Assembly: GCA_017511645.1 (NCBI GenBank)
Contig: JAFWJH010000004.1
Coordinates: forward strand, 1-64,000
From: Candidatus Saccharimonadota bacterium
GTDB lineage: Bacteria; Patescibacteriota; Saccharimonadia; Saccharimonadales; Saccharimonadaceae
Length of the DNA stretch: 64,000 nucleotides
Reading direction: 5' to 3'
This document shows, piece after piece, positions 1 to 64,000 of the stretch. Both the position numbers and the translations under genes were made by a program. Within the stretch, counting starts at the first letter, position 1. Each line of letters opens with the position of its first letter. The notes under the pieces were generated by a model. That model saw nothing but the letters and a program-made list of their open reading frames with translations. It was not told the DNA's origin and searched no databases.

Positions 1-17
1 CTAGCTATTCTAGCCAT
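1..17 (-). CDS. rpsM: 30S ribosomal protein uS13, 5' end only
   Basis: Only the first five codons (MARIA) and two bases lie in the window; the gene continues past position 1. MARIAG is the usual start of uS13, which sits in the 30S head and contacts the P-site tRNA. It begins 5 bases after the rpmJ stop, the normal order infA-rpmJ-rpsM. The call rests on this short match plus gene order. Confidence 0.75.
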
Positions 18-22
18 ATATT

Positions 23-139
23 TTAACCCTGCCTTTGCTTATTCTTAGGTTTTTTCTTGTTGATGACACGAAGCACACCTTTGCGGCGCACAATAATGTC
101 ATCGGGGGAGATTTTTTTAACACTTGCACGTACTTTCAT
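23..139 (-). CDS. rpmJ: 50S ribosomal protein bL36, cysteine-free form
   Basis: A 38-residue basic protein starting [10 protein letters not shown] and ending KQRQG, the characteristic ends of bL36, a small 50S protein. The classical zinc ribbon (three Cys and one His) is absent: the positions read SPDD and NKKKPK. This is therefore the 'C-minus' type, which folds without zinc. The start is set by an AGGAAAGG ribosome binding site 10-17 bases upstream. It lies between infA and rpsM, the normal order. Confidence 0.93.
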
Positions 140-164
140 AGTGTCAAAATATCCTTTCCTGTTA

Positions 165-197
165 AGTTGCACATTCTACTCTACTTTTAACTTTTTG
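165..197 (-). promoter_or_regulatory. possible internal promoter for rpmJ-rpsM
   Basis: In the infA-rpmJ gap the minus strand reads TTGCAA, 16 bases, then TAGAAT. The -35 matches 4 of 6 consensus bases and the -10 matches 5 of 6. It overlaps the hairpin region described next. Moderate match only. Confidence 0.35.
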
Positions 198-231
198 CAA
201 ATAAGTTAAAAGTGTTGTAAAAATTACAACA
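183..231. repeat. two adjacent perfect hairpins between infA and rpmJ
   Basis: ACTTTTAACTT (183-193) pairs perfectly with 203-213 across a 9-base loop. TGTTGTAA (213-220) pairs with 224-231 across a 3-base loop. They are AT-rich with no strong U-tract, so an mRNA processing or attenuation role is as likely as termination. Confidence 0.5.
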
Positions 232-238
232 TTTAATA

Positions 239-463
239 TTAATCTTTGAGTCGAAAACTGATTCTGCCCTTTGTAAGATCGTAAGGAGTTAACTCAACCT
301 CGACCCTGTCACCCGGCACAAGACGAATATAGTTTTTACGCATTCGTCCGCTCATATGGGCAACAATAATATGACCATTCTCGAGTTCAACCCGAAATTG
401 GGTATTTGGCAACGCCTCAACGACACTACCCGTGAGTTTAATCACTTCCTTTTGACTAGCCAT
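239..463 (-). CDS. infA: translation initiation factor IF-1
   Basis: A 74-residue single S1/OB-fold protein, the standard IF-1 length. Recognisable stretches are [32 protein letters not shown] and [19 protein letters not shown]-1 occupies the 30S A site during initiation with IF-2 and IF-3. It lies downstream of secY and the sortase; adk and map, which usually sit between secY and infA, are absent. No clear Shine-Dalgarno sequence precedes the ATG. Confidence 0.97.
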
Positions 464-526
464 AAATTACATATCAATCTTATCATAAAACTTACCAAAT
501 GTAAAGCACGATTTTTAATTTTTCAC

Positions 527-1207
527 TTAATCCACTAGCACCGCACGAGTAAACTGCCGCGATAAATAAGTCCCCTGCTGCTGTGACCATTCACCAGTAC
601 AAGAAATCAATGTCATCGACTCTACACCTGGCTCCGGAGAACGCGCCGCCACTGCCATATAGGCATCCGCATCTGCTAATGCCACCGCTTCGTTTTCTAC
701 TACTCGGTAATTAAATACTAAACCATCACCTCGCTCTACTGTAATGATGTCACCTTCTACAAGATCTGGTAGATTTTTGAATACACCCAACACACGTGGT
801 CCACCATTATGCCCGTCTATTATCATCGTACCGCCGAAGCCAGGCTTGCCCGAAGCTTCATACCAACCCACATCAAAAATATTATTTGGTGTGGCCAGCT
901 CACCGCTCGCATTTACTCCCATCGGTAAGATCCGCGCTCGGGTAATACCTAATTTATCAATTTTGAGATAGCGTGGCCGATCTGGCGCTACGGTATATTC
1001 GCGCACTTCAATGTCTGTCGGCTCTACCTCGATTAGTTCTTCACTGCTATTATCTTCTACCGCGGCGCGCTCGCTACCCTCTTTCTCGGTATAGTAGCTG
1101 TTTTCAAATGTCGCCACCTTGACCAAGAACACCAAAAACAATATTCCTAGCACCGACCATATCGCCCACCTTGTGATTTTGCGCCAACCCTTAATCTTCA
1201 AGCTCAT
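527..1207 (-). CDS. sortase (class E/F-like transpeptidase)
   Basis: A 226-residue membrane-anchored sortase. Residues 12-34 form one transmembrane helix, followed by an acidic linker and the sortase barrel. Catalytic residues are visible: H133 in IDGHNGG, C203 in LISCTGEW and an Arg (R217 or R221) near the C terminus. Sortases cleave a C-terminal sorting signal and attach surface proteins to the envelope. The start overlaps the secY stop by 17 bases, so translation is probably coupled to secY. No protein in this window ends in a clear LPxTG-type signal, so its substrates lie elsewhere or use another motif. The exact class is uncertain. Confidence 0.88.
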   Translation of the reverse strand: MSLKIKGWRKITRWAIWSVLGILFLVFLVKVATFENSYYTEKEGSERAAVEDNSSEELIEVEPTDIEVREYTVAPDRPRYLKIDKLGITRARILPMGVNASGELATPNNIFDVGWYEASGKPGFGGTMIIDGHNGGPRVLGVFKNLPDLVEGDIITVERGDGLVFNYRVVENEAVALADADAYMAVAARSPEPGVESMTLISCTGEWSQQQGTYLSRQFTRAVLVD

Positions 1208-2624
1208 TATTGAAATCGTCGTATGTTATCATTAATGCGCGCGAATCTAGCGACCTTAGATTCTCGAGTGCCACCGTCACTACAATCAGAAGCCCAGTAC
1301 CAGAGATTGACAACCCAATCGGCGCCCCTGTTATCACAATAAAGATATAATCTGTAATAAACGGCAACATCGCGATAAGCCCCAGCGCCAACGCACCAAA
1401 CAGATCTAGATGATTTACCACCTTACCTAGATATTTTGCAGTCGCAATACCTGGCCGTACCCCCTCAATAAACCCACCTTGTTTTTGTAGGTTATCCGCA
1501 ATTTCTTTGGTGTTAAAGATAATCGAAGTGTAAAAATAGGTAAACATAAATACTAGTAAGAAATACATTGCTGGATACACAAACCATTGTCCGGTAATAC
1601 CATCTGGGTACATTGACTGGAAATTGTTCGCCGACGGCGCCGAAAACACCGTCACCAAAGTCTCACCTACTTCATTACCTGGATTTATCGTAGTAATCAC
1701 CTGCCCTACTAATGCTGGCAAAGATAGAAACGCCGTCGCAAAAATTACTGGAATTACACCCGCCGCAATCATCTTAATCGGCAAGATTGACTTAATACCA
1801 CCATAAGACGAGTTACCATGTACACGCTTAGCATAATTAATCGTAATAATACGCTGCGCTTCGTTAAGCTTTACCAAGAAATAAATCACTACAATCATCG
1901 CCACCGCAAACCCTAACACGATCCAAAATATCGTCGGATTTACCGGTAGCTCTAACCAACCAAACAAGTCCAGCGACCCTTCACTCGTATCAAACAGCGC
2001 ACTACCAAGCGACGCCATCGTAGTAGGTAGTTGAGAGATAATCGAAGCAAAGATTAAGGTCGAGATACCATTACCAATTCCCTGCTCGGTGATTAGTTCA
2101 CCCATCCACATCAAAATCAAAGACCCCGCTGTCATCGCCGTGACAGACAAAGCCCAATCACCCGCCGTAGGCGTAAACTCAGTTGCCACATTTGCCGCTA
2201 CTGTCGACTGATACAAAATAAAGATATAAGCAATCGACTGAATAATAGCTAACGGCACAGTGAGGATCCGCGTCCATTGATTAATTTTGCGGCGACCTGT
2301 TTCACCATCATTTGATAGTTCTTCGAGCGACGGAATAGCCTTAGTGAGAAGCTGCACCACGATAGACCCAGTAATGTACGGCGAAAGTCCTACCAAAATA
2401 ATACTAAACGATGCTAAACCGCCACCAGAGATCAAGTTCAAGAAATTAGAAAAGTCAGACTTTTCTAGTAAATTAGACACTGCCTCTTTAAACGTAGCAG
2501 CATCACCCATTGGCACCGGAATCTGTGCTAACAATCTATAAGCTACCAAGATTCCTAAAATAATCATCACACGCTTTAGCATGTCCTTGTTTTTGAGTGA
2601 CTTAAAAATCGTTTTGAAATGCAT
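1191..2624 (-). CDS. secY: protein translocase channel subunit SecY
   Basis: A 477-residue polytopic membrane protein with about ten hydrophobic segments. It forms the SecYEG channel through which SecA drives proteins. The N terminus (KSLKNKDMLKRVMIILGILVAYRLLAQIPVP), the plug region GGGLASFSIILVGLSPYI, and QRIITINYAKRVHG in the cytoplasmic loop are typical. The start has the binding site AAGAGG 5 bases upstream. It opens a separate transcription unit, 36 kb from rplO, its usual neighbour in the spc operon. Confidence 0.97.
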   Translation of the reverse strand: MHFKTIFKSLKNKDMLKRVMIILGILVAYRLLAQIPVPMGDAATFKEAVSNLLEKSDFSNFLNLISGGGLASFSIILVGLSPYITGSIVVQLLTKAIPSLEELSNDGETGRRKINQWTRILTVPLAIIQSIAYIFILYQSTVAANVATEFTPTAGDWALSVTAMTAGSLILMWMGELITEQGIGNGISTLIFASIISQLPTTMASLGSALFDTSEGSLDLFGWLELPVNPTIFWIVLGFAVAMIVVIYFLVKLNEAQRIITINYAKRVHGNSSYGGIKSILPIKMIAAGVIPVIFATAFLSLPALVGQVITTINPGNEVGETLVTVFSAPSANNFQSMYPDGITGQWFVYPAMYFLLVFMFTYFYTSIIFNTKEIADNLQKQGGFIEGVRPGIATAKYLGKVVNHLDLFGALALGLIAMLPFITDYIFIVITGAPIGLSISGTGLLIVVTVALENLRSLDSRALMITYDDFNNELED

Positions 2625-2649
2625 AAAACCTCTTGAATAACTAACTACA

Positions 2650-2678
2650 ATAATAGCATACTGCTACATAAAAAACAA
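2650..2678 (-). promoter_or_regulatory. promoter of the secY operon
   Basis: Minus strand TTGTTT, 17 bases, TATTAT, with TATGC before the -10 (extended -10). The -35 box lies inside the U-tract of the rpoC terminator, so terminator and promoter are fused. Confidence 0.6.
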
Positions 2679-2707
2679 CCAAAACCCCATACAAGATGGG
2701 GCTTTGG
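2669..2707 (-). terminator. terminator of rpoBC
   Basis: A 12-bp stem (2679-2690 with 696-707, one G-U pair on the RNA) and a 5-base loop, followed on the minus strand by a T-rich tract. Confidence 0.8.
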
Positions 2708-2720
2708 CTATTTTTATTTT

Positions 2721-5700
2721 TTAAAGATTTTCTAAATCTTCTTCTGTTGGTATTTTGGTATCCGATGTCTCAAAATCTTCGATTGGCGCAACACCCGTAC
2801 CCACCGGAATCTTGCGACCGATAATCACATTTTCCTTGAGACCACGTAGGTGATCAACCCGGCCATTAATCGCCGCGTTAATAAGTACACGTGTAGTATC
2901 TTGGAATGATGCTGCCGACAAGAACGAATCTGAGAAAATCGACACCTTGGTAATACCAAGTAGCAGGTTAGTATAGGTTGCTGGCTCTTTCCCAGCCGCC
3001 TCAAGCTCTTTGTTTACCTGGCTGACCGCAGCCTTGGATGTAATATCACCAGCTACAAACTCCGAATCGCCTGGATCGTTGATTTGTACACGTGAGAACA
3101 TCTGGCGAACCAAGATCTCAAGGTGTTTTGGCGAGATTTCGTGACCTTGCGCCGCATACACATTAAGAACATCGTTCATAATATAGCGCTCAGTCGCCTC
3201 TACGCCCTTATACTTCAGCAAATCTTGTAGATTTAGAGAGCCAGTAGTTAATCTATCGCCAGCCTTAACGCTATCGTTAGACTTTACCACCATTTCGGCA
3301 TCACCTGGAATATCCATTTTAACCGAAGATTTCGCCGAAGACACCAAGATAATAGCATCTTTCACAAGTTCCACGATACCATCTTCTGGCGCCTTGACTG
3401 CTTCTTTGTCGCCACTCTTGCGAATCAAAGTAGCACCAGCTTTTACACTTTGACCGTCTTTAACCGCTGGTTTGCGACCATTAAGCTCAATTCTATTAAT
3501 CTCACCAGATTGTGGAGTAATCTGTACTACGTAGTGATTACCGTCTTCCCAAATCTCTACTACACCATCAATAGGCGAGACAAAGGCCTGACCCTTCGGT
3601 GTACGAGCTTCGAGAAGCTCTTCCACACGTGGAAGACCACGCGCAATTGCACCCGAACCAGCCACACCAGAGCCGTGCTTAGTATCAAGCGTAAGCTGAG
3701 TACCTGGCTCACCGAGAGATTGCGCCGCAATTACACCTACCGGCTCATTTGCCGCTACAAGCTCACGGGTCGACATATCTACACCATAAGCCTTGCGTGG
3801 CACACCATCTACCGCAGTGGTTGAAAGGATAGATTGAATTTTTACCTCATTAACCTTCTCATCTGCTTCGATTTGTTCAGCCATTTCTTTAGTGATTAGC
3901 TCATCCGCTTCTAGGTAGCCTGGTACCGGCTCAGCCGTATAGCGTCCAGTGATCCTCGCCGCAAAACCAATGCCCGAAAGCTCGGTTTCGTTGCGATACA
4001 CTGTAAAGCCTGGATCCTCGGCCTCTTCGTCGGTAGTAAACACATCTTGCGACACATCTACAAGACGACGTGTGAGATAACCAGAGTCAGCCGTACGTAG
4101 CGCCGTAGACACCTGACCCTGACGCGCGCCACGAGTTGCAATAAAGGATTCTAGGGTATTTAGACCCTTCTTATACGAAGACTTCACCGGAAGCTCAATT
4201 TCATTGTTATTAATATCCACCATGATGCCAATCTCTGCCGAGGCGAGCTTGATGTTGGAAATATTACCACGCGCGCCCGAGTTCACCATCACCGCAATAT
4301 CGGTATCCATTTCTGCAAGCTTACCTTGCAAGAACTCAGAAATTTGCTTATCAATATCACGCCAGTTGTTAACAGTTAATTTATGTCTCTCTTCTTCAGT
4401 TACCAAACCATCATTAAATTGTTGCTGGATCAACGCCGTCTTTGCATCACCTTCGGCAATAAAGTCATCAATTTCGTCGTAAGTTGGATAATCATCTTTT
4501 GCAGTAGAAATTGAAGCAATCGTTTCGTATTCAAAAGCGAGATCTTTTAGATCATCAGCAGTTTTTACCATTACTTCCGAACCATAAAGGTCGAAAATAT
4601 TAGCCATCACCTTAGATAAGTGTTTCTTTGTTTGGACTGAGTTATCATACGGATAATCTTTTGGCAAAATCTCATTGAAGATCACGCGTCCCAAAGTAGT
4701 GTCACGAATTTCACGCTTAGCAAACACCCGAATTGGCGTCTGGAGGGCGATAATACCCTGATCATAAGCCATCTCTGCTTCGTATACAGATGAGAATACC
4801 TTTGGCTCACCCTGATCAGTACCAGGCTTGTCATAAGTCAAATAGTAAGCACCGAGTACTACGTCCTGGTAAATAGCTAGTACCGGAGAACCGTCCGCTG
4901 GCTTTAGTAAGTTCTTACCTGCCGACATCAATTCTCTAGCTTCTGCCAGCGCTGCATCAGAAAGTGGTAGATGCACCGCCATTTGGTCACCATCATAGTC
5001 AGCGTTAAAGCCCGACGCTACAAGTGGATGAAGCTTGATAGCCTTACCGTCAATCAAACGTGGCTGGAATGCCTGCACGCTCAAACGGTGAAGTGATGGA
5101 GCACGGTTCAAGAGTACATATTTGCCCTTAATTACCTCGTCCAACGCATCCCATACGATAGTTTCTTTTGCTTCAATCAAGCGTGATGCTGCACGAATGT
5201 TGTTGGCATATTCATTACCTATAAGCCACGAAATCACAAATGGTTTAAAGAGTTCTAGCGCCATTTGCTTTGGCAAACCACACTCGTTGAGCTTTAGCTC
5301 TGGGCCTACCACGATCACCGAACGACCAGAGTAGTCTACACGCTTACCAAGAAGATTTTGGCGGAAACGCCCTTGCTTACCCTTGAGAAGATCAGACAAA
5401 GACTTTAGTTTACGCCGACCATTAGTAGAGTTCGCACCTCTCGAGCCATGCGCTGCCGAGTTGTCGATCAAGGCATCGACCGCCTCTTGCAACATACGCA
5501 TTTCGTTACGACAAATCACCTCTGGCGCATTTAAATCTAGTAGTTTCTTCAAACGATTGTTACGATTGATCACACGACGATAAAGGTCATTTAAGTCTGA
5601 AGTCGCAAACCGACCACCAGGCAAAGCAATCATTGGACGTAAATCTGGTGGAATTACCGGAATCACAGTCAAAATCAAATCTTCTGGCTTAATTCCAGCT

Positions 5701-6554
5701 GCCTGCATCCCCTCTAAGGTCTTCAAGCGCTTTTGGATCTTCTTTTCTTTTTGACCCTTAGCTTCCTCTTCTTCTTTATGCAAATCTTCGATCAATTTAT
5801 CTAAATCGATTTCATCAAGCATTTTCTTAATTGCTGTCGCACCCATCTCTACAGTAATCAAATCTTCATATTCTTCTGGCAAATTACGATATTCTACTTC
5901 CGTAATTACGCCACCTTTCTTGAACGATTCTAGGGTGGACTTGCGCGCTTGATAATCATCTTCTAATTCCTTGAGCTCCTTAGTTTGCTCTTCGGCTAGA
6001 GATTTCACATCAGCGTTTTCTTCTTTAGCAGCTTTTTCGTAGCGCAATTTAATAGCATCGCGCGCTGCATTGGTTTGTTTTTCCAAATCTTCTAGGGTCT
6101 TAGCAATCTCATCCGTCTTAGTATCGGTTATAAGATAAGTCGCAAAGTACACTACCTTCTCGATATTTTTCACTGTAATATCAAGTAGTAATGACAAAGC
6201 CGAAGGAATACCACGCATAAACCAGATATGTGCCACTGGTGCAGCTAGTGCAATATGACCCATCCGTTCACGCCTAGTAATAGATTTAGTTACTAAGTTA
6301 CCTTCTTTATCTACCGCTGCCTCACGCGACCTCACACCCTTTAATTTGCTATCGTGTGGGTTAATGTCCTTGGTTGGCCCAAAGATCCGTTCACAGAACA
6401 AACCATCACGCTCTGGCTTTTGGGTACGATAATTGATAGTTTCTGGCTTCGTAACTTCGCCATAGCTCCAGTTCAAGATGTCGTCGCGGCTGGCCACTGT
6501 CAACCTAATCGAATCAAAATCCGAAGCGCTAATAAAATTATCCATCCACGCCAT
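2721..6554 (-). CDS. rpoC: RNA polymerase beta' subunit
   Basis: A 1277-residue beta' subunit, the catalytic half of RNA polymerase. The Mg-binding loop reads NADYDGD (Tyr in place of the usual Phe). Bridge-helix and trigger-loop regions ([16 protein letters not shown]) are recognisable. Both zinc sites are gone: after [10 protein letters not shown] the usual four-Cys knuckle is replaced by a Cys-free stretch (residues about 63-88), and the second site near [14 protein letters not shown] and KAYGVDM has no Cys. I place the start at 6554, not at upstream in-frame ATGs, because GGAGAGGAGTT lies just before it and it follows the rpoB stop directly. Confidence 0.97.
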
Positions 6555-6555
6555 A

Positions 6556-9500
6556 TTAGAACTCCTCTCCGAGATCAACTGCACCATCACCTTCGTCGAC
6601 CTCTGTTATTTCAATACCTTCTTCCGCCATCATCGCCTCAGCTTCATCATCGTCGAGATCGAGGATCTGCGGTTCAGTATCTTTTTTATGTTGATCATAG
6701 ATGGATTGATCATCTTTTGATTTTTCAATTTCTTTCGAAGTCTTTTCGATTACATCGCCAGCATCAGCTGCTTCACCATGATCCAAAAGATCTACTTTAA
6801 GACCCAAGCCCTGAAGCTCTTTCACAAGCACATTAAAGCCTTCTGGCAACTTTGGACCTTCAATTGGCTCATGTTTAATAATTGCTTCATAAGCCTTCGC
6901 GCGCCCATAAACATCATCCGACTTAATCGTCAACATCTCTTGAAGAGTGGTTGCAGCGCCATAAGCTTCAAGCGCCCAGACTTCCATTTCCCCGAAACGC
7001 TGACCACCATTTTGTGCCTTACCGCCAAGTGGCTGTTGTGTCACCATTGTATACGGACCGGTCGAACGTGCATGAATCTTATCTTCTACCATGTGGTGAA
7101 GTTTCAGCATGTGCATAATACCAACCGAAGTTCTCTCTTCAAATGGCTCACCGGTCAAGCCGTCAAATAGTTGAATACGACCATCTTCATCGAAGCCAGC
7201 TTTTTTGAGCTCTTCTGAAATCTTTTCATCTGGCACACCATTAAAGGATGGTGTTGCCACCTTATAGCCTAGCGCCTTTGCCGCCATACCAAGATGAGTT
7301 TCAAAGAGCTGGCCTAGATTCATACGTGAAGGCACACCCATTGGTGAAAGCACGATATCAATTGGCGTACCATCCGCCATAAACGGCATGTCTTCCACTG
7401 GAAGCACACGAGAAACTACACCCTTGTTACCATGACGCCCTGCCAGCTTATCGCCTACGCCAATCTTGCGCATTTCTGCCACAAAGATTTTAATCTGCAT
7501 AATCACGCCAGCCTTTAATTCGTGACCTTGCTCACGCGTATAGACGCGTACATCTACTACCTTACCGGTAGACGAACCATTCATACGCACCGAAGTATCA
7601 CGTACGTCTTTGGCTTTTTCACCAAAGATAGCGCGGAGCAATCTTTCCTCAGACGACAATTCTTGTTCACCCTTCGGTGTAATCTTACCCACCAAGATAT
7701 CACCATTCTTTACCTCCGAACCTACCGTCACAATACCATCTTCACCAAGATGCCGGAGAGAGTGTTCAGAAACATTTGGAATATCTCGTGTCACTTGCTC
7801 TGGGCCAAGCTTAGTTTCACGTACTTCTACATCAAAATCCTTAATATTAATTGAAGTCAAAGTATCGTCCTCAACCAAACGATTCGAAATCACAATCGCG
7901 TCGTCCATGTTGTAACCACGCCATGGCATAAATGCTACCAAGAGGTCACGACCAAGCGCAAGCTCGCCATCATTGATCGACGCACCTTCGATCAAGGTGT
8001 CACCCTTCTTTACCTTTTGACCACGTGCTACCACCGTGTGTTGGTTATAACAACGATCATCATTAGTCTTTTCAAAATGTTGTAACTTGTATTCAATGTC
8101 GCCACCTTTGTCATAAGTCACAATTACGCTGTCACCATCAGCCTTCTTTACTACACCGGCACCAGTAGCCATTATCAGCTGTGGAGTATTCTTAGCGACT
8201 TCACGCTCAATACCAGTACCTACTACTGGATTATCTTGACGAAGCAGCGGCACTGCCTGTTTCTGCATGGCGCAAGCCATTAGCGAGCGGTCAACACGGT
8301 TTTTCTCGACAAATGGAATTAAGCTAGCCGACACACCTAAGATCTCCTTGTGTGCCGCATCAATATGTGTCACATCCTTCGATTCTACCTGTGAAGGTGC
8401 CCCGTGCACCCGAGCCGACACCCAATCTTCTACAAACTTACCGTTTTTGTCTAGTTTTACCGACGCGTCAGCGATAATCATATCGTTTTCGGTATCAGCA
8501 TCCACATAGACAATCTCGTCGGTCACTTTACCATTCTTAACTACCCGATATGGTGCTTCAATAAAGCCATACTTATTAATCCGCGCATAGGTTGCGAAGT
8601 TCAATACAAGGCCCACGTTACCACCTTCCGGTGTTTCTACCGTACAAATACGACCGTAATGAGTAGGATGCGCATCACGCACATCAAATCCAGCTCGTTC
8701 ACGCGTCAAACCACCAGGACCCATCGAGCTCAAACGGCGCTTATGTGCGAGCTCAGAAAATGGGTTTACCTCGTCCATCAACTGTGAAAGCTGCGAAGTC
8801 GCAAAGAACTCTTTTACCGCAGCCACCACTGGGCGCGAGTTTAGAAGCTGTGAAGGCGTCACTTCTTCCAAGTTAGCCATCGACATCCGATCTAGAATAT
8901 TACGCTGTAAGCGTAGCATACCCAAGCGGAATTGTCTTTGTACCAGCTCGCCCACTAACTTCACTCGGCGATTGCTGAGCGAATCAATATCGTCAGCTGG
9001 CTCTTGCGTATTGTTCAAGCGAATAATCTCTGAAATAATCGCCACCACGTCATCCATCTGGAGAGTACGATGTGCCGGATTATTTGGCGTGTCTTTACCT
9101 AAGCGACGGTTAATCTTAAAACGACCCACGTCAGAATAATCATAGCGCTTCGGATCAAAGAAAGTCCGCTCAATCATGGATTTAGCGTTCTCTACCGTTG
9201 CTAAATCACCCGGGCGCAATCTACGATACACCTCTAAGAGAGCTTCACCCTGGCTGGAAGTCGTATCTTTCTCTAATGTCGCATCAATATAGCTCTTTTC
9301 GCCGTTATCAACTTTTTCAAAGCTCTTTTTAATCTCAGACTTGGTCATACCAAGAGCTCTAAGGAATGTCGTTACCGGAATCTTACGACGACGGTCGATT
9401 TTTACATACATTGCCCCATTCGCCGCAGTCTCAAACTCGAGCCAAGCACCACGCCCAGGAATAATCTTCGCACCATAATAGTTCTTAAGCCCGATCGTCT

Positions 9501-9936
9501 CAGCATTAAAGAATACCCCAGCCGAACGAATCAACTGCGATACAATCACGCGCTCGGTGCCGTTTATATTAAACGTCGCACGATCCGTCATCCATGGATA
9601 ATCACCAAAGTAAATATCTTGTTCCTTTTTCTGCCCAGTAGCCTTGTTTTCAAGCTCCACTAGAACATGCAAAGGCGCTTCATAGGTCGCAAGATTATAC
9701 TTCGCTTGTTCTTCAGTCTCCTTTGGATCCTTAAAATAATAATCTTTAAAACGGAGTGAAAGTTTTTGGCCGGTGTAATCATCAATCGGATTCAGCTCAG
9801 CAAAAACTTCCCGTAAGCCGTTTTTGACAAAGTCTTCCCAGGAATCTTTCTGATGTGCAGTCAGATCCGGGATAGGAAGTGCTTGGTCACCTTCGGTGAA
9901 GAACACTCTCTCACCTGCTTTCGGTTTTGTAGCCAT
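6556..9936 (-). CDS. rpoB: RNA polymerase beta subunit
   Basis: A 1126-residue beta subunit, close to the minimal bacterial length. Rifampicin-region and core motifs are readable: SQLSQLMDEVNPFSELAHKRRLS, GPGGLTRERAGFDVRDAHPTHYGRICTVETPEGGNVGL, GDKLAGRHGNKGVVSRVLPVEDMPF and QPLGGKAQNGGQRFGEMEVWALEAYGA. An acidic C-terminal tail follows. The ATG has AGAGGTAG upstream. rpoC begins one base after the stop, so the two are co-transcribed and translationally coupled. A 300-base leader with a terminator-like hairpin precedes it. Confidence 0.98.
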   Translation of the reverse strand: MATKPKAGERVFFTEGDQALPIPDLTAHQKDSWEDFVKNGLREVFAELNPIDDYTGQKLSLRFKDYYFKDPKETEEQAKYNLATYEAPLHVLVELENKATGQKKEQDIYFGDYPWMTDRATFNINGTERVIVSQLIRSAGVFFNAETIGLKNYYGAKIIPGRGAWLEFETAANGAMYVKIDRRRKIPVTTFLRALGMTKSEIKKSFEKVDNGEKSYIDATLEKDTTSSQGEALLEVYRRLRPGDLATVENAKSMIERTFFDPKRYDYSDVGRFKINRRLGKDTPNNPAHRTLQMDDVVAIISEIIRLNNTQEPADDIDSLSNRRVKLVGELVQRQFRLGMLRLQRNILDRMSMANLEEVTPSQLLNSRPVVAAVKEFFATSQLSQLMDEVNPFSELAHKRRLSSMGPGGLTRERAGFDVRDAHPTHYGRICTVETPEGGNVGLVLNFATYARINKYGFIEAPYRVVKNGKVTDEIVYVDADTENDMIIADASVKLDKNGKFVEDWVSARVHGAPSQVESKDVTHIDAAHKEILGVSASLIPFVEKNRVDRSLMACAMQKQAVPLLRQDNPVVGTGIEREVAKNTPQLIMATGAGVVKKADGDSVIVTYDKGGDIEYKLQHFEKTNDDRCYNQHTVVARGQKVKKGDTLIEGASINDGELALGRDLLVAFMPWRGYNMDDAIVISNRLVEDDTLTSINIKDFDVEVRETKLGPEQVTRDIPNVSEHSLRHLGEDGIVTVGSEVKNGDILVGKITPKGEQELSSEERLLRAIFGEKAKDVRDTSVRMNGSSTGKVVDVRVYTREQGHELKAGVIMQIKIFVAEMRKIGVGDKLAGRHGNKGVVSRVLPVEDMPFMADGTPIDIVLSPMGVPSRMNLGQLFETHLGMAAKALGYKVATPSFNGVPDEKISEELKKAGFDEDGRIQLFDGLTGEPFEERTSVGIMHMLKLHHMVEDKIHARSTGPYTMVTQQPLGGKAQNGGQRFGEMEVWALEAYGAATTLQEMLTIKSDDVYGRAKAYEAIIKHEPIEGPKLPEGFNVLVKELQGLGLKVDLLDHGEAADAGDVIEKTSKEIEKSKDDQSIYDQHKKDTEPQILDLDDDEAEAMMAEEGIEITEVDEGDGAVDLGEEF

Positions 9937-10149
9937 TCTACCTCTTTAATTATTAGTGTTTAGTATCTTTTTTGATGAGTCGGGAACAATGTGTGCCCAA
10001 AGTTTCCCAAATCATCTCAGCGCCGAAGATTACTGCCCAGTCTCCCCCTGAAAGTCGCCAGCTCTCACAAGATTACAAAAACAGGGCACACTACTTCTTG
10101 TATTCAAGAATAGCACACTTCCCCTCCTATTTCAATACTAATTTAACCA
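9937..10149 (-). promoter_or_regulatory. structured 5' leader of rpoBC
   Basis: This non-coding stretch separates the rpoB start from the leader hairpin at 10150. It holds a 6-bp hairpin (TTCTTG/CAAGAA near 10098-10113). A long-range 8-bp pair joins GTGTGCCC (9991-9998) to GGGCACAC (10084-10091) around a G-rich internal domain. I see no tRNA, no known riboswitch consensus and no convincing ORF. Confidence 0.5.
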
Positions 10150-10180
10150 AAAAATCGTCCCAACGAAAGACGATTTTTTA
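10150..10180 (-). terminator. terminator/attenuator hairpin in the rpoB leader
   Basis: AAAAAATCGTC (10150-10160) pairs perfectly with 10170-10180; both strands end in a T-run. It lies about 60 bases downstream of the predicted rpoB start site, so it may act as an attenuator; read the other way it is an ordinary terminator. Confidence 0.65.
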
Positions 10181-10244
10181 GACATAGATAAACTCTCAAC
10201 TCTTTATTGTTCAAGCCGACTCGCAGTTAGTTAGCTTATGTTTA

Positions 10245-10272
10245 ATTATACTCCTAATTTAATATAATACAA
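10245..10272 (-). promoter_or_regulatory. promoter of rpoBC
   Basis: Minus strand TTGTAT, 16 bases, TATAAT. The predicted start near 10238 gives a leader of about 300 nt. Confidence 0.65.
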
Positions 10273-10284
10273 GCCCTTTTTTAT

Positions 10285-10312
10285 AAAAATAACCCCCGAA
10301 GGAGTCATTTTT
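10285..10312 (-). terminator. terminator of khpA
   Basis: A 12-bp stem with a TTCG loop (minus strand) and a T-rich 3' arm. It overlaps the last base of the khpA stop codon. Confidence 0.8.
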
Positions 10313-10704
10313 TATATATCTAAGTCGTCTAAATCAGCCAACTCTGCGCGAGTTTTTTCGGCAAGCTCCGATGTTTCCTCTTCTGGTTCTTCTGTCTCTA
10401 CTTCTTCAGTAGCATCTTCCACCACTTCTGCCTTCTCGGCTTTTGACACGCCATCTTCATCAGTATTTACGATTTTTAAATTATAACGCGCATCTTGCTT
10501 GGTACCGAGCGCACGAAGCAACACCCGAATCGCTTGCGCCGTCACGCCACGCTTACCAATCACGCGTCCCACATCTTCTGGATCCACCGTCAAAGACAAA
10601 AGTACGCCTTTTTCATCAATTTTGCGCTCAACTGCGACCTTATCAGGATTGTTTACGAGAGTTTTTACGATATATTCTACAAATTGTTGGTCGATAGTAG
10701 CCAT
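10312..10704 (-). CDS. khpA: KH-domain RNA-binding protein KhpA
   Basis: A 130-residue protein. Residues 1-80 form a KH domain with the RNA-binding GxxG loop as GKRG (VGRVIGKRGVTAQAIRVLL), the KhpA/YlqC type. A Glu-rich acidic tail of about 45 residues follows, unusual for the family (usually about 75-80 residues). KhpA proteins bind many RNAs and affect cell division and envelope growth. Its gene follows rpsP, as in Firmicutes, but a terminator and a new promoter separate the two here. TGGAGA lies upstream of the ATG. Confidence 0.88.
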   Translation of the reverse strand: MATIDQQFVEYIVKTLVNNPDKVAVERKIDEKGVLLSLTVDPEDVGRVIGKRGVTAQAIRVLLRALGTKQDARYNLKIVNTDEDGVSKAEKAEVVEDATEEVETEEPEEETSELAEKTRAELADLDDLDI

Positions 10705-10732
10705 ATTTTCTCCAAATTAGTTATTTTTATTT

Positions 10733-10738
10733 ATTATA
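10733..10738 (-). promoter_or_regulatory. extended -10 promoter of khpA fused to the rpsP terminator
   Basis: Minus strand TGTGCTATAAT directly follows the U-tract of the hairpin at 10744-10770. No clear -35. The same arrangement recurs near 41011 and 38828. Confidence 0.5.
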
Positions 10739-10743
10739 GCACA

Positions 10744-10770
10744 AAAATAGCCCCACAAAAGGGCTATTTT
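10744..10770 (-). terminator. terminator of rpsP
   Basis: A perfect 10-bp stem, AAAATAGCCC (10744-10753) with 10761-10770, 7-base loop, T-rich on both sides. Confidence 0.8.
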
Positions 10771-10778
10771 ATATCAAA

Positions 10779-11156
10779 TTACTCTTGCGTTTCTTCAGCT
10801 GGAGTTTCTTCAACTACTGGTTCTTCAGGAGCTGATTCTTCTTTTGGCTGATTTTTGCGCAACTTATCTGCGTGCTTAGCCTCAGCCTTTTTGGCGTTTG
10901 GCTCTTTGTACCATTTTGGCAACTTTACCCCATTCTTCTTGAGGATAAACGCCACACGGCTAGATGGTTGTGCGCCATTAGATAGATATTTTTCCACCGC
11001 TGCCTTATCAAGGGTCAAAGCCTTGGTTGCAGGGTTGTAATTGCCGACCTCAGCCACGACGCGCCCAGATAGTGGGTGACGCTGTGATTCTTGGACGACT
11101 ATCCGGTACGTAGGATAATGCGCCCGGCCTTTACGTTGCATGCGAATCGCTAGCAT
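10779..11156 (-). CDS. rpsP: 30S ribosomal protein bS16
   Basis: A 125-residue protein. Residues 1-85 are a normal bS16 (MLAIRMQRKGRAHYPTYRIVV, VVAEVGNYNP, SNGAQPSSRV). The remainder is a low-complexity Lys/Ala/Glu tail of about 40 residues not found in typical bS16. bS16 helps assemble the central and 5' domains of 16S rRNA. It is the first gene of the rpsP-khpA pair; rimM and trmD, common partners, are absent. The start has AAGGAG upstream. Confidence 0.95.
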   Translation of the reverse strand: MLAIRMQRKGRAHYPTYRIVVQESQRHPLSGRVVAEVGNYNPATKALTLDKAAVEKYLSNGAQPSSRVAFILKKNGVKLPKWYKEPNAKKAEAKHADKLRKNQPKEESAPEEPVVEETPAEETQE

Positions 11157-11247
11157 TTTTCTCCTTAAATTATTAACTCCACCAATTATATCACAAATCT
11201 AAATAAAAGAAAAGTCCCCTTAGTGAGACCTTTCACCCCCTATTTTA

Positions 11248-11276
11248 ATTATATCACACTTATGCTAAAATGTCAA
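11248..11276 (-). promoter_or_regulatory. strong promoter of rpsP
   Basis: Minus strand TTGACA, 17 bases, TATAAT, a perfect match in both boxes. A second -10-like TGTGATATAAT lies at about 11187-11192. The region between has a short hairpin (GTGA/TCAC). Confidence 0.75.
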
Positions 11277-11289
11277 CTACAAAGCTTCT

Positions 11290-11997
11290 TTAAGCTACCT
11301 TGCCAATCTTTTTATACACCTTCACCCCCTCACGCGCAGCCTCTGTTTGTGCTTCTTGCTTGGAATGACCTTTCCCCACACCTTTCAATGATTCTCCCAC
11401 ATAAATACCTACCGTAAAAGTCTTATCATGGTCTGGCCCCTCTTCCTTCAAAGTCTTATATACTGGTGTCACGCCGTCAATTTTTTGTGCTAATTCTTGT
11501 ACATAAGACTTCGGATCACGCCAGCTACCTTCATCTAATATCGTATCAATTTTCACCAAAATATGTTTATCGATAAATTCTCGCGCCGCTTCATACCCCT
11601 GATCCAAATAAATCGCCCCAATTACCGCCTCAAAACAATCTGCTAGTATCACATCATGCGCCCGCTCTGAGCCATTCTTCTCGCCTTTAGATAAGCGCAC
11701 TAGTGGTTCGTAGCCTAGCTCCTTACCCGCATCACCAATCGACTCAGTCCGCACCAAAGCTGCACGTAATGCCGTCATTACCCCCTCTGGATAATCGTAA
11801 TTTCGATATAAAAAGTCAGACGATACTAATTCCAGCACTGCATCACCCAAAAATTCCAAACGTTCATTATGCTCGTGCGTATTTTTGTGCTCATTCACAT
11901 AACTTCGATGTGTCAATGCTGTCACCAATAGATCAATGTTATTAAATTCAAACCCTAATTTCTCCTTCGCAAATTCCTGGTAAAGTGTAGTATCCAT
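11290..11997 (-). CDS. rnc: ribonuclease III
   Basis: A 235-residue double-stranded-RNA endonuclease that processes rRNA precursors and structured mRNAs. The nuclease signature NERLEFLGDAVL is at about residues 44-55; the second acidic cluster is DCFEAVIGAIYLD. A C-terminal dsRNA-binding domain starts near DPKSYVQELAQ and contains GKGHSKQEAQTEAA. Length and layout are standard. Its ATG overlaps the preceding Nudix stop by one base (TAATG), so the two are coupled. Confidence 0.97.
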   Translation of the reverse strand: MDTTLYQEFAKEKLGFEFNNIDLLVTALTHRSYVNEHKNTHEHNERLEFLGDAVLELVSSDFLYRNYDYPEGVMTALRAALVRTESIGDAGKELGYEPLVRLSKGEKNGSERAHDVILADCFEAVIGAIYLDQGYEAAREFIDKHILVKIDTILDEGSWRDPKSYVQELAQKIDGVTPVYKTLKEEGPDHDKTFTVGIYVGESLKGVGKGHSKQEAQTEAAREGVKVYKKIGKVA

Positions 11998-12575
11998 TAA
12001 AAATCTCCTGCTCTTATTTTTTTCTTTGCAATTAACATTAATTTCTCGATATCCTCATACTCTATCGCCTCCAAAGCGTCCGTAAATGAAAACCATTTAA
12101 TCCCCTTCATCCATTTTTCTGGAGTTGGCATCTCATGGTCATCTAATGCTTGTACCAGATAAATTTGTGTCGTCATGAGCACCAACTTATCTAGTCGGCG
12201 ATATTTAAAATGAATCTTACCAAGCCACGTCAATACCGACACATTTTTAAGCCCAGTTTCCTCTTCGATCTCGCGCCGCGCCGTCACTTTAGCGGTCTCA
12301 CCCGGCTCAATATGTCCCTTTGGTATCGTCCAACGCTCTTTAGAATCCTGAATCAAAAGTATCTCGATATCTTTCTTATCTTTAGTAAATCGAAAAATTA
12401 TCCCGCCAGAAGTCGGCTCACGCACAATCTCTTGAATTGCAGTCTTTTTGCGAAATACCGCAGATTTTATTTTCGAAAGAGTAGATTCCTTAATCTTTTC
12501 CGTCGGTAGTGCTTCCGGCACTTTTAGTGCTCTTCGCGCTAGCGGCTCCCTTGACTGACTTATCCTTTGGTCCAT
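11997..12575 (-). CDS. Nudix hydrolase
   Basis: About 192 residues. The Nudix box is complete: [23 protein letters not shown] matches Gx5Ex7REUxEExGU, the Mg-dependent pyrophosphohydrolase motif. The substrate (nucleotide, mRNA cap or alarmone) cannot be read from sequence. I chose the ATG at 12575; the frame stays open to 12674, but that part lies over the nusB C-terminal tail and has no binding site. Even with this start it overlaps nusB by 86 bases. It sits between nusB and rnc, suggesting an RNA-related role. Confidence 0.85.
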
Positions 12576-13017
12576 TTTTTTCTTCAACAATTCCCAGCTG
12601 TTTGTAAGCCGTACCAAGCACTCCATTGATAAATTTCGACGAATTCTCACTACCAAATGCTTTTGCCAGCTCAACAGCTTCGTTAATAGCTACTTTCGGT
12701 GGGATCGCCTCCCGACACTCCGAAAGTTCATATAGCCCCATCCGGAGGACATTACGATCTATCGCCGCGATTGAACTAATTGGCCATTCTGGTGCCATGG
12801 GGGCAAGCGCTGCATCAAGAGTCTCAAAATTCTCCACTACTTTGTGGGCCAGATTATATACAAACTCTGTATCGCCAAGCGCTTTTTCATATGGCTCAAT
12901 ATTTTTCGCAACTATCACGTCCAAATCGACTTCCGGGTCGCCTGCGAGGGTTCTTAGTTCGTATTCATACAAACTTTGTAGAACAATTACTCTACCTAAA
13001 TGTCGATTACTTGCCAT
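12490..13017 (-). CDS. nusB: transcription antitermination protein NusB
   Basis: A 175-residue all-helical NusB-fold protein ([68 protein letters not shown]). NusB with S10 (NusE) binds boxA RNA to prevent early termination in rRNA operons. The last 30 or so residues are a Lys/Ser/Ala-rich tail, overlapped by the Nudix gene. It follows rpmF by 5 bases in the same operon. Confidence 0.95.
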
Positions 13018-13022
13018 ATATT

Positions 13023-13205
13023 TTAAACTTCTTTTTTCTTTAATGCTTTTTTATTAGTTTTAACTTTAAGATTTGGAGTCTTTTTCTTTGTCTCAAACGC
13101 TTTTACTGGAGAAACTTTGTTCACTCTCCGAGCCAAAGCGAGTCTGAGATGACTCCTACGAAGCCCAGTTTTACGCGGGCTACTCTGTTTTTTAGGTTCA
13201 GGCAT
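13023..13205 (-). CDS. rpmF: 50S ribosomal protein bL32, cysteine-free
   Basis: A 60-residue, very basic protein. The opening [24 protein letters not shown] resembles the bL32 pattern PKxKTSKSRRxxRRSHxxL. The zinc cysteine pairs of the C-plus form are absent. bL32 sits near the peptidyl-transferase exit region of 50S. AAGGAG precedes the start. The divergent C-terminal half lowers certainty. Confidence 0.75.
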
Positions 13206-13236
13206 TTTGCTCCTTAATTAATAGATAATTTTACCC

Positions 13237-13265
13237 ATTTTATCACTTTTTCTACCTTTTCGCAA
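13237..13265 (-). promoter_or_regulatory. promoter of rpmF-nusB-nudix-rnc
   Basis: Minus strand TTGCGA, 17 bases, TAAAAT. Confidence 0.6.
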
Positions 13266-13353
13266 TACCTTTACGTATACTCATTTTTATGTTATTATTA
13301 CGAAACACGAGTTTAACTGGGAAAACTTGTAGTTTAAAAATGAGGTGATAAAA

Positions 13354-14238
13354 TTGTCAAACAAATACCAAGTAATTGGTGCTAAAGAGGAATTTCGTGA
13401 TGACAACCCAATACCGGTTCGTTCTCTTATATTTAAAGGAATTCACGAGGATCTCTCCCGATCCCCCAATCAGCAGGTCTTTTTTTCCGAAGATCGTACT
13501 ACTCTAATCTACAATGGAGTACTTTATGATTGGTATGGTCGCGAAGTCATGCTTGGAGATAATATTAAAAAAGTTCTCCGTCCTTTTGGCCACAATGTCG
13601 GAAATGCTATTTATAGTGAAACTTTTGTAGTTCAAAGAAAAGACAACAAAATAGCTATAGCAATATTAAGTAAAGACGCTAGGATTTATACCCACTTCCG
13701 ATATCCCTTGGAAATTCAAACCAAAGATTCTATTTTAGGGAAAATGCTATTAGAAAATCAATCCCTTAATTTGCGTTATAAATGGTATTTTAAACGCGAA
13801 TTAGACCCACAAAAATTTGAATGTTTAAAACATTCTCGCCACACAGAGAGCTATCGCATATTAACAGGTGTAAATTACGACTATTCTCCAAAAGAAAGGG
13901 ACCGTATTTATTTCTGTCCCACTACAGAAATGCACTTTGACCCCATATCTCATTTGATAATGGGAGACCGTAAAAAAATTCTATCAACATCATGCGGGAG
14001 TCTTCTAGACTATGACAATCATATGTTCCCTAATACAATAAAAAATATCGGTATCGTACGTACTGGACATCTATTTGGGCCTTTTATGTATTCAGACCCG
14101 TCCGGCGACAAAATATCAGCCTTTTTCGCCAAAAGGGATGGCCTCAAAACGGAATTTATCAGAATATCGACAGATACAGAAGTATTACAATACGCCTACA
14201 ACAACGAATCTCTCATCTGGTATTACGACCCAGAGTAA
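13354..14238 (+). CDS. hypothetical protein
   Basis: A 294-residue soluble protein I do not recognise. It is rich in aromatic and charged residues (NGVLYDWYGREVML, RYKWYFKREL, YNNESLIWYYDPE) with no membrane segment, signal peptide or known catalytic motif. I prefer the TTG at 13354 over the GTG at 13345 because the GTG lies within GAGGTGAT, a near-perfect Shine-Dalgarno sequence 6 bases before the TTG. It is single, with a possible promoter (TTTACG, 17 bases, TATTAT near 13300) and its own terminator. Confidence 0.8.
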   Translation: MSNKYQVIGAKEEFRDDNPIPVRSLIFKGIHEDLSRSPNQQVFFSEDRTTLIYNGVLYDWYGREVMLGDNIKKVLRPFGHNVGNAIYSETFVVQRKDNKIAIAILSKDARIYTHFRYPLEIQTKDSILGKMLLENQSLNLRYKWYFKRELDPQKFECLKHSRHTESYRILTGVNYDYSPKERDRIYFCPTTEMHFDPISHLIMGDRKKILSTSCGSLLDYDNHMFPNTIKNIGIVRTGHLFGPFMYSDPSGDKISAFFAKRDGLKTEFIRISTDTEVLQYAYNNESLIWYYDPE

Positions 14239-14256
14239 TACCCTCTCCTTTCTATG

Positions 14257-14285
14257 GCCCTGCTACTTGAGTAGCGGGGCTTTTT
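14257..14285 (+). terminator. terminator of the hypothetical gene at 13354
   Basis: GCCCTGCTAC pairs with GTAGCGGGGC (10 bp, one G-U) across TTGA, followed by TTTTT. Confidence 0.85.
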
Positions 14286-14487
14286 ATTTCAGATTTTTCA
14301 AAGCTTTTTTAATCGCCGGACGGTCAAACCCTACAATTTTTCGGCCATCAATTTCCGTCACCGGCACGGTATTAATCTCTGGATACTTCGTCGCATCCAC
14401 CTCTACATACTTCACCCCCATATCATCCAGCCAATCCATCAAAGCATGACAATAAACGCAAGTCGAGGTCGTGTAAATCTTTATCAT
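14284..14487 (-). CDS. glutaredoxin-like protein
   Basis: A 67-residue thioredoxin-fold protein with the redox motif CVYC at residues 10-13 (TTSTCVYCHALMDWL) and the cis-Pro motif TVPVTEIDGRKIVGFD. Its size and motif fit small glutaredoxins or NrdH-type redoxins that reduce disulfides, for example in ribonucleotide reductase. The start overlaps the trmH stop by 4 bases (ATGA), so translation is coupled. Confidence 0.88.
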   Translation of the reverse strand: MIKIYTTSTCVYCHALMDWLDDMGVKYVEVDATKYPEINTVPVTEIDGRKIVGFDRPAIKKALKNLK

Positions 14488-14990
14488 GAGCTCATTATAC
14501 CATACATGGCTATCCCAGCCGCTACTGACACGTTAAATGACTCTTTTTGGCCCTTCATCGGTATTTCTACAAACAGATCAATTATATCGTGCAATGAATA
14601 ATCTATCCCCTTAACCTCTTCACCCAAAACCAACACCACTTTATCAGATAATTTCCCCTTCACCTCTGGTGAATTCAACTTTACCAATTTTGAAGTTTCA
14701 ATATTATTTTCTAACCCTACAATTTGCCACCCCTGTTTTTTTAATTTTTTCAAATCGGAAATTATATCACCAGATGAATAAATCTCTAACATATCTTCCG
14801 CACCTAACGCTGTCTTATGGATTTCCTTATCTAATTTTGCCCTCAAATGTGGCAACAACTTCTCATCATGCACTCTTGGCGTATAACCCGACAATATCAC
14901 TCTTTCCACTCCAAACCCTTCCGCCGTCCGTAAAATTGCTCCCACATTGTAGCACGAGCGTATATTATCTAACACAAGTATCATTTGCAT
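14484..14990 (-). CDS. SpoU/TrmH-family RNA methyltransferase
   Basis: A 168-residue SPOUT methyltransferase that 2'-O-methylates tRNA or rRNA ribose with S-adenosylmethionine. The three motifs are present: DNIRSCYNVGAILRTAEGFG, VVLVLGEEVKGI and IPMKGQKESFNVSVAAGIAMY, which form the SAM-binding knot. There is no N-terminal substrate-binding extension, so it is closer to minimal TrmL/TrmH types; the target base is not known. The start could be the first or third codon (MQM). It is divergent from the Sua5-like gene. Confidence 0.9.
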   Translation of the reverse strand: MQMILVLDNIRSCYNVGAILRTAEGFGVERVILSGYTPRVHDEKLLPHLRAKLDKEIHKTALGAEDMLEIYSSGDIISDLKKLKKQGWQIVGLENNIETSKLVKLNSPEVKGKLSDKVVLVLGEEVKGIDYSLHDIIDLFVEIPMKGQKESFNVSVAAGIAMYGIMSS

Positions 14991-15000
14991 AAAAATATGA

Positions 15001-15006
15001 TATAAT
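15001..15006 (+). promoter_or_regulatory. promoter of the Sua5-like gene, leaderless
   Basis: Extended -10 TATGATATAAT ends 7 bases before the ATG at 15014. No Shine-Dalgarno sequence. Confidence 0.6.
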
Positions 15007-15013
15007 ATTTACC

Positions 15014-15508
15014 ATGAAAAGTCAAAATATCCTTACTGTCCCCACCGAAACCGTAGAAGGATACGCCGTTTGCCTAGATAACGAAATCGGTATCCGTGAA
15101 TTAATGCGCCTCAAAGATCGCGATTTTGACTCCGGCAAAATCTTTACTCTTGTTCCTCAAAGTAAATCCGACATCTCAAAATACGTCATCATCCCGCCTG
15201 CCGCCCAACCGCTAATAGAAAAGTATATACCAGGTGAGCTCACGTTAATTCTCCCTAAAAATCCGACTTTTCATCACTTTTACTACGATCATTACGATAC
15301 TATCGGCATCCGCATCCCAAATTATGCCCCATTTCAAAAAATCTTAACTGAGTTCGGCCCACTCCTTCTCACCTCCGCCAACCCTCGCGGCGGCACCCCT
15401 AGATCCATCACTGGGCACCTACCTTCCACTATTGTTGATTTTACAAGTAAGACACCTCGTATCATTCGTCAAGGAAATCTAATAATAGACTTTAAACAAC
15501 CAGATTAA
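15014..15508 (+). CDS. Sua5/YciO/YrdC-family protein (TsaC-like)
   Basis: A 164-residue protein of the family that makes threonylcarbamoyl-AMP for the t6A modification of tRNA. Family features: ILTVPTETVEGYAV at the N terminus, a basic ATP-site motif LMRLKDRDFDSGKIFTLV, PGELTLILPKN, TIGIRIPN and LLLTSANPRGGTP. It is slightly shorter than E. coli TsaC. TsaC proper and the related YciO cannot be separated with confidence here. The mRNA appears leaderless. Confidence 0.85.
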   Translation: MKSQNILTVPTETVEGYAVCLDNEIGIRELMRLKDRDFDSGKIFTLVPQSKSDISKYVIIPPAAQPLIEKYIPGELTLILPKNPTFHHFYYDHYDTIGIRIPNYAPFQKILTEFGPLLLTSANPRGGTPRSITGHLPSTIVDFTSKTPRIIRQGNLIIDFKQPD

Positions 15509-15565
15509 CACCCTTCAGGACCGTAAGCTCGTCCGAACGGCCTTGGGTGTGTCCTGAAAGGTGTT
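15507..15565 (+). terminator. large hairpin between the Sua5-like gene and leuS
   Basis: Arms 507-521 and 551-565 of 15 bases pair with one mismatch around a 29-base loop. The 5' end can instead pair with 545-550, giving two exclusive folds. There is only a weak T-run, so the terminator label is tentative. Confidence 0.45.
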
Positions 15566-15584
15566 ATTTGATTGCCAGATGTGG

Positions 15585-15590
15585 TATAAT
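15585..15590 (+). promoter_or_regulatory. promoter of leuS, leaderless
   Basis: Extended -10 TGTGGTATAAT ends 7 bases before the ATG at 15598. No -35 consensus and no Shine-Dalgarno. Confidence 0.6.
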
Positions 15591-15597
15591 TTACCCT

Positions 15598-17862
15598 ATG
15601 GAAAGATATGAACCGCTCAAAATAGAACAAAAATGGCAAAAAATCTGGGAGGAAACTGAGCCCTACAAAGTTACCGAAGACTCTGGTAAACCTAAAATGA
15701 TGCTCGCTGAAATGTTCCCTTACCCTTCTGGCGCCGGCCTCCACGTTGGCCACGTCCGCAACTTCACAATCGTTGATGTACTTACGCGGTTCTATCATCA
15801 ACAAGGTCTCAACACGTTGCGCCCATTTGGCTATGATACTTTTGGTCTTCCAGCTGAAAATTACGCTATCAAAACCGGCACTGCTCCTCAAGAAGTCACT
15901 AAAACCAATATCAACAACTTCCGCAAGCAAGCTAAACGTCTCGGCTATGCTATCGACTGGTCACGCGAAATTAATACCTCTGACCCAGAATATTACAAAT
16001 GGACCCAATGGTGTTTCCTTCAGCTCTACAAAAAAGGCTTAGCCTACCAAAAAGAATCATATCAATGGTGGTGCCCAGAAGATCAAACCGTCCTTGCTAA
16101 CGAGCAGGTCGAAAATGGCAAATGTTGGCGCTGTGGTCACGAAGTCGAAAAAAAGAAAATGAAACAGTGGTTCTTTAAAATCACCGAATATGCTGACGAA
16201 CTACTCGAAGAAATCGACAATCTCGAATGGCCAGACAAGATTAAAACCATGCAAAAAAATTGGATCGGCCGTTCAGTCGGTGCCGAAATCGACTTCAAAG
16301 TTGAAGGCGGAGCACCTCACATTACCGTCTTTACAACTCGTCCTGACACCATCTATGGCGCTACTTTTCTTGTGGTTGCTCCAGAGTACACTGGCTTAGA
16401 CACCCTCATTACTGATGATACCCGCGACAAAGTTCTAGCCTACAAGACTGCCGCTCTTAAAAAATCTGAGATCGAACGCCAAGAAAACAAAGAAAAAACT
16501 GGTGTCTTTACCGGCTCTTACGCCATCAACCCTGCTACCAAAGAAAAAATTCCTATCTGGGTAGCAGATTATGTACTCGCTGGCTACGGTACTGGTGCTA
16601 TCATGGCTGTACCAGATATGGATGAGCGCGACCACGAGTTCGCCGAAGCCATGGACCTCCCAATCGTTAAAACCGAGCTTTGCGATCGTGATCTCTTCGG
16701 TACTCCAAAAACTACTTATCGTATGCGTGACTGGCTCATTTCTCGTCAACGCTACTGGGGTTGTCCTATTCCTATCGCTTACGACAAAGACGGCAATCCT
16801 CATCCTATCCCAGAAGACCAACTTCCAGTCCTTATTCCTAAGGTAGACGATTATCGCCCTGATAATTCCGGACGTTCTGCTCTTGCCAAAGCCAAAGATT
16901 GGCTCAAAGTTACCATTGACGGCGAAGAAATGACCCGCGAGACCGACACTTTAGACGGCTACGCCTGCTCAAGCTGGTATCTCTGGCGCTACGCTTCTCC
17001 ACACGACAACGAGCATGCTTGGAATCCCGAAGCTATCAAATACTGGGAACCTACCGATATTTATGTTGGCGCCGACCACGCTGTTGCTCACCTGTTATAT
17101 ATTCGTTTCTGGTGTAAATTCTTTGCCGATGAAGGCTATCTACCATTCCGCGAGCCAATCAAAAAATTAATTTACCACGGTTACATCAACGCCCCAGATG
17201 GCAAAAAAATGAGCAAAAGTAAAGGTAACGTCATCGATCCACTCGACGTCATCAACGACGGCTACGGTGCCGATACTCTCCGCACTTACGAAATGTTCAT
17301 CGGCCCAGTCGAACTTGACGCCGCTTGGGATCCTCGCTCCGTTGGTGGCGTTTATCGCTTCCTTAATCGTTGCTGGAATTTAGTCTTCGGTGATGGTCCA
17401 AAAAGCCAAGATGATCATACTATTGTAATCCGCAATAAAACCATCAAAAAAGTTACCGAGGATATTCACCGCTACAGCTTTAATACCGCTGTCGCCGCCC
17501 TCATGGAATATGTCAACGAGCTTTACAAAGTCGGTGCAACCAAAGAAGATTCAATAGCCCTTGCTAAGCTTCTTAAACCTTTTGCCCCGCACCTGGCTTC
17601 CGAAATGCTAAAAACTCTAGACGCTAACGACGAATGGCCAACCTGGAACGAAAAATATCTCGTATCTGATACTGTAGAAATTGTCGTTCAGGTCAATGGC
17701 AAACTCCGCGCTAAACTCACTGTTTCTGCCTCTGATCTATCAGATGAAGACAAACTTATCTCTCTCGCTTTCGATAATCCCAACGTTAAGAAGTTTATAT
17801 CTGGCGAACCAAAGAAAGTAATTATCCCTAAAAACGCAAAACTTATCAATATTGTCGCTTAA
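15598..17862 (+). CDS. leuS: leucyl-tRNA synthetase
   Basis: A 754-residue class I synthetase charging tRNA-Leu. The HIGH motif is HVGH in PYPSGAGLHVGHVRNF; KMSKS is in DGKKMSKSKGNVIDP. The zinc knuckle CPED...CWRCG is kept. The CP1 editing domain has TTRPDT and the acidic VPDMDERDHEFA, so proofreading seems intact, but the stretch between it and RMRDWLISRQRYWG is shorter than usual, which partly explains the short length (about 800-870 is common). I use the ATG at 15598, not the upstream in-frame ATG, because it begins the conserved MERYEPLKIEQKWQKIW. Confidence 0.97.
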   Translation: MERYEPLKIEQKWQKIWEETEPYKVTEDSGKPKMMLAEMFPYPSGAGLHVGHVRNFTIVDVLTRFYHQQGLNTLRPFGYDTFGLPAENYAIKTGTAPQEVTKTNINNFRKQAKRLGYAIDWSREINTSDPEYYKWTQWCFLQLYKKGLAYQKESYQWWCPEDQTVLANEQVENGKCWRCGHEVEKKKMKQWFFKITEYADELLEEIDNLEWPDKIKTMQKNWIGRSVGAEIDFKVEGGAPHITVFTTRPDTIYGATFLVVAPEYTGLDTLITDDTRDKVLAYKTAALKKSEIERQENKEKTGVFTGSYAINPATKEKIPIWVADYVLAGYGTGAIMAVPDMDERDHEFAEAMDLPIVKTELCDRDLFGTPKTTYRMRDWLISRQRYWGCPIPIAYDKDGNPHPIPEDQLPVLIPKVDDYRPDNSGRSALAKAKDWLKVTIDGEEMTRETDTLDGYACSSWYLWRYASPHDNEHAWNPEAIKYWEPTDIYVGADHAVAHLLYIRFWCKFFADEGYLPFREPIKKLIYHGYINAPDGKKMSKSKGNVIDPLDVINDGYGADTLRTYEMFIGPVELDAAWDPRSVGGVYRFLNRCWNLVFGDGPKSQDDHTIVIRNKTIKKVTEDIHRYSFNTAVAALMEYVNELYKVGATKEDSIALAKLLKPFAPHLASEMLKTLDANDEWPTWNEKYLVSDTVEIVVQVNGKLRAKLTVSASDLSDEDKLISLAFDNPNVKKFISGEPKKVIIPKNAKLINIVA

Positions 17863-17913
17863 TTTTCAAATCTTTTTACCTCTGTAACTATACCTAAAAA
17901 AGCATAAAAAGTA

Positions 17914-17942
17914 TTGACTTTTTTGCTACAGTGTGGTATAAT
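17914..17942 (+). promoter_or_regulatory. strong promoter of the gene at 18001
   Basis: TTGACT, 17 bases, TATAAT, followed by a 50-base leader and AGGAGG (17988-17993) before the ATG. Confidence 0.8.
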
Positions 17943-18000
17943 GTAAAAGAATCTATATTGGGCAGATCCAATAAAAATTAGTTCTTTAGGAGGCAAAATT

Positions 18001-18621
18001 ATGGAAAAAACAATTCTTGTTCGCGTTAATCAAAAAGGTGATACAGATCGCATGGTCGGTAAAATCACTAAAAATCCCGAAACCCAGCAGACAAATCCAA
18101 CAACCACTGATCAAGATTTCATCGGCGATCTCGCAAATCTCTTGGCTTCCTCCAAAAGATTTGTCGAATTGTCAAACCAAGCTGAAGAAAAAATGAAACT
18201 TGCTTCTGAGGCCAACCATCAAATCAAAGAGCAGAAAAAGAAGAATGCCAAAGCAGCCAAAAAAGCAAATTTCCTCAGCAAAACCGCTTTTATCCGCACA
18301 GCAATCTTAACAGTCTTGGGTTTTATTGCTGGAGCAGCGGTAGTGATCCAAGAAATCCTTGAGCAGCACGGACCCACCGTAACTATTAAGGGTACACTTG
18401 AAGCAACCATCCTCTATGTATTATCCGGACTTTTCTTCGGGCTTACGATTGGCGGATTTGCTTTCACTTGTTTCAAATCAGACTACAAAGATTACAAGAG
18501 AAGGATCAAAAAAGGCGAGGCAAGGATCGACGAACTCAAAGAGCAGGCTAACACTTATACACTGGAAGCCGCTAAACTCAACGAGTTATCAGTTAAAGAG
18601 CTGATAAAATATAATCCATAA
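18001..18621 (+). CDS. hypothetical two-helix membrane protein
   Basis: A 206-residue protein of unknown function. A polar N terminus is followed by a coiled coil (about residues 55-90, Lys/Ala/Glu rich). Two transmembrane helices follow (AFIRTAILTVLGFIAGAAVVI and ILYVLSGLFFGLTIGGFAFTC), then a second charged coiled coil. Both ends should be cytoplasmic. It is a single-gene unit with a strong promoter, an AGGAGG site and a clean terminator, so it is probably well expressed. Confidence 0.8.
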   Translation: MEKTILVRVNQKGDTDRMVGKITKNPETQQTNPTTTDQDFIGDLANLLASSKRFVELSNQAEEKMKLASEANHQIKEQKKKNAKAAKKANFLSKTAFIRTAILTVLGFIAGAAVVIQEILEQHGPTVTIKGTLEATILYVLSGLFFGLTIGGFAFTCFKSDYKDYKRRIKKGEARIDELKEQANTYTLEAAKLNELSVKELIKYNP

Positions 18622-18631
18622 GGCCTCACCA

Positions 18632-18664
18632 AGGCGTAGCTTACAAGGCTACGCCTAATTTTTA
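18632..18664 (+). terminator. terminator of the gene at 18001
   Basis: AGGCGTAGC pairs perfectly with GCTACGCCT across 7 bases, followed by AATTTTT. It overlaps the 3' end of the converging glycosyltransferase gene. Confidence 0.8.
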
Positions 18665-19881
18665 TTCTTAATGACTTTATTATAAATATTAATAAATTTA
18701 TCCAAAGTTCTCTCAAAATCATGTTCCGAAGCAATTTTAATAGAGTTTTTACTAAATTTTTCGCGTAGTTTACCGTCCGAAAGAATCTTTGTTATTGCCG
18801 CAGCGATTTCCGCCACATTCCCCGGTTGGCACAAATATCCATTCTCGCCATCTATACAGACCTCACTCACTGCACCTTTATCTACCGCCACCAAGGGCAG
18901 CCCCGTCGCCGCTGCTTCTATTAGTACTATTCCCTGTGTCTCTATCTCGCTCGCCGTCGCAAACATATCTCCTATCTTATAAAGTTCATACAAATCTGGT
19001 GACAGTACCCGTCCAAGAAACTTCACGTCAGCATCTAGCCCCTCTTCCGCCACTTTCTTCTCTAAACGTATCTTGTCTACTCCGTCTCCAACTATCACTA
19101 GCATTGCAGTTGGCATCTCCTTATGCGCTTTTTTAAACGCATCTATCACAAGGCCAACCTTTTTTTCTGGGTCCACCCTTCCTACATATAACACTATTGG
19201 TCGCTCTGTTGAAATTCCATATTTAGCATAGATCTCGACACTAACCTTTCCAGATTTAAAATTTGAAAGATCTACACCATTAGACACTGCCGCCACTGGC
19301 ACAGCAAAATCTTTTCCCCGAGACCAAATCAAATCATCAATCGCCTTTTTCGTTGGCATAGTTACAAAATCACTTTTGCTCTGTCGATTTACAAAATATG
19401 CCGCTAACACTGCGTCTATAGGTCTTTTTATCAGCCTTGGCATGTGCAAAGGATCAGTAATTACGTCTGGCTGATTATGCTCCGTAGTCACCACCGGAAT
19501 ACCTTTCTGTCTTGCATACGCCACTACCGACAGCCCAATCGGATCCGACACTTGCACGTGCACTACATCTGGTTTAAACTCATCTAGAGCTTTACGTACT
19601 TCTTTTTTTGGAAATACTGATACCCGGAATCCATGTTTATAAAACAATTTTTTCTTTGGAACTGCGTGTATCTGATCCGGATATACTTTTGCCTGTACGG
19701 ATTTTAAATACACTGTTTTTACGCCATCTATAGTTCGCGCATAATTCCGCCCCGTTTGCGACGGACAAATCACCATTACCTCATGTCCACGCTTCGCCAG
19801 TCCCACTGCTAAGTTGTGCGAAAACACTGCCACCCCGTTAATCATCGGATAATATACCGCAGTGGCAATCGCTATTTTCAT
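18655..19881 (-). CDS. GT4-family glycosyltransferase
   Basis: A 408-residue GT-B glycosyltransferase. The N-terminal acceptor domain begins MKIAIATAVYYPMINGVAVFSHNLAVGLAKRGHEV. The donor domain has IVLYVGRVDPEKKVGLVIDAF and the retaining E-x7-E motif in ASEIETQGIVLIEAAATGLPLVAVDKGAVSE. Such enzymes (for example 1,2-diacylglycerol glucosyltransferases and mannosyltransferases) build glycolipids or surface glycans; the substrate is unknown. Its ATG overlaps the ctpA stop (TAATG), placing it at the end of an envelope operon. Confidence 0.92.
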   Translation of the reverse strand: MKIAIATAVYYPMINGVAVFSHNLAVGLAKRGHEVMVICPSQTGRNYARTIDGVKTVYLKSVQAKVYPDQIHAVPKKKLFYKHGFRVSVFPKKEVRKALDEFKPDVVHVQVSDPIGLSVVAYARQKGIPVVTTEHNQPDVITDPLHMPRLIKRPIDAVLAAYFVNRQSKSDFVTMPTKKAIDDLIWSRGKDFAVPVAAVSNGVDLSNFKSGKVSVEIYAKYGISTERPIVLYVGRVDPEKKVGLVIDAFKKAHKEMPTAMLVIVGDGVDKIRLEKKVAEEGLDADVKFLGRVLSPDLYELYKIGDMFATASEIETQGIVLIEAAATGLPLVAVDKGAVSEVCIDGENGYLCQPGNVAEIAAAITKILSDGKLREKFSKNSIKIASEHDFERTLDKFINIYNKVIKNKN

Positions 19882-21074
19882 TAGAGTTCCTTTGCTTTTT
19901 TCAGCTGAGGATCCTTCATTGCGTTAATATCCTCATAGCTACGCTCCACTTCTATATCTGGCTTAATACCGGTCTTATTGATAGACCTATCGTTCGGCGT
20001 ATACCACTCTGCCGTCGTCACCTTTAGTACTGTACCACCTGATAAATCATATAGATTTTGCACCACGCCCTTACCATAGGTCGTCTCTCCTACCACCGTG
20101 GCCTTACCGTAATCTTGCAACGCCCCCGCTACGATCTCAGATGCCGAAGCTGTAGAGCCATTTACCAGCACTACCGTCTTCATATCTTTCAAAATTGCCT
20201 TACCAGAATTACTGGACGTCGTATTATTGCCAAAATGTTTAGACTTTTGGATCAAAATATTCTCATTATCCAGCCAAAGACTCAGCAGATCTTGTGCCGC
20301 CGACACATATCCCCCACCATTACCACGCAAATCTAAAATCACTTTCTTTACACCCTTATCCGTAAATTCTTTTGCAAAACCTTGTACCTTCGTACCAGTA
20401 TCATTGTCAAACCTTGTCACCGTAACGATAGCCGTAGACCCATCATATTCTACATATGCCGATACATTATTAATCGTCTCGCGTTTCATCGTGAAAGATT
20501 TTTCCTCCCCATCGCGCACTACGGTTACCGTCACTTCGGAACCAGTCTCGCCTCGTACTTTTTTTGCAATCTCTTCCACCGATAGATCATATACATCTTC
20601 GCCATTTACTTTATACATAATATCGCCGGCCAATATTCCAGCTTTCCGTGCTGGGTTATCTGGCAAAGTCCGGAGTACTCTCACATACCCATCGCGAAGG
20701 CCCATCTCTACACCAATCCCCGACCCAACATTACCATGCAAATCATTATAAAAATCTGTAGTCTCTTCGGGATCCATATACACGGTATACATATCCCCTA
20801 GTGATTCCACTAGGCCTTTCTTCGCCCCCTCTATTACATCCTCTTCCGAAATCTCACCATTATAGGTACTAGCCAACTTATTATAAACTTCATCTAATTC
20901 TGACCAATTTATATTAGAGCTTACACTAGTTTCTAGCCCAAAATACGGCGCAAACTCGCCAAACCAATTATTCCAATTCACACCAATTACTACGCCTACT
21001 ACCGCCATCACGGCTGACATAATAATAGCATTACCAAGACTTGTCTTTTTTTCTTCCCACTTTTGTTTATTCAT
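19881..21074 (-). CDS. ctpA: C-terminal processing peptidase (S41)
   Basis: A 397-residue serine peptidase. An N-terminal membrane anchor (about residues 15-35) is followed by a PDZ domain (GSGIGVEMGLRDGYVRVLRTLPDNPARKAGILAGD). The S41 core has the catalytic Ser in VNGSTASASEIVAGAL and Lys in GETTYGKGVVQ. It acts outside the membrane, trimming exported proteins; in several bacteria Ctp enzymes control peptidoglycan hydrolases. That fits the CHAP hydrolase encoded just upstream. The start codon lies 6 bases after TATAAT, so the mRNA should be leaderless. Confidence 0.95.
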   Translation of the reverse strand: MNKQKWEEKKTSLGNAIIMSAVMAVVGVVIGVNWNNWFGEFAPYFGLETSVSSNINWSELDEVYNKLASTYNGEISEEDVIEGAKKGLVESLGDMYTVYMDPEETTDFYNDLHGNVGSGIGVEMGLRDGYVRVLRTLPDNPARKAGILAGDIMYKVNGEDVYDLSVEEIAKKVRGETGSEVTVTVVRDGEEKSFTMKRETINNVSAYVEYDGSTAIVTVTRFDNDTGTKVQGFAKEFTDKGVKKVILDLRGNGGGYVSAAQDLLSLWLDNENILIQKSKHFGNNTTSSNSGKAILKDMKTVVLVNGSTASASEIVAGALQDYGKATVVGETTYGKGVVQNLYDLSGGTVLKVTTAEWYTPNDRSINKTGIKPDIEVERSYEDINAMKDPQLKKAKEL

Positions 21075-21080
21075 TATTTC

Positions 21081-21086
21081 ATTATA
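21081..21086 (-). promoter_or_regulatory. promoter of ctpA, leaderless
   Basis: Minus strand TATGCTATAAT ends 6 bases before the ATG at 21074. No -35 consensus. Confidence 0.6.
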
Positions 21087-21098
21087 GCATAAATGCTA

Positions 21099-22268
21099 TT
21101 ACAAATGGATATAATTATACCTACCTACTTCACCAGCACTAATCGTGCGTGAACCAAAATCACCATAATGTGAATGCCCAGAATATAGATACGTAGCATA
21201 AGCATTATTATATTCCGTTACGTTAATTGAACCGTCACCATTTACGCTTTCTACCCAAAATACATGCCCATAAGCTCCTCCATCTACCTGACCAATTGTA
21301 TTAGCCGCTGGAGTACGATTTACTGTATACCCTGCCGCTCGAGCACGATCATCCCAGTTATACGCATTGCCCCACGCCAATACTACACCGTACGCTTCAT
21401 ACGCTTTCCATCCAGCATAGCTCACACATTCACACACATATCCACCAATATAATATCCATTCCATACAGTACCGTACCAATCTTGTTTTTGCGGACAGTC
21501 GCCTTGCCACGGATAAGTATTTGCGCCAGTATATGCACTACCACGATATAACTCTGGATGAGCCTCTTGCTCGGCCTTTTCTGCCGCGCGTTGTGCTGCT
21601 TGCGCTGCCTTTGCTACTTCGGAATAAGCCTCTGCATCGTTTTGATACTTTGCCACCAAGTTTTGTTGCTCACCCCGCTTCGCCACCAAAGCATCCTTCG
21701 CTGACTGCTGCTGAGCCAAGAGCTCTTCTACTTCTGCTTTGTCAGCCTCTAACTGCTGCTTAGTATCACGAATCACCATCGCCGAAGCACTAATTTGCTG
21801 CTTTGCTACTTCTTCACGCGCCGCTTTCTCAGCTAAGTCAGAAATCGAGCTCGACCCCGCCAAAATCTGGATCGGCTCAGAATCACTATCAAAATGCATA
21901 TTAATCAGTAGTTCAGCCAAAGCTTCCTGCTCTTCTTCGAGTTCTAGCTCAGTTTCATAAATCTGCTTTTTTAACTCCTTAATCTCTACCTCAGTCTGCG
22001 CGATCTCAGCTTCTTGTGAGGCAATTTCTACCGAAAGCTCATTTACCTTCATCTGATACAAATTTGCCGAGTTTGCTGCCGATGCCGCATTGCGGTTCGC
22101 CTCTTGCTCTTTAGCCACTGCCGCCCGACAAGCTGCCGAATTTTGACACGCCCGAGAAATACCATTAACCTCTATATTATTAAAAATCGTCGTCGCAAGT
22201 GGCACACCCACTAGTACCAGTATTATCACTATAGAGAATATTCTGTTTTTATTTTTAAGCATAACCAT
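21099..22268 (-). CDS. PcsB-like CHAP-domain peptidoglycan hydrolase
   Basis: A 389-residue exported protein: hydrophobic signal/anchor (residues 8-28), a long coiled coil (about 55-240, rich in Glu, Ala and Gln), then a CHAP amidase/endopeptidase domain. The domain has the catalytic Cys in CECVSYAGWKAYEAYG and His in GAYGHVFWVESVNGDGSINVTEYN. This layout matches PcsB/RipC-type hydrolases that are activated by FtsEX through the coiled coil. It lies directly downstream of ftsE-ftsX, which supports that role in daughter-cell separation. The start is 6 bases after a -10 box (leaderless). Confidence 0.92.
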   Translation of the reverse strand: MVMLKNKNRIFSIVIILVLVGVPLATTIFNNIEVNGISRACQNSAACRAAVAKEQEANRNAASAANSANLYQMKVNELSVEIASQEAEIAQTEVEIKELKKQIYETELELEEEQEALAELLINMHFDSDSEPIQILAGSSSISDLAEKAAREEVAKQQISASAMVIRDTKQQLEADKAEVEELLAQQQSAKDALVAKRGEQQNLVAKYQNDAEAYSEVAKAAQAAQRAAEKAEQEAHPELYRGSAYTGANTYPWQGDCPQKQDWYGTVWNGYYIGGYVCECVSYAGWKAYEAYGVVLAWGNAYNWDDRARAAGYTVNRTPAANTIGQVDGGAYGHVFWVESVNGDGSINVTEYNNAYATYLYSGHSHYGDFGSRTISAGEVGRYNYIHL

Positions 22269-22274
22269 GCTTAA

Positions 22275-22280
22275 ATTATA
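22275..22280 (-). promoter_or_regulatory. promoter of the CHAP hydrolase, leaderless
   Basis: Minus strand TATGCTATAAT ends 6 bases before the ATG at 22268. Confidence 0.6.
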
Positions 22281-22289
22281 GCATAAGCT

Positions 22290-23333
22290 CTATGTTTTAT
22301 GCAAATATTTAGAGACGGCTAATCTAGCCGACACTCTGCCAATGATAATTCCCGCCGCGATAAATATCAAATACACTAAAATCAACTTATTTGACTGCAA
22401 AACATTAGTAATCGCCGTCACATCTATACCATATCCAGCCAACTTCGGCGCCATAAACATAAATCCAAAGTACGAAATCGTCGCCGCCGCAATCCCAGCA
22501 ATTATCCCGCAAATCTCTGCCTCCACCAAAAACGGCCCACGAATAAATCTCTTCTCTGCCCCCACTAATTTCATCATATAAATCTCCTCGCGCCGTGAGA
22601 AAATCGCCATCCTAATCGTACTAAAGATTATCAGTACCGAAATTATCAAGAACACTATTGCTAGCACCAGCCCACCCGTCCGCGCAATTCGCGCCCAAGA
22701 CGTAATCGTGGCAATCTCCACCTGATTAACATCATATGTCGGCGCCTTTTCTTTGTCCGTATATCCCTTAAATAAGTCATTAGTTTCAACCAGGCTCCTG
22801 ATACTCGACAAATCATCCACATCATATACCTTGATTCGCATTGTCGCCTGCATCTTGGAGATCATCATTTTTTTCATGTCTTCATCGAGAATATTAATCA
22901 CCTCGTCACTCTCCGCGTTTTCTTCTAGAAACTTCTCATATTCTTTATCCGAAGTAGATACCTCTACCGACTTCACATTTTTGTCGCTCTGAATTATTTC
23001 AGCCAATTCATCCAAAGTCTCCTGCGAAGTATTTGGTTTGATATACACCGTAATATCAATTTTATCTTTCATCAGCTCCGCCGTACTAGTCAAAATCACA
23101 CTTGCTACTACCGTAACAAACAAAATAATCAAAGTAATCGCCATTACAATAGTAGCCGCACTAGATAGCCACACGTTCCGGCCAAAGCCCTTCGTACCAT
23201 ATTTCACAATTCTCGCCTGCGTACGCATCGGATGCTTTTGGCGCGTCTTTTGCATAGTACGCAAACTTTTCTTGGTCACATTCTTTAGCTTCTTGCCCTT
23301 ATTTTCACCAGTTTTTGCTTTTGTTTCCGTCAT
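22290..23333 (-). CDS. ftsX: cell division ABC transporter permease FtsX
   Basis: A 347-residue type VII ABC membrane subunit. A basic N-terminal extension (rich in Lys/Thr) precedes the first helix. A large extracytoplasmic loop follows (residues about 90-195, with ITVYIKPNTSQETLDELAEIIQ). Three C-terminal helices end the protein (GLVLAIVFLIISVLIIF, FMLVEAEICGIIAGI-like, LILVYLIFIAAGIIIG). FtsX passes the ATPase cycle of FtsE to external peptidoglycan hydrolases. Its ATG overlaps the ftsE stop (ATGA), so the two are coupled. Confidence 0.95.
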   Translation of the reverse strand: MTETKAKTGENKGKKLKNVTKKSLRTMQKTRQKHPMRTQARIVKYGTKGFGRNVWLSSAATIVMAITLIILFVTVVASVILTSTAELMKDKIDITVYIKPNTSQETLDELAEIIQSDKNVKSVEVSTSDKEYEKFLEENAESDEVINILDEDMKKMMISKMQATMRIKVYDVDDLSSIRSLVETNDLFKGYTDKEKAPTYDVNQVEIATITSWARIARTGGLVLAIVFLIISVLIIFSTIRMAIFSRREEIYMMKLVGAEKRFIRGPFLVEAEICGIIAGIAAATISYFGFMFMAPKLAGYGIDVTAITNVLQSNKLILVYLIFIAAGIIIGRVSARLAVSKYLHKT

Positions 23334-24100
23334 TGTATAATTTTCCTTTTTTGTTTCAACGCGTGGCCCGGCGTCTGAACAGCACGCAGCGGCATCTTTG
23401 GCGCTAGCGTTTCATCGAGCTTGTAAATGCCATTATTCTTTTGGTCGTTCACAATCTTTCCATCCTTCAAAGTCACCACACGCTTATGTAAAGTATTCAC
23501 AATATTTTCGTTATGTGTAGTTACGAGAATAGTTGTACCAAAATCATTAATTTTCTTTAGTAAACCAATAATTTCTTCAGTAGTAAGTTTATCCAGATTT
23601 GCTGTCGGCTCATCTGCGATCAAAATCTTTGGTTGTCGTGCCACACTTCTAGCGATCGACACTCGCTGCTGCTGCCCACCAGACAATTGATGCGGGAACT
23701 TCTTGGCTTGCGCCGATAAATCTACTAGCTCCAGCACTTTTGGTACAGTTTTACGAATATCTTTGCCGCTCATGCCGGCAATTTCTAACGCAAAAGCTAC
23801 ATTTTCATATACCGTCCGTCGTGGCAAAAGCTTAAAATCTTGGAACACCACACCCAGCCGCCTACGATAACCCGGGATGTGGCGCTTCTTCACATAATCC
23901 AAATCGATTCCACCAATAATAATTTTGCCGGCATCTGGATTTTCTTCTTTGGTGATCATTTTCATTAAAGTAGACTTACCGGCACCAGATTTCCCTACCA
24001 AAAACACAAACTCATTCGGCTCAATATGCAAAGACACATCATCAAGCGCCGGCTTTTCGTCGCCCGGATACCTCTTTGTAACGCTATCCAGCAAAATCAT
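23330..24100 (-). CDS. ftsE: cell division ATP-binding protein FtsE
   Basis: A 256-residue ABC ATPase. Walker A is VGKSGAGKSTLM, the signature is QLSGGQQQRVSIARS, and Walker B is ILIADEPTANLDK. The signature GGQQQR and the division context fit FtsE. It dimerises under FtsX at the septum. A C-terminal tail after KDGKIVNDQ is longer than in E. coli FtsE. Minus strand TAAGAT ends 6 bases before the ATG, with TATGC just before it, so the ftsEX mRNA should be leaderless. Confidence 0.96.
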   Translation of the reverse strand: MILLDSVTKRYPGDEKPALDDVSLHIEPNEFVFLVGKSGAGKSTLMKMITKEENPDAGKIIIGGIDLDYVKKRHIPGYRRRLGVVFQDFKLLPRRTVYENVAFALEIAGMSGKDIRKTVPKVLELVDLSAQAKKFPHQLSGGQQQRVSIARSVARQPKILIADEPTANLDKLTTEEIIGLLKKINDFGTTILVTTHNENIVNTLHKRVVTLKDGKIVNDQKNNGIYKLDETLAPKMPLRAVQTPGHALKQKRKIIQ

Positions 24101-24106
24101 AACTCT

Positions 24107-24112
24107 ATCTTA
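24107..24112 (-). promoter_or_regulatory. promoter of ftsEX, leaderless
   Basis: Minus strand extended -10 TATGCTAAGAT, 6 bases before the ATG at 24100; TTGCGG lies 17 bases upstream as a possible -35. Confidence 0.55.
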
Positions 24113-24151
24113 GCATAAACATTACAAAACCGCAAATGCTTACATATCTAG

Positions 24152-26506
24152 CTAGTTTATCTTTTCAAGCTCGCGCATCACCTCGTCATCAATCTTTTGA
24201 TGAAACTCCAAGTGTACCGAAATATTCTTTTCGCTCGCGCCTTCCGGCTGATAAATCCCAAGCGGTGTAATCTCCGCCGCCAAGCTATGTTTTTCTAATA
24301 CTTTATTAATCTTTTCGATTACTTCCGCGTAAATTTTGGCGGTTTTTACTGTAAGATCACGTTTTTCAATCTCACCTAGATAAATCTCTTTTTTCTCGTT
24401 CGCCCTATTTAATATTTCATCCAAGTTTAGCTCAAACCCAGCCAAATATTCGCCTAGCTTAAAGTTTCGACGCACCGAATTTTTAAACTCACCCACTACA
24501 CCAATAGTGACGCCATCTTCTGTCACGATTTCCGCTGCGCGCTTTTTCTCGAATGGTTTTTCAGCCGCAAAATTATTTTTTAGCGTCACGAACCTTACTT
24601 TGATATTAAGATTACCCAATAGTTCTTCTACATATTTCTTCGCCTTATAGTATGCCGTGGCATGATTCTTACGTTCTGCCACCACAAACCCCATTTGCAT
24701 TTTTTCTACCGGCACATTTTCTTCATCCATCCCCCAATCTTTCTGATAAACCTTATTCATCTCAAAAATCGCAAACTTGTCAAACGGAATCTTCTGATTC
24801 ATATAGGCCTTATCCAGTAAACTTGGCACGATAGATTGTCGCACATATTGCAATTCTGGACTAATTGAATTTACAATTTTATACGAATTTTTCGTGTTCT
24901 GACCAGCCTTTTCTAAGAGTTTGCCTGACACAAAACTGTAAGTCAGCATTTCGTTTGCACCTAACCGACGCATAATATTCCGAATCTGTTTCTTAAGATT
25001 CCACATTTTATTGTTGCCCGCAGTCTGATGCAAAGGTAGTACTGGTTCAATATTATCGTATCCCAAAAGCCGTCCGACTTCTTCGATAACATCTTCTTTA
25101 ATATGAATATCTGTTCGCCATTCCGGCGCCTTTACTTCGAGCTCGTTGCCAGAAGCTTTTACTTTAAACTCCACATTTTCAAGTGTTTTTACGATCAAAT
25201 CTTTATCATAGTCAGTACCCAGTAGCCCATTTATCTCATCTATTGTAATTTTTACAACAATCTCTTTTGCATGGTTTCGATATTCATCCGCTACCGCCGT
25301 TATCTTAAAACCACCAGATAACATCTCAGCGCACTCCTCTGCCACCGCTAATGTCTGGCAAGCTGGTTGCCCCTTGGTGAATCTCGTAATCGCTTCCGAG
25401 AAAATCCCATGTGCCATCTGAGTCTTGCGCAAATTGTACAAGCTAAACGTCGCTGATTCTAAAATAATGTTCTTGGTGTTTTCATCAATCTCGGTAGATT
25501 TACCACCCATCGCTCCCGCTAGTGCTGCCGGCACATCACCGCTCGTAATTACAATGTCGTTTTCGTTTAACTCAATTTCTTTATCATCAAGCAAGGTTAA
25601 TTTTTCGCCATTTTTAGCTAGCCTTACACCAATCTTTGGATCTTTGGTGCCACCTACTGCGACGAACTTATCATAGTCAAATGCATGTAGTGGCTGCCCA
25701 GTCAGTAGCATCATATAGTTAGTCGCATCCACAATTGGGTCCACCGGCCGCATACCAGACTTTGACAAAATCGTATCCTGCCAGGTGAGATATTTTTGCC
25801 TCATCTCACCGTGCTTTTCTAGTATGATTGCGCTATACCTCGCGCAGATATTCTGGTCTTCAATTTCTATTTCAATAGAATTATCAATTTTTAGATTTTC
25901 TTTTTTATTCTTATTTTCAAATTTTTCACCCAGTATTCCTGCCACTTCTCTCGCAAACCCAATTATGCCAAAACAATCCGGCCTGTGCGTCAAGGACTTA
26001 TTCTCGATATCTAATATCAGGTCGTTTAATTCAAACACGTCCGCTAATGCATCGCCCGGCTGCGCAATTTCAGGGTCAATCTCCGCAATTTTTTCATGTT
26101 TATCATCAAAATCTAGCTCATCCGCACCAGCCAGCATCCCATTAGACTCATACTTACCCAGCATTTTGCGTTTGCCAATCACAAACGGCGCATCTTCATT
26201 TACGCTAGCCGGCACCACCGCTCCAGGCGCAATCCACGCCGCCAGCATTCCCTCACGCACATTTGGCGCCCCACATACTACCTGCACTAGTTCTGGCTTG
26301 CCTACATTAATCTGACAAAGGCTCAGATGCGTCTCGGGAATCTTTTCTACTTTTTCTACCCGCACCACATAAATATTATCGTATTTGTGCGTTTCGTCTA
26401 TCACGCCTTCCACTTCTACCAACCGCGCGCCGATTAGCCGCACCAGCTCTTCGTTCGGAATCTTAATATCAACGTATTTTTTCAGCCAATTCAAAGATAT
26501 TTTCAT
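24152..26506 (-). CDS. pheT: phenylalanyl-tRNA synthetase beta subunit
   Basis: A 784-residue PheRS beta chain. In order: the N-terminal B1 region with an inserted OB tRNA-binding domain (VVRVEKVEKIPETHLSLCQINVG, VVCGAPNVREGMLAAWIAPGA), the B3/B4 editing domain (SLTHRPDCFGIIGFAREVAGI), B5 (ITIDEINGLLGTDYD), the catalytic-like core, and the C-terminal anticodon-binding FDX domain (EKRDLTVKTAKIYAEVIEKIN). It pairs with PheS as an alpha2beta2 enzyme. The pheS stop is one base before its ATG, and GGGAG spans the junction. Confidence 0.97.
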   Translation of the reverse strand: MKISLNWLKKYVDIKIPNEELVRLIGARLVEVEGVIDETHKYDNIYVVRVEKVEKIPETHLSLCQINVGKPELVQVVCGAPNVREGMLAAWIAPGAVVPASVNEDAPFVIGKRKMLGKYESNGMLAGADELDFDDKHEKIAEIDPEIAQPGDALADVFELNDLILDIENKSLTHRPDCFGIIGFAREVAGILGEKFENKNKKENLKIDNSIEIEIEDQNICARYSAIILEKHGEMRQKYLTWQDTILSKSGMRPVDPIVDATNYMMLLTGQPLHAFDYDKFVAVGGTKDPKIGVRLAKNGEKLTLLDDKEIELNENDIVITSGDVPAALAGAMGGKSTEIDENTKNIILESATFSLYNLRKTQMAHGIFSEAITRFTKGQPACQTLAVAEECAEMLSGGFKITAVADEYRNHAKEIVVKITIDEINGLLGTDYDKDLIVKTLENVEFKVKASGNELEVKAPEWRTDIHIKEDVIEEVGRLLGYDNIEPVLPLHQTAGNNKMWNLKKQIRNIMRRLGANEMLTYSFVSGKLLEKAGQNTKNSYKIVNSISPELQYVRQSIVPSLLDKAYMNQKIPFDKFAIFEMNKVYQKDWGMDEENVPVEKMQMGFVVAERKNHATAYYKAKKYVEELLGNLNIKVRFVTLKNNFAAEKPFEKKRAAEIVTEDGVTIGVVGEFKNSVRRNFKLGEYLAGFELNLDEILNRANEKKEIYLGEIEKRDLTVKTAKIYAEVIEKINKVLEKHSLAAEITPLGIYQPEGASEKNISVHLEFHQKIDDEVMRELEKIN

Positions 26507-26507
26507 A

Positions 26508-27464
26508 TTAAAACTCCCTTAAGAAATTAAGATTACCCGATTCAAAATACCGTACATCTTTTAGCCCATAACGCAGCATCACCAGTCGATCAATCCCACC
26601 GCCCCACGCAAAACCGTGATATTCTTCAGGATCAATCCCGGCTATCTTAAGCACATTCGGATGGATCATGCCACACCCCAGCATCTCAAGAAAATCACCT
26701 TTCTTACCACCTAGCGACTTTGGCTTCTCGATCATAAATTCTAGGCTCGGCTCAGTAAACGGAAAATACCCAGGTTGCGTTCTAATATTCAGCTTTTGCT
26801 CATAATACTTCTCGAAAAACTCTCGGAGAATCCCCAACATCTGCCCCATCGTACAATCACGCGACACATACACCCCCTCGCACTGATAAAAAGTATGCTC
26901 GTGTGTAGCGTCTACATCTTCATTGCGATACACCCGACCCGGTACCACCACAGCGATATTCTCACCCTTTGCTAGTCGATCTTTGTAAGCCTTCAATACC
27001 CGATGCTGCATCGTAGATGTATGTGCCGGCGGGATCAACCCTTCTTCCGTTCGAAAAGTATCATACCCGTCGCGCGCCGGATGCTCCTTGGTGAAATTAA
27101 GCGAATCAAACATATGATATTCATCGTCCAGTTGCCGCGCCTCTACCACGTCAAACCCCATCATTTGGTAAATCTCTGTTACCCGATCCAATTCAGTCAT
27201 CAACGGATGCGTCGAACCTTGATCTTGCGGATAAACTTCCGGCAAAGGCTCATTCGCCACCGTTGGTGCAGTAATATCAATCGGCTCTACTTCAGTATCT
27301 AGCGCAGCCTGTTCTATCACTGCAATTTTTGCCAAAATCTCTTGTTTTTTTGCGTTAATCTTACGCCCAAACTCCGCACGCTTTTTTACTGGCACATCAC
27401 GAATCCCAGCATATTCTGCATTAACTTTTTTTAATTCTTGTTTTAGCTGTTCCAGATCTGTCAT
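26508..27464 (-). CDS. pheS: phenylalanyl-tRNA synthetase alpha subunit
   Basis: A 318-residue class II catalytic subunit. The N-terminal coiled coil (residues 1-75) binds tRNA. Motif 2 is VYRNEDVDATHEHTFYQCEGVYV; the Phe-binding FPFTEPSLEF and motif 3 GFAWGGGIDRLVMLRYGL are intact. It is slightly shorter than the usual 330-350. A -10 box ends only 9 bases upstream of the ATG and there is no Shine-Dalgarno, so translation probably starts on a near-leaderless mRNA. Confidence 0.97.
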   Translation of the reverse strand: MTDLEQLKQELKKVNAEYAGIRDVPVKKRAEFGRKINAKKQEILAKIAVIEQAALDTEVEPIDITAPTVANEPLPEVYPQDQGSTHPLMTELDRVTEIYQMMGFDVVEARQLDDEYHMFDSLNFTKEHPARDGYDTFRTEEGLIPPAHTSTMQHRVLKAYKDRLAKGENIAVVVPGRVYRNEDVDATHEHTFYQCEGVYVSRDCTMGQMLGILREFFEKYYEQKLNIRTQPGYFPFTEPSLEFMIEKPKSLGGKKGDFLEMLGCGMIHPNVLKIAGIDPEEYHGFAWGGGIDRLVMLRYGLKDVRYFESGNLNFLREF

Positions 27465-27473
27465 ATACCAAAT

Positions 27474-27502
27474 ATTATACTCCCACTTGACATTTTAAGC
27501 AA
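27474..27502 (-). promoter_or_regulatory. promoter of pheST, near-leaderless
   Basis: Minus strand TTGCTT, 17 bases, TATAAT; ends 9 bases before the pheS ATG. It overlaps an opposing promoter at 27487-27515. Confidence 0.7.
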
Positions 27503-27515
27503 TCTATGATACAAT
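27487..27515 (+). promoter_or_regulatory. orphan plus-strand promoter with nearby terminator
   Basis: TTGACA, 17 bases, TACAAT. It points into the 3' end of the minus-strand gene at 27568. A short hairpin (AGGG/CCCT near 27524-27540) and CTTTTTT follow within about 30 bases. No plus-strand gene is evident beyond a 32-codon frame at 27535. Confidence 0.6.
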
Positions 27516-27567
27516 CAAATTATTAGGGATTTTTATGCCCTCTTTTTTATTATCTTTTACCTATACA

Positions 27568-30507
27568 CTATGCCGCAAAGTTCCGATTCCGCACATCGGC
27601 ATATTGCATCTTTTTGCACCACACGCAATATAGTCCAATCTGCATTATCTCGTCATTTTCTATCAAATCTTTTTGCGGAGCCACAAATGTAGTCTTGCCA
27701 AAAGCATATCTCACACTGGCATCATAATTAGCAATCACATTAAGATAGGATGCATAATTTATGGCGACCTTTGCCTCCTCTTCAGACATCCCAGACCTAC
27801 GCGATATCACGCCAGCTGCAGAATTATCTTTTGGATATTTTGCATAGTATTCTTTTTTGAATAGCGACGTACTGCTTTCTTTTTCTTCTAGCAAAGATGC
27901 CACCGTGTCATATAATACAAAACCAGAATATTTTTCTACATTACTCTTATAATCGCCACTTAGAGTATATTTAGCACCGTTAGCGATATCCGAAGGAACT
28001 TCTTTTAGCCCACTTCTGCAAGATTGGTAAAGTCCTATTGCGTCCAGAGCCTTATCAAGAAGCCTATCAAACCAGCTTGCGTATTCGGCTTTATATCTTT
28101 CACAAACATCCGAACTCATCACCCCAACTGTCACTTCTCTCCCCATACCAAACGCAATAAACTTAGATAACTCACTCTCATCTTCCACCTTTCCATCCTC
28201 ACCCACACCTATCCCAGCATTTTTCCAATCTTCTTTCGTATTTTTCATATACTTAGTACTCACCGTATTGTGTGAAGTACAATACAAATCTCCTTCCACA
28301 TCCGTAGCAGCCTTCACGGTGTCACAATTACCCGCAATCGTAGTAAAATCATCGTCATTACTACCGTCTGCCAAAGTATCCCCGATAAGATCAGCTACCG
28401 AACTACTAGTATAACTAGCTATCGCCCCAGCATTAAATAGAACCGTACCATTAGAGTTTCTAATCAGGGCTGCGCCAAAACCATACACTAGACTACCAAA
28501 AAACGTATTCGGCGACGAGATATCAAACGGGCTCAGCGTTGCCCTATCAGCCGCCTTTCTTCTAGCTAGCACCTCTTCCACTTCTTGATGATACTCCGCA
28601 ATAGTTTGTACATCAGACGGCATCGCTCCCAAGGTTTGAGACCCTATCGAATTAGCCAAAAACGACCCACCTTCTACCACACGATTACCACCCACTACAC
28701 TCGTAAAGAGTTCACGGTTATCATCTACTACAGCAATTTTTACACTATCATTGGCTTTGGACAAAATGTCTTTATCCGCCGAACCTATTTTTCCAATCCC
28801 TAGTACACTATTGGATTTCTTATTACCATCAATAGATACAGTCGTACCACTAATAACCTCACTATTCTCCTCATTTGTCACATTAAGCACCCTGTCTCTA
28901 GAAAAATTCGCGGCTTCATCGCTAGAATACCCGCCCCCCGAAGTTGCTGCAACAAAATTCCCCGTATTGAGTATTGAAACCTTCTTCTTCGTCTCCTCAC
29001 CAGTATTAACATCGATATACGAAACCTCCTCAGCATTAGTAAGCAAATTCATTAATTCATTCACTGGCCCATCACCATCTATTCTAGCCCTCTGAATCGG
29101 TTCTTCAATTGCCATAAAAGCACTAGCCGCTTTATAAGGCTCGCTCGAAGAAATCGCCGTATTTAATAATTGCGCTGCCTTAGCAGTAGATTGTTTTCCA
29201 GTCGTATTGTCCGCTACGTTACCCACTATTTCATCAGCATTATCACCCGAAATATTCGTAGTCTTTACTTCCTCATCATCACAACCATCATCACAATACC
29301 CATTTACCGTCGCAGCAGGATCATTGTCCAATATCTTATTTATCAATTTATTAAACTCTTCTTCATTTTCTTCGCTAGTGCCTCTACCATCCCATCCATT
29401 AAAAGACCCTCTCGACAACCCCATGTTCTTATAAACATCATTTACATCATTGCTATAAAAATACCGTGCCGAAATATCCAGCGCGTCAGAATAAGCCGCA
29501 TACATTTTTGGGTTCGATTCTACCATTGCAACAAAATTATCCGCCTCAACAACCTGTCCATCAAACAAGGCCACTAGTTCACCCTCGTCATCCTTATCAA
29601 AATACATCCCATTTGTAGCAATACTTCTGTTTTCATCTATATTAGCAATATAAGTATTCGTCCGCACAAATTCGCCCGACGCAGTCACTTGGCCAATTTC
29701 TATGCCATTCTTTGCTAAATCACTTGCATAATTGCTCGGAACCTCGCCCGTAGACATAAACTCCGCCGTAATATATTCAGCCTGTTCTTCTAATACGGCA
29801 ATAATATCACTAAACCCTAAAGATTCTTGTAATTTATAATCGATCGAAGCAATCATCGCCACCGGCGCAGCAAGGAGCACTATGACACCAGCTATTAAAC
29901 CCACTGCTATCAAAGCGATAGTCGCTCTAGCTTTTTTATCTTTAAGAACGCCAATCGCTACACCTACCGCCGCGCCAATTGCCGTGCCAACACCCGGAGC
30001 AACAGACCCAGCTGCTGCGCCAGCACCGGCGCCAGCCGCCGCCCCTCCAGCAGCCGCCCCTCCCCCGGCTGCCCCAGCCGCGGCAGCACTTGTGCCAGCT
30101 ACACCTGCAGCAGCACTCGATCCAGAGGCGGCAGCACTACCTGCAGCCCCAGCAGCAGTAGAACCAGAAGCCCCTGTTGCAGCAGCATCAGCCCCAACCT
30201 TAGTAGCACCTTCTGCCGCCTTGCCAGCAGCATCAGTTCCAGCTTTACTAGCAGTATCGGTTCCAGCTTTTCCCGCTTTGCTAGCAGTATTCACCCCAGC
30301 ATCGTTCAAGCCATTATTTGTGGCATTATTCTCAGCCGACCTTAAATCATTCGAGGCATTTCTTCTATCTTTAATTTTTTTAGCAATATCTCTAGCATCA
30401 TCTATAGTGTCCAGTGCATCATCCAGCCTCGACCTATCCGAGTCCGCATCAATTTCAGAATAATCATCATCTAAGCCAAACAAATCCACCTTATTCTCAT
30501 CATTCAT
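27568..30507 (-). CDS. large Ala/Gly-rich membrane protein, unknown
   Basis: A 979-residue protein I cannot assign. The acidic N terminus (1-75) leads into a repetitive segment (about 75-190) of SKAGTD/AGKAA-like units and Ala-Gly-Ser runs with a glycine-zipper character (GVGTAIGAAVGVAIG). A strong transmembrane helix follows (about 195-225). The remaining 750 residues should be extracytoplasmic and carry paired cysteines (CDDGCDDE, CVWCKK). Its size and single helix suggest a surface or secretion-machine component. A -10 box TATAAT ends 11 bases before the ATG. It is a single-gene unit. Confidence 0.85.
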   Translation of the reverse strand: MNDENKVDLFGLDDDYSEIDADSDRSRLDDALDTIDDARDIAKKIKDRRNASNDLRSAENNATNNGLNDAGVNTASKAGKAGTDTASKAGTDAAGKAAEGATKVGADAAATGASGSTAAGAAGSAAASGSSAAAGVAGTSAAAAGAAGGGAAAGGAAAGAGAGAAAGSVAPGVGTAIGAAVGVAIGVLKDKKARATIALIAVGLIAGVIVLLAAPVAMIASIDYKLQESLGFSDIIAVLEEQAEYITAEFMSTGEVPSNYASDLAKNGIEIGQVTASGEFVRTNTYIANIDENRSIATNGMYFDKDDEGELVALFDGQVVEADNFVAMVESNPKMYAAYSDALDISARYFYSNDVNDVYKNMGLSRGSFNGWDGRGTSEENEEEFNKLINKILDNDPAATVNGYCDDGCDDEEVKTTNISGDNADEIVGNVADNTTGKQSTAKAAQLLNTAISSSEPYKAASAFMAIEEPIQRARIDGDGPVNELMNLLTNAEEVSYIDVNTGEETKKKVSILNTGNFVAATSGGGYSSDEAANFSRDRVLNVTNEENSEVISGTTVSIDGNKKSNSVLGIGKIGSADKDILSKANDSVKIAVVDDNRELFTSVVGGNRVVEGGSFLANSIGSQTLGAMPSDVQTIAEYHQEVEEVLARRKAADRATLSPFDISSPNTFFGSLVYGFGAALIRNSNGTVLFNAGAIASYTSSSVADLIGDTLADGSNDDDFTTIAGNCDTVKAATDVEGDLYCTSHNTVSTKYMKNTKEDWKNAGIGVGEDGKVEDESELSKFIAFGMGREVTVGVMSSDVCERYKAEYASWFDRLLDKALDAIGLYQSCRSGLKEVPSDIANGAKYTLSGDYKSNVEKYSGFVLYDTVASLLEEKESSTSLFKKEYYAKYPKDNSAAGVISRRSGMSEEEAKVAINYASYLNVIANYDASVRYAFGKTTFVAPQKDLIENDEIMQIGLYCVWCKKMQYADVRNRNFAA

Positions 30508-30581
30508 ATATAGTATATATTATAACAAACTTATGCTTTTTTCGCGAAAAAATCTTCAAAAATCACGAATTAAACTAAACC

Positions 30582-30821
30582 CTAGATCATCACAATCGAT
30601 ATAATCGAAATAATTGCCAAGATTATTAGCACTACCCACACCCAGCCAAATCTACTAGTTTTCTTAAAATCTCGCACATACTCTGTATCTTCTGCAAAGT
30701 CCGGTGTTTCAGTATCTCCTACCACGCCAGAGGCTTTCAAAGCTTTTTCACGCAAATCCGCATCGATCCTCCGCGACAATTCATTATCTTGTTGATTATT
30801 TTTATTTACAATTACACCCAT
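30582..30821 (-). CDS. small tail-anchored membrane protein
   Basis: A 79-residue protein of unknown function. The cytoplasmic part is polar and acidic (NELSRRIDADLREKAL, ETPDFAEDTEYVRDF); the last 20 residues are one hydrophobic helix (VWVVLIILAIISIISIVMI). I place the start at 30821 because AGGA lies 6-9 bases upstream. An upstream in-frame ATG at 30854 overlaps the -10 box TATAAT (30853-30858) and could not be in the transcript. It is divergent from the aquaporin-like gene. Confidence 0.75.
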   Translation of the reverse strand: MGVIVNKNNQQDNELSRRIDADLREKALKASGVVGDTETPDFAEDTEYVRDFKKTSRFGWVWVVLIILAIISIISIVMI

Positions 30822-30852
30822 ATTTTTCCTAAATAAATTATTAACTTTTTTC

Positions 30853-30881
30853 ATTATAACACATCAAAATTATGCTATAAT
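30853..30881. promoter_or_regulatory. back-to-back promoters of the gene pair 30821/30911
   Basis: Minus strand -10 TGTTATAAT (30853-30858) and plus strand extended -10 TATGCTATAAT (876-881) lie 17 bases apart. AAGGAGG (30898-30904) precedes the plus-strand ATG. Confidence 0.65.
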
Positions 30882-30910
30882 AGTATAAATATTATTTAAG
30901 GAGGTCACAA

Positions 30911-31822
30911 ATGGCGACTAAAAAGTCGAATTCGTCGGCAAAGTCTACCAAGACTAAGACGACAAAACCTAAAACCGCTGCGAAACCTGCCAAAAAGTCA
31001 GAAGTCGTGGCTCCTAACACTAAAACGGTGGAGAAAAAATCTAACAAATCTTGCCTAGCAGGATTCTTCGCGAAAAAATACGAAGCCAAAGAAAGCATCT
31101 TGACTATTTTCAAGAGTCATAAGTTCTACGGCGCTTTGCTCGGTGAAGTTATCGGCACTATGCTTCTTGCATTGTTGCTCTTTGCGCTCTCGCTCATGGG
31201 TATCGCAAATGTTGCAATGTATGCTTTTGCAGTCATCGCAATCCTAATTGCAGTATATGCATTTTCGGGTGCATGCCTTAACCCACTCATCACCGTAGGT
31301 ATGATGGCTTCTCGTCGTATGTCTGTCGTACGCGGTATTATGTATATCGTTGCCGAAGTTCTCGGCGCTTGGCTCGGCTGGCTCATCTTTAACGGTTTCC
31401 ACCTTGCTGGTGGCGAGACCGCTTACGACATCCCAACCATGGCCGCAGTTGCCGAAGGTGGTTTCTGGACAGTCACTATGATAGAGCTACTTGGTGCAGC
31501 TATCATCGGCTTCTTCTTTGCTCGTGCTATCGAGTACAAGCGCAGCGTATTTACTTTCGCTGCTGTAGTAGCCGGCGGTATCGCACTTGCTGTACTTATC
31601 GGTTATGTAGCTTCTGCTGCATTCCTCGGCCTAAACAGCAACTTCATCTTCAACCCAGCAGTAGCTTTGATGATGCAAATCTTCCCACAAGCTGGCGAAA
31701 GCTTTGGCGAAATTTTTGGCGGTATCTGCCAAGCTTTGTCGATCTACGTTTTGATTCCAATGATCGGCGGTGTAATTGGTTTTTATCTTTCCGATTTCGC
31801 AAGCAAGTTGTCTGAAGATTAA
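30911..31822 (+). CDS. MIP/aquaporin-family channel, atypical
   Basis: A 303-residue protein with a Lys/Thr/Ala-rich cytoplasmic N terminus (1-70) and six hydrophobic helices. The first half-helix motif is SGACLNPLITVG (NPL, residues 124-126, instead of NPA). The second is FIFNPAVALM (NPA, 249-251), where the usual selectivity Arg after NPA is Val. The family conducts water, glycerol or small neutral solutes; these changes make the pore selectivity hard to predict. AAGGAGG 6 bases before the ATG suggests strong translation. Confidence 0.85.
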   Translation: MATKKSNSSAKSTKTKTTKPKTAAKPAKKSEVVAPNTKTVEKKSNKSCLAGFFAKKYEAKESILTIFKSHKFYGALLGEVIGTMLLALLLFALSLMGIANVAMYAFAVIAILIAVYAFSGACLNPLITVGMMASRRMSVVRGIMYIVAEVLGAWLGWLIFNGFHLAGGETAYDIPTMAAVAEGGFWTVTMIELLGAAIIGFFFARAIEYKRSVFTFAAVVAGGIALAVLIGYVASAAFLGLNSNFIFNPAVALMMQIFPQAGESFGEIFGGICQALSIYVLIPMIGGVIGFYLSDFASKLSED

Positions 31823-31834
31823 TTACCTACTACT

Positions 31835-31864
31835 AAAATAACCCCTCGCGAGGGGTTATTTTTT
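31835..31864. terminator. bidirectional terminator between aquaporin and metG
   Basis: AAAATAACCCCT pairs perfectly with AGGGGTTATTTT (12 bp, CGCG loop). It serves both converging genes. Confidence 0.9.
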
Positions 31865-33278
31865 AATCTTTTGGAAATAGCGGAGTTTCTGGTGGTGTAA
31901 TCGGATCGGCAAAAACTTCAAAAATCTTTTCTGTGGTATCCGGGATAAACGGACTGAGCATGTAATTAACATTCAGTAAATCTACAATCAATCCTCTTAG
32001 ACATTTTTCTAGCTTTTTCATTTCGCCATTTTTTGCCAAACTCCAAGGTTTTTCCTCGTCAATTCTTTTATTTAAATCTTGCACTCTTTCCCACACATAG
32101 TCAAAAGCTTTCGAAAACTCAAACTTATCCATCAACCTCACATACTCATCATCAAACTTAAACTCTGGTTCCGATTCTAGTTTAATCTCGTTTTTCTTCG
32201 CCAAAGTCGCAAGCCTCTGTACCAAATTACCTAAATCATTTGCTAGTTCGTTATTATACGCGTTTTCAAACTTTTCCCATGTAAAATCCGAATCTACAAA
32301 AGTATCCGCATGCCGTAAGAAGTAATAACGAAATGCATCTAAGCCATGCCTCTCAAGCACTTCAATCGGATCCACTACATTACCGATCGATTTTGACATT
32401 TTTTGTCCATCCGCCAAAATAAACCCGTGAGATAGCATAACCTTAGGCAAAGGTAACCCCAACCCCATCAACATCGCCGGCCAAATAATCGCATGAAATC
32501 TCAAAATATCTTTTCCTACAAACTGCGCCGCCGCTGGCCACCACTCACTAATATCTTCGTCTGGATAGCCTAGTATCGTAATATAATTAGACAACGCGTC
32601 GATCCATACATACATCACCTGCGAATTGTCGCCCGGCACCGGCACACCCCATGTCAAATGTTCTGTCGAACGCGAAACCGACACGTCCGGCGACTCTTCT
32701 AGTAGTTTCAACATTTCTTTCTTGCGAAACTCCGGCAAAATCAACATTTCGTCAGACTCTATCGCCACTCGAATCTTATCTTTAAAATCCGATATTCTCA
32801 AATAATAATTTTCTTCTTCTAGTTTTTCGTAAGGTTTTTGATGATCTGGACATATTCCTCCGTTATCGTCGCACTCCTTCTGTGTTACAAATCTCTCACA
32901 GCCCGAACAATACCAACCCTCATACTTCGCCTTATATATATGATCAGATAATCGCCGCCAAATCTCTTGGCACCTGCGTTCATGCACTTCGTCCGTCGTC
33001 CGAATAAAATCAGTATAAGACGCGCCAAGCTTTGCGATAAACTCTTTAAACTTTTCCGTATTTCCATCCACATAAGTTTCTACCGGAATACCCAATTCTT
33101 CGGCTTTTTGGTAAATCTTATTCCCGTGCTCGTCTACACCTGCCTGAAATCTTACCTCATCACCAGCTAGCCTGCGATATCTTGCATAAACATCAGCCAA
33201 ACAATAATCCATTGCATGACCAACATGTGGCACACCATTCACATATGGTATCGCCGTAGTTACATAAGTCTTATTCAT
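31863..33278 (-). CDS. metG: methionyl-tRNA synthetase
   Basis: A 471-residue class I synthetase. The HIGH motif is HVGH in PYVNGVPHVGHAMDYCLADVYARY; KMSKS is in ADGQKMSKSIGNVVDP. The zinc knuckle is kept as CSGC...CDDNGGICPDH. The C-terminal helical anticodon-binding domain is present, but the EMAP/Trbp111-like tRNA-binding appendage of larger MetRS is absent. TTGACG, 17 bases, TAAAAT ends 6 bases before the ATG, so the mRNA should be leaderless. Confidence 0.97.
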   Translation of the reverse strand: MNKTYVTTAIPYVNGVPHVGHAMDYCLADVYARYRRLAGDEVRFQAGVDEHGNKIYQKAEELGIPVETYVDGNTEKFKEFIAKLGASYTDFIRTTDEVHERRCQEIWRRLSDHIYKAKYEGWYCSGCERFVTQKECDDNGGICPDHQKPYEKLEEENYYLRISDFKDKIRVAIESDEMLILPEFRKKEMLKLLEESPDVSVSRSTEHLTWGVPVPGDNSQVMYVWIDALSNYITILGYPDEDISEWWPAAAQFVGKDILRFHAIIWPAMLMGLGLPLPKVMLSHGFILADGQKMSKSIGNVVDPIEVLERHGLDAFRYYFLRHADTFVDSDFTWEKFENAYNNELANDLGNLVQRLATLAKKNEIKLESEPEFKFDDEYVRLMDKFEFSKAFDYVWERVQDLNKRIDEEKPWSLAKNGEMKKLEKCLRGLIVDLLNVNYMLSPFIPDTTEKIFEVFADPITPPETPLFPKD

Positions 33279-33284
33279 AAATAT

Positions 33285-33313
33285 ATTTTACAATATCTAT
33301 TCAGTCACGTCAA
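33285..33313 (-). promoter_or_regulatory. promoter of metG, leaderless
   Basis: Minus strand TTGACG, 17 bases, TAAAAT; ATG at 33278 follows 6 bases later. The -35 lies inside the coding end of the gene at 33297. Confidence 0.7.
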
Positions 33314-34166
33314 CAGTGCCACCACCTGTACCAGTCGTGTCTGGAGTGTTCGTACCAGCGTCTGTATCAGTATCAGTTGTAGTGTCAGTATCACCCTCAA
33401 TAATCGTTTCGTCAGTACCCGTATCTAATTCTTCTTCCACAATCTCTTCCTCTCCCTCATCAGTACTTTCGTTTTCTTCTACCACTGGTGCTGGAGTCGG
33501 ATTCACAGCCGGCTTAGCTGGCTCACTACTACCCATCAGCTGAATGATCAACACTGCAGCTAGTGCAATCACCACCATAAACGCCACTACTACTAAAGCA
33601 ATCAAGGTAGTTTTACTAGTCTTTTTCTTGGCTGGCTTGGCTGCCGCTGGTGCCGGATTTACATCTGGTTGCGTAGCTGGATCCGTAAACGACACACTCG
33701 GTGTAGCCCCTACCGCTTCTGTCGCAAATGGATTTACCGCTGACGCTTCCGGAGCAGCTGCTGGTTCTGCTGCCGAGGCAACCCCTGATTCCACCGCTTC
33801 CGGGCCTGACACCGCAGAACCGATCGAACCTGGCACTGGAGCTGCCGCTTTCATTGGAGCCTTGAGCTCTTCCTCAATCGGGTCTGGCGCTGGCGCTGGC
33901 TCCGGCCGCATAATCGGGTCTGTCGCCGCCACACCATCCAAACTCCTAGGTTGAAATACTGGATTAACTGGCGCCGAATTAGTCGCTGATGCCGCTGGAT
34001 TAATCACTGGATTTACCGGAGTCGGTGCCACCGGCGCAGCTGGCGCCACAGGTTGTGGCGCACTAGCCGGAGATACTGGTACTGTTGAGCCAGCCGGCGT
34101 AACTGGTGGTACACCAGGCGCTGGTGCAGGATTAGGCGTTGGTACAGGATTATTTGTTGGATCCAT
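33297..34166 (-). CDS. Pro/Ala-rich single-helix membrane protein
   Basis: A 289-residue low-complexity protein of unknown function. Residues 1-175 are Pro/Ala/Val-rich and probably disordered. A basic KKKTSKTT stop and one transmembrane helix follow (about 183-205). The tail is acidic and Thr/Asp-rich (TDTTTDTD-type repeats). The topology suggests a cytoplasmic Pro-rich region and a short acidic exterior. GGAA about 14 bases before the ATG is a weak ribosome binding site. Confidence 0.8.
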   Translation of the reverse strand: MDPTNNPVPTPNPAPAPGVPPVTPAGSTVPVSPASAPQPVAPAAPVAPTPVNPVINPAASATNSAPVNPVFQPRSLDGVAATDPIMRPEPAPAPDPIEEELKAPMKAAAPVPGSIGSAVSGPEAVESGVASAAEPAAAPEASAVNPFATEAVGATPSVSFTDPATQPDVNPAPAAAKPAKKKTSKTTLIALVVVAFMVVIALAAVLIIQLMGSSEPAKPAVNPTPAPVVEENESTDEGEEEIVEEELDTGTDETIIEGDTDTTTDTDTDAGTNTPDTTGTGGGTVDVTE

Positions 34167-34250
34167 TTTAAAATTATTCCTTTTTTAAGTTTATTCTAGA
34201 ATATTACTCATATTTTAACGCTAATGCTTAAAATCCGCAAGCTTCCGCCG

Positions 34251-35165
34251 CTAGATTTTCACCGATTTAATCGCCTTTTTCAAAGTATTAATCGATTTTT
34301 GTAATGCCATACCTTCTTTTTCAGAGATTTTTAAATCAAGCCTTCGCACTACACCTTCTCTCCCAACCACCGACGGGAACCCAAAACTCGTCCCCGAAAA
34401 ACTATCATAAGACGATACCGGCATAATTCGCATTTCATCATTCAAAATACAATTTAGTATCGACACCACACAAGTCGCAATTCCATAGTATGTGGCGCCT
34501 TTCTTTTCAATAATTCCATATGCTTCATCTCGCACAAATCCCGAGATTCCATCACACACCTCAGCCGGCAACATTTCTGTTACTTTTTGCCCACCCGCAT
34601 CCGCTAACGACCACAAAGTGACTTCCGAATCGCCATGTTCGCCAATTTGGTAAGCATGTACCGATTTTGCATTTATGTTTAAATAATTCGCGATCCTTTG
34701 ACGCAGCCTAGCCGAGTCAAGCACCGTACCCGAACCAATCACCCTCTCTGCCGGTAGCCCCGAAAACTTCATCGTGTAATACGTTAACACATCCATTGGA
34801 TTCGTCACTACCAAGAATATCCCATCAAACCCACTCGCCATAATCTGCTCTATCATGCCCTTCAGGATATTTACGTTCTTTTTTAAAAGTTCTATTCTGG
34901 TCTCGCCCGGCTTTTGCGCCGCCCCCGCCGTAATCACCACCACATCGCAATCTTTCGCATCTTTATAAGTACCGTTCGATACTTTTACATAGCTTGGCGC
35001 CATCGCCAGAGCATCGCGTAGATCCATCGCCTCGCCCTCGGCATCTTTTGCGATAATATCTGTCAAAATAATTTCATTCACCGCAGTCCGCTGACTAATA
35101 AGCGAAAAAGCAATACTCGCCCCCACATTACCAGTCCCCACAATCATGATTTTATTATTATCCAT
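34251..35165 (-). CDS. ldh: L-lactate dehydrogenase
   Basis: A 304-residue NAD-dependent enzyme reducing pyruvate to L-lactate. The Rossmann motif is GTGNVGASIAF. The substrate loop AGAAQKPGETR has Gln at the position that separates lactate (Gln) from malate (Arg) dehydrogenases. The catalytic His is in IGEHGDSEV. This fits a fermentative lifestyle that regenerates NAD from glycolysis. GAAAGGGTGGT precedes the ATG. Confidence 0.94.
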   Translation of the reverse strand: MDNNKIMIVGTGNVGASIAFSLISQRTAVNEIILTDIIAKDAEGEAMDLRDALAMAPSYVKVSNGTYKDAKDCDVVVITAGAAQKPGETRIELLKKNVNILKGMIEQIMASGFDGIFLVVTNPMDVLTYYTMKFSGLPAERVIGSGTVLDSARLRQRIANYLNINAKSVHAYQIGEHGDSEVTLWSLADAGGQKVTEMLPAEVCDGISGFVRDEAYGIIEKKGATYYGIATCVVSILNCILNDEMRIMPVSSYDSFSGTSFGFPSVVGREGVVRRLDLKISEKEGMALQKSINTLKKAIKSVKI

Positions 35166-35198
35166 ACCACCCTTTCTTTGTTCTATTTTACCATAAGT

Positions 35199-36539
35199 TT
35201 AATAATCTTCTGCCAAAATACTCTCAAAATAAAGTTTTAATTCTTCACCAATGTACTCGTCTTTTTCATAAACTTTATTGAGTTCCGCCAAGAACTTCGG
35301 CGCCAATCTCTCTAATCTCGTTCGCCGATACTCTTCCCACTTCGCAATTTCACTCTCGCTCAAACTCTGCGGAAAATTTCGCCCTTTATAATGTAACAAT
35401 AATTCCGGCAATCTCTCGTCTATAAAATCTGGGTGAAAATCCGCCAATTTATTTTCGCCAGCATTTCGTACTGCCGCCACCTTTATTCGGTCCCTATCAT
35501 TTAAAAATCCATCATACAGTGCTGCTTCTGGTTCTATCGCCGGTGGAAACTCCGGCCGATTTTCCATTTCGCTACGCACTTGTTCCGCAAACTCTGGATG
35601 CTTTAACAAGATTTGTAAATTACCTTCTACTGTCTCACGCGTCAACCCAATTTTCCCCCAACCATCGTTTTTTTCTAATACTCCTAGCGGCGCCACTGCC
35701 GGGCATTTATTAAAGCACAGTTCTTTTACAATCGGGAAATATTCTGAAACTTCTTCTAAATTGTAACGAAGGTCATACACTAGTACATTCCCATTTCGCC
35801 CACTAGTCAATGGGAACGCAACAGTTGTCTTGTTAAACTCATTCGCATACCTACCAGAAGCATAGACAAAAGGTTTTTTATCCTCCAGATTCACCAACTT
35901 CTTCACTTCTTTTTTATCTCGCATCTTCAACAAAAACCCAAACAGTTCCGGCTGCTTATCACGAATTAGTTTTGCCACCGCAATCGTCGCATATACATCC
36001 GATAACGCATCATGCGCGTGTTCATGCGCCACACCATTTAATTTTGTTATTAACTCCAATCTATTAGTCGGCACACCATCTTCACGAAACGGCCACTCAA
36101 TCCCCTCTGGTCGAAGCGCCCGCGTCAACCGCACTACGTCTAATACATCCCACCGACTCCGTCCATCTTTCCATTCCCACTCATACGGATCATAAAAATT
36201 CCGCCATAGAAGTGCCCGCATAAACTCGTCATCAAATCGTACCGTATTATATCCCACCGCAATCGTATTCGGCACAAATACCTCTTCCGTCACATATTTC
36301 GCAAACTCTGCTTCCGACACACCGTCTCGCAACGTATCTTGTGGCGTAATCTTGGTCACCATGATCGCACCTGGACTCGGCAAGGCATCTTCGCTCATTT
36401 TTACCAAAATATTCACTGGCTCACCAATCGGCTCGAGATCCATATTCGTCCGTTGCCCCGCAAACTGCATCACCCGATCTTCACGTGCATTTAGTCCCGA
36501 AGTCTCCAGATCATAAAAGAAAAAGGTTTTGTCCATCAT
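35199..36539 (-). CDS. sbcB: exodeoxyribonuclease I
   Basis: A 446-residue DEDDh exonuclease that degrades single-stranded DNA 3' to 5'. The motifs are FFYDLETSGL (D, E), VGYNTVRFDDEF (D) and HEHAHDALSDVYAT (H, D). The SH3-like and C-terminal helical regions of ExoI are recognisable (GRNGNVLVYDLRYN, HYKGRNFPQSLSESEIAKWEEYR). It takes part in repair and recombination. The start is ATGATG after GAGGCG; either ATG is possible. Confidence 0.93.
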   Translation of the reverse strand: MMDKTFFFYDLETSGLNAREDRVMQFAGQRTNMDLEPIGEPVNILVKMSEDALPSPGAIMVTKITPQDTLRDGVSEAEFAKYVTEEVFVPNTIAVGYNTVRFDDEFMRALLWRNFYDPYEWEWKDGRSRWDVLDVVRLTRALRPEGIEWPFREDGVPTNRLELITKLNGVAHEHAHDALSDVYATIAVAKLIRDKQPELFGFLLKMRDKKEVKKLVNLEDKKPFVYASGRYANEFNKTTVAFPLTSGRNGNVLVYDLRYNLEEVSEYFPIVKELCFNKCPAVAPLGVLEKNDGWGKIGLTRETVEGNLQILLKHPEFAEQVRSEMENRPEFPPAIEPEAALYDGFLNDRDRIKVAAVRNAGENKLADFHPDFIDERLPELLLHYKGRNFPQSLSESEIAKWEEYRRTRLERLAPKFLAELNKVYEKDEYIGEELKLYFESILAEDY

Positions 36540-36640
36540 CGCCTCATTTTCTTTACTCTATATACCATACCAAAAGATAAACTTCAACTCCATCATCAAT
36601 AAAAGCTAGAAATAAAACACACTAAACAAAAACTCCTCTA

Positions 36641-38029
36641 CTACCGCGCCACACACCGCACAGAGAGGCCGTTGCTTCTACCATCGTATTCCTGCGCCTC
36701 TAAATAGCCGTCAGCATTGAAGCCGAGATCGTACGCAAAGCCGATATCGTTAGCTACACTAGACCAGTATAACCCGCCGTAGCCAACGCCGGTGGTATAA
36801 TCATTCCAGACCCCACCATACACGAAATAAACTGGATGATTTTGAATATCACCATCCGTACCACTAGTAAGGCTCATAGCAGTTGTTAAGTTATCGTAAG
36901 ATTTATTACCTTCGTAGATTGGCAATCTCCAGCCAGCTGGACAGATTGATTGATCCACGTCCTCGTCATTTGCTAAATCACTAGAATCATTCATCGCTAC
37001 AGCTGCAGTCCAGTTGTAGTAGTTGCCGACATAATAATGCGAAGGATCGTCTAGGGAACAGGACTCTGTCATGTTATCAAGAGTGCCAGTTGCGTCATCA
37101 GTAATGATCCCATTCCAACAGAGATCACCCGGATCATAAAAACTTGGGTTTGTATCTGAGGAATAACCACTTAACTCCGGTATCCAATCTTCTGAGATAT
37201 CAGTGTCGTCTGGATAAAACACGCCCATACCTAAATCTAAATCTAGATTCTGGGTCATCCAAACATTACCATCTACGAGTTTAGAAATGTAATAGGGCTT
37301 ACCGTCACGGATGTCATCTAATTGATATTCTTCGTCTTGAGTCATAGAAGCAAGTACAGTAGACTTTTCTCCAGTAGTTAGTGTGGCGAAGTCTTGCATG
37401 TATTCTAGGTCGTTGATAGTCTTATCGTCTGACAATGGAGCAGTCACGGCAAAGAAATTAATGGTGTTAGTATAGACACCAGCTGGTTGGCCAGTAGCAG
37501 CTTTAGCACCGATCTTAAAGGTCACTACCTTACTGTCTGCTGGGTCACTGGTGTTTACTAGTACTGCACCTGTTTTACCACTATCGTCATTGTCTAGTGG
37601 TAGGCCAGAATAATTACTATAAGTATTACTACCTACTTTAAAGGCATAGCCCCATTCATTATCATTTGCACTAGACATATCGTCTAAACTTGCATTTGTA
37701 GCTAGACTAGTGAAGGTATAGCTGTTGTTAGAGGTATTAACTAGGTTAGTAGTGGTAGATGCTGTACCCGCTGTAGCTGTAAGATAGTAGCCAGAAGCTA
37801 CGTTAGTATTTACTGCTATAGTGATTTCATTACTGTCTGCATTATCACCAGCTGTGAGATTACTGACGATAAGGTCACCAGAAACATTGAGGGAAAGAGT
37901 AGGGTTAAAGGTAAACTGGACTGGTTGGGTGGTTTGGAATTTGAGGGTAGCGTGAACGCTCCCCACCCCCACTAAACTAGTCAGCCCCAATACGCCAAAT
38001 AAAACAGAGAATGTCGTACGCCTTTTCAT
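36641..38029 (-). CDS. secreted FISUMP-domain surface protein
   Basis: A 462-residue exported protein. A signal peptide (residues 1-27) precedes a beta-rich Thr/Asn/Ser-rich domain with no Cys (about 28-200). The C-terminal FISUMP-type domain contains GNVWMTQNLDLDLG, CPAGWRLPIYEG, YWSSVA and ends GLSVRCVAR, with several Cys likely paired. Such domains are common in surface proteins of CPR and Fibrobacter; the ligand is unknown. There is no LPxTG-like C terminus. It is probably leaderless: TATAAT ends 7 bases before the ATG. Confidence 0.85.
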   Translation of the reverse strand: MKRRTTFSVLFGVLGLTSLVGVGSVHATLKFQTTQPVQFTFNPTLSLNVSGDLIVSNLTAGDNADSNEITIAVNTNVASGYYLTATAGTASTTTNLVNTSNNSYTFTSLATNASLDDMSSANDNEWGYAFKVGSNTYSNYSGLPLDNDDSGKTGAVLVNTSDPADSKVVTFKIGAKAATGQPAGVYTNTINFFAVTAPLSDDKTINDLEYMQDFATLTTGEKSTVLASMTQDEEYQLDDIRDGKPYYISKLVDGNVWMTQNLDLDLGMGVFYPDDTDISEDWIPELSGYSSDTNPSFYDPGDLCWNGIITDDATGTLDNMTESCSLDDPSHYYVGNYYNWTAAVAMNDSSDLANDEDVDQSICPAGWRLPIYEGNKSYDNLTTAMSLTSGTDGDIQNHPVYFVYGGVWNDYTTGVGYGGLYWSSVANDIGFAYDLGFNADGYLEAQEYDGRSNGLSVRCVAR

Positions 38030-38036
38030 ACCCCAT

Positions 38037-38042
38037 ATTATA
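38037..38042 (-). promoter_or_regulatory. promoter of the FISUMP gene, leaderless
   Basis: Minus strand TATGCTATAAT, 7 bases before the ATG at 38029. Confidence 0.6.
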
Positions 38043-38069
38043 GCATAAGTTCAATATAAAACAAAAGTT

Positions 38070-38801
38070 TTATTCAGAGTTTTTCAAAACCTCATCGTAA
38101 TCTATGCCATAGTAAGCATATTGCAATCTCATATAAGCCGTATCTAGCTCGCTGGCCAATGTCTTCAACGGGTCTTTATTTTCTACCGCCATCACCATAA
38201 ACTTCAAAGGCTTATTATACCCACCACAAATCTCCATCGAATCACCATAGGCCAACTCGCCCGGCACTGTAATTTCACGAATACCACCCAGCTTCATACC
38301 TTCTACGCCTATATTCCACCCTTCAATCATCCCAAGCGACGCATCCAATACTTTACTAAACGCAGTCGGGTTATTATTATCATCAAACGACGAATCAAAA
38401 ACACTTTCATCTGCGCACCAGCCCACATAATACGCCAAATAATCACTATCATCACTCGTCAAAGTCTTACCCGAGCCAGTCTTCAAGTCACGCGTCTGTA
38501 CACCGTTTTCATTAGCCGAAGTCTCATTATAGGCCTTGATCTCTGACTTGTATTTGATAAACTTATCAAAGCTATCTTTTGTCGCTTCTTTAAACTCCGC
38601 CTGTTTCGCGTTGTAAGCTGATTCGTATTCTGCAATTAATTCTGGATCAGCTTCGGCGCCCGTTTCGCTTGTATCAGATGTCTTACTCCCATTTATCACA
38701 ATCGCTGCATAGCTCGCGATAATCGACCCCAGCATAATCACTGCGATCAAAATAATAAAGAAACGTTGCTTTGGGCTAGTTTTCAATTCCTTTTCGTCCA
38801 T
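38070..38801 (-). CDS. membrane-anchored FKBP-type prolyl isomerase
   Basis: A 243-residue protein with an N-terminal transmembrane helix (about residues 13-34), a charged linker and a C-terminal FKBP domain. The domain shows YYVGWCADESVFDSSFD, WNIGVEGMKLGGIREITVPGELAYGD and PLKFMVMAVE, close to the FKBP pattern. It should help fold exported proteins outside the membrane. AGGAGTT precedes the ATG. Its promoter is fused to the rplO terminator. Confidence 0.88.
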   Translation of the reverse strand: MDEKELKTSPKQRFFIILIAVIMLGSIIASYAAIVINGSKTSDTSETGAEADPELIAEYESAYNAKQAEFKEATKDSFDKFIKYKSEIKAYNETSANENGVQTRDLKTGSGKTLTSDDSDYLAYYVGWCADESVFDSSFDDNNNPTAFSKVLDASLGMIEGWNIGVEGMKLGGIREITVPGELAYGDSMEICGGYNKPLKFMVMAVENKDPLKTLASELDTAYMRLQYAYYGIDYDEVLKNSE

Positions 38802-38827
38802 AATAACTCCTGTAATACTGATATATT

Positions 38828-38833
38828 ATTATA
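38828..38833 (-). promoter_or_regulatory. extended -10 promoter of the FKBP gene
   Basis: Minus strand TGTGGTATAAT directly after the U-tract of the rplO terminator. Confidence 0.5.
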
Positions 38834-38837
38834 CCAC

Positions 38838-38867
38838 AAAAAATAACCCCTTTCGGGGTTATTTTTT
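38838..38867 (-). terminator. terminator of the rplF-rplO unit
   Basis: AAAAAATAACCCC pairs perfectly with 855-867 (13 bp, 4-base loop). Confidence 0.9.
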
Positions 38868-39333
38868 ACTTAGCCTCTTTAGTGGATGGGCGCTTTAAGA
38901 TTGCAACTTTCTTAAACGACCCACCGGCCTTTTTGATAGCTTCTACAGCTGTCTTCGATGCAAATTGCGTCTCAAGATCGATCTTGTTGGTGAGTTCACC
39001 ACGCGAGATCACCTTTACCTTCACAAATGGGCTCGAAATTAGGCTAGCTTCCGCTAAAGTATAGTTATCTACTTTACCTTTAAGCTCGTTTAGGCGATCA
39101 GTATAAACCACCTCAGCCTTTGGATGAATAGATTTAAAACCTTTAAGCTTTGGCACAGCCTGCATGATAGCGCGTTGGCCGCCCATAAACCCAGCTGGCA
39201 TCTTGCGATGGCCAGTACGAGATTTCTGACCCTTAGTACCACGCCCAGCAGTCTTACCCTGCCCAGCTGAAATACCACGACCTTTACGAGAAGGGCGAGT
39301 ATTCTTATTTACGCTTAAATCATTGTATTTCAT
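38866..39333 (-). CDS. rplO: 50S ribosomal protein uL15
   Basis: A 155-residue protein with the glycine-rich N-terminal signature (GRGISAGQGKTAGRGTKGQKSR) that threads into 23S rRNA. Its ATG overlaps the rpsE stop by one base. rpmD (uL30), which normally sits between rpsE and rplO, is absent, as in other CPR. secY does not follow; a terminator ends the unit. Confidence 0.96.
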   Translation of the reverse strand: MKYNDLSVNKNTRPSRKGRGISAGQGKTAGRGTKGQKSRTGHRKMPAGFMGGQRAIMQAVPKLKGFKSIHPKAEVVYTDRLNELKGKVDNYTLAEASLISSPFVKVKVISRGELTNKIDLETQFASKTAVEAIKKAGGSFKKVAILKRPSTKEAK

Positions 39334-40040
39334 TACTTGTCCTCCTTTTTAGCGGACTTCTTGGCGGTAGTTTTCTTCGCCACTGGCTTTTTGACTTCAG
39401 CCTTAGTTGCTGGTTTTTCAGCCTTTTTCTCTAGCTTGACACCAGTCCACTCAGCTCTAGGTACCTGTTGGCGCAAGCCTTCAATCACCGCGTAAGCAAT
39501 ATTCACCTTATTGGTACTACCTAGCGATTTCGAAATCAAGTTCTTTACGCCAGTAAGACCAATGATCGAACGTACTGTACCGCCGGCAATAATACCAGTA
39601 CCCGGCGCCGCTGGCTTAATCAATACATCAGCACCAGTTACCTTAGTACGAGTCTCATGACATACCGTCTCGCCGTCCATATTAAAGGTAATCATTGATT
39701 TCTTAGCTTTGGAAGTAGCTTTTGCTACCGCTGTAGTTACGTCATTGCCCTTAGCTACACCCACACCAACTTTGTTTTTATGGTTACCAATCGCAACAAG
39801 TGCCTTAAACCGCATCCGGCGACCACCAGCCACCGTACGTGATACGCGATCTACAGCAATGGTAATTTCGTCAAATTCTTTTGGCCCAGCTTCGGCACGT
39901 ACGCGATCGCGACGATTGCGACGATCCATTTTGCGCCCAGCGATATCACGAGCCTGCTTAGTCGCAGCAACTTTATCCTCCATCTTGAGGGTGCCAGACT
40001 TATTAATTACTCTTGGGGCTTTTTTATCAGTATCAACCAT
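39333..40040 (-). CDS. rpsE: 30S ribosomal protein uS5
   Basis: A 235-residue protein, longer than the usual 160-170. The S5 core (FDEITIAVDRVSRTVAGGRRMRFKALVAIGN, GVGVAKGNDVTTAVAKA, GTGIIAGGTVRSIIGLTGVKNLISKSLGS) is flanked by a 50-residue basic N-terminal extension and a Lys/Ala tail. uS5 acts in decoding fidelity and mRNA unwinding. The start at 40040 follows the rplR stop with TTGGAG upstream; an in-frame ATG at 40079 lies within rplR. Confidence 0.96.
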   Translation of the reverse strand: MVDTDKKAPRVINKSGTLKMEDKVAATKQARDIAGRKMDRRNRRDRVRAEAGPKEFDEITIAVDRVSRTVAGGRRMRFKALVAIGNHKNKVGVGVAKGNDVTTAVAKATSKAKKSMITFNMDGETVCHETRTKVTGADVLIKPAAPGTGIIAGGTVRSIIGLTGVKNLISKSLGSTNKVNIAYAVIEGLRQQVPRAEWTGVKLEKKAEKPATKAEVKKPVAKKTTAKKSAKKEDK

Positions 40041-40041
40041 A

Positions 40042-40371
40042 TTAAAACTCCAATCCTTCCTTGCGGGCTGCATCGGCAAGCGCGCTCATCCGCCCTGCAT
40101 ATAGCTTTGCACCACGATCAAAGACAACCTGTTTTACCTTAGCAGTTTTTGCTTTTTTAGCAATCTCTGCACCGATCTTAGCGGCTTTTTCGGTCTTAGT
40201 ACCAGTCATCTTGGTACCTACTGTAGTCGCATAAGCCAAAGTCATCTTCTTGTCATCATCAATAATTTGCGCGGTGATGTGCTGATTACTAAAATTCACC
40301 GTGAGGCGTGGCCTCTCAACTGTACCATGAATCTTGGCACGAGTCCTTTTTGCTCTAAATACCTTATTCAT
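40042..40371 (-). CDS. rplR: 50S ribosomal protein uL18
   Basis: A 109-residue 5S rRNA-binding protein (RTRAKIHGTVERPRLTVNFSNQHITAQIIDD, VVFDRGAKLYAGRMSALADAARKEGLEF). Length is standard. Its ATG overlaps the rplF stop by one base. Confidence 0.96.
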   Translation of the reverse strand: MNKVFRAKRTRAKIHGTVERPRLTVNFSNQHITAQIIDDDKKMTLAYATTVGTKMTGTKTEKAAKIGAEIAKKAKTAKVKQVVFDRGAKLYAGRMSALADAARKEGLEF

Positions 40372-40907
40372 TATTTCTTACCCGCCTTTCCTGCCTTGCG
40401 AAGAATTACTTCGTCAGCATATTTAATACCTTTACCCTTATAAGGTTCAGGCTTCTTGAGGCTGCGGATCTCTGCAGCTACCTGACCAACTTTTTGTTTG
40501 TCGATGCCAGATACTGTAATTTCCATCTTATTAGTGGTTAGCGTCACGCCTTCTGGGGCTTTGTATTTCACCGGATGTGAAAAACCAAGCGCCATCTCGA
40601 TCTCTTGTGGACCACCAGATAGGCGAAAACCCACACCATTTACTTCTAGTTTTTTCTCGTAGCCTTTAGTCACGCCTACCACCGCATTATTGAGTAATGC
40701 ACGCTGCAGACCATGCCAAGCTCGAGATTTTGGCTCGTCATCCTCACGGGTGACAGTAGCCGTAGTACCATCAATGGCAACCTTTGTTTTTGGCTGCACC
40801 GGGACGATGAGCTGACCCTTCGGGCCTGCAACAGTAATCTCACTGTCGCCGACCGTGATTGTCACTCCCGCCGGAATCTCGATGGGTTGTTTTCCGATAC
40901 GACTCAT
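40371..40907 (-). CDS. rplF: 50S ribosomal protein uL6
   Basis: A 178-residue protein with the two homologous L6 domains (MSRIGKQPIEIPAGVTITV ... GYEKKLEVNGVGFRLS; C-terminal EPYKGKGIKYADEVILRKAGKAGKK). It lies near the factor-binding site of 50S. It starts a new transcription unit: two hairpins and a promoter separate it from rpsH. AAGGGAAAAG precedes the ATG. Confidence 0.97.
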   Translation of the reverse strand: MSRIGKQPIEIPAGVTITVGDSEITVAGPKGQLIVPVQPKTKVAIDGTTATVTREDDEPKSRAWHGLQRALLNNAVVGVTKGYEKKLEVNGVGFRLSGGPQEIEMALGFSHPVKYKAPEGVTLTTNKMEITVSGIDKQKVGQVAAEIRSLKKPEPYKGKGIKYADEVILRKAGKAGKK

Positions 40908-40937
40908 ATCTTTTCCCTTATTGTTAATATCCGTACA

Positions 40938-40966
40938 ATTATATCACAAAATATCCCTATTTACAA
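40938..40966 (-). promoter_or_regulatory. internal promoter for rplF-rplR-rpsE-rplO
   Basis: Minus strand TTGTAA, 17 bases, TATAAT, preceded by TGTGA (extended -10). Confidence 0.7.
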
Positions 40967-40969
40967 GAG

Positions 40970-40995
40970 AAAACCTCCCATTTCTGGGAGATTTT
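40970..40995 (-). terminator. second hairpin between rpsH and rplF
   Basis: 11-bp stem with a GAAA loop (one G-U), followed on the minus strand by TTTTCTCTT. Confidence 0.7.
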
Positions 40996-41019
40996 CATGC
41001 TATCTTTCTGTTATAGCAC

Positions 41020-41047
41020 AAAAATAGCCCCAAAAGAGGCTATTTTT
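41020..41047 (-). terminator. terminator after rpsH
   Basis: AAAAATAGCC pairs perfectly with GGCTATTTTT across 8 bases. On the minus strand TGTGCTATAAC follows at once, a possible -10, as at rpsP-khpA. Confidence 0.8.
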
Positions 41048-41062
41048 ATAGCGTAGTCTGTA

Positions 41063-41464
41063 TTACCAAACCTTCACCAAGATTTCACCGCCCAAGCGAT
41101 TTTTCTTCGCTTCGCGACCGGTCATCAAGCCTTTAGAAGTAGACACGATAATCATACCGCGGCCAGACTTTACTACTGGCAAATCATCAGCCGCCGAGTA
41201 TACTCTACGGCCTGGCTTAGATACTTTAGAAATCTCGTTGATCTTGGCATTAGTACCAGCTTCGTTGATTGTAACTTTTAGCACACCACGTGGCTTGCCG
41301 TCAATTACCTCAAATCCTGCTACGTAGCCATTTTTGGCTAGTACGTCTACAACTTGAGTTTTCAACTTCGAAGTAGGAACGAGAATTTCATTTTTACCAA
41401 CCATCACAGCATTACGAATACGAGTGATGAGGTCAGCGATTTGATCTGTTGATTGTAATGACAT
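41063..41464 (-). CDS. rpsH: 30S ribosomal protein uS8
   Basis: A 133-residue 16S-binding protein (DQIADLITRIRNAVMVGKNEILVPTSKLK; C-terminal GRGMIIVSTSKGLMTGREAKKNRLGGEILVKVW). uS8 binds the central domain and in E. coli represses the spc operon. Standard length, 16 bases after rpsN, the last gene before the internal terminators. Confidence 0.97.
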   Translation of the reverse strand: MSLQSTDQIADLITRIRNAVMVGKNEILVPTSKLKTQVVDVLAKNGYVAGFEVIDGKPRGVLKVTINEAGTNAKINEISKVSKPGRRVYSAADDLPVVKSGRGMIIVSTSKGLMTGREAKKNRLGGEILVKVW

Positions 41465-41480
41465 ATTCTTCTCCTTTCTC

Positions 41481-41750
41481 CTACCAGCTACTCTTAGTTA
41501 TACCAGGAATCTCACCCTTGCTTGCTTTTTCCCGGAAATTAATACGTGAAAGACCAAATTGGCGCATATAGCCGCGTGGACGCCCGTCCAGCATATCGCG
41601 GTTTTTCAGCCGAGTTGGCGAAGCGTTGCGTGGAAGTTTTTGTAAACCTTCCAAATCGCCTGCCGCTTTGAGCTCTGCACGCTTGGCTTTATATTTTTCG
41701 TACATTTTGCGTCGTTTTTCGTCGCGGAGGACTGCAGATTTCTTAGCCAT
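41481..41750 (-). CDS. rpsN: 30S ribosomal protein uS14, cysteine-free form
   Basis: An 89-residue uS14 of the long type without zinc cysteines ([78 protein letters not shown]). The start at 41750 has GGAGG upstream. An in-frame ATG at 41771 lies inside rplE and is not used. Confidence 0.96.
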
Positions 41751-41751
41751 A

Positions 41752-42348
41752 CTACTTAGCCTCCTTTTCAAACGGCATTCCGAAGAGTTCTAGCAATTTG
41801 GTGCTTCCTTCCTTTGAACCATTTTTAATTATAAACGTTACTTCTAGACCATGTAGAACCGATGCATCCTCAAATGTAATTTCTGGGAACACAGTCTGCT
41901 CTTTAAGGCCCAAATTGTAGTTACCTTGCTTGTCAAACGCAGTGCGGCTCACGCCATGAAAATCACGTACGTGTGGCAATGCAACGTTAATCAAGCGATC
42001 AACAAATTCATACATCTTGTCGTTGCGCAAAGTCGTGAGATAGCCTACTGGCGCACCCATACCTTTACGAATCTTAAATCCGGCGATCGATTTCTTTGCG
42101 AGTCTAGATGTCGCCGCTTGGCCAGTGATTTTCGAGATGGTTAGTTCTACCGTCTCGGTAAATCTCTTGTCTTCGCGTTTCTTACCCACACCCGAAGATA
42201 CGATCACTTTTTTAAGCTCTGGCACTTGATTAATATTATCAAGACCTAACTCTTTTTGTAGTTTCGCCTTCAGCTCGTTATTATAGAGAGCTTTGAGGCG
42301 TGGTTGTGCTTTAGCCGTAGCCTTAGCAGCCGTTTTCTTTTCCGCCAT
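41752..42348 (-). CDS. rplE: 50S ribosomal protein uL5
   Basis: A 198-residue 5S-binding protein with a short Ala/Lys N-terminal extension. Core motifs: [90 protein letters not shown]. Contacts the P-site tRNA elbow. Its ATG overlaps the rplX stop. Confidence 0.97.
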
Positions 42349-42653
42349 TATTTAGCCCCTTTCTTTGCTTTAGCGTCTTTCTTGTCAGCTTTTTTATCAG
42401 CCTTCTTTGCAGTTTTCTCGTATTTTGCCGCCTCGACTAGCTTCAAATTCGACAGATCAATTCCTACATGAATAGTTTTCTTACCACCCGCTGGGTTTAG
42501 ATAAGATTTTTTCATGTGACGTTCTACTATGCCGATACCTTCAAGGCAAGCTTTGCCAGCCTTAGCGTCAATCTTTACGATTTTAGCTTCTTTACCTTTG
42601 TTATCACCCGAGATAACACGGACTTTGTCATTAATCTTCAAATTCTGTGCCAT
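42348..42653 (-). CDS. rplX: 50S ribosomal protein uL24
   Basis: A 101-residue protein with the KOW motif (NDKVRVISGDNKGKEAKIVKIDAKAGKACLEG). The last 20 residues are a Lys/Ala/Asp tail. uL24 starts 50S assembly near the tunnel exit. Confidence 0.96.
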   Translation of the reverse strand: MAQNLKINDKVRVISGDNKGKEAKIVKIDAKAGKACLEGIGIVERHMKKSYLNPAGGKKTIHVGIDLSNLKLVEAAKYEKTAKKADKKADKKDAKAKKGAK

Positions 42654-42654
42654 T

Positions 42655-43023
42655 TTAGAGTACCTCCGGTGCTAAGCTGATAATCTTCATAAAGCCCTTG
42701 TCGCGTAGCTCCCTAGGAATTGGCCCGAATACACGAGTACCCTTTGGAGTCTTGTCATCGTTTACGATTACCGCTGCGTTCTCGTCAAAACGAATGGTCG
42801 AACCATCTGGACGACGAATTGGTTGACGTGTACGCACGATTACAGCACGCACTACGGCTTTTTTCTTGATGTTGCCGTTCGGTGCAGCTTCTTTTACTGA
42901 GCAGGTAACAATATCACCAACCCGAGCATAGCGCGCCCGTGTACCACCAAGCACGCGGATTACTCCAAGCTCCTTAGCGCCACTGTTGTCAGCAACTTTC
43001 AATCTACTTTCTTGTTGTATCAT
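42655..43023 (-). CDS. rplN: 50S ribosomal protein uL14
   Basis: A 122-residue protein of standard length ([87 protein letters not shown]). It sits at the subunit interface and binds the silencing factor RsfS. Directly follows rpsQ (TAAATG). Confidence 0.98.
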
Positions 43024-43404
43024 TTAAGCTTCCTCCCCTTCTACTTTGTCGGCCTTTTCAGTTTTTGCGGCTTCCTCAGCAGCTTTAGCTTTTGCGATCT
43101 CGTCAGCGCCAATCTTCTCAGCTTCGTAAGCTTTATTGACGTCTTCTTTTAGTTCAACTGTACCATGTGAACGCTCAATCACCTTTACCAAAGTATAAGC
43201 TTTAGTTTTGGAAATCGGCGCAGTCTGTGCGATCTGTACGCGATCACCCTTTTTCGCTTCGTTCTTCTCATCGTGAGCAGTGTATTTACGAGTCTTCGTG
43301 TACTGCTTACGATAAAGAGGGTGAGTCTCGCGACTTACGATGGAGACGGTAATGGTCTTATCGCGCTTGTCGGACGTCACGGTACCAATCAAAGTGTGTG
43401 CCAT
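43024..43404 (-). CDS. rpsQ: 30S ribosomal protein uS17
   Basis: A 126-residue protein: OB-fold core of about 85 residues (LIGTVTSDKRDKTITVSIVSRETHPLYRKQYTKTRKYTAHDEKN, GDRVQIAQTAPISKTKAYTLVKVIE) plus a 40-residue Ala/Glu/Lys tail. rplP lies directly upstream; rpmC (uL29), normally between them, is missing. Confidence 0.95.
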   Translation of the reverse strand: MAHTLIGTVTSDKRDKTITVSIVSRETHPLYRKQYTKTRKYTAHDEKNEAKKGDRVQIAQTAPISKTKAYTLVKVIERSHGTVELKEDVNKAYEAEKIGADEIAKAKAAEEAAKTEKADKVEGEEA

Positions 43405-43405
43405 C

Positions 43406-43825
43406 TTAGAACTCCTCTTTCTTAATTATTTTACATTTTACTGGCAACTTATGTGAAGCTAGTCTCAAGGCTTCACGCGCCTTTTCTTCGGCTACGTCAG
43501 CTACCTCAAACATCACTGTCCCAGCCTTCACCTTCGCTACGTAAAATTGTGGTTCACCTTTACCGGAACCCATTTTTACGTCGAGAGGCTTCTTAGATAC
43601 TGGAGTATGCGGGAAAATTCGAATCCAGATTTTACCGCCACGCTTGAGATAACGTGTGATTGCCTGACGTGCTGCCTCAATCTGGCGGCTAGTAATCCGC
43701 TCGTTGTCTAGCGACATCAAACCATATTCGCCAAACGCCACAGTATTACAGCGCGTAGCGATACCTTCGTTTTTACCTTTACGTACCTTACGATGTGGTA
43801 CTTTCTTTGGAATTAAAATAGCCAT
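43406..43825 (-). CDS. rplP: 50S ribosomal protein uL16
   Basis: A 139-residue protein near the A-site tRNA ([78 protein letters not shown]). Length and motifs are standard. Confidence 0.97.
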
Positions 43826-43826
43826 C

Positions 43827-44453
43827 TTACTTTTCCCCCTTATAAATCCAGACCTTTACGCCAATTACACCAGCCACAGTCTGAGCGTGATTACAATAGT
43901 AATCAATATCAGCACGCAAAGTGTGTAGAGGAACCGAGCCTTCGATAAACTTCTCGCGACGGCTCATCTCAGCACCATTTAGACGGCCTGCCACCTCGAT
44001 ACGCACACCTTTAGCACCAGCATTCATAGTAGATTGCAGTGCCATTTTTACAGCGCGGCGGAAGTTCATCCGCTTACCTAGCTGAAAACCGATATTCTCA
44101 GCTACGAGCTTAGCATTGAGTTCTGGTTTTTTAACTTCTTCTACGTTGATCCGAATTGGACCATCCACGATTTTCTCGAGCTGTTTTTTGAGTTCATTGA
44201 TACCCGCACCCTGTTTACCGATTACCGCACCAGCCTTCGCTGTCAAAATCGTAATCGTAGTTAGGTTAGCGGAGCGTTCGATGTTCACCCGCGCAATCGT
44301 TGGGCGGCTCTTAAACCGATCTTCGATCGTCTTGCGGATTTTGTCGTCTTCCAGCAGCCAGCGACGAAAGTCTGCTTTGCGAGTAAACCACTTACTCGAC
44401 CAATCTTTGCTGATCTGGAGACGGTAAGAGATGGGATTAACCTTCTGACCCAT
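43827..44453 (-). CDS. rpsC: 30S ribosomal protein uS3
   Basis: A 208-residue protein with an N-terminal KH type II domain ([22 protein letters not shown]; GxxG as GKQG) and the C-terminal S3 domain ([40 protein letters not shown]). It lines the mRNA entry channel. The start [12 protein letters not shown] at 44453 is conserved; the frame continues upstream into rplV but that part is not S3. Confidence 0.97.
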
Positions 44454-44454
44454 A

Positions 44455-44868
44455 TTACTTTTTCTCCTTTTTCGCTGCAGCCTTTTCAGCTGGTTTTTCA
44501 GCGACCTTTTTAACTTTCTCTTCGCCGGCGACCTCGACGAATATATTACTACTAATCTTCTCAAATGGTAATGCACGACCACGTGATGCTGGCTTATACC
44601 GGCGCATCCTGGTACCACTGGTTACGAAAATACGTGCGATTCTGATAGTTTTTGGATCAATGCTGACCTTCGAATTGTTAAGAAGATTAGCATTAGCAGA
44701 CTCAATCGCTTTTAGAACTGCGCGCGCAGCGCGACGCGGAGTATGCTCCAAGATCACTATCGCATCTGCTACATAACGATCACGTACCAAGCTAGCTACG
44801 ATATTAGTTTTGCGTGGCTGGCTATCGATACCTTTTTCATATGCGTGTGCAAAATAAGTTTCCGCCAT
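44455..44868 (-). CDS. rplV: 50S ribosomal protein uL22
   Basis: A 137-residue protein; the core (QPRKTNIVASLVRDRYVADAIVILEHTPRRAARAVLKAIESANANLL, IFVTSGTRMRRYKPASRGRALPFEK) carries the tunnel-lining hairpin. A 25-residue Lys/Ala/Glu tail follows, absent in typical uL22. Confidence 0.96.
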   Translation of the reverse strand: MAETYFAHAYEKGIDSQPRKTNIVASLVRDRYVADAIVILEHTPRRAARAVLKAIESANANLLNNSKVSIDPKTIRIARIFVTSGTRMRRYKPASRGRALPFEKISSNIFVEVAGEEKVKKVAEKPAEKAAAKKEKK

Positions 44869-44871
44869 ATT

Positions 44872-45165
44872 TTAACCCTTTCCTTTCGCAGCCGCAGCTT
44901 CTGCAGCTTTTTTACCACCATGACGGCGGAACTTACGAGTTGGGGCAAACTCACCGAGTTTGTGGCCTACCATATTTTCCGAAATAAAGACTGGTACGTG
45001 TACCTTGCCGTTATGCACAGCAATCGTCCGCCCCACCATTTCTGGCGAAATCGTCGAACTTCTAGCCCAAGTCTTGATCACGGTGCGATCTTCGCTAGAT
45101 AGAGCAGCAACTTTCTTGGCGAGTTTGTAGTCTACGAATAGACCTTTTTTAAGACTCCTAGACAT
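44872..45165 (-). CDS. rpsS: 30S ribosomal protein uS19
   Basis: A 97-residue head protein ([73 protein letters not shown]). Standard. Start overlaps the rplB stop by one base. Confidence 0.98.
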
Positions 45166-46001
45166 TATCTCCTCTTTCCTTCGTGACGACTACGCACGAT
45201 CATTTTATTAGTTTTCTTATTATGACGAGTACGGTAACCAAGCGTCAACTGACCCCATGGTGTACGTGGAGCCTTACCAGACCCGTGACGACCACCGTCA
45301 CCACCACCATGTGGGTGGTCTGTGGCGTTCATCACAACACCACGCACCGTTGGGCGGATACCCTTACGGCGGCGACGTCCGGCTGCACCAATCTTGATAT
45401 TCTGGTGTTGTTCGTTCGATACGGTACCAATCGAAGCTTCACAAGTTACCAACACCTTACGCACCTCACCGGATGGCATCTTGATAGTGGCATAGCCATT
45501 TTCTTTTGCCATCAGCTGCGCCGAGCTACCAGCTGCGCGTACCATTTGGGCACCCTTGCCAGGTGCTAGCTCGATCGCATACACGAAAGTACCAACTGGG
45601 ATATTTTCAAGTGGCATCCGGTTAGAGTTTTCAACTTCTACGTCTTTGCCAGTCTTGAAAGTACTACCCTTGGTCATCTTGGTGTCAGCGAGCACATAAT
45701 AATACACACCATTTTGATCTTTTACCCGCGCGATACGAGCGCTACGGTTTGGATCGTATTCGATCTCTTCAACAGTAAAGGTCAAATCTTGTGGTAATTT
45801 ATAAGTCATAATACGATAATGACGTTTTACACCACCACCACGGTGACGCACCGTAATACGACCTTGGTTGTTCTTACCTGCTTGTTGTTTTTTCGCCTTA
45901 AGTAACGACTTCATCGGCTTCTTTGTCGTAATTTGATCAAAATCCTGAGTGGTCTTTTGACGTTGAGCCGGCGTAATCGGGCGATAAGCCTTAATTGCCA
46001 T
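45165..46001 (-). CDS. rplB: 50S ribosomal protein uL2
   Basis: A 278-residue protein of standard length, needed for subunit joining and peptidyl transfer. Conserved C-terminal loop [30 protein letters not shown] carries the His at the catalytic-centre neighbourhood. Start overlaps the rplW stop (TAATG). Confidence 0.98.
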
Positions 46002-46390
46002 TATTTATTCTCCTTCCCTGCATTCTTGTCCGCCTTGGCCTTTTTGTCGGTCTTAGCTTCCTTTGCGCTGGTTTTAGTTTCTTCTTGCTCTTCAAATACT
46101 TTGATAGAGTCACCTTTTTTCAGCCTTACGTAAGCAAACTTCTTATCTTGGCGATAAGTTGTACCAGGATAAGCGTGCTTACCTTTGCTGTATTTAGTCT
46201 TTTTACCATTACGGATCAACGTGCGTACATCAGTTACGGTCACGTTAAACTCTTTTTCTACCATTCTAGCAATCTCTTGCTTACCCATCGTACGCTTCAC
46301 AGGGAAAACGTAAATCCGGTTAGTTTGCTCAAGATAGCTTTTTTCGGTAGCGCGTGGCTCTAAGAGGTTCAATTTGATTTCTTCTGCCAT
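46001..46390 (-). CDS. rplW: 50S ribosomal protein uL23
   Basis: A 129-residue tunnel-exit protein that docks SRP and trigger factor. Core: EPRATEKSYLEQTNRIYVFPVKRTMGKQEIARMVEKEFNVTVTDVRTL, YRQDKKFAYVRLKKGDSIKVFE. A 30-residue Lys/Ala/Thr tail is extra. Confidence 0.95.
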   Translation of the reverse strand: MAEEIKLNLLEPRATEKSYLEQTNRIYVFPVKRTMGKQEIARMVEKEFNVTVTDVRTLIRNGKKTKYSKGKHAYPGTTYRQDKKFAYVRLKKGDSIKVFEEQEETKTSAKEAKTDKKAKADKNAGKENK

Positions 46391-46391
46391 C

Positions 46392-46991
46392 TTACTTCTC
46401 CTCTCCCATTAGCCATTTTTCAGTCTCCTTAAGAGCTGCTTCACTAAATATGATCGCATCTGCATTCATAATATCGAAAACATTAAGATATGTAGCACGC
46501 ACTAGCTTTACATTCGACAAATTATTAGTAGAGCGAAGAACTTCTGGAGTTTTTTCAGCTGCTACTGCGAGTACATTTTTGCCATCAAGCTTCATATCTT
46601 TCAAAACTTTGGCAGCTGTCTTAGTCTTACCGTCAAATTTTACTGCTGGATCAAGCACAAATACAGCCTTATCTGCATTCTTCATTGACAAAGCCTGACG
46701 TACGGCCAAACGCTTTGAAGATTTAGCGATTTTCTTGGTGAAGTTCTCTTCGCCAGTGCGACCAAATGCCACGCCACCATGACGCCAAATCGGGTTACGG
46801 GTAGAGCCAAAACGTGCCCGACCGGTACCTTTTTGTCTCCATGGTTTCTTACCGCCACCACGTACTTCGCCACGTTTCAAAGTTTTAGCGTGTGAAGAAC
46901 GTGAGTTTGCAAGATAAGCATCATAAGCAAGTTTTACGAGCTCATGATTTTCTACTTTTAGTCCAAAGATATCTTTATTCAACGTCGCCAT
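46392..46991 (-). CDS. rplD: 50S ribosomal protein uL4
   Basis: A 199-residue protein with the extended tunnel loop (GGGKKPWRQKGTGRARFGSTRNPIWRHGGVAFG). In E. coli uL4 represses the S10 operon by binding its leader; a structured leader also exists here upstream of rplC. Confidence 0.97.
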   Translation of the reverse strand: MATLNKDIFGLKVENHELVKLAYDAYLANSRSSHAKTLKRGEVRGGGKKPWRQKGTGRARFGSTRNPIWRHGGVAFGRTGEENFTKKIAKSSKRLAVRQALSMKNADKAVFVLDPAVKFDGKTKTAAKVLKDMKLDGKNVLAVAAEKTPEVLRSTNNLSNVKLVRATYLNVFDIMNADAIIFSEAALKETEKWLMGEEK

Positions 46992-46992
46992 A

Positions 46993-47613
46993 TTACTCCT
47001 TTCCCTCCACGCTTACAATACCTTTCTTCGGGCCAGGCACAGCGCCTTTTAGACCGATCAGGTTATTTTCCGCGTCGATATAAGCGACTACGAGATTCTT
47101 TACGGTTACTTGGTCGTGACCCATGCGGCCTGGCATTTTCTTGCCCTTCCAGACTTTTTGTGGATACATCGAACCAATCGAACCTACACGGCGGATATTA
47201 CCCTTAAAACCGTGCGTATTACGGGATTCGTTAAAGTTATAACGTTTCACTGTACCAGCAAAACCCTTACCTTTACTCGTCCCAGTTACGGCTACCTTAT
47301 CACCTAGCTTAAAGCTATCCACAGTAAGATTATCGCCGAGCTTCATCCCTTCAGGAATCTCTTCTACGCGAAACTCCTTCAAGACTTTAGGATTGATATT
47401 TTCACCAGCCTTTTTTACATGGACAGATACCGACTTGCTCAGATTCTTACCCTGACCATATCCCACCTGCACAGCGTTATAACCATCAGTATCGACGGTT
47501 TTAATCTGAGTCACCGTGCAAGGGCCAGCTTGGAGGATAGTTACTGGCGTAACTTCACCCGTATCGCCGATGATCTGGGTCATACCAATTTTGGTGCCGA
47601 GAATGACTTGCAT
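46993..47613 (-). CDS. rplC: 50S ribosomal protein uL3
   Basis: A 206-residue protein reaching the peptidyl-transferase centre (MQVILGTKIGMTQIIGDTGEVTPVTILQAGPCTVTQIKT, GFAGTVKRYNFNESRNTHGF, PGRMGHDQVTVKNLVV). First gene of the cluster; rpsJ (uS10), which normally precedes it, is absent. AGGAAAGGAATAGG precedes the ATG. Confidence 0.97.
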   Translation of the reverse strand: MQVILGTKIGMTQIIGDTGEVTPVTILQAGPCTVTQIKTVDTDGYNAVQVGYGQGKNLSKSVSVHVKKAGENINPKVLKEFRVEEIPEGMKLGDNLTVDSFKLGDKVAVTGTSKGKGFAGTVKRYNFNESRNTHGFKGNIRRVGSIGSMYPQKVWKGKKMPGRMGHDQVTVKNLVVAYIDAENNLIGLKGAVPGPKKGIVSVEGKE

Positions 47614-47814
47614 CCTATTCCTTTCCTTTATTTTGTTTGATTATTTAGAGTTTTGCCTCTGTACAACAGGCAAAACTACCACACTCGCCTATAGCAAGCA
47701 ATTTCGAAAGTTTTATCTCTGTACACCAGACAAAACTTTACACTATTAAAACTAGACTTTTAGGCCGGTTTCTTCCATCCTTCGACTTCAGACCTCACCT
47801 TATGTCTAGATAAC
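47614..47814 (-). promoter_or_regulatory. structured leader of the S10-type operon
   Basis: About 200 untranslated bases. Two similar hairpins stand in tandem: 47707-47739 (12-bp arms) and 47649-47677 (10-bp arms), both with a loop that reads TGTACAG on the mRNA. Upstream, CTAGAC (47752-47757) can pair with GTCTAG (47804-47809). The arrangement suggests feedback control by a ribosomal protein. Confidence 0.6.
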
Positions 47815-47820
47815 TCTCAC

Positions 47821-47849
47821 ATTATAGCACACATCCGCCCCTTTTTCAA
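47821..47849 (-). promoter_or_regulatory. promoter of the rplC operon
   Basis: Minus strand TTGAAA, 17 bases, TATAAT, with TGTGC before the -10. Confidence 0.75.
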
Positions 47850-47875
47850 CCCCTATTTTACTATATTTTTACAAG

Positions 47876-47901
47876 AAAAAGCCCCGGAGTTTCACCGGAG
47901 C
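47876..47901 (-). terminator. terminator of the gene at 47917
   Basis: GCTCCGG pairs with CCGGGGC (one G-U), then TTTTT on the minus strand. Confidence 0.75.
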
Positions 47902-47916
47902 AGTTTCATCTTTAAC

Positions 47917-48258
47917 TTATTCGCTATCTTCTTCATACACATCATTTTTGATTCTTTTTCTGTAAAACAGAAACCAAATCACCATAATGATGATCTCTAC
48001 CGCAACCAACGCCGCCAAAGCGATAATCTTATGCGATAAATCCGTACCGAGCGAAGAGAAAAACAGCAATAAAGCAATCACAGCCTGCAGGCCCGCCGGA
48101 AAACGAATATTGTCCGATATAACCGCAATCAAAACAATAATACCAAGTGTTCCGCCAAGCATCACACACTGCACTGTCTCTGCTGCTACCCCAAGGCTCA
48201 GCATGATGATTGAAGCAATCGCCATCAATGCATCAAAGATCAATACGAAAAAAGTCAT
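47917..48258 (-). CDS. hypothetical four-helix membrane protein
   Basis: A 113-residue protein made almost entirely of four hydrophobic helices (FFVLIFDALMAIASIIML, CVMLGGTLGIIVLIAVI, LQAVIALLLFFSSLG, IIALAALVAVEIIIMVIWFLFY), ending in a charged tail (RKRIKNDVYEEDSE). No family recognised. GGGGAGGG precedes the ATG. It is a single-gene unit with its own promoter and terminator. Confidence 0.8.
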   Translation of the reverse strand: MTFFVLIFDALMAIASIIMLSLGVAAETVQCVMLGGTLGIIVLIAVISDNIRFPAGLQAVIALLLFFSSLGTDLSHKIIALAALVAVEIIIMVIWFLFYRKRIKNDVYEEDSE

Positions 48259-48300
48259 ATTCTATCCCTCCCCGATAGTTATTTTAATGTGCATACCCTC

Positions 48301-48329
48301 ATTATACCACACATGCTTATTTTTGTCAA
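48301..48329 (-). promoter_or_regulatory. promoter of the gene at 47917
   Basis: Minus strand TTGACA, 17 bases, TATAAT: full consensus in both boxes. Confidence 0.8.
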
Positions 48330-48343
48330 TAGTAATATCACGA

Positions 48344-48367
48344 AAATGGGAGGCAATATAGCCTCCC
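48344..48367 (-). terminator. terminator of the pair 49344-48382
   Basis: GGGAGGC pairs perfectly with GCCTCCC across 6 bases; ATTTTC follows on the minus strand. Confidence 0.7.
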
Positions 48368-48381
48368 GATCGTTTTGCAGA

Positions 48382-48696
48382 TTAATCCCAGCAATACTGG
48401 TATTCCCTGAACCCAGGGTCGTACCAGCGTATGCACCTCGTAGCAAAGCCGACAATCGTCTTTTTTGCATATGGCACTGCATCATCATTATGACGAATAT
48501 ACAAGATATGAAGCTTGGATTTTCTTCGCAACCTTCTCTCTATCTTTTTGAGATCCCTTTTTAAATACGGGCTCAAACCACAGTTATCAAAGAAGTCTTT
48601 CAGCTCCTCTTCTACTATTTTTTGGTCAATATTCATCAAATTGCCACTACGAGACTTGCGCACCATGGCGTTAGTCAGCTGAAAATATTTCTGCAT
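48382..48696 (-). CDS. hypothetical basic protein
   Basis: A 104-residue soluble protein of unknown function, rich in Lys, Arg and aromatic residues (YLKRDLKKIERRLRRKSKLHILYIRHND, CIRWYDPGFREYQYCWD). Its charge would suit nucleic-acid binding, but no known fold is evident. AGGGAGGTG precedes the ATG at ideal spacing. It is the second gene after the sigma-like gene. Confidence 0.75.
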   Translation of the reverse strand: MQKYFQLTNAMVRKSRSGNLMNIDQKIVEEELKDFFDNCGLSPYLKRDLKKIERRLRRKSKLHILYIRHNDDAVPYAKKTIVGFATRCIRWYDPGFREYQYCWD

Positions 48697-48708
48697 TTTT
48701 TCACCTCC

Positions 48709-49344
48709 CTACACATCAAAATCTTTACAAAATGCTGTTTTAAAAATCGAAGTGTCAAAAATTGCAATCAATTTACCCAATGCTTTATCTCTACGATTTC
48801 GAATCACTGATTCGTCCTCTTCGCCCAAGATCTTTGCAATACTGTAGATATCTCTACAAATGCCATCCTTTAGGCCAAAGATACATTTGATCAAACCATA
48901 CTCGTCATCGAGAGCAGCTTCGAGTGCTGCATGCAAAGCCTCCATTATTGATTCTGAAGTTCCGACAAACTGCTCATATTTTTCATTCGAAAAATACTTT
49001 AAGCCTCTGTAAATGTTTGATTGCTCATCTGTGAAGCTTTCGTCATAATTGCCGCTCATTGCGCCAATTATCAAAGCCAACCAATTAAAGCTTGTCTGAT
49101 ATTCGTTAAAATCATGGCGAATATAGCCAGCTTTGTTTAGCGCATTCTGAATCTCCAGGTAACAATTCCTTGCCTGATCAGGATCCTCTATTTTCTGCGC
49201 CAAATCATCAGCCAACGTACCCACTCTCGCGGACAAAATTACACCACTGATAGGAAAATGATCGCCCATCAACGAAATTACAGCTTGGCTTACGCCAATT
49301 TCCTCAAACGATTTCAGTTCATTCGCCTTTTTACATTTTGTCAT
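48709..49344 (-). CDS. hypothetical protein with sigma-region-4-like C terminus
   Basis: A 211-residue soluble protein. The N-terminal 150 residues are unrecognised. The C-terminal part (IFGLKDGICRDIYSIAKILGEEDESVIRNRRDKALGKLIAIFD) resembles sigma-70 region 4: a hydrophobic-FGL-xDG segment, a helix, and a second helix with xxVIRNRRDKALGKL. A DNA-binding or sigma-like role is therefore possible but unproven; no region 2 was seen. The start at 49344 has GAGGGGG upstream; the frame also extends to a TTG at 49362. Confidence 0.7.
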   Translation of the reverse strand: MTKCKKANELKSFEEIGVSQAVISLMGDHFPISGVILSARVGTLADDLAQKIEDPDQARNCYLEIQNALNKAGYIRHDFNEYQTSFNWLALIIGAMSGNYDESFTDEQSNIYRGLKYFSNEKYEQFVGTSESIMEALHAALEAALDDEYGLIKCIFGLKDGICRDIYSIAKILGEEDESVIRNRRDKALGKLIAIFDTSIFKTAFCKDFDV

Positions 49345-49669
49345 TTCTGTAGTCCCCCTCAAGGTATATTTTTTAATTTACTGGTGCAAAAACACCCCAC
49401 CGAGCCAAAACTCAGCTTCATAAATTATAGCACAAACACAATAAAAAGTCAAGATACAGTCTGCCCATCCTATTGACCTTTACAATAATTTCACTTAAGA
49501 GCGAGTCACTGCTCTTCTATTTGAACAGTAACTTTTTTAGTTTTAGGTTTGCGCTTGAATCCCCTTTCGGAGCGGACCTATGCGGATAAGGTCTGCTCGT
49601 CTCACGGGAGATCTATATTTTTCGCTCTAATGGCTATTTTTTGCTATACTTATATCAAAAGGAGGTAAA
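49345..49669. other. structured intergenic region
   Basis: No gene seen over about 300 bases. It contains the minus-strand promoter at 49424-49452, an AAGAGC/GCTCTT hairpin (near 49497-49516) and a 10-bp stem GAGCGGACCT/AGGTCTGCTC (near 49576-49605). It ends with the plus-strand -10 TATACT (near 49643) and AAGGAGG for the gene at 49670. TTGACC with TAAGAG 17 bases later (near 49473) could start a small plus-strand RNA ending at ATATTTTT. Confidence 0.45.
49424..49452 (-). promoter_or_regulatory. accessory-type promoter for 49344-48382
   Basis: Minus strand TTGACT, 17 bases, TATAAT; nearly identical to those at 53733 and 59032. Confidence 0.8.
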
Positions 49670-51004
49670 ATGTCAGAAAAAGTACCTAGGCCAAATAATT
49701 TCGACCCAGTAGAATTCGCCAAATCTATAGAAGATTCAACTCCCAAAAATTCACGCCTGCTCGGCCAAACGGCTCTAAATAGTGCATATTCCGTTGACCT
49801 TAATTTAGGGGCAGTTGAAAGATATAATTATCCTGAATTACATGATCATTTTATTCATATCCTCAATAAAAGAATTGATCAATATATCTCAGAAGAATAT
49901 GATGTAGAAAAAGAGATACGAGAGCCACTAGCTAAGGCTCCAGACTCTATAAAAAAGATGCAAAATGAAATATTTTCAGATTTAATAAGACCCGAAGACC
50001 ATTTCATCATGAGGACAATCCGACCAGAAAAATGTGAAACAAGGACAGAGGTGAAGGTTTTTGCCGCGGTCTTTGGTGAAAAAGTCCCCGAAGTCTATGA
50101 TTTTACTAGTAAAATAACTGAAAAAGGCAATAGCGAAGAATACATTATCCCTGACAAAACTATCAAAAATTTTATTTCTTGGTACCACAATCGCGCATCA
50201 GACGAAAGCAAAGATATTTTTCGTGAGTTAAATTCTTATGCTAATGATTATAAAAACTATGTACATATCGCTAGCAAATATAATATTCTTCCAAAAGAAT
50301 TCGAAGAAAAAGTAAAACTTTTGAATGACGAATCTGAGGACGCTTTTAGCGTAGAATACGGTCTATTAGATGCCATTAATGCATATAGGGAAACTTCCGA
50401 TGAACTTTATAAAATTGGCGGAACGTGTGAATATGCAGGGCATTCTTTCATTAGAAATAAAAAAATAAATTTAAGGCTTGATCTATGTTTAAAAAATCAT
50501 GGAAAATTATATCCTACAGGATTAAGCACATTTTACCACGAACTAACACACGCTGCGTCTGGAGATGACATACTATTCGGTAACAATGAAAAAGCGAGAA
50601 GAATTTTTAATGAAGCCTTAACGGAAAGTATTTGCAATCGTATCATGAAAATAGTTGATTTGAGCAAGTATTCTAATATTGATAACGAAGCGTTGAACAA
50701 CATAGAGTCTTTTGGAGGACGATCGTACAAAACAGAAAGAAAAGTTTTAGAATATTTATCATCCGGCGGAAAAAAGAATATCAGCCCAGCAGAATTTTAT
50801 ATTGCGTATATTGACGAAAATCTTTATGATGAGGATTTTAGCATTAACAACCCTGGCCCAAATCAACAAAAACTAATCGACGATCTTTTAGAATCTTTCC
50901 CAGAATGCAAAGATTTAACTGGCCTTGGCAAAATGATAGTAGACAAATTTAATGAGTTAAAAGAAAGCTCAAAAGAAGACGCCGCGTCTCACGCCTCTGC
51001 TTGA
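49670..51004 (+). CDS. putative cytoplasmic zinc metallopeptidase
   Basis: A 444-residue protein with no signal peptide. The zincin motif HELTH occupies residues 290-294 (LSTFYHELTHAASGDD). A likely third ligand, Glu, is 21 or 25 residues further on in FNEALTESI, the gluzincin pattern. The rest (charged, helical, Asn/Lys/Glu-rich) matches nothing I know. Codon choice is more AT-rich than in neighbouring housekeeping genes, which may indicate recent acquisition. AAGGAGG precedes the ATG by 5 bases. Single-gene unit. Confidence 0.75.
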   Translation: MSEKVPRPNNFDPVEFAKSIEDSTPKNSRLLGQTALNSAYSVDLNLGAVERYNYPELHDHFIHILNKRIDQYISEEYDVEKEIREPLAKAPDSIKKMQNEIFSDLIRPEDHFIMRTIRPEKCETRTEVKVFAAVFGEKVPEVYDFTSKITEKGNSEEYIIPDKTIKNFISWYHNRASDESKDIFRELNSYANDYKNYVHIASKYNILPKEFEEKVKLLNDESEDAFSVEYGLLDAINAYRETSDELYKIGGTCEYAGHSFIRNKKINLRLDLCLKNHGKLYPTGLSTFYHELTHAASGDDILFGNNEKARRIFNEALTESICNRIMKIVDLSKYSNIDNEALNNIESFGGRSYKTERKVLEYLSSGGKKNISPAEFYIAYIDENLYDEDFSINNPGPNQQKLIDDLLESFPECKDLTGLGKMIVDKFNELKESSKEDAASHASA

Positions 51005-51015
51005 TTCCCACCATT

Positions 51016-51048
51016 AAAAAGCCCCGGCTGGCTGCCGGGGACATTTTT
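51016..51048. terminator. bidirectional terminator 51004/51047
   Basis: CCCCGGC pairs perfectly with GCCGGGG across 5 bases, with T-runs on both sides; it serves the two converging genes. Confidence 0.85.
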
Positions 51049-51277
51049 AGTCGCTATTTTTAGCGTCTTTTTTGTGTCGCTTTGAAGCCTCTACTGCATT
51101 GATTATTCCGAATACTAAGCAATATATATTAGCTATAAATACGATAAATATAATTGCTGTGGCAGTAAATCTATCAAACGAACCTGGGCGATAAACCAAT
51201 GTATATACATAAATACATAAAATAATATCACCGATAATTTTACTAACGATCCCAAAACTTAATGCTTTTTCTTTCAT
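51047..51277 (-). CDS. hypothetical two-helix membrane protein
   Basis: A 76-residue protein with two hydrophobic helices (IVSKIIGDIILCIYVYTLV and TAIIFIVFIANIYCLVFGI) and a basic tail (KRHKKDAKNSD). Function unknown. The start at 51277 has AAAGGAG 6 bases upstream; the longer frame from 51307 has none. It follows a 26-codon ORF and the gene at 51430 and may share their transcript. Confidence 0.75.
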   Translation of the reverse strand: MKEKALSFGIVSKIIGDIILCIYVYTLVYRPGSFDRFTATAIIFIVFIANIYCLVFGIINAVEASKRHKKDAKNSD

Positions 51278-51303
51278 GGTTTTCTCCTTTAAATAGTACA
51301 TAG

Positions 51304-51384
51304 TCAAAATCTATAATCACTAAAAGCCTTCCCAAAACAGAAAGCGTAGCATGGGTTCAGCGGGCCGTCACCGGCCCGCAACAT
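51304..51384 (-). CDS. small 26-residue ORF with strong ribosome binding site
   Basis: ATG at 51384 to TGA at 51304. A perfect AAGGAGG (51394-51400) stands 9 bases before the ATG. The peptide begins MLRAGDGPLNPCY and has two Cys. A GC-rich hairpin (GCGGGCC/GGCCCGC) covers codons 3-9. It lies between the genes at 51430 and 51277, reading the same way. No other support is available. Confidence 0.45.
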   Translation of the reverse strand: MLRAGDGPLNPCYAFCFGKAFSDYRF

Positions 51385-51429
51385 AGACGTTATCCTCCTT
51401 AGATCTTAAAGTACGCCAATGCGTAGTTG

Positions 51430-51819
51430 TTAGTCGTATTCGTCCTCACTAGTCTTACTGTATCCGTAAAGCTCACTACGATACTCATTTGGATCATAGT
51501 CCAAACGAAGATCATCTTCTGATAGCTCGCGAACACGATCGCAATATCCTATGACTTCATGATCCTTCAAATAGCCAACTACAAAACTCGCAATTGGCGC
51601 ATCAAAGCGAAACGCGTCATCATAGCATAGTGCGAGCTCCCACAAGGCATCGTCATAACCATGACCATCGCCAAGCTTATCAACGGAAACTGAGAAACCA
51701 TTCGGGTAACCTACCATCATATGGTAACCCTCGTTATCACGAGGCTTGACCACAAAGTCGATAGACCCGTTAATGATCTCTTCAAACATTAGTTCAGACA
51801 TGAAAGAGAAATTCATCAT
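51430..51819 (-). CDS. hypothetical acidic protein
   Basis: A 129-residue soluble protein, rich in Asp, Glu and Tyr (GHGYDDALWELALCYDDAFRFDAPIASFVVGYL, ELSEDDLRLDYDPNEYRSELYGYSKTSEDEYD). No family recognised. The start at 51819 (ATGATG) has AAGGA at good spacing. A leader of about 195 bases with a hairpin (TGCGTAGT/ACTACGCA near 51961-51979) precedes it. Confidence 0.75.
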   Translation of the reverse strand: MMNFSFMSELMFEEIINGSIDFVVKPRDNEGYHMMVGYPNGFSVSVDKLGDGHGYDDALWELALCYDDAFRFDAPIASFVVGYLKDHEVIGYCDRVRELSEDDLRLDYDPNEYRSELYGYSKTSEDEYD

Positions 51820-52021
51820 AACGAATTCCTTTCTGCCATGGGCTTCACGCAAAAAAGCGCTTATACCACCCGACCTCTGGCCACCCAAAGTCGAAACACT
51901 TTTGTTTCAGTCTTGGGCCGTACTATCCTTTCAAAATAGCCGTTTCAGTCCTCATTCTATTGCGTAGTTCAACTACGCACGTAAAAGTCCGTCTTGCCAC
52001 AATTGCAGCAAAACTCCCGTA

Positions 52022-52050
52022 ATTATATCACACATACTTATTTTTGTCAA
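52022..52050 (-). promoter_or_regulatory. promoter of the gene at 51430
   Basis: Minus strand TTGACA, 17 bases, TATAAT with TGTGA before it; shares most spacer bases with the promoter at 48301. Confidence 0.8.
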
Positions 52051-52073
52051 TAATAATAACATATTTTACACAA

Positions 52074-52098
52074 AAAATACCCCGGCATAACACCGGGG
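52074..52098 (-). terminator. terminator of the gene at 52105
   Basis: CCCCGG (52080-52085) pairs with 52093-52098 across 7 bases; TATTTTTTG follows on the minus strand. Confidence 0.8.
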
Positions 52099-52104
52099 CG
52101 GGAA

Positions 52105-52461
52105 TCAAGAATTATTTTTCGGATCTAAAATATCTTCTATTCTTCCCTTTACTCCAGGAGATCCGTAATTTACGAACTCCTCGCCCAATACTTTGAGTTT
52201 TTTGTCCCTGTCACCCAAAAGGGTCAGGACATTACCCAGAGTCACTGTGAACTGCGTTCCAAGGAACACCTTCTCATTGACGATAGCATCCCACAGATTT
52301 GCATAGATCGAATCTATGTCTCCTCTGCGAAATAATTCGCTCATGGCCGGCATAGCCATAATTGAATTATTGGTCGCCAACCCTTCATGAAAGAGTTCTG
52401 CAACTCTGGCGTCGTTGAGAGTTAATAATAACTCCCTTACTGTTAGATTTTTAAACATCAT
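52105..52461 (-). CDS. hypothetical helical protein
   Basis: A 118-residue soluble protein, probably all-helical (MMFKNLTVRELLLTLNDARVAELFHEGLA, AMPAMSELFRRGDIDSIYANLWDAIV). Unknown function. The ATGATG start has AGGAGG 9 bases upstream. Single-gene unit. Confidence 0.75.
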   Translation of the reverse strand: MMFKNLTVRELLLTLNDARVAELFHEGLATNNSIMAMPAMSELFRRGDIDSIYANLWDAIVNEKVFLGTQFTVTLGNVLTLLGDRDKKLKVLGEEFVNYGSPGVKGRIEDILDPKNNS

Positions 52462-52552
52462 AGGCGATGTCCTCCTGCGTTTGTGCCCGCCGGCAAAATC
52501 TAGAGGGCGGCAAAAGGCCACAAAAATAGCCAATCACGGCACCTCAAACCTA

Positions 52553-52580
52553 ATTATAGCACAAAAACAAAAAACGTCAA
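52553..52580 (-). promoter_or_regulatory. accessory-type promoter of the gene at 52105
   Basis: Minus strand TTGACG, 16 bases, TATAAT with TGTGC before the -10. Confidence 0.7.
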
Positions 52581-52599
52581 TAGCAAAATCGCTTCCCTC

Positions 52600-52627
52600 T
52601 TGTTTTTAACTTCACCTATGCTATAAT
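52600..52627 (+). promoter_or_regulatory. promoter of the gene at 52655
   Basis: TTGTTT, 16 bases, TATAAT with TATGC before it. Confidence 0.6.
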
Positions 52628-52654
52628 CTAACCATAATAACTAAGGAAACTCTT

Positions 52655-53278
52655 ATGGAAAACTACAACTTCTCGCCAGTAGACATCAACGACGGCACAC
52701 CGATCATACCATCCACAGATTTAGAAGAAGCCAAAACAGATGAGACAATCTCCGAAGAAGTCGGACCGACTTCAGACGAACACGGCTACGGCACTTCCGA
52801 AACTGGGGATATTTCTAGGAACGATTTAGACCAAAGTTACTACAATGCCCAAATAGGTAACCGCGTCAATGATCTCTACGCTCAAGAAGAAGCCGAATTG
52901 GAAAAAGAAAACGCAGCTTTTGAAGAAGAATGGGATAAAGAATCCGAAGCAAAACTAGCAGAACAAAAAGAAAGATATGAAGCCAAAAGAGAAGCTATGT
53001 TTAAACGTAGCATGGCAGAGCTCAGAGCTGCATTCGCCGACATGAATAAACATTTAGAAAAAATCGACGAAATCCTCGCTGAGGATCAAAAACGCGTAGA
53101 AGAAATTGAAAAAAATAAACTTACATCTCAAAAGAACAACCCACGCGCCCAATCGGAAAATAAACTTACCAATCAAACACCAGGTACAACATACGTCAAT
53201 TCACAAGGCGATCGATTCGAAACTCCGGAAGAAGCTAAGAGCAGTGAACTAGATAACGACTGGCGCATAGCAAAGTAA
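52655..53278 (+). CDS. hypothetical coiled-coil protein
   Basis: A 207-residue acidic protein. The first 70 residues are disordered and Asp/Glu/Ser-rich. A long coiled coil follows (about 72-165; EEAELEKENAAFEEEWDKESEAKLAEQKERY and later KIDEILAEDQKRVEEIEK). The Asn/Gln-rich tail has the motif TTYVNSQGDRFETPEEA. No signal peptide. AAGGAA precedes the ATG. It is divergent from the gene at 52105. Confidence 0.75.
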   Translation: MENYNFSPVDINDGTPIIPSTDLEEAKTDETISEEVGPTSDEHGYGTSETGDISRNDLDQSYYNAQIGNRVNDLYAQEEAELEKENAAFEEEWDKESEAKLAEQKERYEAKREAMFKRSMAELRAAFADMNKHLEKIDEILAEDQKRVEEIEKNKLTSQKNNPRAQSENKLTNQTPGTTYVNSQGDRFETPEEAKSSELDNDWRIAK

Positions 53279-53285
53279 AAATAAA

Positions 53286-53313
53286 AGCCCTCCAATACGG
53301 AGGGCTCATTTTT
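53286..53313. terminator. bidirectional terminator 53278/53318
   Basis: AGCCCTCC pairs perfectly with GGAGGGCT across 5 bases, T-rich on both strands; serves two converging genes. Confidence 0.85.
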
Positions 53314-53317
53314 ACTT

Positions 53318-53698
53318 TTACCAACAATGGTCAACCTTACGGGTAACTCCGCCATTTGGACCATCATAATAACGATATAATTTTATCGCATTCTCGAGCA
53401 TGAAGTTCACTGATCTTGGAGCTCGTTTTTTTATTTCCGGGAAATTGACTATCAAGTCATATTTTACCCCCATGTCACTCATCCAATCTCTGCGTAATAC
53501 CACCTTGCCGGTATCGTCATCTTGAAAAATAGAAATCACACAACCGTCTTTGTCGCAATCCATATCATCCCGTTCAAAATTGAGAGACAACGGCTCGGCA
53601 ATGCATCCCAAACGTTCCTGTTCGCTCATTGCCCAAACAAAAGCATCGTGTTTTTCTTTTTTTCTGGCATCAGTAATTGAAATGATCTTAGCGCCCAT
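53318..53698 (-). CDS. hypothetical protein
   Basis: A 126-residue soluble protein of unknown function, with a charged N-terminal half (ITDARKKEKHDAFVWAMSEQERLG), a Cys/Asp segment (DDMDCDKDGCVISIFQDDDTG) and a basic C terminus (GGVTRKVDHCW). The start at 53698 has AGGAGGTGG at ideal spacing. Single-gene unit. Confidence 0.75.
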   Translation of the reverse strand: MGAKIISITDARKKEKHDAFVWAMSEQERLGCIAEPLSLNFERDDMDCDKDGCVISIFQDDDTGKVVLRRDWMSDMGVKYDLIVNFPEIKKRAPRSVNFMLENAIKLYRYYDGPNGGVTRKVDHCW

Positions 53699-53732
53699 AT
53701 CTACCACCTCCTAAGCAGGGCCTACAACTCTA

Positions 53733-53761
53733 ATTATAGCACAAACGCAATAAAAAGTCAA
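53733..53761 (-). promoter_or_regulatory. accessory-type promoter of the gene at 53318
   Basis: Minus strand TTGACT, 17 bases, TATAAT; almost base-for-base identical to 49424 and 59032. Confidence 0.8.
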
Positions 53762-53775
53762 TATCTATAAATTTT

Positions 53776-54849
53776 CTAATTATTTTCCAAATAATTATCA
53801 ATCAAGCCATCGATCTTACCATCTAGTACCGCATCTGGATCAGTTTCCTCATAGCCAGTGCGTGTGTCTTTTACCAATTTATACGGCTGCAGCACATAAT
53901 TTCGTATCTGTTGGCCCCACCCAGCTGACTCACCAGCGCGCAATTCTCCAATCGTCTCCGCATGCTGCTCTAGCTGCATCTGCACCAATTTACCCCTAAG
54001 GATTTCCATTGCCTTTTCTTTATTTTGCAGCTGCGAACGCTCATTCTGGATCGCTACCACCGTATTAGTCGGTAGATGCGTAATCCTCACCGCCGAATTC
54101 GTCGTATTAACTGACTGCCCACCATGCCCACCAGAGTGATATACATCTATCCTCAGATCTTTATCATCTATCACTACTTCTGTATCAGCCTTGATCACTG
54201 GCAAAACCTCCACCAAAGCAAAAGAAGTCTGACGCAAATTATTCGCATTAAATGGCGACAACCGCACCAGCCGATGTACTCCATGCTCAGATTTTAGTAG
54301 TCCATAAGCGTTCGCGCCACTCACCTCATATACCGCAGTCTTTATACCTGCCTCTTCCCCCTCTACCCGCTCAATACACACCGCCTTAAAACCTTTACGC
54401 TCAAAATACCTTAGATACATTCGCTCTAGCATGCTGGCCCAATCCATTGCCTCTGTGCCACCTGCTCCAGAGGTGATCCGAATAATTGCATCCTTGCCAT
54501 CATATGGCCCATTAAAACGCAGTGCTTTCTTTAATTCTATGAATTCATTCTCCATCGCCGCAACCTGCTCGGCAAACTCATCCTTCATATCGTCATCACT
54601 CATTGCCATCAACTCTTTAAGATCGGCAATTTGTGTCTTTAGTAGCTCATATGGCTGAGTTTCACTCTGTAATCTTGCCAATTCTTGGTTTTTGGCAGTC
54701 GCACTTTCTACATCTTTCCAAATATCTGGATCTGCTACTTGCTTTTCCAACTCCGCAATCTTCTCTAATTTTCCCACAATATCCAACTTTTCGTGCACCT
54801 TCAAAAAATCAGCTTCTAGCCACGCCAATCTCTTCTCAAGTTCTTGCAT
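53776..54849 (-). CDS. prfB: peptide chain release factor 2
   Basis: A 357-residue release factor for UGA/UAA stops. The peptidyl-hydrolysis motif is GGQ in SGGHGGQSVNTTNSAVR. The stop-codon region reads RLVRLSPFNANNLRQTSFALVEV, with the SPF of RF2. The frame runs intact from the ATG; no programmed frameshift of the E. coli type is present. RF2 is consistent with UGA being a stop here. TATAAT ends 8 bases before the ATG, so the mRNA should be leaderless. Confidence 0.96.
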   Translation of the reverse strand: MQELEKRLAWLEADFLKVHEKLDIVGKLEKIAELEKQVADPDIWKDVESATAKNQELARLQSETQPYELLKTQIADLKELMAMSDDDMKDEFAEQVAAMENEFIELKKALRFNGPYDGKDAIIRITSGAGGTEAMDWASMLERMYLRYFERKGFKAVCIERVEGEEAGIKTAVYEVSGANAYGLLKSEHGVHRLVRLSPFNANNLRQTSFALVEVLPVIKADTEVVIDDKDLRIDVYHSGGHGGQSVNTTNSAVRITHLPTNTVVAIQNERSQLQNKEKAMEILRGKLVQMQLEQHAETIGELRAGESAGWGQQIRNYVLQPYKLVKDTRTGYEETDPDAVLDGKIDGLIDNYLENN

Positions 54850-54857
54850 ACTCTAAA

Positions 54858-54863
54858 ATTATA
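54858..54863 (-). promoter_or_regulatory. promoter of prfB, leaderless
   Basis: Minus strand extended -10 TGTGATATAAT, 8 bases before the ATG at 54849. Confidence 0.6.
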
Positions 54864-54870
54864 TCACAGC

Positions 54871-56868
54871 TTACTGCAACATCTGTGTATTGTCAAACCA
54901 ATCCCAATCCTCTTGCACCGTATATGGATCAGCGCTAGTACCAGTACCCGACAATATCGTATCGCTAGTCAAATAAAACACCGGACGATATTTTTCATAA
55001 TAGTAATACGTCCTCGACACTATTCTATTATTTCCCACAATTGTTGGGTCTAATACCCAAAAATCATTGTCTGTACTTGTGTCATTTTTTGAATTCATCG
55101 TCCACTGTTCGTCTTTAGTTTGCAAATATGAACAAACCTTAAAGATAGATGAATTAGACTGAGATGTAGTAATATTGTATACTGAGTTCATTTGATTACA
55201 AGCCTTAAGAAAGTCACTTACATTGGGGAATGCAAAATGTCCGGTGAATGCCGCCGAATCTGCTCCGATATTCACTGCCGAAGTTCGTTCCATATTTATA
55301 GTAGCAGCCAGAGTCGGTGTAGCATCCTTCGTAAACCTCCCTGCATAAAAAGTCGCCTCGGCAATGTGCGCGCTTTCATTGTCAGAAAAAGTTCTATAAC
55401 GGGTATCATTACTTTCGTACAAACTCTTATTGTCCCACCAAGTATTCCAGTCCGCCGCATCCATATAACTCCCAGACTCAAACAACTTCCTACTACTATA
55501 TCTTACATCCCTACTCGATACATCACTAATTAATTTCATACTGTCATTTACTGCTACATTCAGAATTTGATACGTATTACCCGCAAAACTCAAATAATTA
55601 TTATCTACGCCCGGACCAGAATAATAGTATTTACTGCTAAACGGCAGCGTGCTGTCCAGCCCAGTGTCTGCAGTATCAGCATACAAACCAGAAAGCGCAG
55701 GATCGGTCGCCATACCAGTGCTAACTACACCAGCGCCATCCAATTCTGTCTTTCTCACTGCATACTTACCACCAGTTGGCCATCTTATCAAAATACTCGA
55801 ATCAAGATCCGTCTCATTACTAGCGTTATCCACTGCTTTCAAATTAATTTCATACCATCCAGGATAAGTAAAATAGTTCGAATTTGTAATTACTACATCA
55901 TTCCTGGTCACCACCAATCCATCTTCATTCAGTCCCGACAAATCATCTGTGGTTGCCACCAAGGTATCCAAGCTAACATCCTCATCCAAAGTGGCAATTA
56001 GTCTATCCCCATCTATTGCAATACTCGGTGGAGTTTTATCGATTTTAGTAATGCTTACTATTTCTGGCTCGCTCACAGTATTATTACTAGTATCTTTAAT
56101 TCTTATTTCAATATTATCTTGATTTTCATCAAAAGTCTTGCTCGGCGAATCTTGCCAAGTCTCGCCACCATCAAAGGAAAACTGATTTTCTTCTTTTTCT
56201 ACATCCGGCACCACTGTCAAGACCACTGACTGATTCGTCCACTCCGTTGGATTACCCACCACCTCTACTATTTCTGGTGCCGCAAATGGACACTCGCCAT
56301 TCATTGTCAAATAATAAGTTATCGCCGCGTTATTGGACATCTTATATGTACCCACTGAAAGCTCACTAGAAACAGATGCTCCATATTTCACCGTTATTGC
56401 GTCACCTTCTTCTGCCGATGCAGTATTAGTCGAAAACACCGTAGTCAGATTATTCGTCAATCCTATAAAACTACTACTTCGTACCGTAGCATCAGCATCT
56501 ACCGTATATCCCCAAGTATTTAAATGATCACCCACTAGATACGTGGGGGCTGTTTTTGTCCCACTAGACGGTGCAATTATATCAGTACTGGCGTTGTCGC
56601 CATTTCTATACAAATTCGAATCCGCCGGCCCACTCACCGACACAGTATATCCTTCCGGACAAGTCGTTATTACTCCTAGCTCATCCACGCCCATGTTCGC
56701 TCCATTTCCAGCTGCCGACACATCTATCGACACCGATCCAGATGTAGAAAGCGAAGCCTTATAAGATGCCGTCGCCCTAGGAGAATTTAATAAAATCAAA
56801 AATCCTACGGCAGTGACCATAAGTATTCCAGCCAAAATATCTCTATGTTCACTAAAAAGCTTCAACAC
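54871..56868 (-). CDS. secreted Ig-like surface protein
   Basis: A 665-residue exported protein. An N-terminal hydrophobic segment (AGILMVTAVGFLILLNS, about 13-29) acts as signal or anchor. Beta-rich Thr/Ser/Asn domains follow, including an Ig-like module (ITKIDKTPPSIAIDGDRLIATLDED ... GWYEINLKAVDNASNETD) at about 285-370. The C-terminal region is Tyr/Asp-rich (YYYYEKYRPVFYLTSD). No LPxTG is visible. The start is GTG (or the adjacent TTG) after AGGGGATC. Likely role: attachment to the host or environment. Confidence 0.8.
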   Translation of the reverse strand: MLKLFSEHRDILAGILMVTAVGFLILLNSPRATASYKASLSTSGSVSIDVSAAGNGANMGVDELGVITTCPEGYTVSVSGPADSNLYRNGDNASTDIIAPSSGTKTAPTYLVGDHLNTWGYTVDADATVRSSSFIGLTNNLTTVFSTNTASAEEGDAITVKYGASVSSELSVGTYKMSNNAAITYYLTMNGECPFAAPEIVEVVGNPTEWTNQSVVLTVVPDVEKEENQFSFDGGETWQDSPSKTFDENQDNIEIRIKDTSNNTVSEPEIVSITKIDKTPPSIAIDGDRLIATLDEDVSLDTLVATTDDLSGLNEDGLVVTRNDVVITNSNYFTYPGWYEINLKAVDNASNETDLDSSILIRWPTGGKYAVRKTELDGAGVVSTGMATDPALSGLYADTADTGLDSTLPFSSKYYYSGPGVDNNYLSFAGNTYQILNVAVNDSMKLISDVSSRDVRYSSRKLFESGSYMDAADWNTWWDNKSLYESNDTRYRTFSDNESAHIAEATFYAGRFTKDATPTLAATINMERTSAVNIGADSAAFTGHFAFPNVSDFLKACNQMNSVYNITTSQSNSSIFKVCSYLQTKDEQWTMNSKNDTSTDNDFWVLDPTIVGNNRIVSRTYYYYEKYRPVFYLTSDTILSGTGTSADPYTVQEDWDWFDNTQMLQ

Positions 56869-56949
56869 TAAAGATCCCCTTTTTTCTCCACACTATTTTA
56901 CTTATCCATTATACCATCATGCTCTTGCTTTTTGCAAAGACTTTTTATA

Positions 56950-56975
56950 TAAAAAGTGCCCCTCAGGGGGCGCTC
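56950..56975 (-). terminator. terminator of the gene at 56980
   Basis: A GC-rich stem (GTGCCCC with GGGGCGC, one mismatch), then TTTTTATA on the minus strand. Confidence 0.65.
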
Positions 56976-56979
56976 TTTA

Positions 56980-57228
56980 TTATATAATGTGCCAAGACAG
57001 ATCGCGCGAGTTGAACTCGAGCGTCACTCTCTCCCGGCCAACGAGCACATCAAAGATATGCAGCGCTACCCCGCCCGCAAAGCGAATTTGTGTGCGGATC
57101 AGCTCCGTCACTTCGGTTTCGCTCTCTCCACGTCGCCTAAAAGTCAGCGGCTGACAGGGGGTCATTTCGTAACCGAAAAGGGCCATTACTTCGACCTGCT
57201 CTTGTTGGTTTTTGTTAAAATTTTTCAT
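56980..57228 (-). CDS. hypothetical small protein
   Basis: An 82-residue soluble protein of unknown function (QEQVEVMALFGYEMTPCQPLTFRRRGESETEVTELIRTQIRFAGGVALHIFDVLVGRERVTLEFNSRDLSW), with alternating hydrophobic stretches suggesting beta strands. AAAGGAGT precedes the ATG. Its -10 box TATAAT (near 57372-57377, TGTGC before it) lies back to back with that of dus. Confidence 0.7.
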   Translation of the reverse strand: MKNFNKNQQEQVEVMALFGYEMTPCQPLTFRRRGESETEVTELIRTQIRFAGGVALHIFDVLVGRERVTLEFNSRDLSWHII

Positions 57229-57389
57229 AAAGACTCCTTTAAATTAGATTTATTAGAGTCATTTATGCGAGCCCGATTTATTGGCTCCTGGCTACCGGCA
57301 CAAATGACAAATACCGACAGCTTTTAACTTTTCTCTACGCCAGTGACCGAAGTATAGCGTGAGCAATTTAATTATAGCACAGAAAATGT

Positions 57390-57395
57390 TATAAT
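57390..57395 (+). promoter_or_regulatory. promoter of dus, leaderless
   Basis: TGTTATAAT ends 6 bases before the ATG at 57402. No Shine-Dalgarno. Confidence 0.6.
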
Positions 57396-57401
57396 ATACC
57401 G

Positions 57402-58337
57402 ATGAATATCTGGGAAAATCTACCAAAACCGTTTCTCGTCCTAGCCCCTATGGAGGGCGTCACAGACATTATTTTTCGCCAAGTCGTCGCTCACGCTGGC
57501 CGCCCAGATTTATTTTTTACTGAGTTTACCAATGTCTCATCTTACGCCTCCGAAAAAGGCCGCCATAACGCTCTAGAAAGATTAGAAATCGCACCAACCG
57601 ACGCTCCTATTATTGCTCAGATCTGGGGCAAAAACCCCGAGCATTTCAAAGAAACCGCTCACGCTTGCGAGTCACTAGGCTTTGCTGGCGTGGATCTCAA
57701 TTTCGGCTGCCCCGACAAGCACGTCAACAAAGCCGGCGGTGGCGCCGCCATGATCCGCACTCCCGATCTCGCCATAGAATGCTTCAAAAATGCCAAATCC
57801 TCCACCAACCTCCCTGTTTCTATCAAAACTCGCCTCGGCTGGAGCCAGCCCGAAGAATATAAAGAATGGCTGCCAGTCCTATTAGCAGAACACCCAGCGG
57901 CTCTCACCGTGCACCTTCGCACCAAAAAAGAAATGAGTAAAGTGCCCGCTCACTTTGAATTAATCCCTGATATTATCAAACTTCGCGACGATATTAGCCC
58001 CAACACCAAGCTCATCATCAACGGCGACATCAAAGATCGCGCCCAGGCCCTGGATTTACACGCCAAATATCCCGAAATAGCTGGTTTTATGATCGGCCGT
58101 GGCGTATTTGCCAACCCATATTGCTTCACCGATCACCAACCTACTCGCGATGAACTTACTGAGCTTCTAAAATTACACCTCAATTTATTTGAAAAATATT
58201 CCAAATCGTCCTACGAACCTCTCAAGCATTTCTTCAAAATCTACATCAACAATTTCCCCGGCGCCTCTGATATCCGTGCCCAGCTCATGGAAACTCACTC
58301 CATAGAAGAGGCTCGCAAAATCATCGACACACTATAG
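57402..58337 (+). CDS. dus: tRNA-dihydrouridine synthase
   Basis: A 311-residue FMN enzyme that reduces uridines in tRNA loops. The N-terminal TIM barrel has LVLAPMEGVTD, AQIWGKNPEHF and the catalytic Cys in DLNFGCPDKHVNKAGGGAAMI. Further FMN-site features are IKTRLGW, LTVHLRTKKEMSK and GFMIGRGVFANPY. A C-terminal helical domain binds tRNA. It is DusB/DusC-like; which position it modifies is not clear. Confidence 0.94.
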   Translation: MNIWENLPKPFLVLAPMEGVTDIIFRQVVAHAGRPDLFFTEFTNVSSYASEKGRHNALERLEIAPTDAPIIAQIWGKNPEHFKETAHACESLGFAGVDLNFGCPDKHVNKAGGGAAMIRTPDLAIECFKNAKSSTNLPVSIKTRLGWSQPEEYKEWLPVLLAEHPAALTVHLRTKKEMSKVPAHFELIPDIIKLRDDISPNTKLIINGDIKDRAQALDLHAKYPEIAGFMIGRGVFANPYCFTDHQPTRDELTELLKLHLNLFEKYSKSSYEPLKHFFKIYINNFPGASDIRAQLMETHSIEEARKIIDTL

Positions 58338-58340
58338 GCA

Positions 58341-58376
58341 CGAAAAAAAGCCGCACGTAAGTGCGACTATTTTTTT
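58341..58376 (-). terminator. terminator of the gene at 58378
   Basis: AGTCGCAC pairs with GTGCGGCT (one G-U) across 4 bases, then TTTTTTT on the minus strand. The plus strand, with one mismatch, may also stop dus transcripts. Confidence 0.8.
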
Positions 58377-58377
58377 C

Positions 58378-58965
58378 TTAGTGAATGTATACGTCCAGCA
58401 CTCTTCCACTGGTAACGCATTTGTCATATACGACACCTATACCATTTCCAAACGGTATTTTCACGACAGTGCCTTTTGCAAGCTCCGTAGATGCTAAACA
58501 AATATTGCCGTCCTCGTCACATACATACCCTTCATCATTTACATGACGTCCCGGTATATTAAGGCCAGGCCCCGGCAATACTGTTTCCGGATACCAGGTA
58601 AACTTATACCCACTGCTATCATAGTATTCACCGTCGCGCCTAAACTTAGCAAGCGAATAATGTTTACCGTCAACATTAGCGTTGATATCATACTCAACAC
58701 TCTTCTCGGTTTCCGCTTCGGTCGTAGTTTCTTTGGCAGTTGTCTCTCTGACAGTCGTCTCCTCTGTCGTAGTCTCATTAGTAGTCTCTTCAGAGGTCGT
58801 CACCTCAGTCGTAGACTCCTCTTTAGACGCCGCTACAGCTGTTGCAACGACAGTCGTCGTAGCATCCGCCGCTTCAGCGCCAATCTCGCCACCGGCGACA
58901 GGACCGTTTAAAACTACCAACCCTATACAGGCCAGCACCATCATAAGCATTGCAGTATACTTCAT
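58378..58965 (-). CDS. secreted Thr/Glu-rich protein with 3D/RlpA-like domain
   Basis: A 195-residue exported protein. A signal peptide (residues 1-33) is followed by a Thr/Glu-rich stalk (about 38-95, ETTTEETT-like repeats). The C-terminal domain (YKFTWYPETVLPGPG ... ICLASTELAKGTVVKIPFGNGIGVVYDKCVTSGRVLDVYI) resembles the 3D/RlpA double-psi barrel found in peptidoglycan-active proteins. The start at 58965 has AAAAGGAGAG upstream; a longer frame to 59082 runs over the promoter and is rejected. Confidence 0.75.
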   Translation of the reverse strand: MKYTAMLMMVLACIGLVVLNGPVAGGEIGAEAADATTTVVATAVAASKEESTTEVTTSEETTNETTTEETTVRETTAKETTTEAETEKSVEYDINANVDGKHYSLAKFRRDGEYYDSSGYKFTWYPETVLPGPGLNIPGRHVNDEGYVCDEDGNICLASTELAKGTVVKIPFGNGIGVVYDKCVTSGRVLDVYIH

Positions 58966-59031
58966 TACTATACACTCTCCTTTTAAGTTACTAGCATCAA
59001 AATGCTCCGCTGAGTTAAACTCAACCTTATC

Positions 59032-59060
59032 ATTATAGCACAAACACAATAAAAAGTCAA
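59032..59060 (-). promoter_or_regulatory. accessory-type promoter of the gene at 58378
   Basis: Minus strand TTGACT, 17 bases, TATAAT; nearly identical to 49424 and 53733. Confidence 0.8.
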
Positions 59061-59093
59061 TATTAGTAATATAAAACGCCAAAAAAGCAAGTA

Positions 59094-60293
59094 TTATTCT
59101 TTCGGATACGGTACCACAAAAGGCAATTCGCCATACCCCGGCAATCGTGATACATATGCCTGACGAAGCTCATCTATACTAGCAATACATTCAAACGGCT
59201 TCATTACCCCATCTACACCAAGTAGCCCCTTAAAAATCTCTGTCATTTCTGGATCGGTAAACAAATCTCGTCCAAAAATCTGCTTTTGTCTTTCAAATTT
59301 CACAAAAGGTGCAAAGAGCAAGTACGAATTTGCACATTTTGCACACCGCCCACACCATTTTAGATCCCGGTTGTTTTCATCTTGTTTATAATTGGCTATA
59401 TTACAAGACGAGAATTTATCGCCATATTTGTCCCAACATAGCCTTGCAAACTCTTCGGCAATTTCAAGCTCAGTTTTATCTTCTAAAACAGAACCAAACT
59501 CAATATCTGTCGCCACATATTTATAGATGTATTCTTTTAATAAACTTTGCGCTTCGGCCGTCTTTGACCACTGATGGTTTACTGGTAAATCACCAATCCA
59601 TGCATGCGGTTCCAAACCTTCTCTACCAATACCAAACTCTATATGATTATAGCCTAATAGAATTGCCTGAATTAAAGAAAGTACTTGGTTAATTAGTGTC
59701 ACTGGTACATGGCCATTTAACCCCCCAGCGCGCTTCAAAGCTTCCTTATCAATATAACGCCGAATAATAATCGGGTTACCAAACTCATTAATAATTTCTG
59801 GATAACTATCAGAACTAGAAATATAAGCTACTTTATATTCTTTGCCACTTTCACGGATTTTTTCTGCCGAAAGCAAAGAGTCTTTTCCACCACTCACAAG
59901 AATCAAAGCCGCATCTTTTGCCCCACTTTTTCTCGCAATTTCCCCCTCGCCTTCACCTATAAAATGTGCTAAATTATCACGATTTAGACTGTTTTCAAAC
60001 GCAAATTGACTAAGCCCTTCTTGATAGATTTTATTAAAAATATTCGCTTGCGTATTATCAATATCTTTATTTAAAATAACCTCGTAGGTTGGATGCGATT
60101 TATAATATGATGTACCAATCACAACAGAAGCAAAAAACAAAGCTGAATCCAAAATTTCTTCATCAAAATCCACTAAGTCATTTTTAGAAAAACTAGCCTT
60201 TTCTTCAAAAACCGTGCCGTCATCACCTTCGTATCTAAAACTCGCTACAGCCCCATCCTTATCAAAACCATAATCTAAAAACTTAAATGCCAT
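59094..60293 (-). CDS. murL: UDP-MurNAc-L-Ala-L-Glu epimerase MurL
   Basis: A 399-residue enzyme. The ATP-pyrophosphatase loop SGGKDS is at residues 134-139 (AALILVSGGKDSLLSAEKI). Further features are EFGIGREGLEPHAWIGDLPVNHQWSKT and a Cys cluster WCGRCAKCANSYLLFAPFVKF. These fit MurL, which converts the L-Glu of UDP-MurNAc-L-Ala-L-Glu to D-Glu using ATP. It directly follows murD (TAGATG junction) with GGAGGAC as binding site, the MurD2-MurL arrangement known from Xanthomonas. Alternative: another PP-loop enzyme; the murD context favours MurL. Confidence 0.82.
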   Translation of the reverse strand: MAFKFLDYGFDKDGAVASFRYEGDDGTVFEEKASFSKNDLVDFDEEILDSALFFASVVIGTSYYKSHPTYEVILNKDIDNTQANIFNKIYQEGLSQFAFENSLNRDNLAHFIGEGEGEIARKSGAKDAALILVSGGKDSLLSAEKIRESGKEYKVAYISSSDSYPEIINEFGNPIIIRRYIDKEALKRAGGLNGHVPVTLINQVLSLIQAILLGYNHIEFGIGREGLEPHAWIGDLPVNHQWSKTAEAQSLLKEYIYKYVATDIEFGSVLEDKTELEIAEEFARLCWDKYGDKFSSCNIANYKQDENNRDLKWCGRCAKCANSYLLFAPFVKFERQKQIFGRDLFTDPEMTEIFKGLLGVDGVMKPFECIASIDELRQAYVSRLPGYGELPFVVPYPKE

Positions 60294-61517
60294 CTAAAAG
60301 TCCTCCACTATTTTCTTAAACTTATCACCACGGTCATAAAAATCTTTAAACATATCGAAACTTGCTGCACCGGGGCTAAGAAGTACTATTGCATTGTCAG
60401 TTTTTTCTGCTAATTCTTTCGCAGTTTTTACCGCCGTGTAAAAATCATCCGCCAAAATATACTTATTTTCATCTTCATTTTCTGCTAATTTTAAGCGTGT
60501 TTCGCCAATCAATATTGCTTTTTCTAGGTTTGGCGCGTCAAAAATTGCTTTTTTCATCGGTGCAAGATCAAGTCCACGATCCTTGCCGCCTGCAATCAAA
60601 ATTACTTTTTTGTTCGGAAAAGATTTTACTGCAACCTCAAGCGATGGATAAGAAGCCGAAAAACTATCATCATAATAATCTACACCGTTTACAGTTTTTA
60701 CAAATTCAATATGATGCGGTAAACCTTTGAAATTGTGTAAACTATCCTTTAATTTATCAAAATCTTTCTCAATTAGCTCATCTAGAGAAACTTCAAAAAA
60801 TTCTGCCACTGCTAAAAGCGCTGCTTCGGCATTTTCTTTATTATGCTCACCAGGCACCTTCAAAGAATTTAATAATTCTGTTAATTTCTTAGTCTTTTTT
60901 ATAATAGGATAAGGAATCTTTTTACCAGCACTCTTTTCTGCGATTTTCACAGAATTTTTATTATCTTTAAAGTAGATTACACTATCACCGGCTTTCTGAA
61001 ATTCAGCAATATGGCCTTTCGCGTTTACATAGTCATCAAAATCTTTATGTACATTCAGATGGTCCGGTTCAATTCTAAGTACTACTGCAATTTTCGGTGA
61101 TTTTTCCATATCCCAAAGTTGAAAACTGCTCATTTCATAAACAATTACATCGCTCTCTGCGGCTTCATCCAGAATATCTATTGATGGATTTCCAATGTTT
61201 CCTACCAAAAATACTTTTTTACCGAACGCCTTCAAAATTCCCGCAATCATTGAGCATGTTGTACCTTTGCCCTTAGTACCAGTCACTCCTATTACCGGAG
61301 CTTTTATATGATCAAAAAAATATCTAGTCATGCTGGAAACTCCAGCTCTTGGTGGCACAGATGGACTCCTAAAAACCAAATCAAACCCAGAAAAATCAAT
61401 CTTGTCTAAATCTTCATTTTTAAAATCATCAAAAATTTGTATATCGGCACCAGATTTTTTAAAATAATTTTCAGCCGATTTTCCCTCTTTTCCATAACCC
61501 AAAATTGCTATTTTCAT
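60294..61517 (-). CDS. murD: UDP-MurNAc-L-Ala-glutamate ligase (MurD, probably MurD2 type)
   Basis: A 407-residue Mur ligase adding glutamate to UDP-MurNAc-L-alanine in the cytoplasm. In order: Rossmann-like UDP-binding domain (MKIAILGYGKEGKSAENYF), ATP loop GVTGTKGKGTT, central IEPDHLNVHKDFDDYVNAK, and C-terminal IAGGKDRGLDLAPM and LLSPGAASFDMFKDFYDRG. The usual glutamate-site SKATN is replaced by DDSFSASYPS. With murL behind it, the substrate is probably L-Glu. TATAAT ends 6 bases before the ATG (leaderless). Confidence 0.93.
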   Translation of the reverse strand: MKIAILGYGKEGKSAENYFKKSGADIQIFDDFKNEDLDKIDFSGFDLVFRSPSVPPRAGVSSMTRYFFDHIKAPVIGVTGTKGKGTTCSMIAGILKAFGKKVFLVGNIGNPSIDILDEAAESDVIVYEMSSFQLWDMEKSPKIAVVLRIEPDHLNVHKDFDDYVNAKGHIAEFQKAGDSVIYFKDNKNSVKIAEKSAGKKIPYPIIKKTKKLTELLNSLKVPGEHNKENAEAALLAVAEFFEVSLDELIEKDFDKLKDSLHNFKGLPHHIEFVKTVNGVDYYDDSFSASYPSLEVAVKSFPNKKVILIAGGKDRGLDLAPMKKAIFDAPNLEKAILIGETRLKLAENEDENKYILADDFYTAVKTAKELAEKTDNAIVLLSPGAASFDMFKDFYDRGDKFKKIVEDF

Positions 61518-61523
61518 AGCTTA

Positions 61524-61529
61524 ATTATA
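61524..61529 (-). promoter_or_regulatory. promoter of murD-murL, leaderless
   Basis: Minus strand TATGGTATAAT, 6 bases before the ATG at 61517. Confidence 0.6.
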
Positions 61530-61558
61530 CCATAATTTAGCCTTAACCGCTACTAGAG

Positions 61559-62830
61559 CTAAAAATTCAATCTATCTTCTAGGCTAGATATAAATGCTTT
61601 TTCCGTAGATGAAACCGCTGCAAAACCTCTAATTCCAGCACCCGCAAACTCACGCGCTAGTTCAATCATCTTAAACTTATCAATTGATTTTATCAAATTC
61701 GGCATATTATCGTATCTTTCTATTGTTTCATTCGTAAAATAGCTTTCTGCGTAATAATCCGCAATTTGTCCAACCGTCTGTGCTCCCATCTGAAAACGTC
61801 CAAGCGCATAAGATTTAGCCGCCAAAAAATCCATATCTAATATCTCGCCATTTAGCGTCTTCATTAGCTCGGTTTGGATCAGCTCAAACAATTCTTCTGC
61901 GTTTTCAATATTCACTTCCCCGTCAAAATCCCAATACGAACTCGCCGCGTTGCTCGCCACCGACGACCCCATCCCATATACTAGACCACGCTTCCTCGCC
62001 GCACCAAAGATCTTTGAGTTAGTTGTACCATTCAAAATATGATTTAGACAATTCATCGCAAATACTTCATTTGGTTCTAAATGTCGCGGTGTTACCAACG
62101 AAAACCCAAACGTAATATTCGATGCATCCTTCCGCCGGATCGACACCGCCTCGCCCGTATGCAACTCCGTCTGCGGTATCTCAAATTTCTCCCCCTCTTT
62201 TAAATTCCACTCGTCTAGCGCCCGGATAATCTTATGTTTACGTCCCTTTATCTTGCCAGCTACAATAAACAACATGTTTTTCGCAGTGTGTGTTCGCCGA
62301 TAGTGTTCGCGAATGTCTTTGAGTTCGATATTTTTAATCGTCTCTAGCCGCTCTGGCAGGGCCAAAATATCTTCGCCCACCGCCTGCTGTACTCGCGGCC
62401 ACAGCAAACGATAATAATCATTCATATACCCAGTAAGTTCACTCTTCACGTTAGCTTTTTCGCTCTTTAGCTCTTCCTCGTTAAACTTCGGCTCACAAAT
62501 CGATATTCGTTGCAATTCCATAATTCGATCCCACTCAAAGTCCGCGCATTCTGTCTCGTAGCACACCGAAATATCGCTCGTCCAAGCATTGTGGTATGCC
62601 CCGTTTTTAGTGAACTCTGCCTCAAACGCTTGCTCATCTTTAAACTTTCCGTTTGCACCAAAAGCCAAATGTTCTACCACGTGCGGAATCTCATATACAT
62701 CTTTGTTTTTAGCATACATCATACCAGCCCGAAACTGAATCCGAGTCGACATCACGCTTGCGCCAGGTATATCAATTAGTAGCCCCTTAGCGCCATTTTT
62801 TAGTGTAATTTCTTCAACCGAATGCTTCAT
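61559..62830 (-). CDS. M16-family zinc peptidase
   Basis: A 423-residue pitrilysin-type peptidase. The inverted zinc motif HxxEH is present as HVVEH (H50, E53, H54), with the third-ligand Glu in ELKSEKANVKSEL. The two homologous halves are visible (C-terminal half with ILNGTTNSKIFGAARKRGLVYGMGSSV). No signal peptide, so it may act in the cytoplasm on peptides. It lies downstream of secA and probably shares its transcript; no own promoter is clear. Confidence 0.9.
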   Translation of the reverse strand: MKHSVEEITLKNGAKGLLIDIPGASVMSTRIQFRAGMMYAKNKDVYEIPHVVEHLAFGANGKFKDEQAFEAEFTKNGAYHNAWTSDISVCYETECADFEWDRIMELQRISICEPKFNEEELKSEKANVKSELTGYMNDYYRLLWPRVQQAVGEDILALPERLETIKNIELKDIREHYRRTHTAKNMLFIVAGKIKGRKHKIIRALDEWNLKEGEKFEIPQTELHTGEAVSIRRKDASNITFGFSLVTPRHLEPNEVFAMNCLNHILNGTTNSKIFGAARKRGLVYGMGSSVASNAASSYWDFDGEVNIENAEELFELIQTELMKTLNGEILDMDFLAAKSYALGRFQMGAQTVGQIADYYAESYFTNETIERYDNMPNLIKSIDKFKMIELAREFAGAGIRGFAAVSSTEKAFISSLEDRLNF

Positions 62831-62833
62831 ATA

Positions 62834-62862
62834 TTGACAAATTAATCCACTTATGCTATAAT
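62834..62862 (+). promoter_or_regulatory. orphan consensus promoter antisense to secA
   Basis: TTGACA, 17 bases, TATAAT, with TATGC before the -10: full consensus. It reads into the secA 3' end on the opposite strand. Confidence 0.7.
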
Positions 62863-62868
62863 GTAATT

Positions 62869-62925
62869 ATCGGATTATTTCCGCTTCGATTTTGTTTTCT
62901 TCTTCGCAGCGGATTTTTTCTTTTT
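62869..62925 (+). ncRNA. candidate short antisense RNA over the secA 3' end
   Basis: From the predicted start near 62869, a 6-bp stem (TCCGCT 62880-62885 with AGCGGA 62908-62913) is followed by TTTTTTCTTTTT. This would end a transcript of about 55 bases. The T-run is the complement of the SecA poly-Lys tail, so it could be coincidental. Confidence 0.35.
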
Positions 62926-64000
62926 CTTAGCACCACTTTTCTTTATTGTGGCCCGCTTTGGTGTGGTTTTTTTCTTACCGCCTTTTCTGAACTCGTCATC
63001 CAAGTTTTTCTCACCCTTCGAGATCTCATTTACGCCCTTCTCGGTCTGCGTTTCAGCCATCTTAGTGAGCTCAGATTCATATTCTTCGCCATCCGTCACA
63101 TTATCTGCCGCTGCTTCACTCGGCGTAATTGAGAGTAAGATCTTCAACACTTCTTCGCGTAGATTCCTTTGCAAGCCATCAAATAGCTTCTGCGACTCCG
63201 AGCGATATTCTACCAACGGATCACGCTGCCCTACACTGCGCCAATGGATTCCTTCGCGCAGATGCTGCATATTTTCAAGATGTTGCATCCACAAAGTATC
63301 GAGTACCTTGAGATATACTTCGCGCTCTACTTTACGCATCGCTTCAGTGCCAAATTCCAACTCTTTTTTATGGTATGCTTCTTCTACCGCCTCAAGCGCT
63401 AGTTTTTCGCGGTCTTTTTCTTTACGCATCAGACCAATGCCATGAATCAGATCGTCATCAAAATCAAATACCGCCTTAAACTCCGCGTCAAAATTTTTAT
63501 TTACCCGCGACGAAAACTCCGTCAAAGATTTTACTTCATCTCGCATCAACCGCTTAATTTCTGGGAAGATATCATCACCCATCAAGATCTTCCGCCGCAT
63601 CATATATACCACCTTACGATGACGGTTGATCACGTTATCATACTGTACCACATTCTTACGCGAATCAAAGTTAAATCCTTCAATTCGCTTTTGTGCCGCT
63701 TCAAGGGTACGCGAGATCGCCTTTGTCTGAATTGGTGTGTCTTCGTCTACACCTAGTCGCGTCATCAGCATCTTTACTCTATCGCCCTGGAATATTCGCA
63801 TCAAATCATCTTCGCAGCTCACAAAGAATTGCGTCGTACCCGGATCACCTTGCCGACCACCGCGACCTCTTAACTGATTATCTACCCGCCGCGAATCATG
63901 CCGTTCCGAGCCAATTACTACTAGCCCACCAAGCTCTTTTACTCCTTCGCCTAGCTTAATGTCTGTACCACGCCCCGCCATGTTTGTAGCTAGCGTAATC
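62875..64000 (-). CDS. secA: preprotein translocase ATPase SecA, C-terminal part
   Basis: The last 375 codons; the gene continues past 64000. Motor-domain motifs are AGRGTDIKLG and RRVDNQLRGRGGRQGDPG (helicase motif VI). The helical scaffold and wing follow (LDTLWMQHLENMQHLREGIHWRSVGQRDPLVEYRSES). The usual zinc-binding CxC tail that contacts SecB is absent; instead the protein ends in a 45-residue Lys-rich tail (KKKKKSAAKKKTKSKRK). SecA powers export through SecY, encoded at 1191. Confidence 0.96.
   Translation of the reverse strand, partial: ITLATNMAGRGTDIKLGEGVKELGGLVVIGSERHDSRRVDNQLRGRGGRQGDPGTTQFFVSCEDDLMRIFQGDRVKMLMTRLGVDEDTPIQTKAISRTLEAAQKRIEGFNFDSRKNVVQYDNVINRHRKVVYMMRRKILMGDDIFPEIKRLMRDEVKSLTEFSSRVNKNFDAEFKAVFDFDDDLIHGIGLMRKEKDREKLALEAVEEAYHKKELEFGTEAMRKVEREVYLKVLDTLWMQHLENMQHLREGIHWRSVGQRDPLVEYRSESQKLFDGLQRNLREEVLKILLSITPSEAAADNVTDGEEYESELTKMAETQTEKGVNEISKGEKNLDDEFRKGGKKKTTPKRATIKKSGAKKKKKSAAKKKTKSKRK

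What the first reader, a model, noticed from the sequence alone, without database searches (positions are those of the whole stretch)
47649..47739. Tandem hairpins in the S10-type operon leader with compensatory changes
Hairpins at 47649-47677 and 47707-47739 share outer stem AGTTTT/AAAACT and a loop reading TGTACAG on the mRNA, but differ in the inner stem (GCCT/AGGC versus ATCT/AGAC, pairing kept through a G-U). Conserved loops with changed but still paired stems suggest two copies of a protein-binding RNA element. Such autoregulatory sites are known upstream of rplC-type operons, but this form is not familiar to me.
Basis: partly seen in the sequence, partly recalled or inferred. Interest (0 to 1): 0.6.

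Follow-up and report, generated by a model that had tools for sequence, protein, structure and literature searches.

The report
Ribosomal-protein mRNA leader with paired-loop hairpins
The two look-alike hairpins are real, evolution-tested RNA structures in the untranslated start of a ribosomal-protein message of tiny Saccharibacteria, and they sit beside a larger, undescribed RNA element found across the whole bacterial order that probably lets the cell sense and adjust its own ribosome-protein supply.

Summary
Both hairpins lie on the mRNA strand between a predicted promoter and rplC (uL3), first gene of an S10-type operon in a Saccharibacteria (Nanosyncoccus-like) genome. The hairpin ("B") is strongly supported as RNA: 51 distinct copies from genus relatives keep 10-bp pairing through many compensatory changes. 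In whole-genome searches it is confined to one genus, and every strong match checked lies in the rplC leader; 13 leaders carry two copies. Just upstream (47740-47809, minus) is element "A", a two-part stem with a conserved RGYC/GR-AA-CY core, present upstream of rplC in 48 of 54 leaders tested across the order (1 of 216 shuffled controls) and detected in 160 of 393 class genomes. A third hairpin ("D", loop UANAG) lies between the two B copies. No Rfam family matches. B's nine-base loop carries a six-base self-complementary word; the rare variants (UGUACA, UGAUCA, UACGUA) are all palindromes, as expected for loop-loop kissing. I read the leader as a new ribosomal-protein leader: A is the likely protein-binding site, B an accessory, probably kissing, hairpin. 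Ligand, binding and regulation are untested.

The parts
47821..47849 (-). predicted promoter TTGAAA-17-TATAAT, extended -10 (TG)
   Evidence: consensus scan, 11 of 12 matches; chance alone gives about one such site in the region, but a -10-like box lies at the same place before element A in most relatives
47740..47809 (-). element A: conserved leader domain. P1 CTAGAC (47809-47804) with GTCTAG (47757-47752); P2 AGG(T) (47800-47797) with (G)CCT (47765-47762); core GGTC (47794-47791) with GAAACC (47772-47767), AA bulge at about 47770-47769; tail TTTTAATAGTG
   Evidence: 83.7 bits with model R2; structure parser 48/54 leaders vs 1/216 shuffled; covariation; class scan
47707..47739 (-). hairpin B1, 12 bp stem, loop GGTGTACAG with palindrome TGTACA at 47725-47720
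   Evidence: 46.3 bits with model R1; covariation
47682..47700 (-). hairpin D: TGCTTGC / loop TATAG / GCGAGTG
   Evidence: loop UA[U/G/C]AG on a 5-bp or longer stem in 32 of 99 genus leaders, 0.55 expected in shuffles; varied stems keep pairing
47649..47677 (-). hairpin B2, 10 bp stem, loop GTTGTACAG with palindrome TGTACA at 47665-47660
   Evidence: 53.7 bits with model R1; covariation
47619..47629 (-). probable Shine-Dalgarno AAAGGAAAGGA
   Evidence: read directly from the sequence; AAAGGAAAGG or a close form precedes rplC in nearly all genus leaders
46993..47613 (-). rplC (uL3), first gene of the operon, followed by rplD, rplW, rplB, rpsS
   Evidence: NCBIfam TIGR03625, TIGR03953, L23 models (below their cut-offs), TIGR01171, TIGR01050; ORFs

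Best explanation
The region is the 5' leader of the uL3-first S10-type mRNA and works as a ribosomal-protein leader that is specific to one order of Saccharibacteria. Shown by comparison: element A is an RNA structure conserved upstream of rplC across the order, and hairpins B and D are RNA structures added between A and the ribosome-binding site in one genus. Inferred: a ribosomal protein encoded in the operon (uL4 by precedent, or uL3, uL23 or uL2) binds A when in excess and lowers translation of the operon. Inferred with less confidence: the B hairpins present a six-base self-complementary loop that pairs loop-to-loop, either with the second B of the same leader (possible in this window) or with another mRNA copy, compacting or pairing leaders next to the ribosome-binding site.
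For: Element A: parser finds it in 48/54 rplC leaders vs 1/216 shuffled; the P1 stem is CUAGAC/GUCUAG in this genus and CUUGGUG/CACCAAG in the rest of the order; compensatory changes in 9 of 17 pairs and 5 of 15. All 30 order loci fetched with R3 lie just upstream of rplC. Distribution 160/393 class genomes; no hit outside the order in the phylum sample at E 0.001. No Rfam family. Hairpin B; 50 of 344 family genomes, all in one genus; in the 60-genome scan every strong hit was at rplC. Palindrome: 51 distinct copies, 49 UGUACA, one UGAUCA, one UACGUA, plus a further UGAUCA copy in a 10-nt loop in L183; flanking purines mostly G..G, changing together to A..A in three leaders (L008/L148, L143, L196). 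The layout, two bases then a six-base palindrome then one purine, resembles the HIV-1 DIS loop, a six-nucleotide loop palindrome flanked by conserved purines (PMC7357161; exact DIS loop layout from memory).
Against: No binding, transcript or expression data. The ligand cannot be named: neither A nor B matches the rRNA pieces searched. Nothing in A or B overtly hides the Shine-Dalgarno in this window. Kissing: only two or three variant palindromes, of uncertain independence (tree); in 4 of 13 two-copy leaders the loops are UGUACA plus UGAUCA, which cannot pair with each other (computed +1.4 kcal/mol), so kissing within a leader cannot be the general role; most B leaders have one copy; the 6-bp loop helix is weak (-4.8 kcal/mol against -7.9 for GUGCAC).
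Confidence: 0.6

Rival explanations
1. B is a sequence-specific protein-binding hairpin: an r-protein or another RNA-binding protein reads the loop UGUACAG and the inner stem, two copies giving tighter binding.
For: Loop far more conserved than the stem; the string ACAGAGG recurs in the apical loop of element A in many order members; two-copy leaders in 13 genomes.
Against: Loop hexamer changes to other palindromes (UGAUCA, UACGUA) rather than to single-base variants; absent from 43 of 99 leaders of the same genus.
Confidence: 0.3
2. B, D and related hairpins are structural spacers or mRNA-stability and processing elements (for example RNase III substrates) that separate A from the ribosome-binding site.
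For: Leaders without B mostly place A 20-40 nt from the start codon; leaders with B fill a longer gap with strong hairpins.
Against: A spacer does not need a near-invariant 9-nt loop with flanking purines; D has its own conserved loop.
Confidence: 0.15
3. The inverted repeats are DNA operators for a dimeric repressor near the rplC promoter.
For: Palindromic DNA with a TGTACA centre, downstream of the promoter.
Against: Many copies hold G-U pairs that pair only on the mRNA strand; the model scores the mRNA strand about 25 bits above the other; the loop is asymmetric; no other strong site in any genome searched.
Confidence: 0.03

Closest known systems
Ribosomal-protein leaders (r-leaders), such as the 20 of Eckert and Weinberg 2020 (PMC7247131)
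   Same: structured 5' leader consistently upstream of r-protein genes, supported by covariation; that list includes an L4 candidate upstream of rplC in Archaeoglobi
   Different: none of the 20 listed is from Saccharibacteria or Patescibacteria; the A structure and B hairpins match no Rfam family
S10 operon leader of E. coli regulated by L4 (uL4), from established knowledge
   Same: same operon type, leader control by an operon protein proposed
   Different: here the operon starts at rplC; rpsJ lies on another contig; no structural match found; ligand unknown
HIV-1 dimerization initiation site kissing loop (PMC7357161)
   Same: hairpin loop with a six-base palindrome flanked by purines
   Different: weaker A-U rich palindrome; bacterial mRNA leader; no dimer shown
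Guanidine-II (mini-ykkC) riboswitch
   Same: two tandem similar hairpins whose loops can pair through palindromic bases (kissing listed in PMC7357161; tandem layout from memory)
   Different: different loop sequence and length, most leaders here have one hairpin, only upstream of rplC, no Rfam match

Membership tests
ribosomal-protein leader | consistently located in the 5' leader of r-protein genes | tested here: met
   A: all 30 order loci checked are upstream of rplC; B: strong hits of the 60-genome scan all at rplC
ribosomal-protein leader | conserved secondary structure with covariation | tested here: met
ribosomal-protein leader | transcribed with the gene | tested here: inconclusive
   promoter-like site upstream of A; no transcript data
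ribosomal-protein leader | bound by an r-protein encoded in the operon, lowering expression | not testable with these tools
   needs a binding and reporter experiment
known r-leader families in Rfam 15 | match at the family's gathering score | tested here: not met
   no match in the window; only chance-level matches in 10 leader loci
rRNA-mimicking r-leader | resembles the ligand's rRNA site | tested here: not met
   no credible match of R1, R2 or R3 in partial rRNA loci of relatives; not a defining feature of all r-leaders, and 23S coverage was partial
palindromic kissing-loop hairpin (HIV-1 DIS type) | six-base self-complementary loop flanked by purines | tested here: met
   all 51 distinct copies palindromic; flanks G..G in most, A..A in some
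palindromic kissing-loop hairpin (HIV-1 DIS type) | palindrome kept when the sequence changes | tested here: inconclusive
   UGUACA, UGAUCA, UACGUA: every variant is palindromic, but the events are few and possibly not independent
palindromic kissing-loop hairpin (HIV-1 DIS type) | forms a dimer | not testable with these tools
   needs native gel or analytical ultracentrifugation
guanidine-II riboswitch | two tandem hairpins with ACGR loops | tested here: not met
   loops GNUGUACAG; no Rfam match

The most novel reading that the evidence does not exclude
A bacterial ribosomal-protein operon is controlled by loop-loop kissing of palindromic hairpins, within one leader when two copies are present or between two mRNA copies when there is one, so that leader dimerization is coupled to r-protein sensing by element A.
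Probability: 0.25. Interest if true: 0.8.

Novelty: new variant of a known kind. Interest (0 to 1): 0.56.

Why it matters
How the Candidate Phyla Radiation, with very small genomes, balances ribosomal proteins with rRNA is little known. A leader conserved across a whole order gives a concrete, testable site for autogenous control, and cultured Saccharibacteria exist. If the B loops kiss, it would add mRNA dimerization or intraleader kissing to the known ways of controlling ribosome synthesis.

Tried and rejected
23S mimicry: E. coli H63 (GGUGAGGUCC...GAUACC, from memory) looks like the A core, but the Saccharibacterial 23S loci do not have it, and models R1-R3 find nothing credible in the rRNA loci. 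A GGTC...GAAACC string in 23S domain I of one relative is lost in a genus member. Mobile repeat: rejected, no second strong site in the genomes. Terminator or attenuator: the only terminator-like hits are the upstream gene's terminator and hairpin D, whose U-tract is poor. DNA operator: see rivals. Apical-loop to Shine-Dalgarno pairing (UUUCC in L020, L022, L025, L031) was seen by eye only and not pursued. Kissing between the two copies of one leader as the general role: rejected because four two-copy leaders carry incompatible loops. A first version of the D analysis failed on a coding error and was rerun.

Full report
Setting. The window carries an S10-type operon on the minus strand that starts at rplC: uL3, uL4, uL23, uL2 and uS19 were named by NCBIfam (uL23 only below the model cut-offs; ORFs). 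rpsJ lies on another contig, so rplC is the first gene. The closest relatives by uL3 are Candidatus Saccharibacteria MAGs, many from ruminant gut, including Candidatus Nanosyncoccus alces at 92% identity. The own assembly is 77% complete.

Observation. The G-U that preserves the B1 inner stem exists only on the mRNA strand. The leader folds with z = -3.1 against dinucleotide shuffles. A promoter-like site (TTGAAA-17-TATAAT) lies at 47849-47821, so both hairpins would be in the leader, about 200 nt long.

Hairpin B in relatives. I fetched rplC upstream regions of 33 genus and about 20 order relatives. Fifteen B copies align without effort; 98% of cells pair, 5 of 10 pairs show compensatory change, and slid controls fall to 60% or less. 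Model R1 finds B in 15 of 60 relatives at a loose cut-off; the strong hits (13 genomes) are all in the own genus and all at rplC, and the two weaker hits elsewhere (G042, G032; E about 0.01) are not upstream of rplC. In the family, 50 of 344 genomes have B at E 1e-4, all in this genus, 1 of 61 genera (the contexts of those further hits were not each checked). Eighty further loci from genome contigs raise the count to 56 of 99 distinct genus leaders and 51 distinct copies (56 rows, five of them spurious by loop). Thirteen leaders carry two copies, the first about 85-120 nt and the second about 24-55 nt before the start codon.

The loop. B has a nine-base loop: purine, any base, a six-base word, purine. 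The word is UGUACA in 49 distinct copies, UGAUCA in one (three leaders, plus L183 with a ten-base loop) and UACGUA in one (two leaders). All are self-complementary. By simple counting a random two-base change of UGUACA is palindromic in about 7% of cases (9 of 135) and a random four-base change in about 2% (27 of 1215), so the pattern is suggestive but rests on two or three events; the rplC tree places the UGAUCA leaders apart but with weak support, and leaders may be exchanged between strains. The flanking purines change together from G..G to A..A in three leaders. The arrangement resembles the HIV-1 DIS kissing loop, whose six-base loop palindrome is flanked by conserved purines (PMC7357161). 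Because four two-copy leaders carry UGUACA plus UGAUCA, which cannot pair with each other, kissing within one leader cannot be the general role; pairing between mRNA copies, or a different reason for the palindrome, must be considered.

Element A. Immediately upstream of B, nearly every leader has CUAGAC ... GUCUAG enclosing an inner stem with a constant core: RGYC on the 5' side and GR-AA-CY on the 3' side, with a two-base bulge (AA, sometimes UA). Outside the genus the outer stem is CUUGGUG/CACCAAG. A simple structure parser, whose pattern was drawn from these same leaders, finds A in 48 of 54 leaders and in 1 of 216 Markov-shuffled leaders; it misses several that are visible by eye (for example L023, L024, L036, L085). 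Covariation: 5 of 15 pairs in the genus, 9 of 17 in the order. Model R3 finds A in 160 of 393 class genomes, with the genus form caught by R2. In a phylum sample no genome outside the order is hit at E 0.001; two class-level hits outside the order are weak. All 30 loci fetched from the class scan are upstream of rplC. In one subclade the apical loop of A (ACACUC) can pair with the tail (GAGUGU); over all genus leaders loop-tail complementarity exceeds that of permuted partners (518 vs 467 +/- 10, 0 of 500), but the related leaders are not independent.

Element D. Between the two B copies, or after a single B, lies a hairpin with loop UA(U/G/C)AG, in 32 of 99 leaders against 0.55 expected in shuffles, with varied but paired stems.

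Known families. Rfam has no match in the window and only chance-level matches in ten leader loci. The 20 r-leaders of Eckert and Weinberg 2020 include none from this phylum; their nearest is an L4 candidate before rplC in Archaeoglobi. I found no paper on an r-leader in Saccharibacteria in the held library, which holds only part of the literature. The rRNA loci of relatives show no copy of A or B, though 23S coverage was partial.

Interpretation. The leader is best read as a new ribosomal-protein leader: A as the conserved sensor, B and D as lineage-specific additions. What is shown is structure, conservation and location. Protein binding, feedback and kissing are inferred. I give the leader as a cis-regulatory RNA about 0.85, feedback by an operon r-protein through A about 0.6, and functional kissing by B about 0.25-0.3.

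Noticed in passing
window 47682-47700 (-): Third covarying hairpin D with loop UA[U/G/C]AG, tightly linked to B in the genus; function unknown.
   Followed up: partly
L002, L122, L131, L161, L183 leaders, about 150 nt before rplC: A further hairpin type (C) with loop GUGGA and a B-like stem (for example TTTTGCCT/GGGTGAGA) lies upstream of two B copies.
   Followed up: no
L014, L018, L151, L157, L179, L181, L182, L195, L197, L200 leaders: Apical loop ACACUC of element A is complementary to the conserved tail GAGUGU: a probable pseudoknot in this subclade.
   Followed up: partly
L117, L118 (genus g26, G113): CUCCCAC or CUUCCAC overlapping the 3' strand of A's outer stem can pair with GUGGGAG at the Shine-Dalgarno: a possible switch that hides the ribosome-binding site.
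   Followed up: no
G198 contigs C5 and C7; G113 contigs C1 and C2: Two different rplC genes, each with its own element A, in one assembly; possibly mixed MAGs.
   Followed up: no
genome G000: No 23S rRNA found in the own assembly (77% complete), and 23S matches in relatives are broken into pieces.
   Followed up: no
window 47917-48258 (-): Small predicted membrane-type protein upstream of the leader, no NCBIfam match, followed by a strong terminator-like hairpin at 47901-47881.
   Followed up: no
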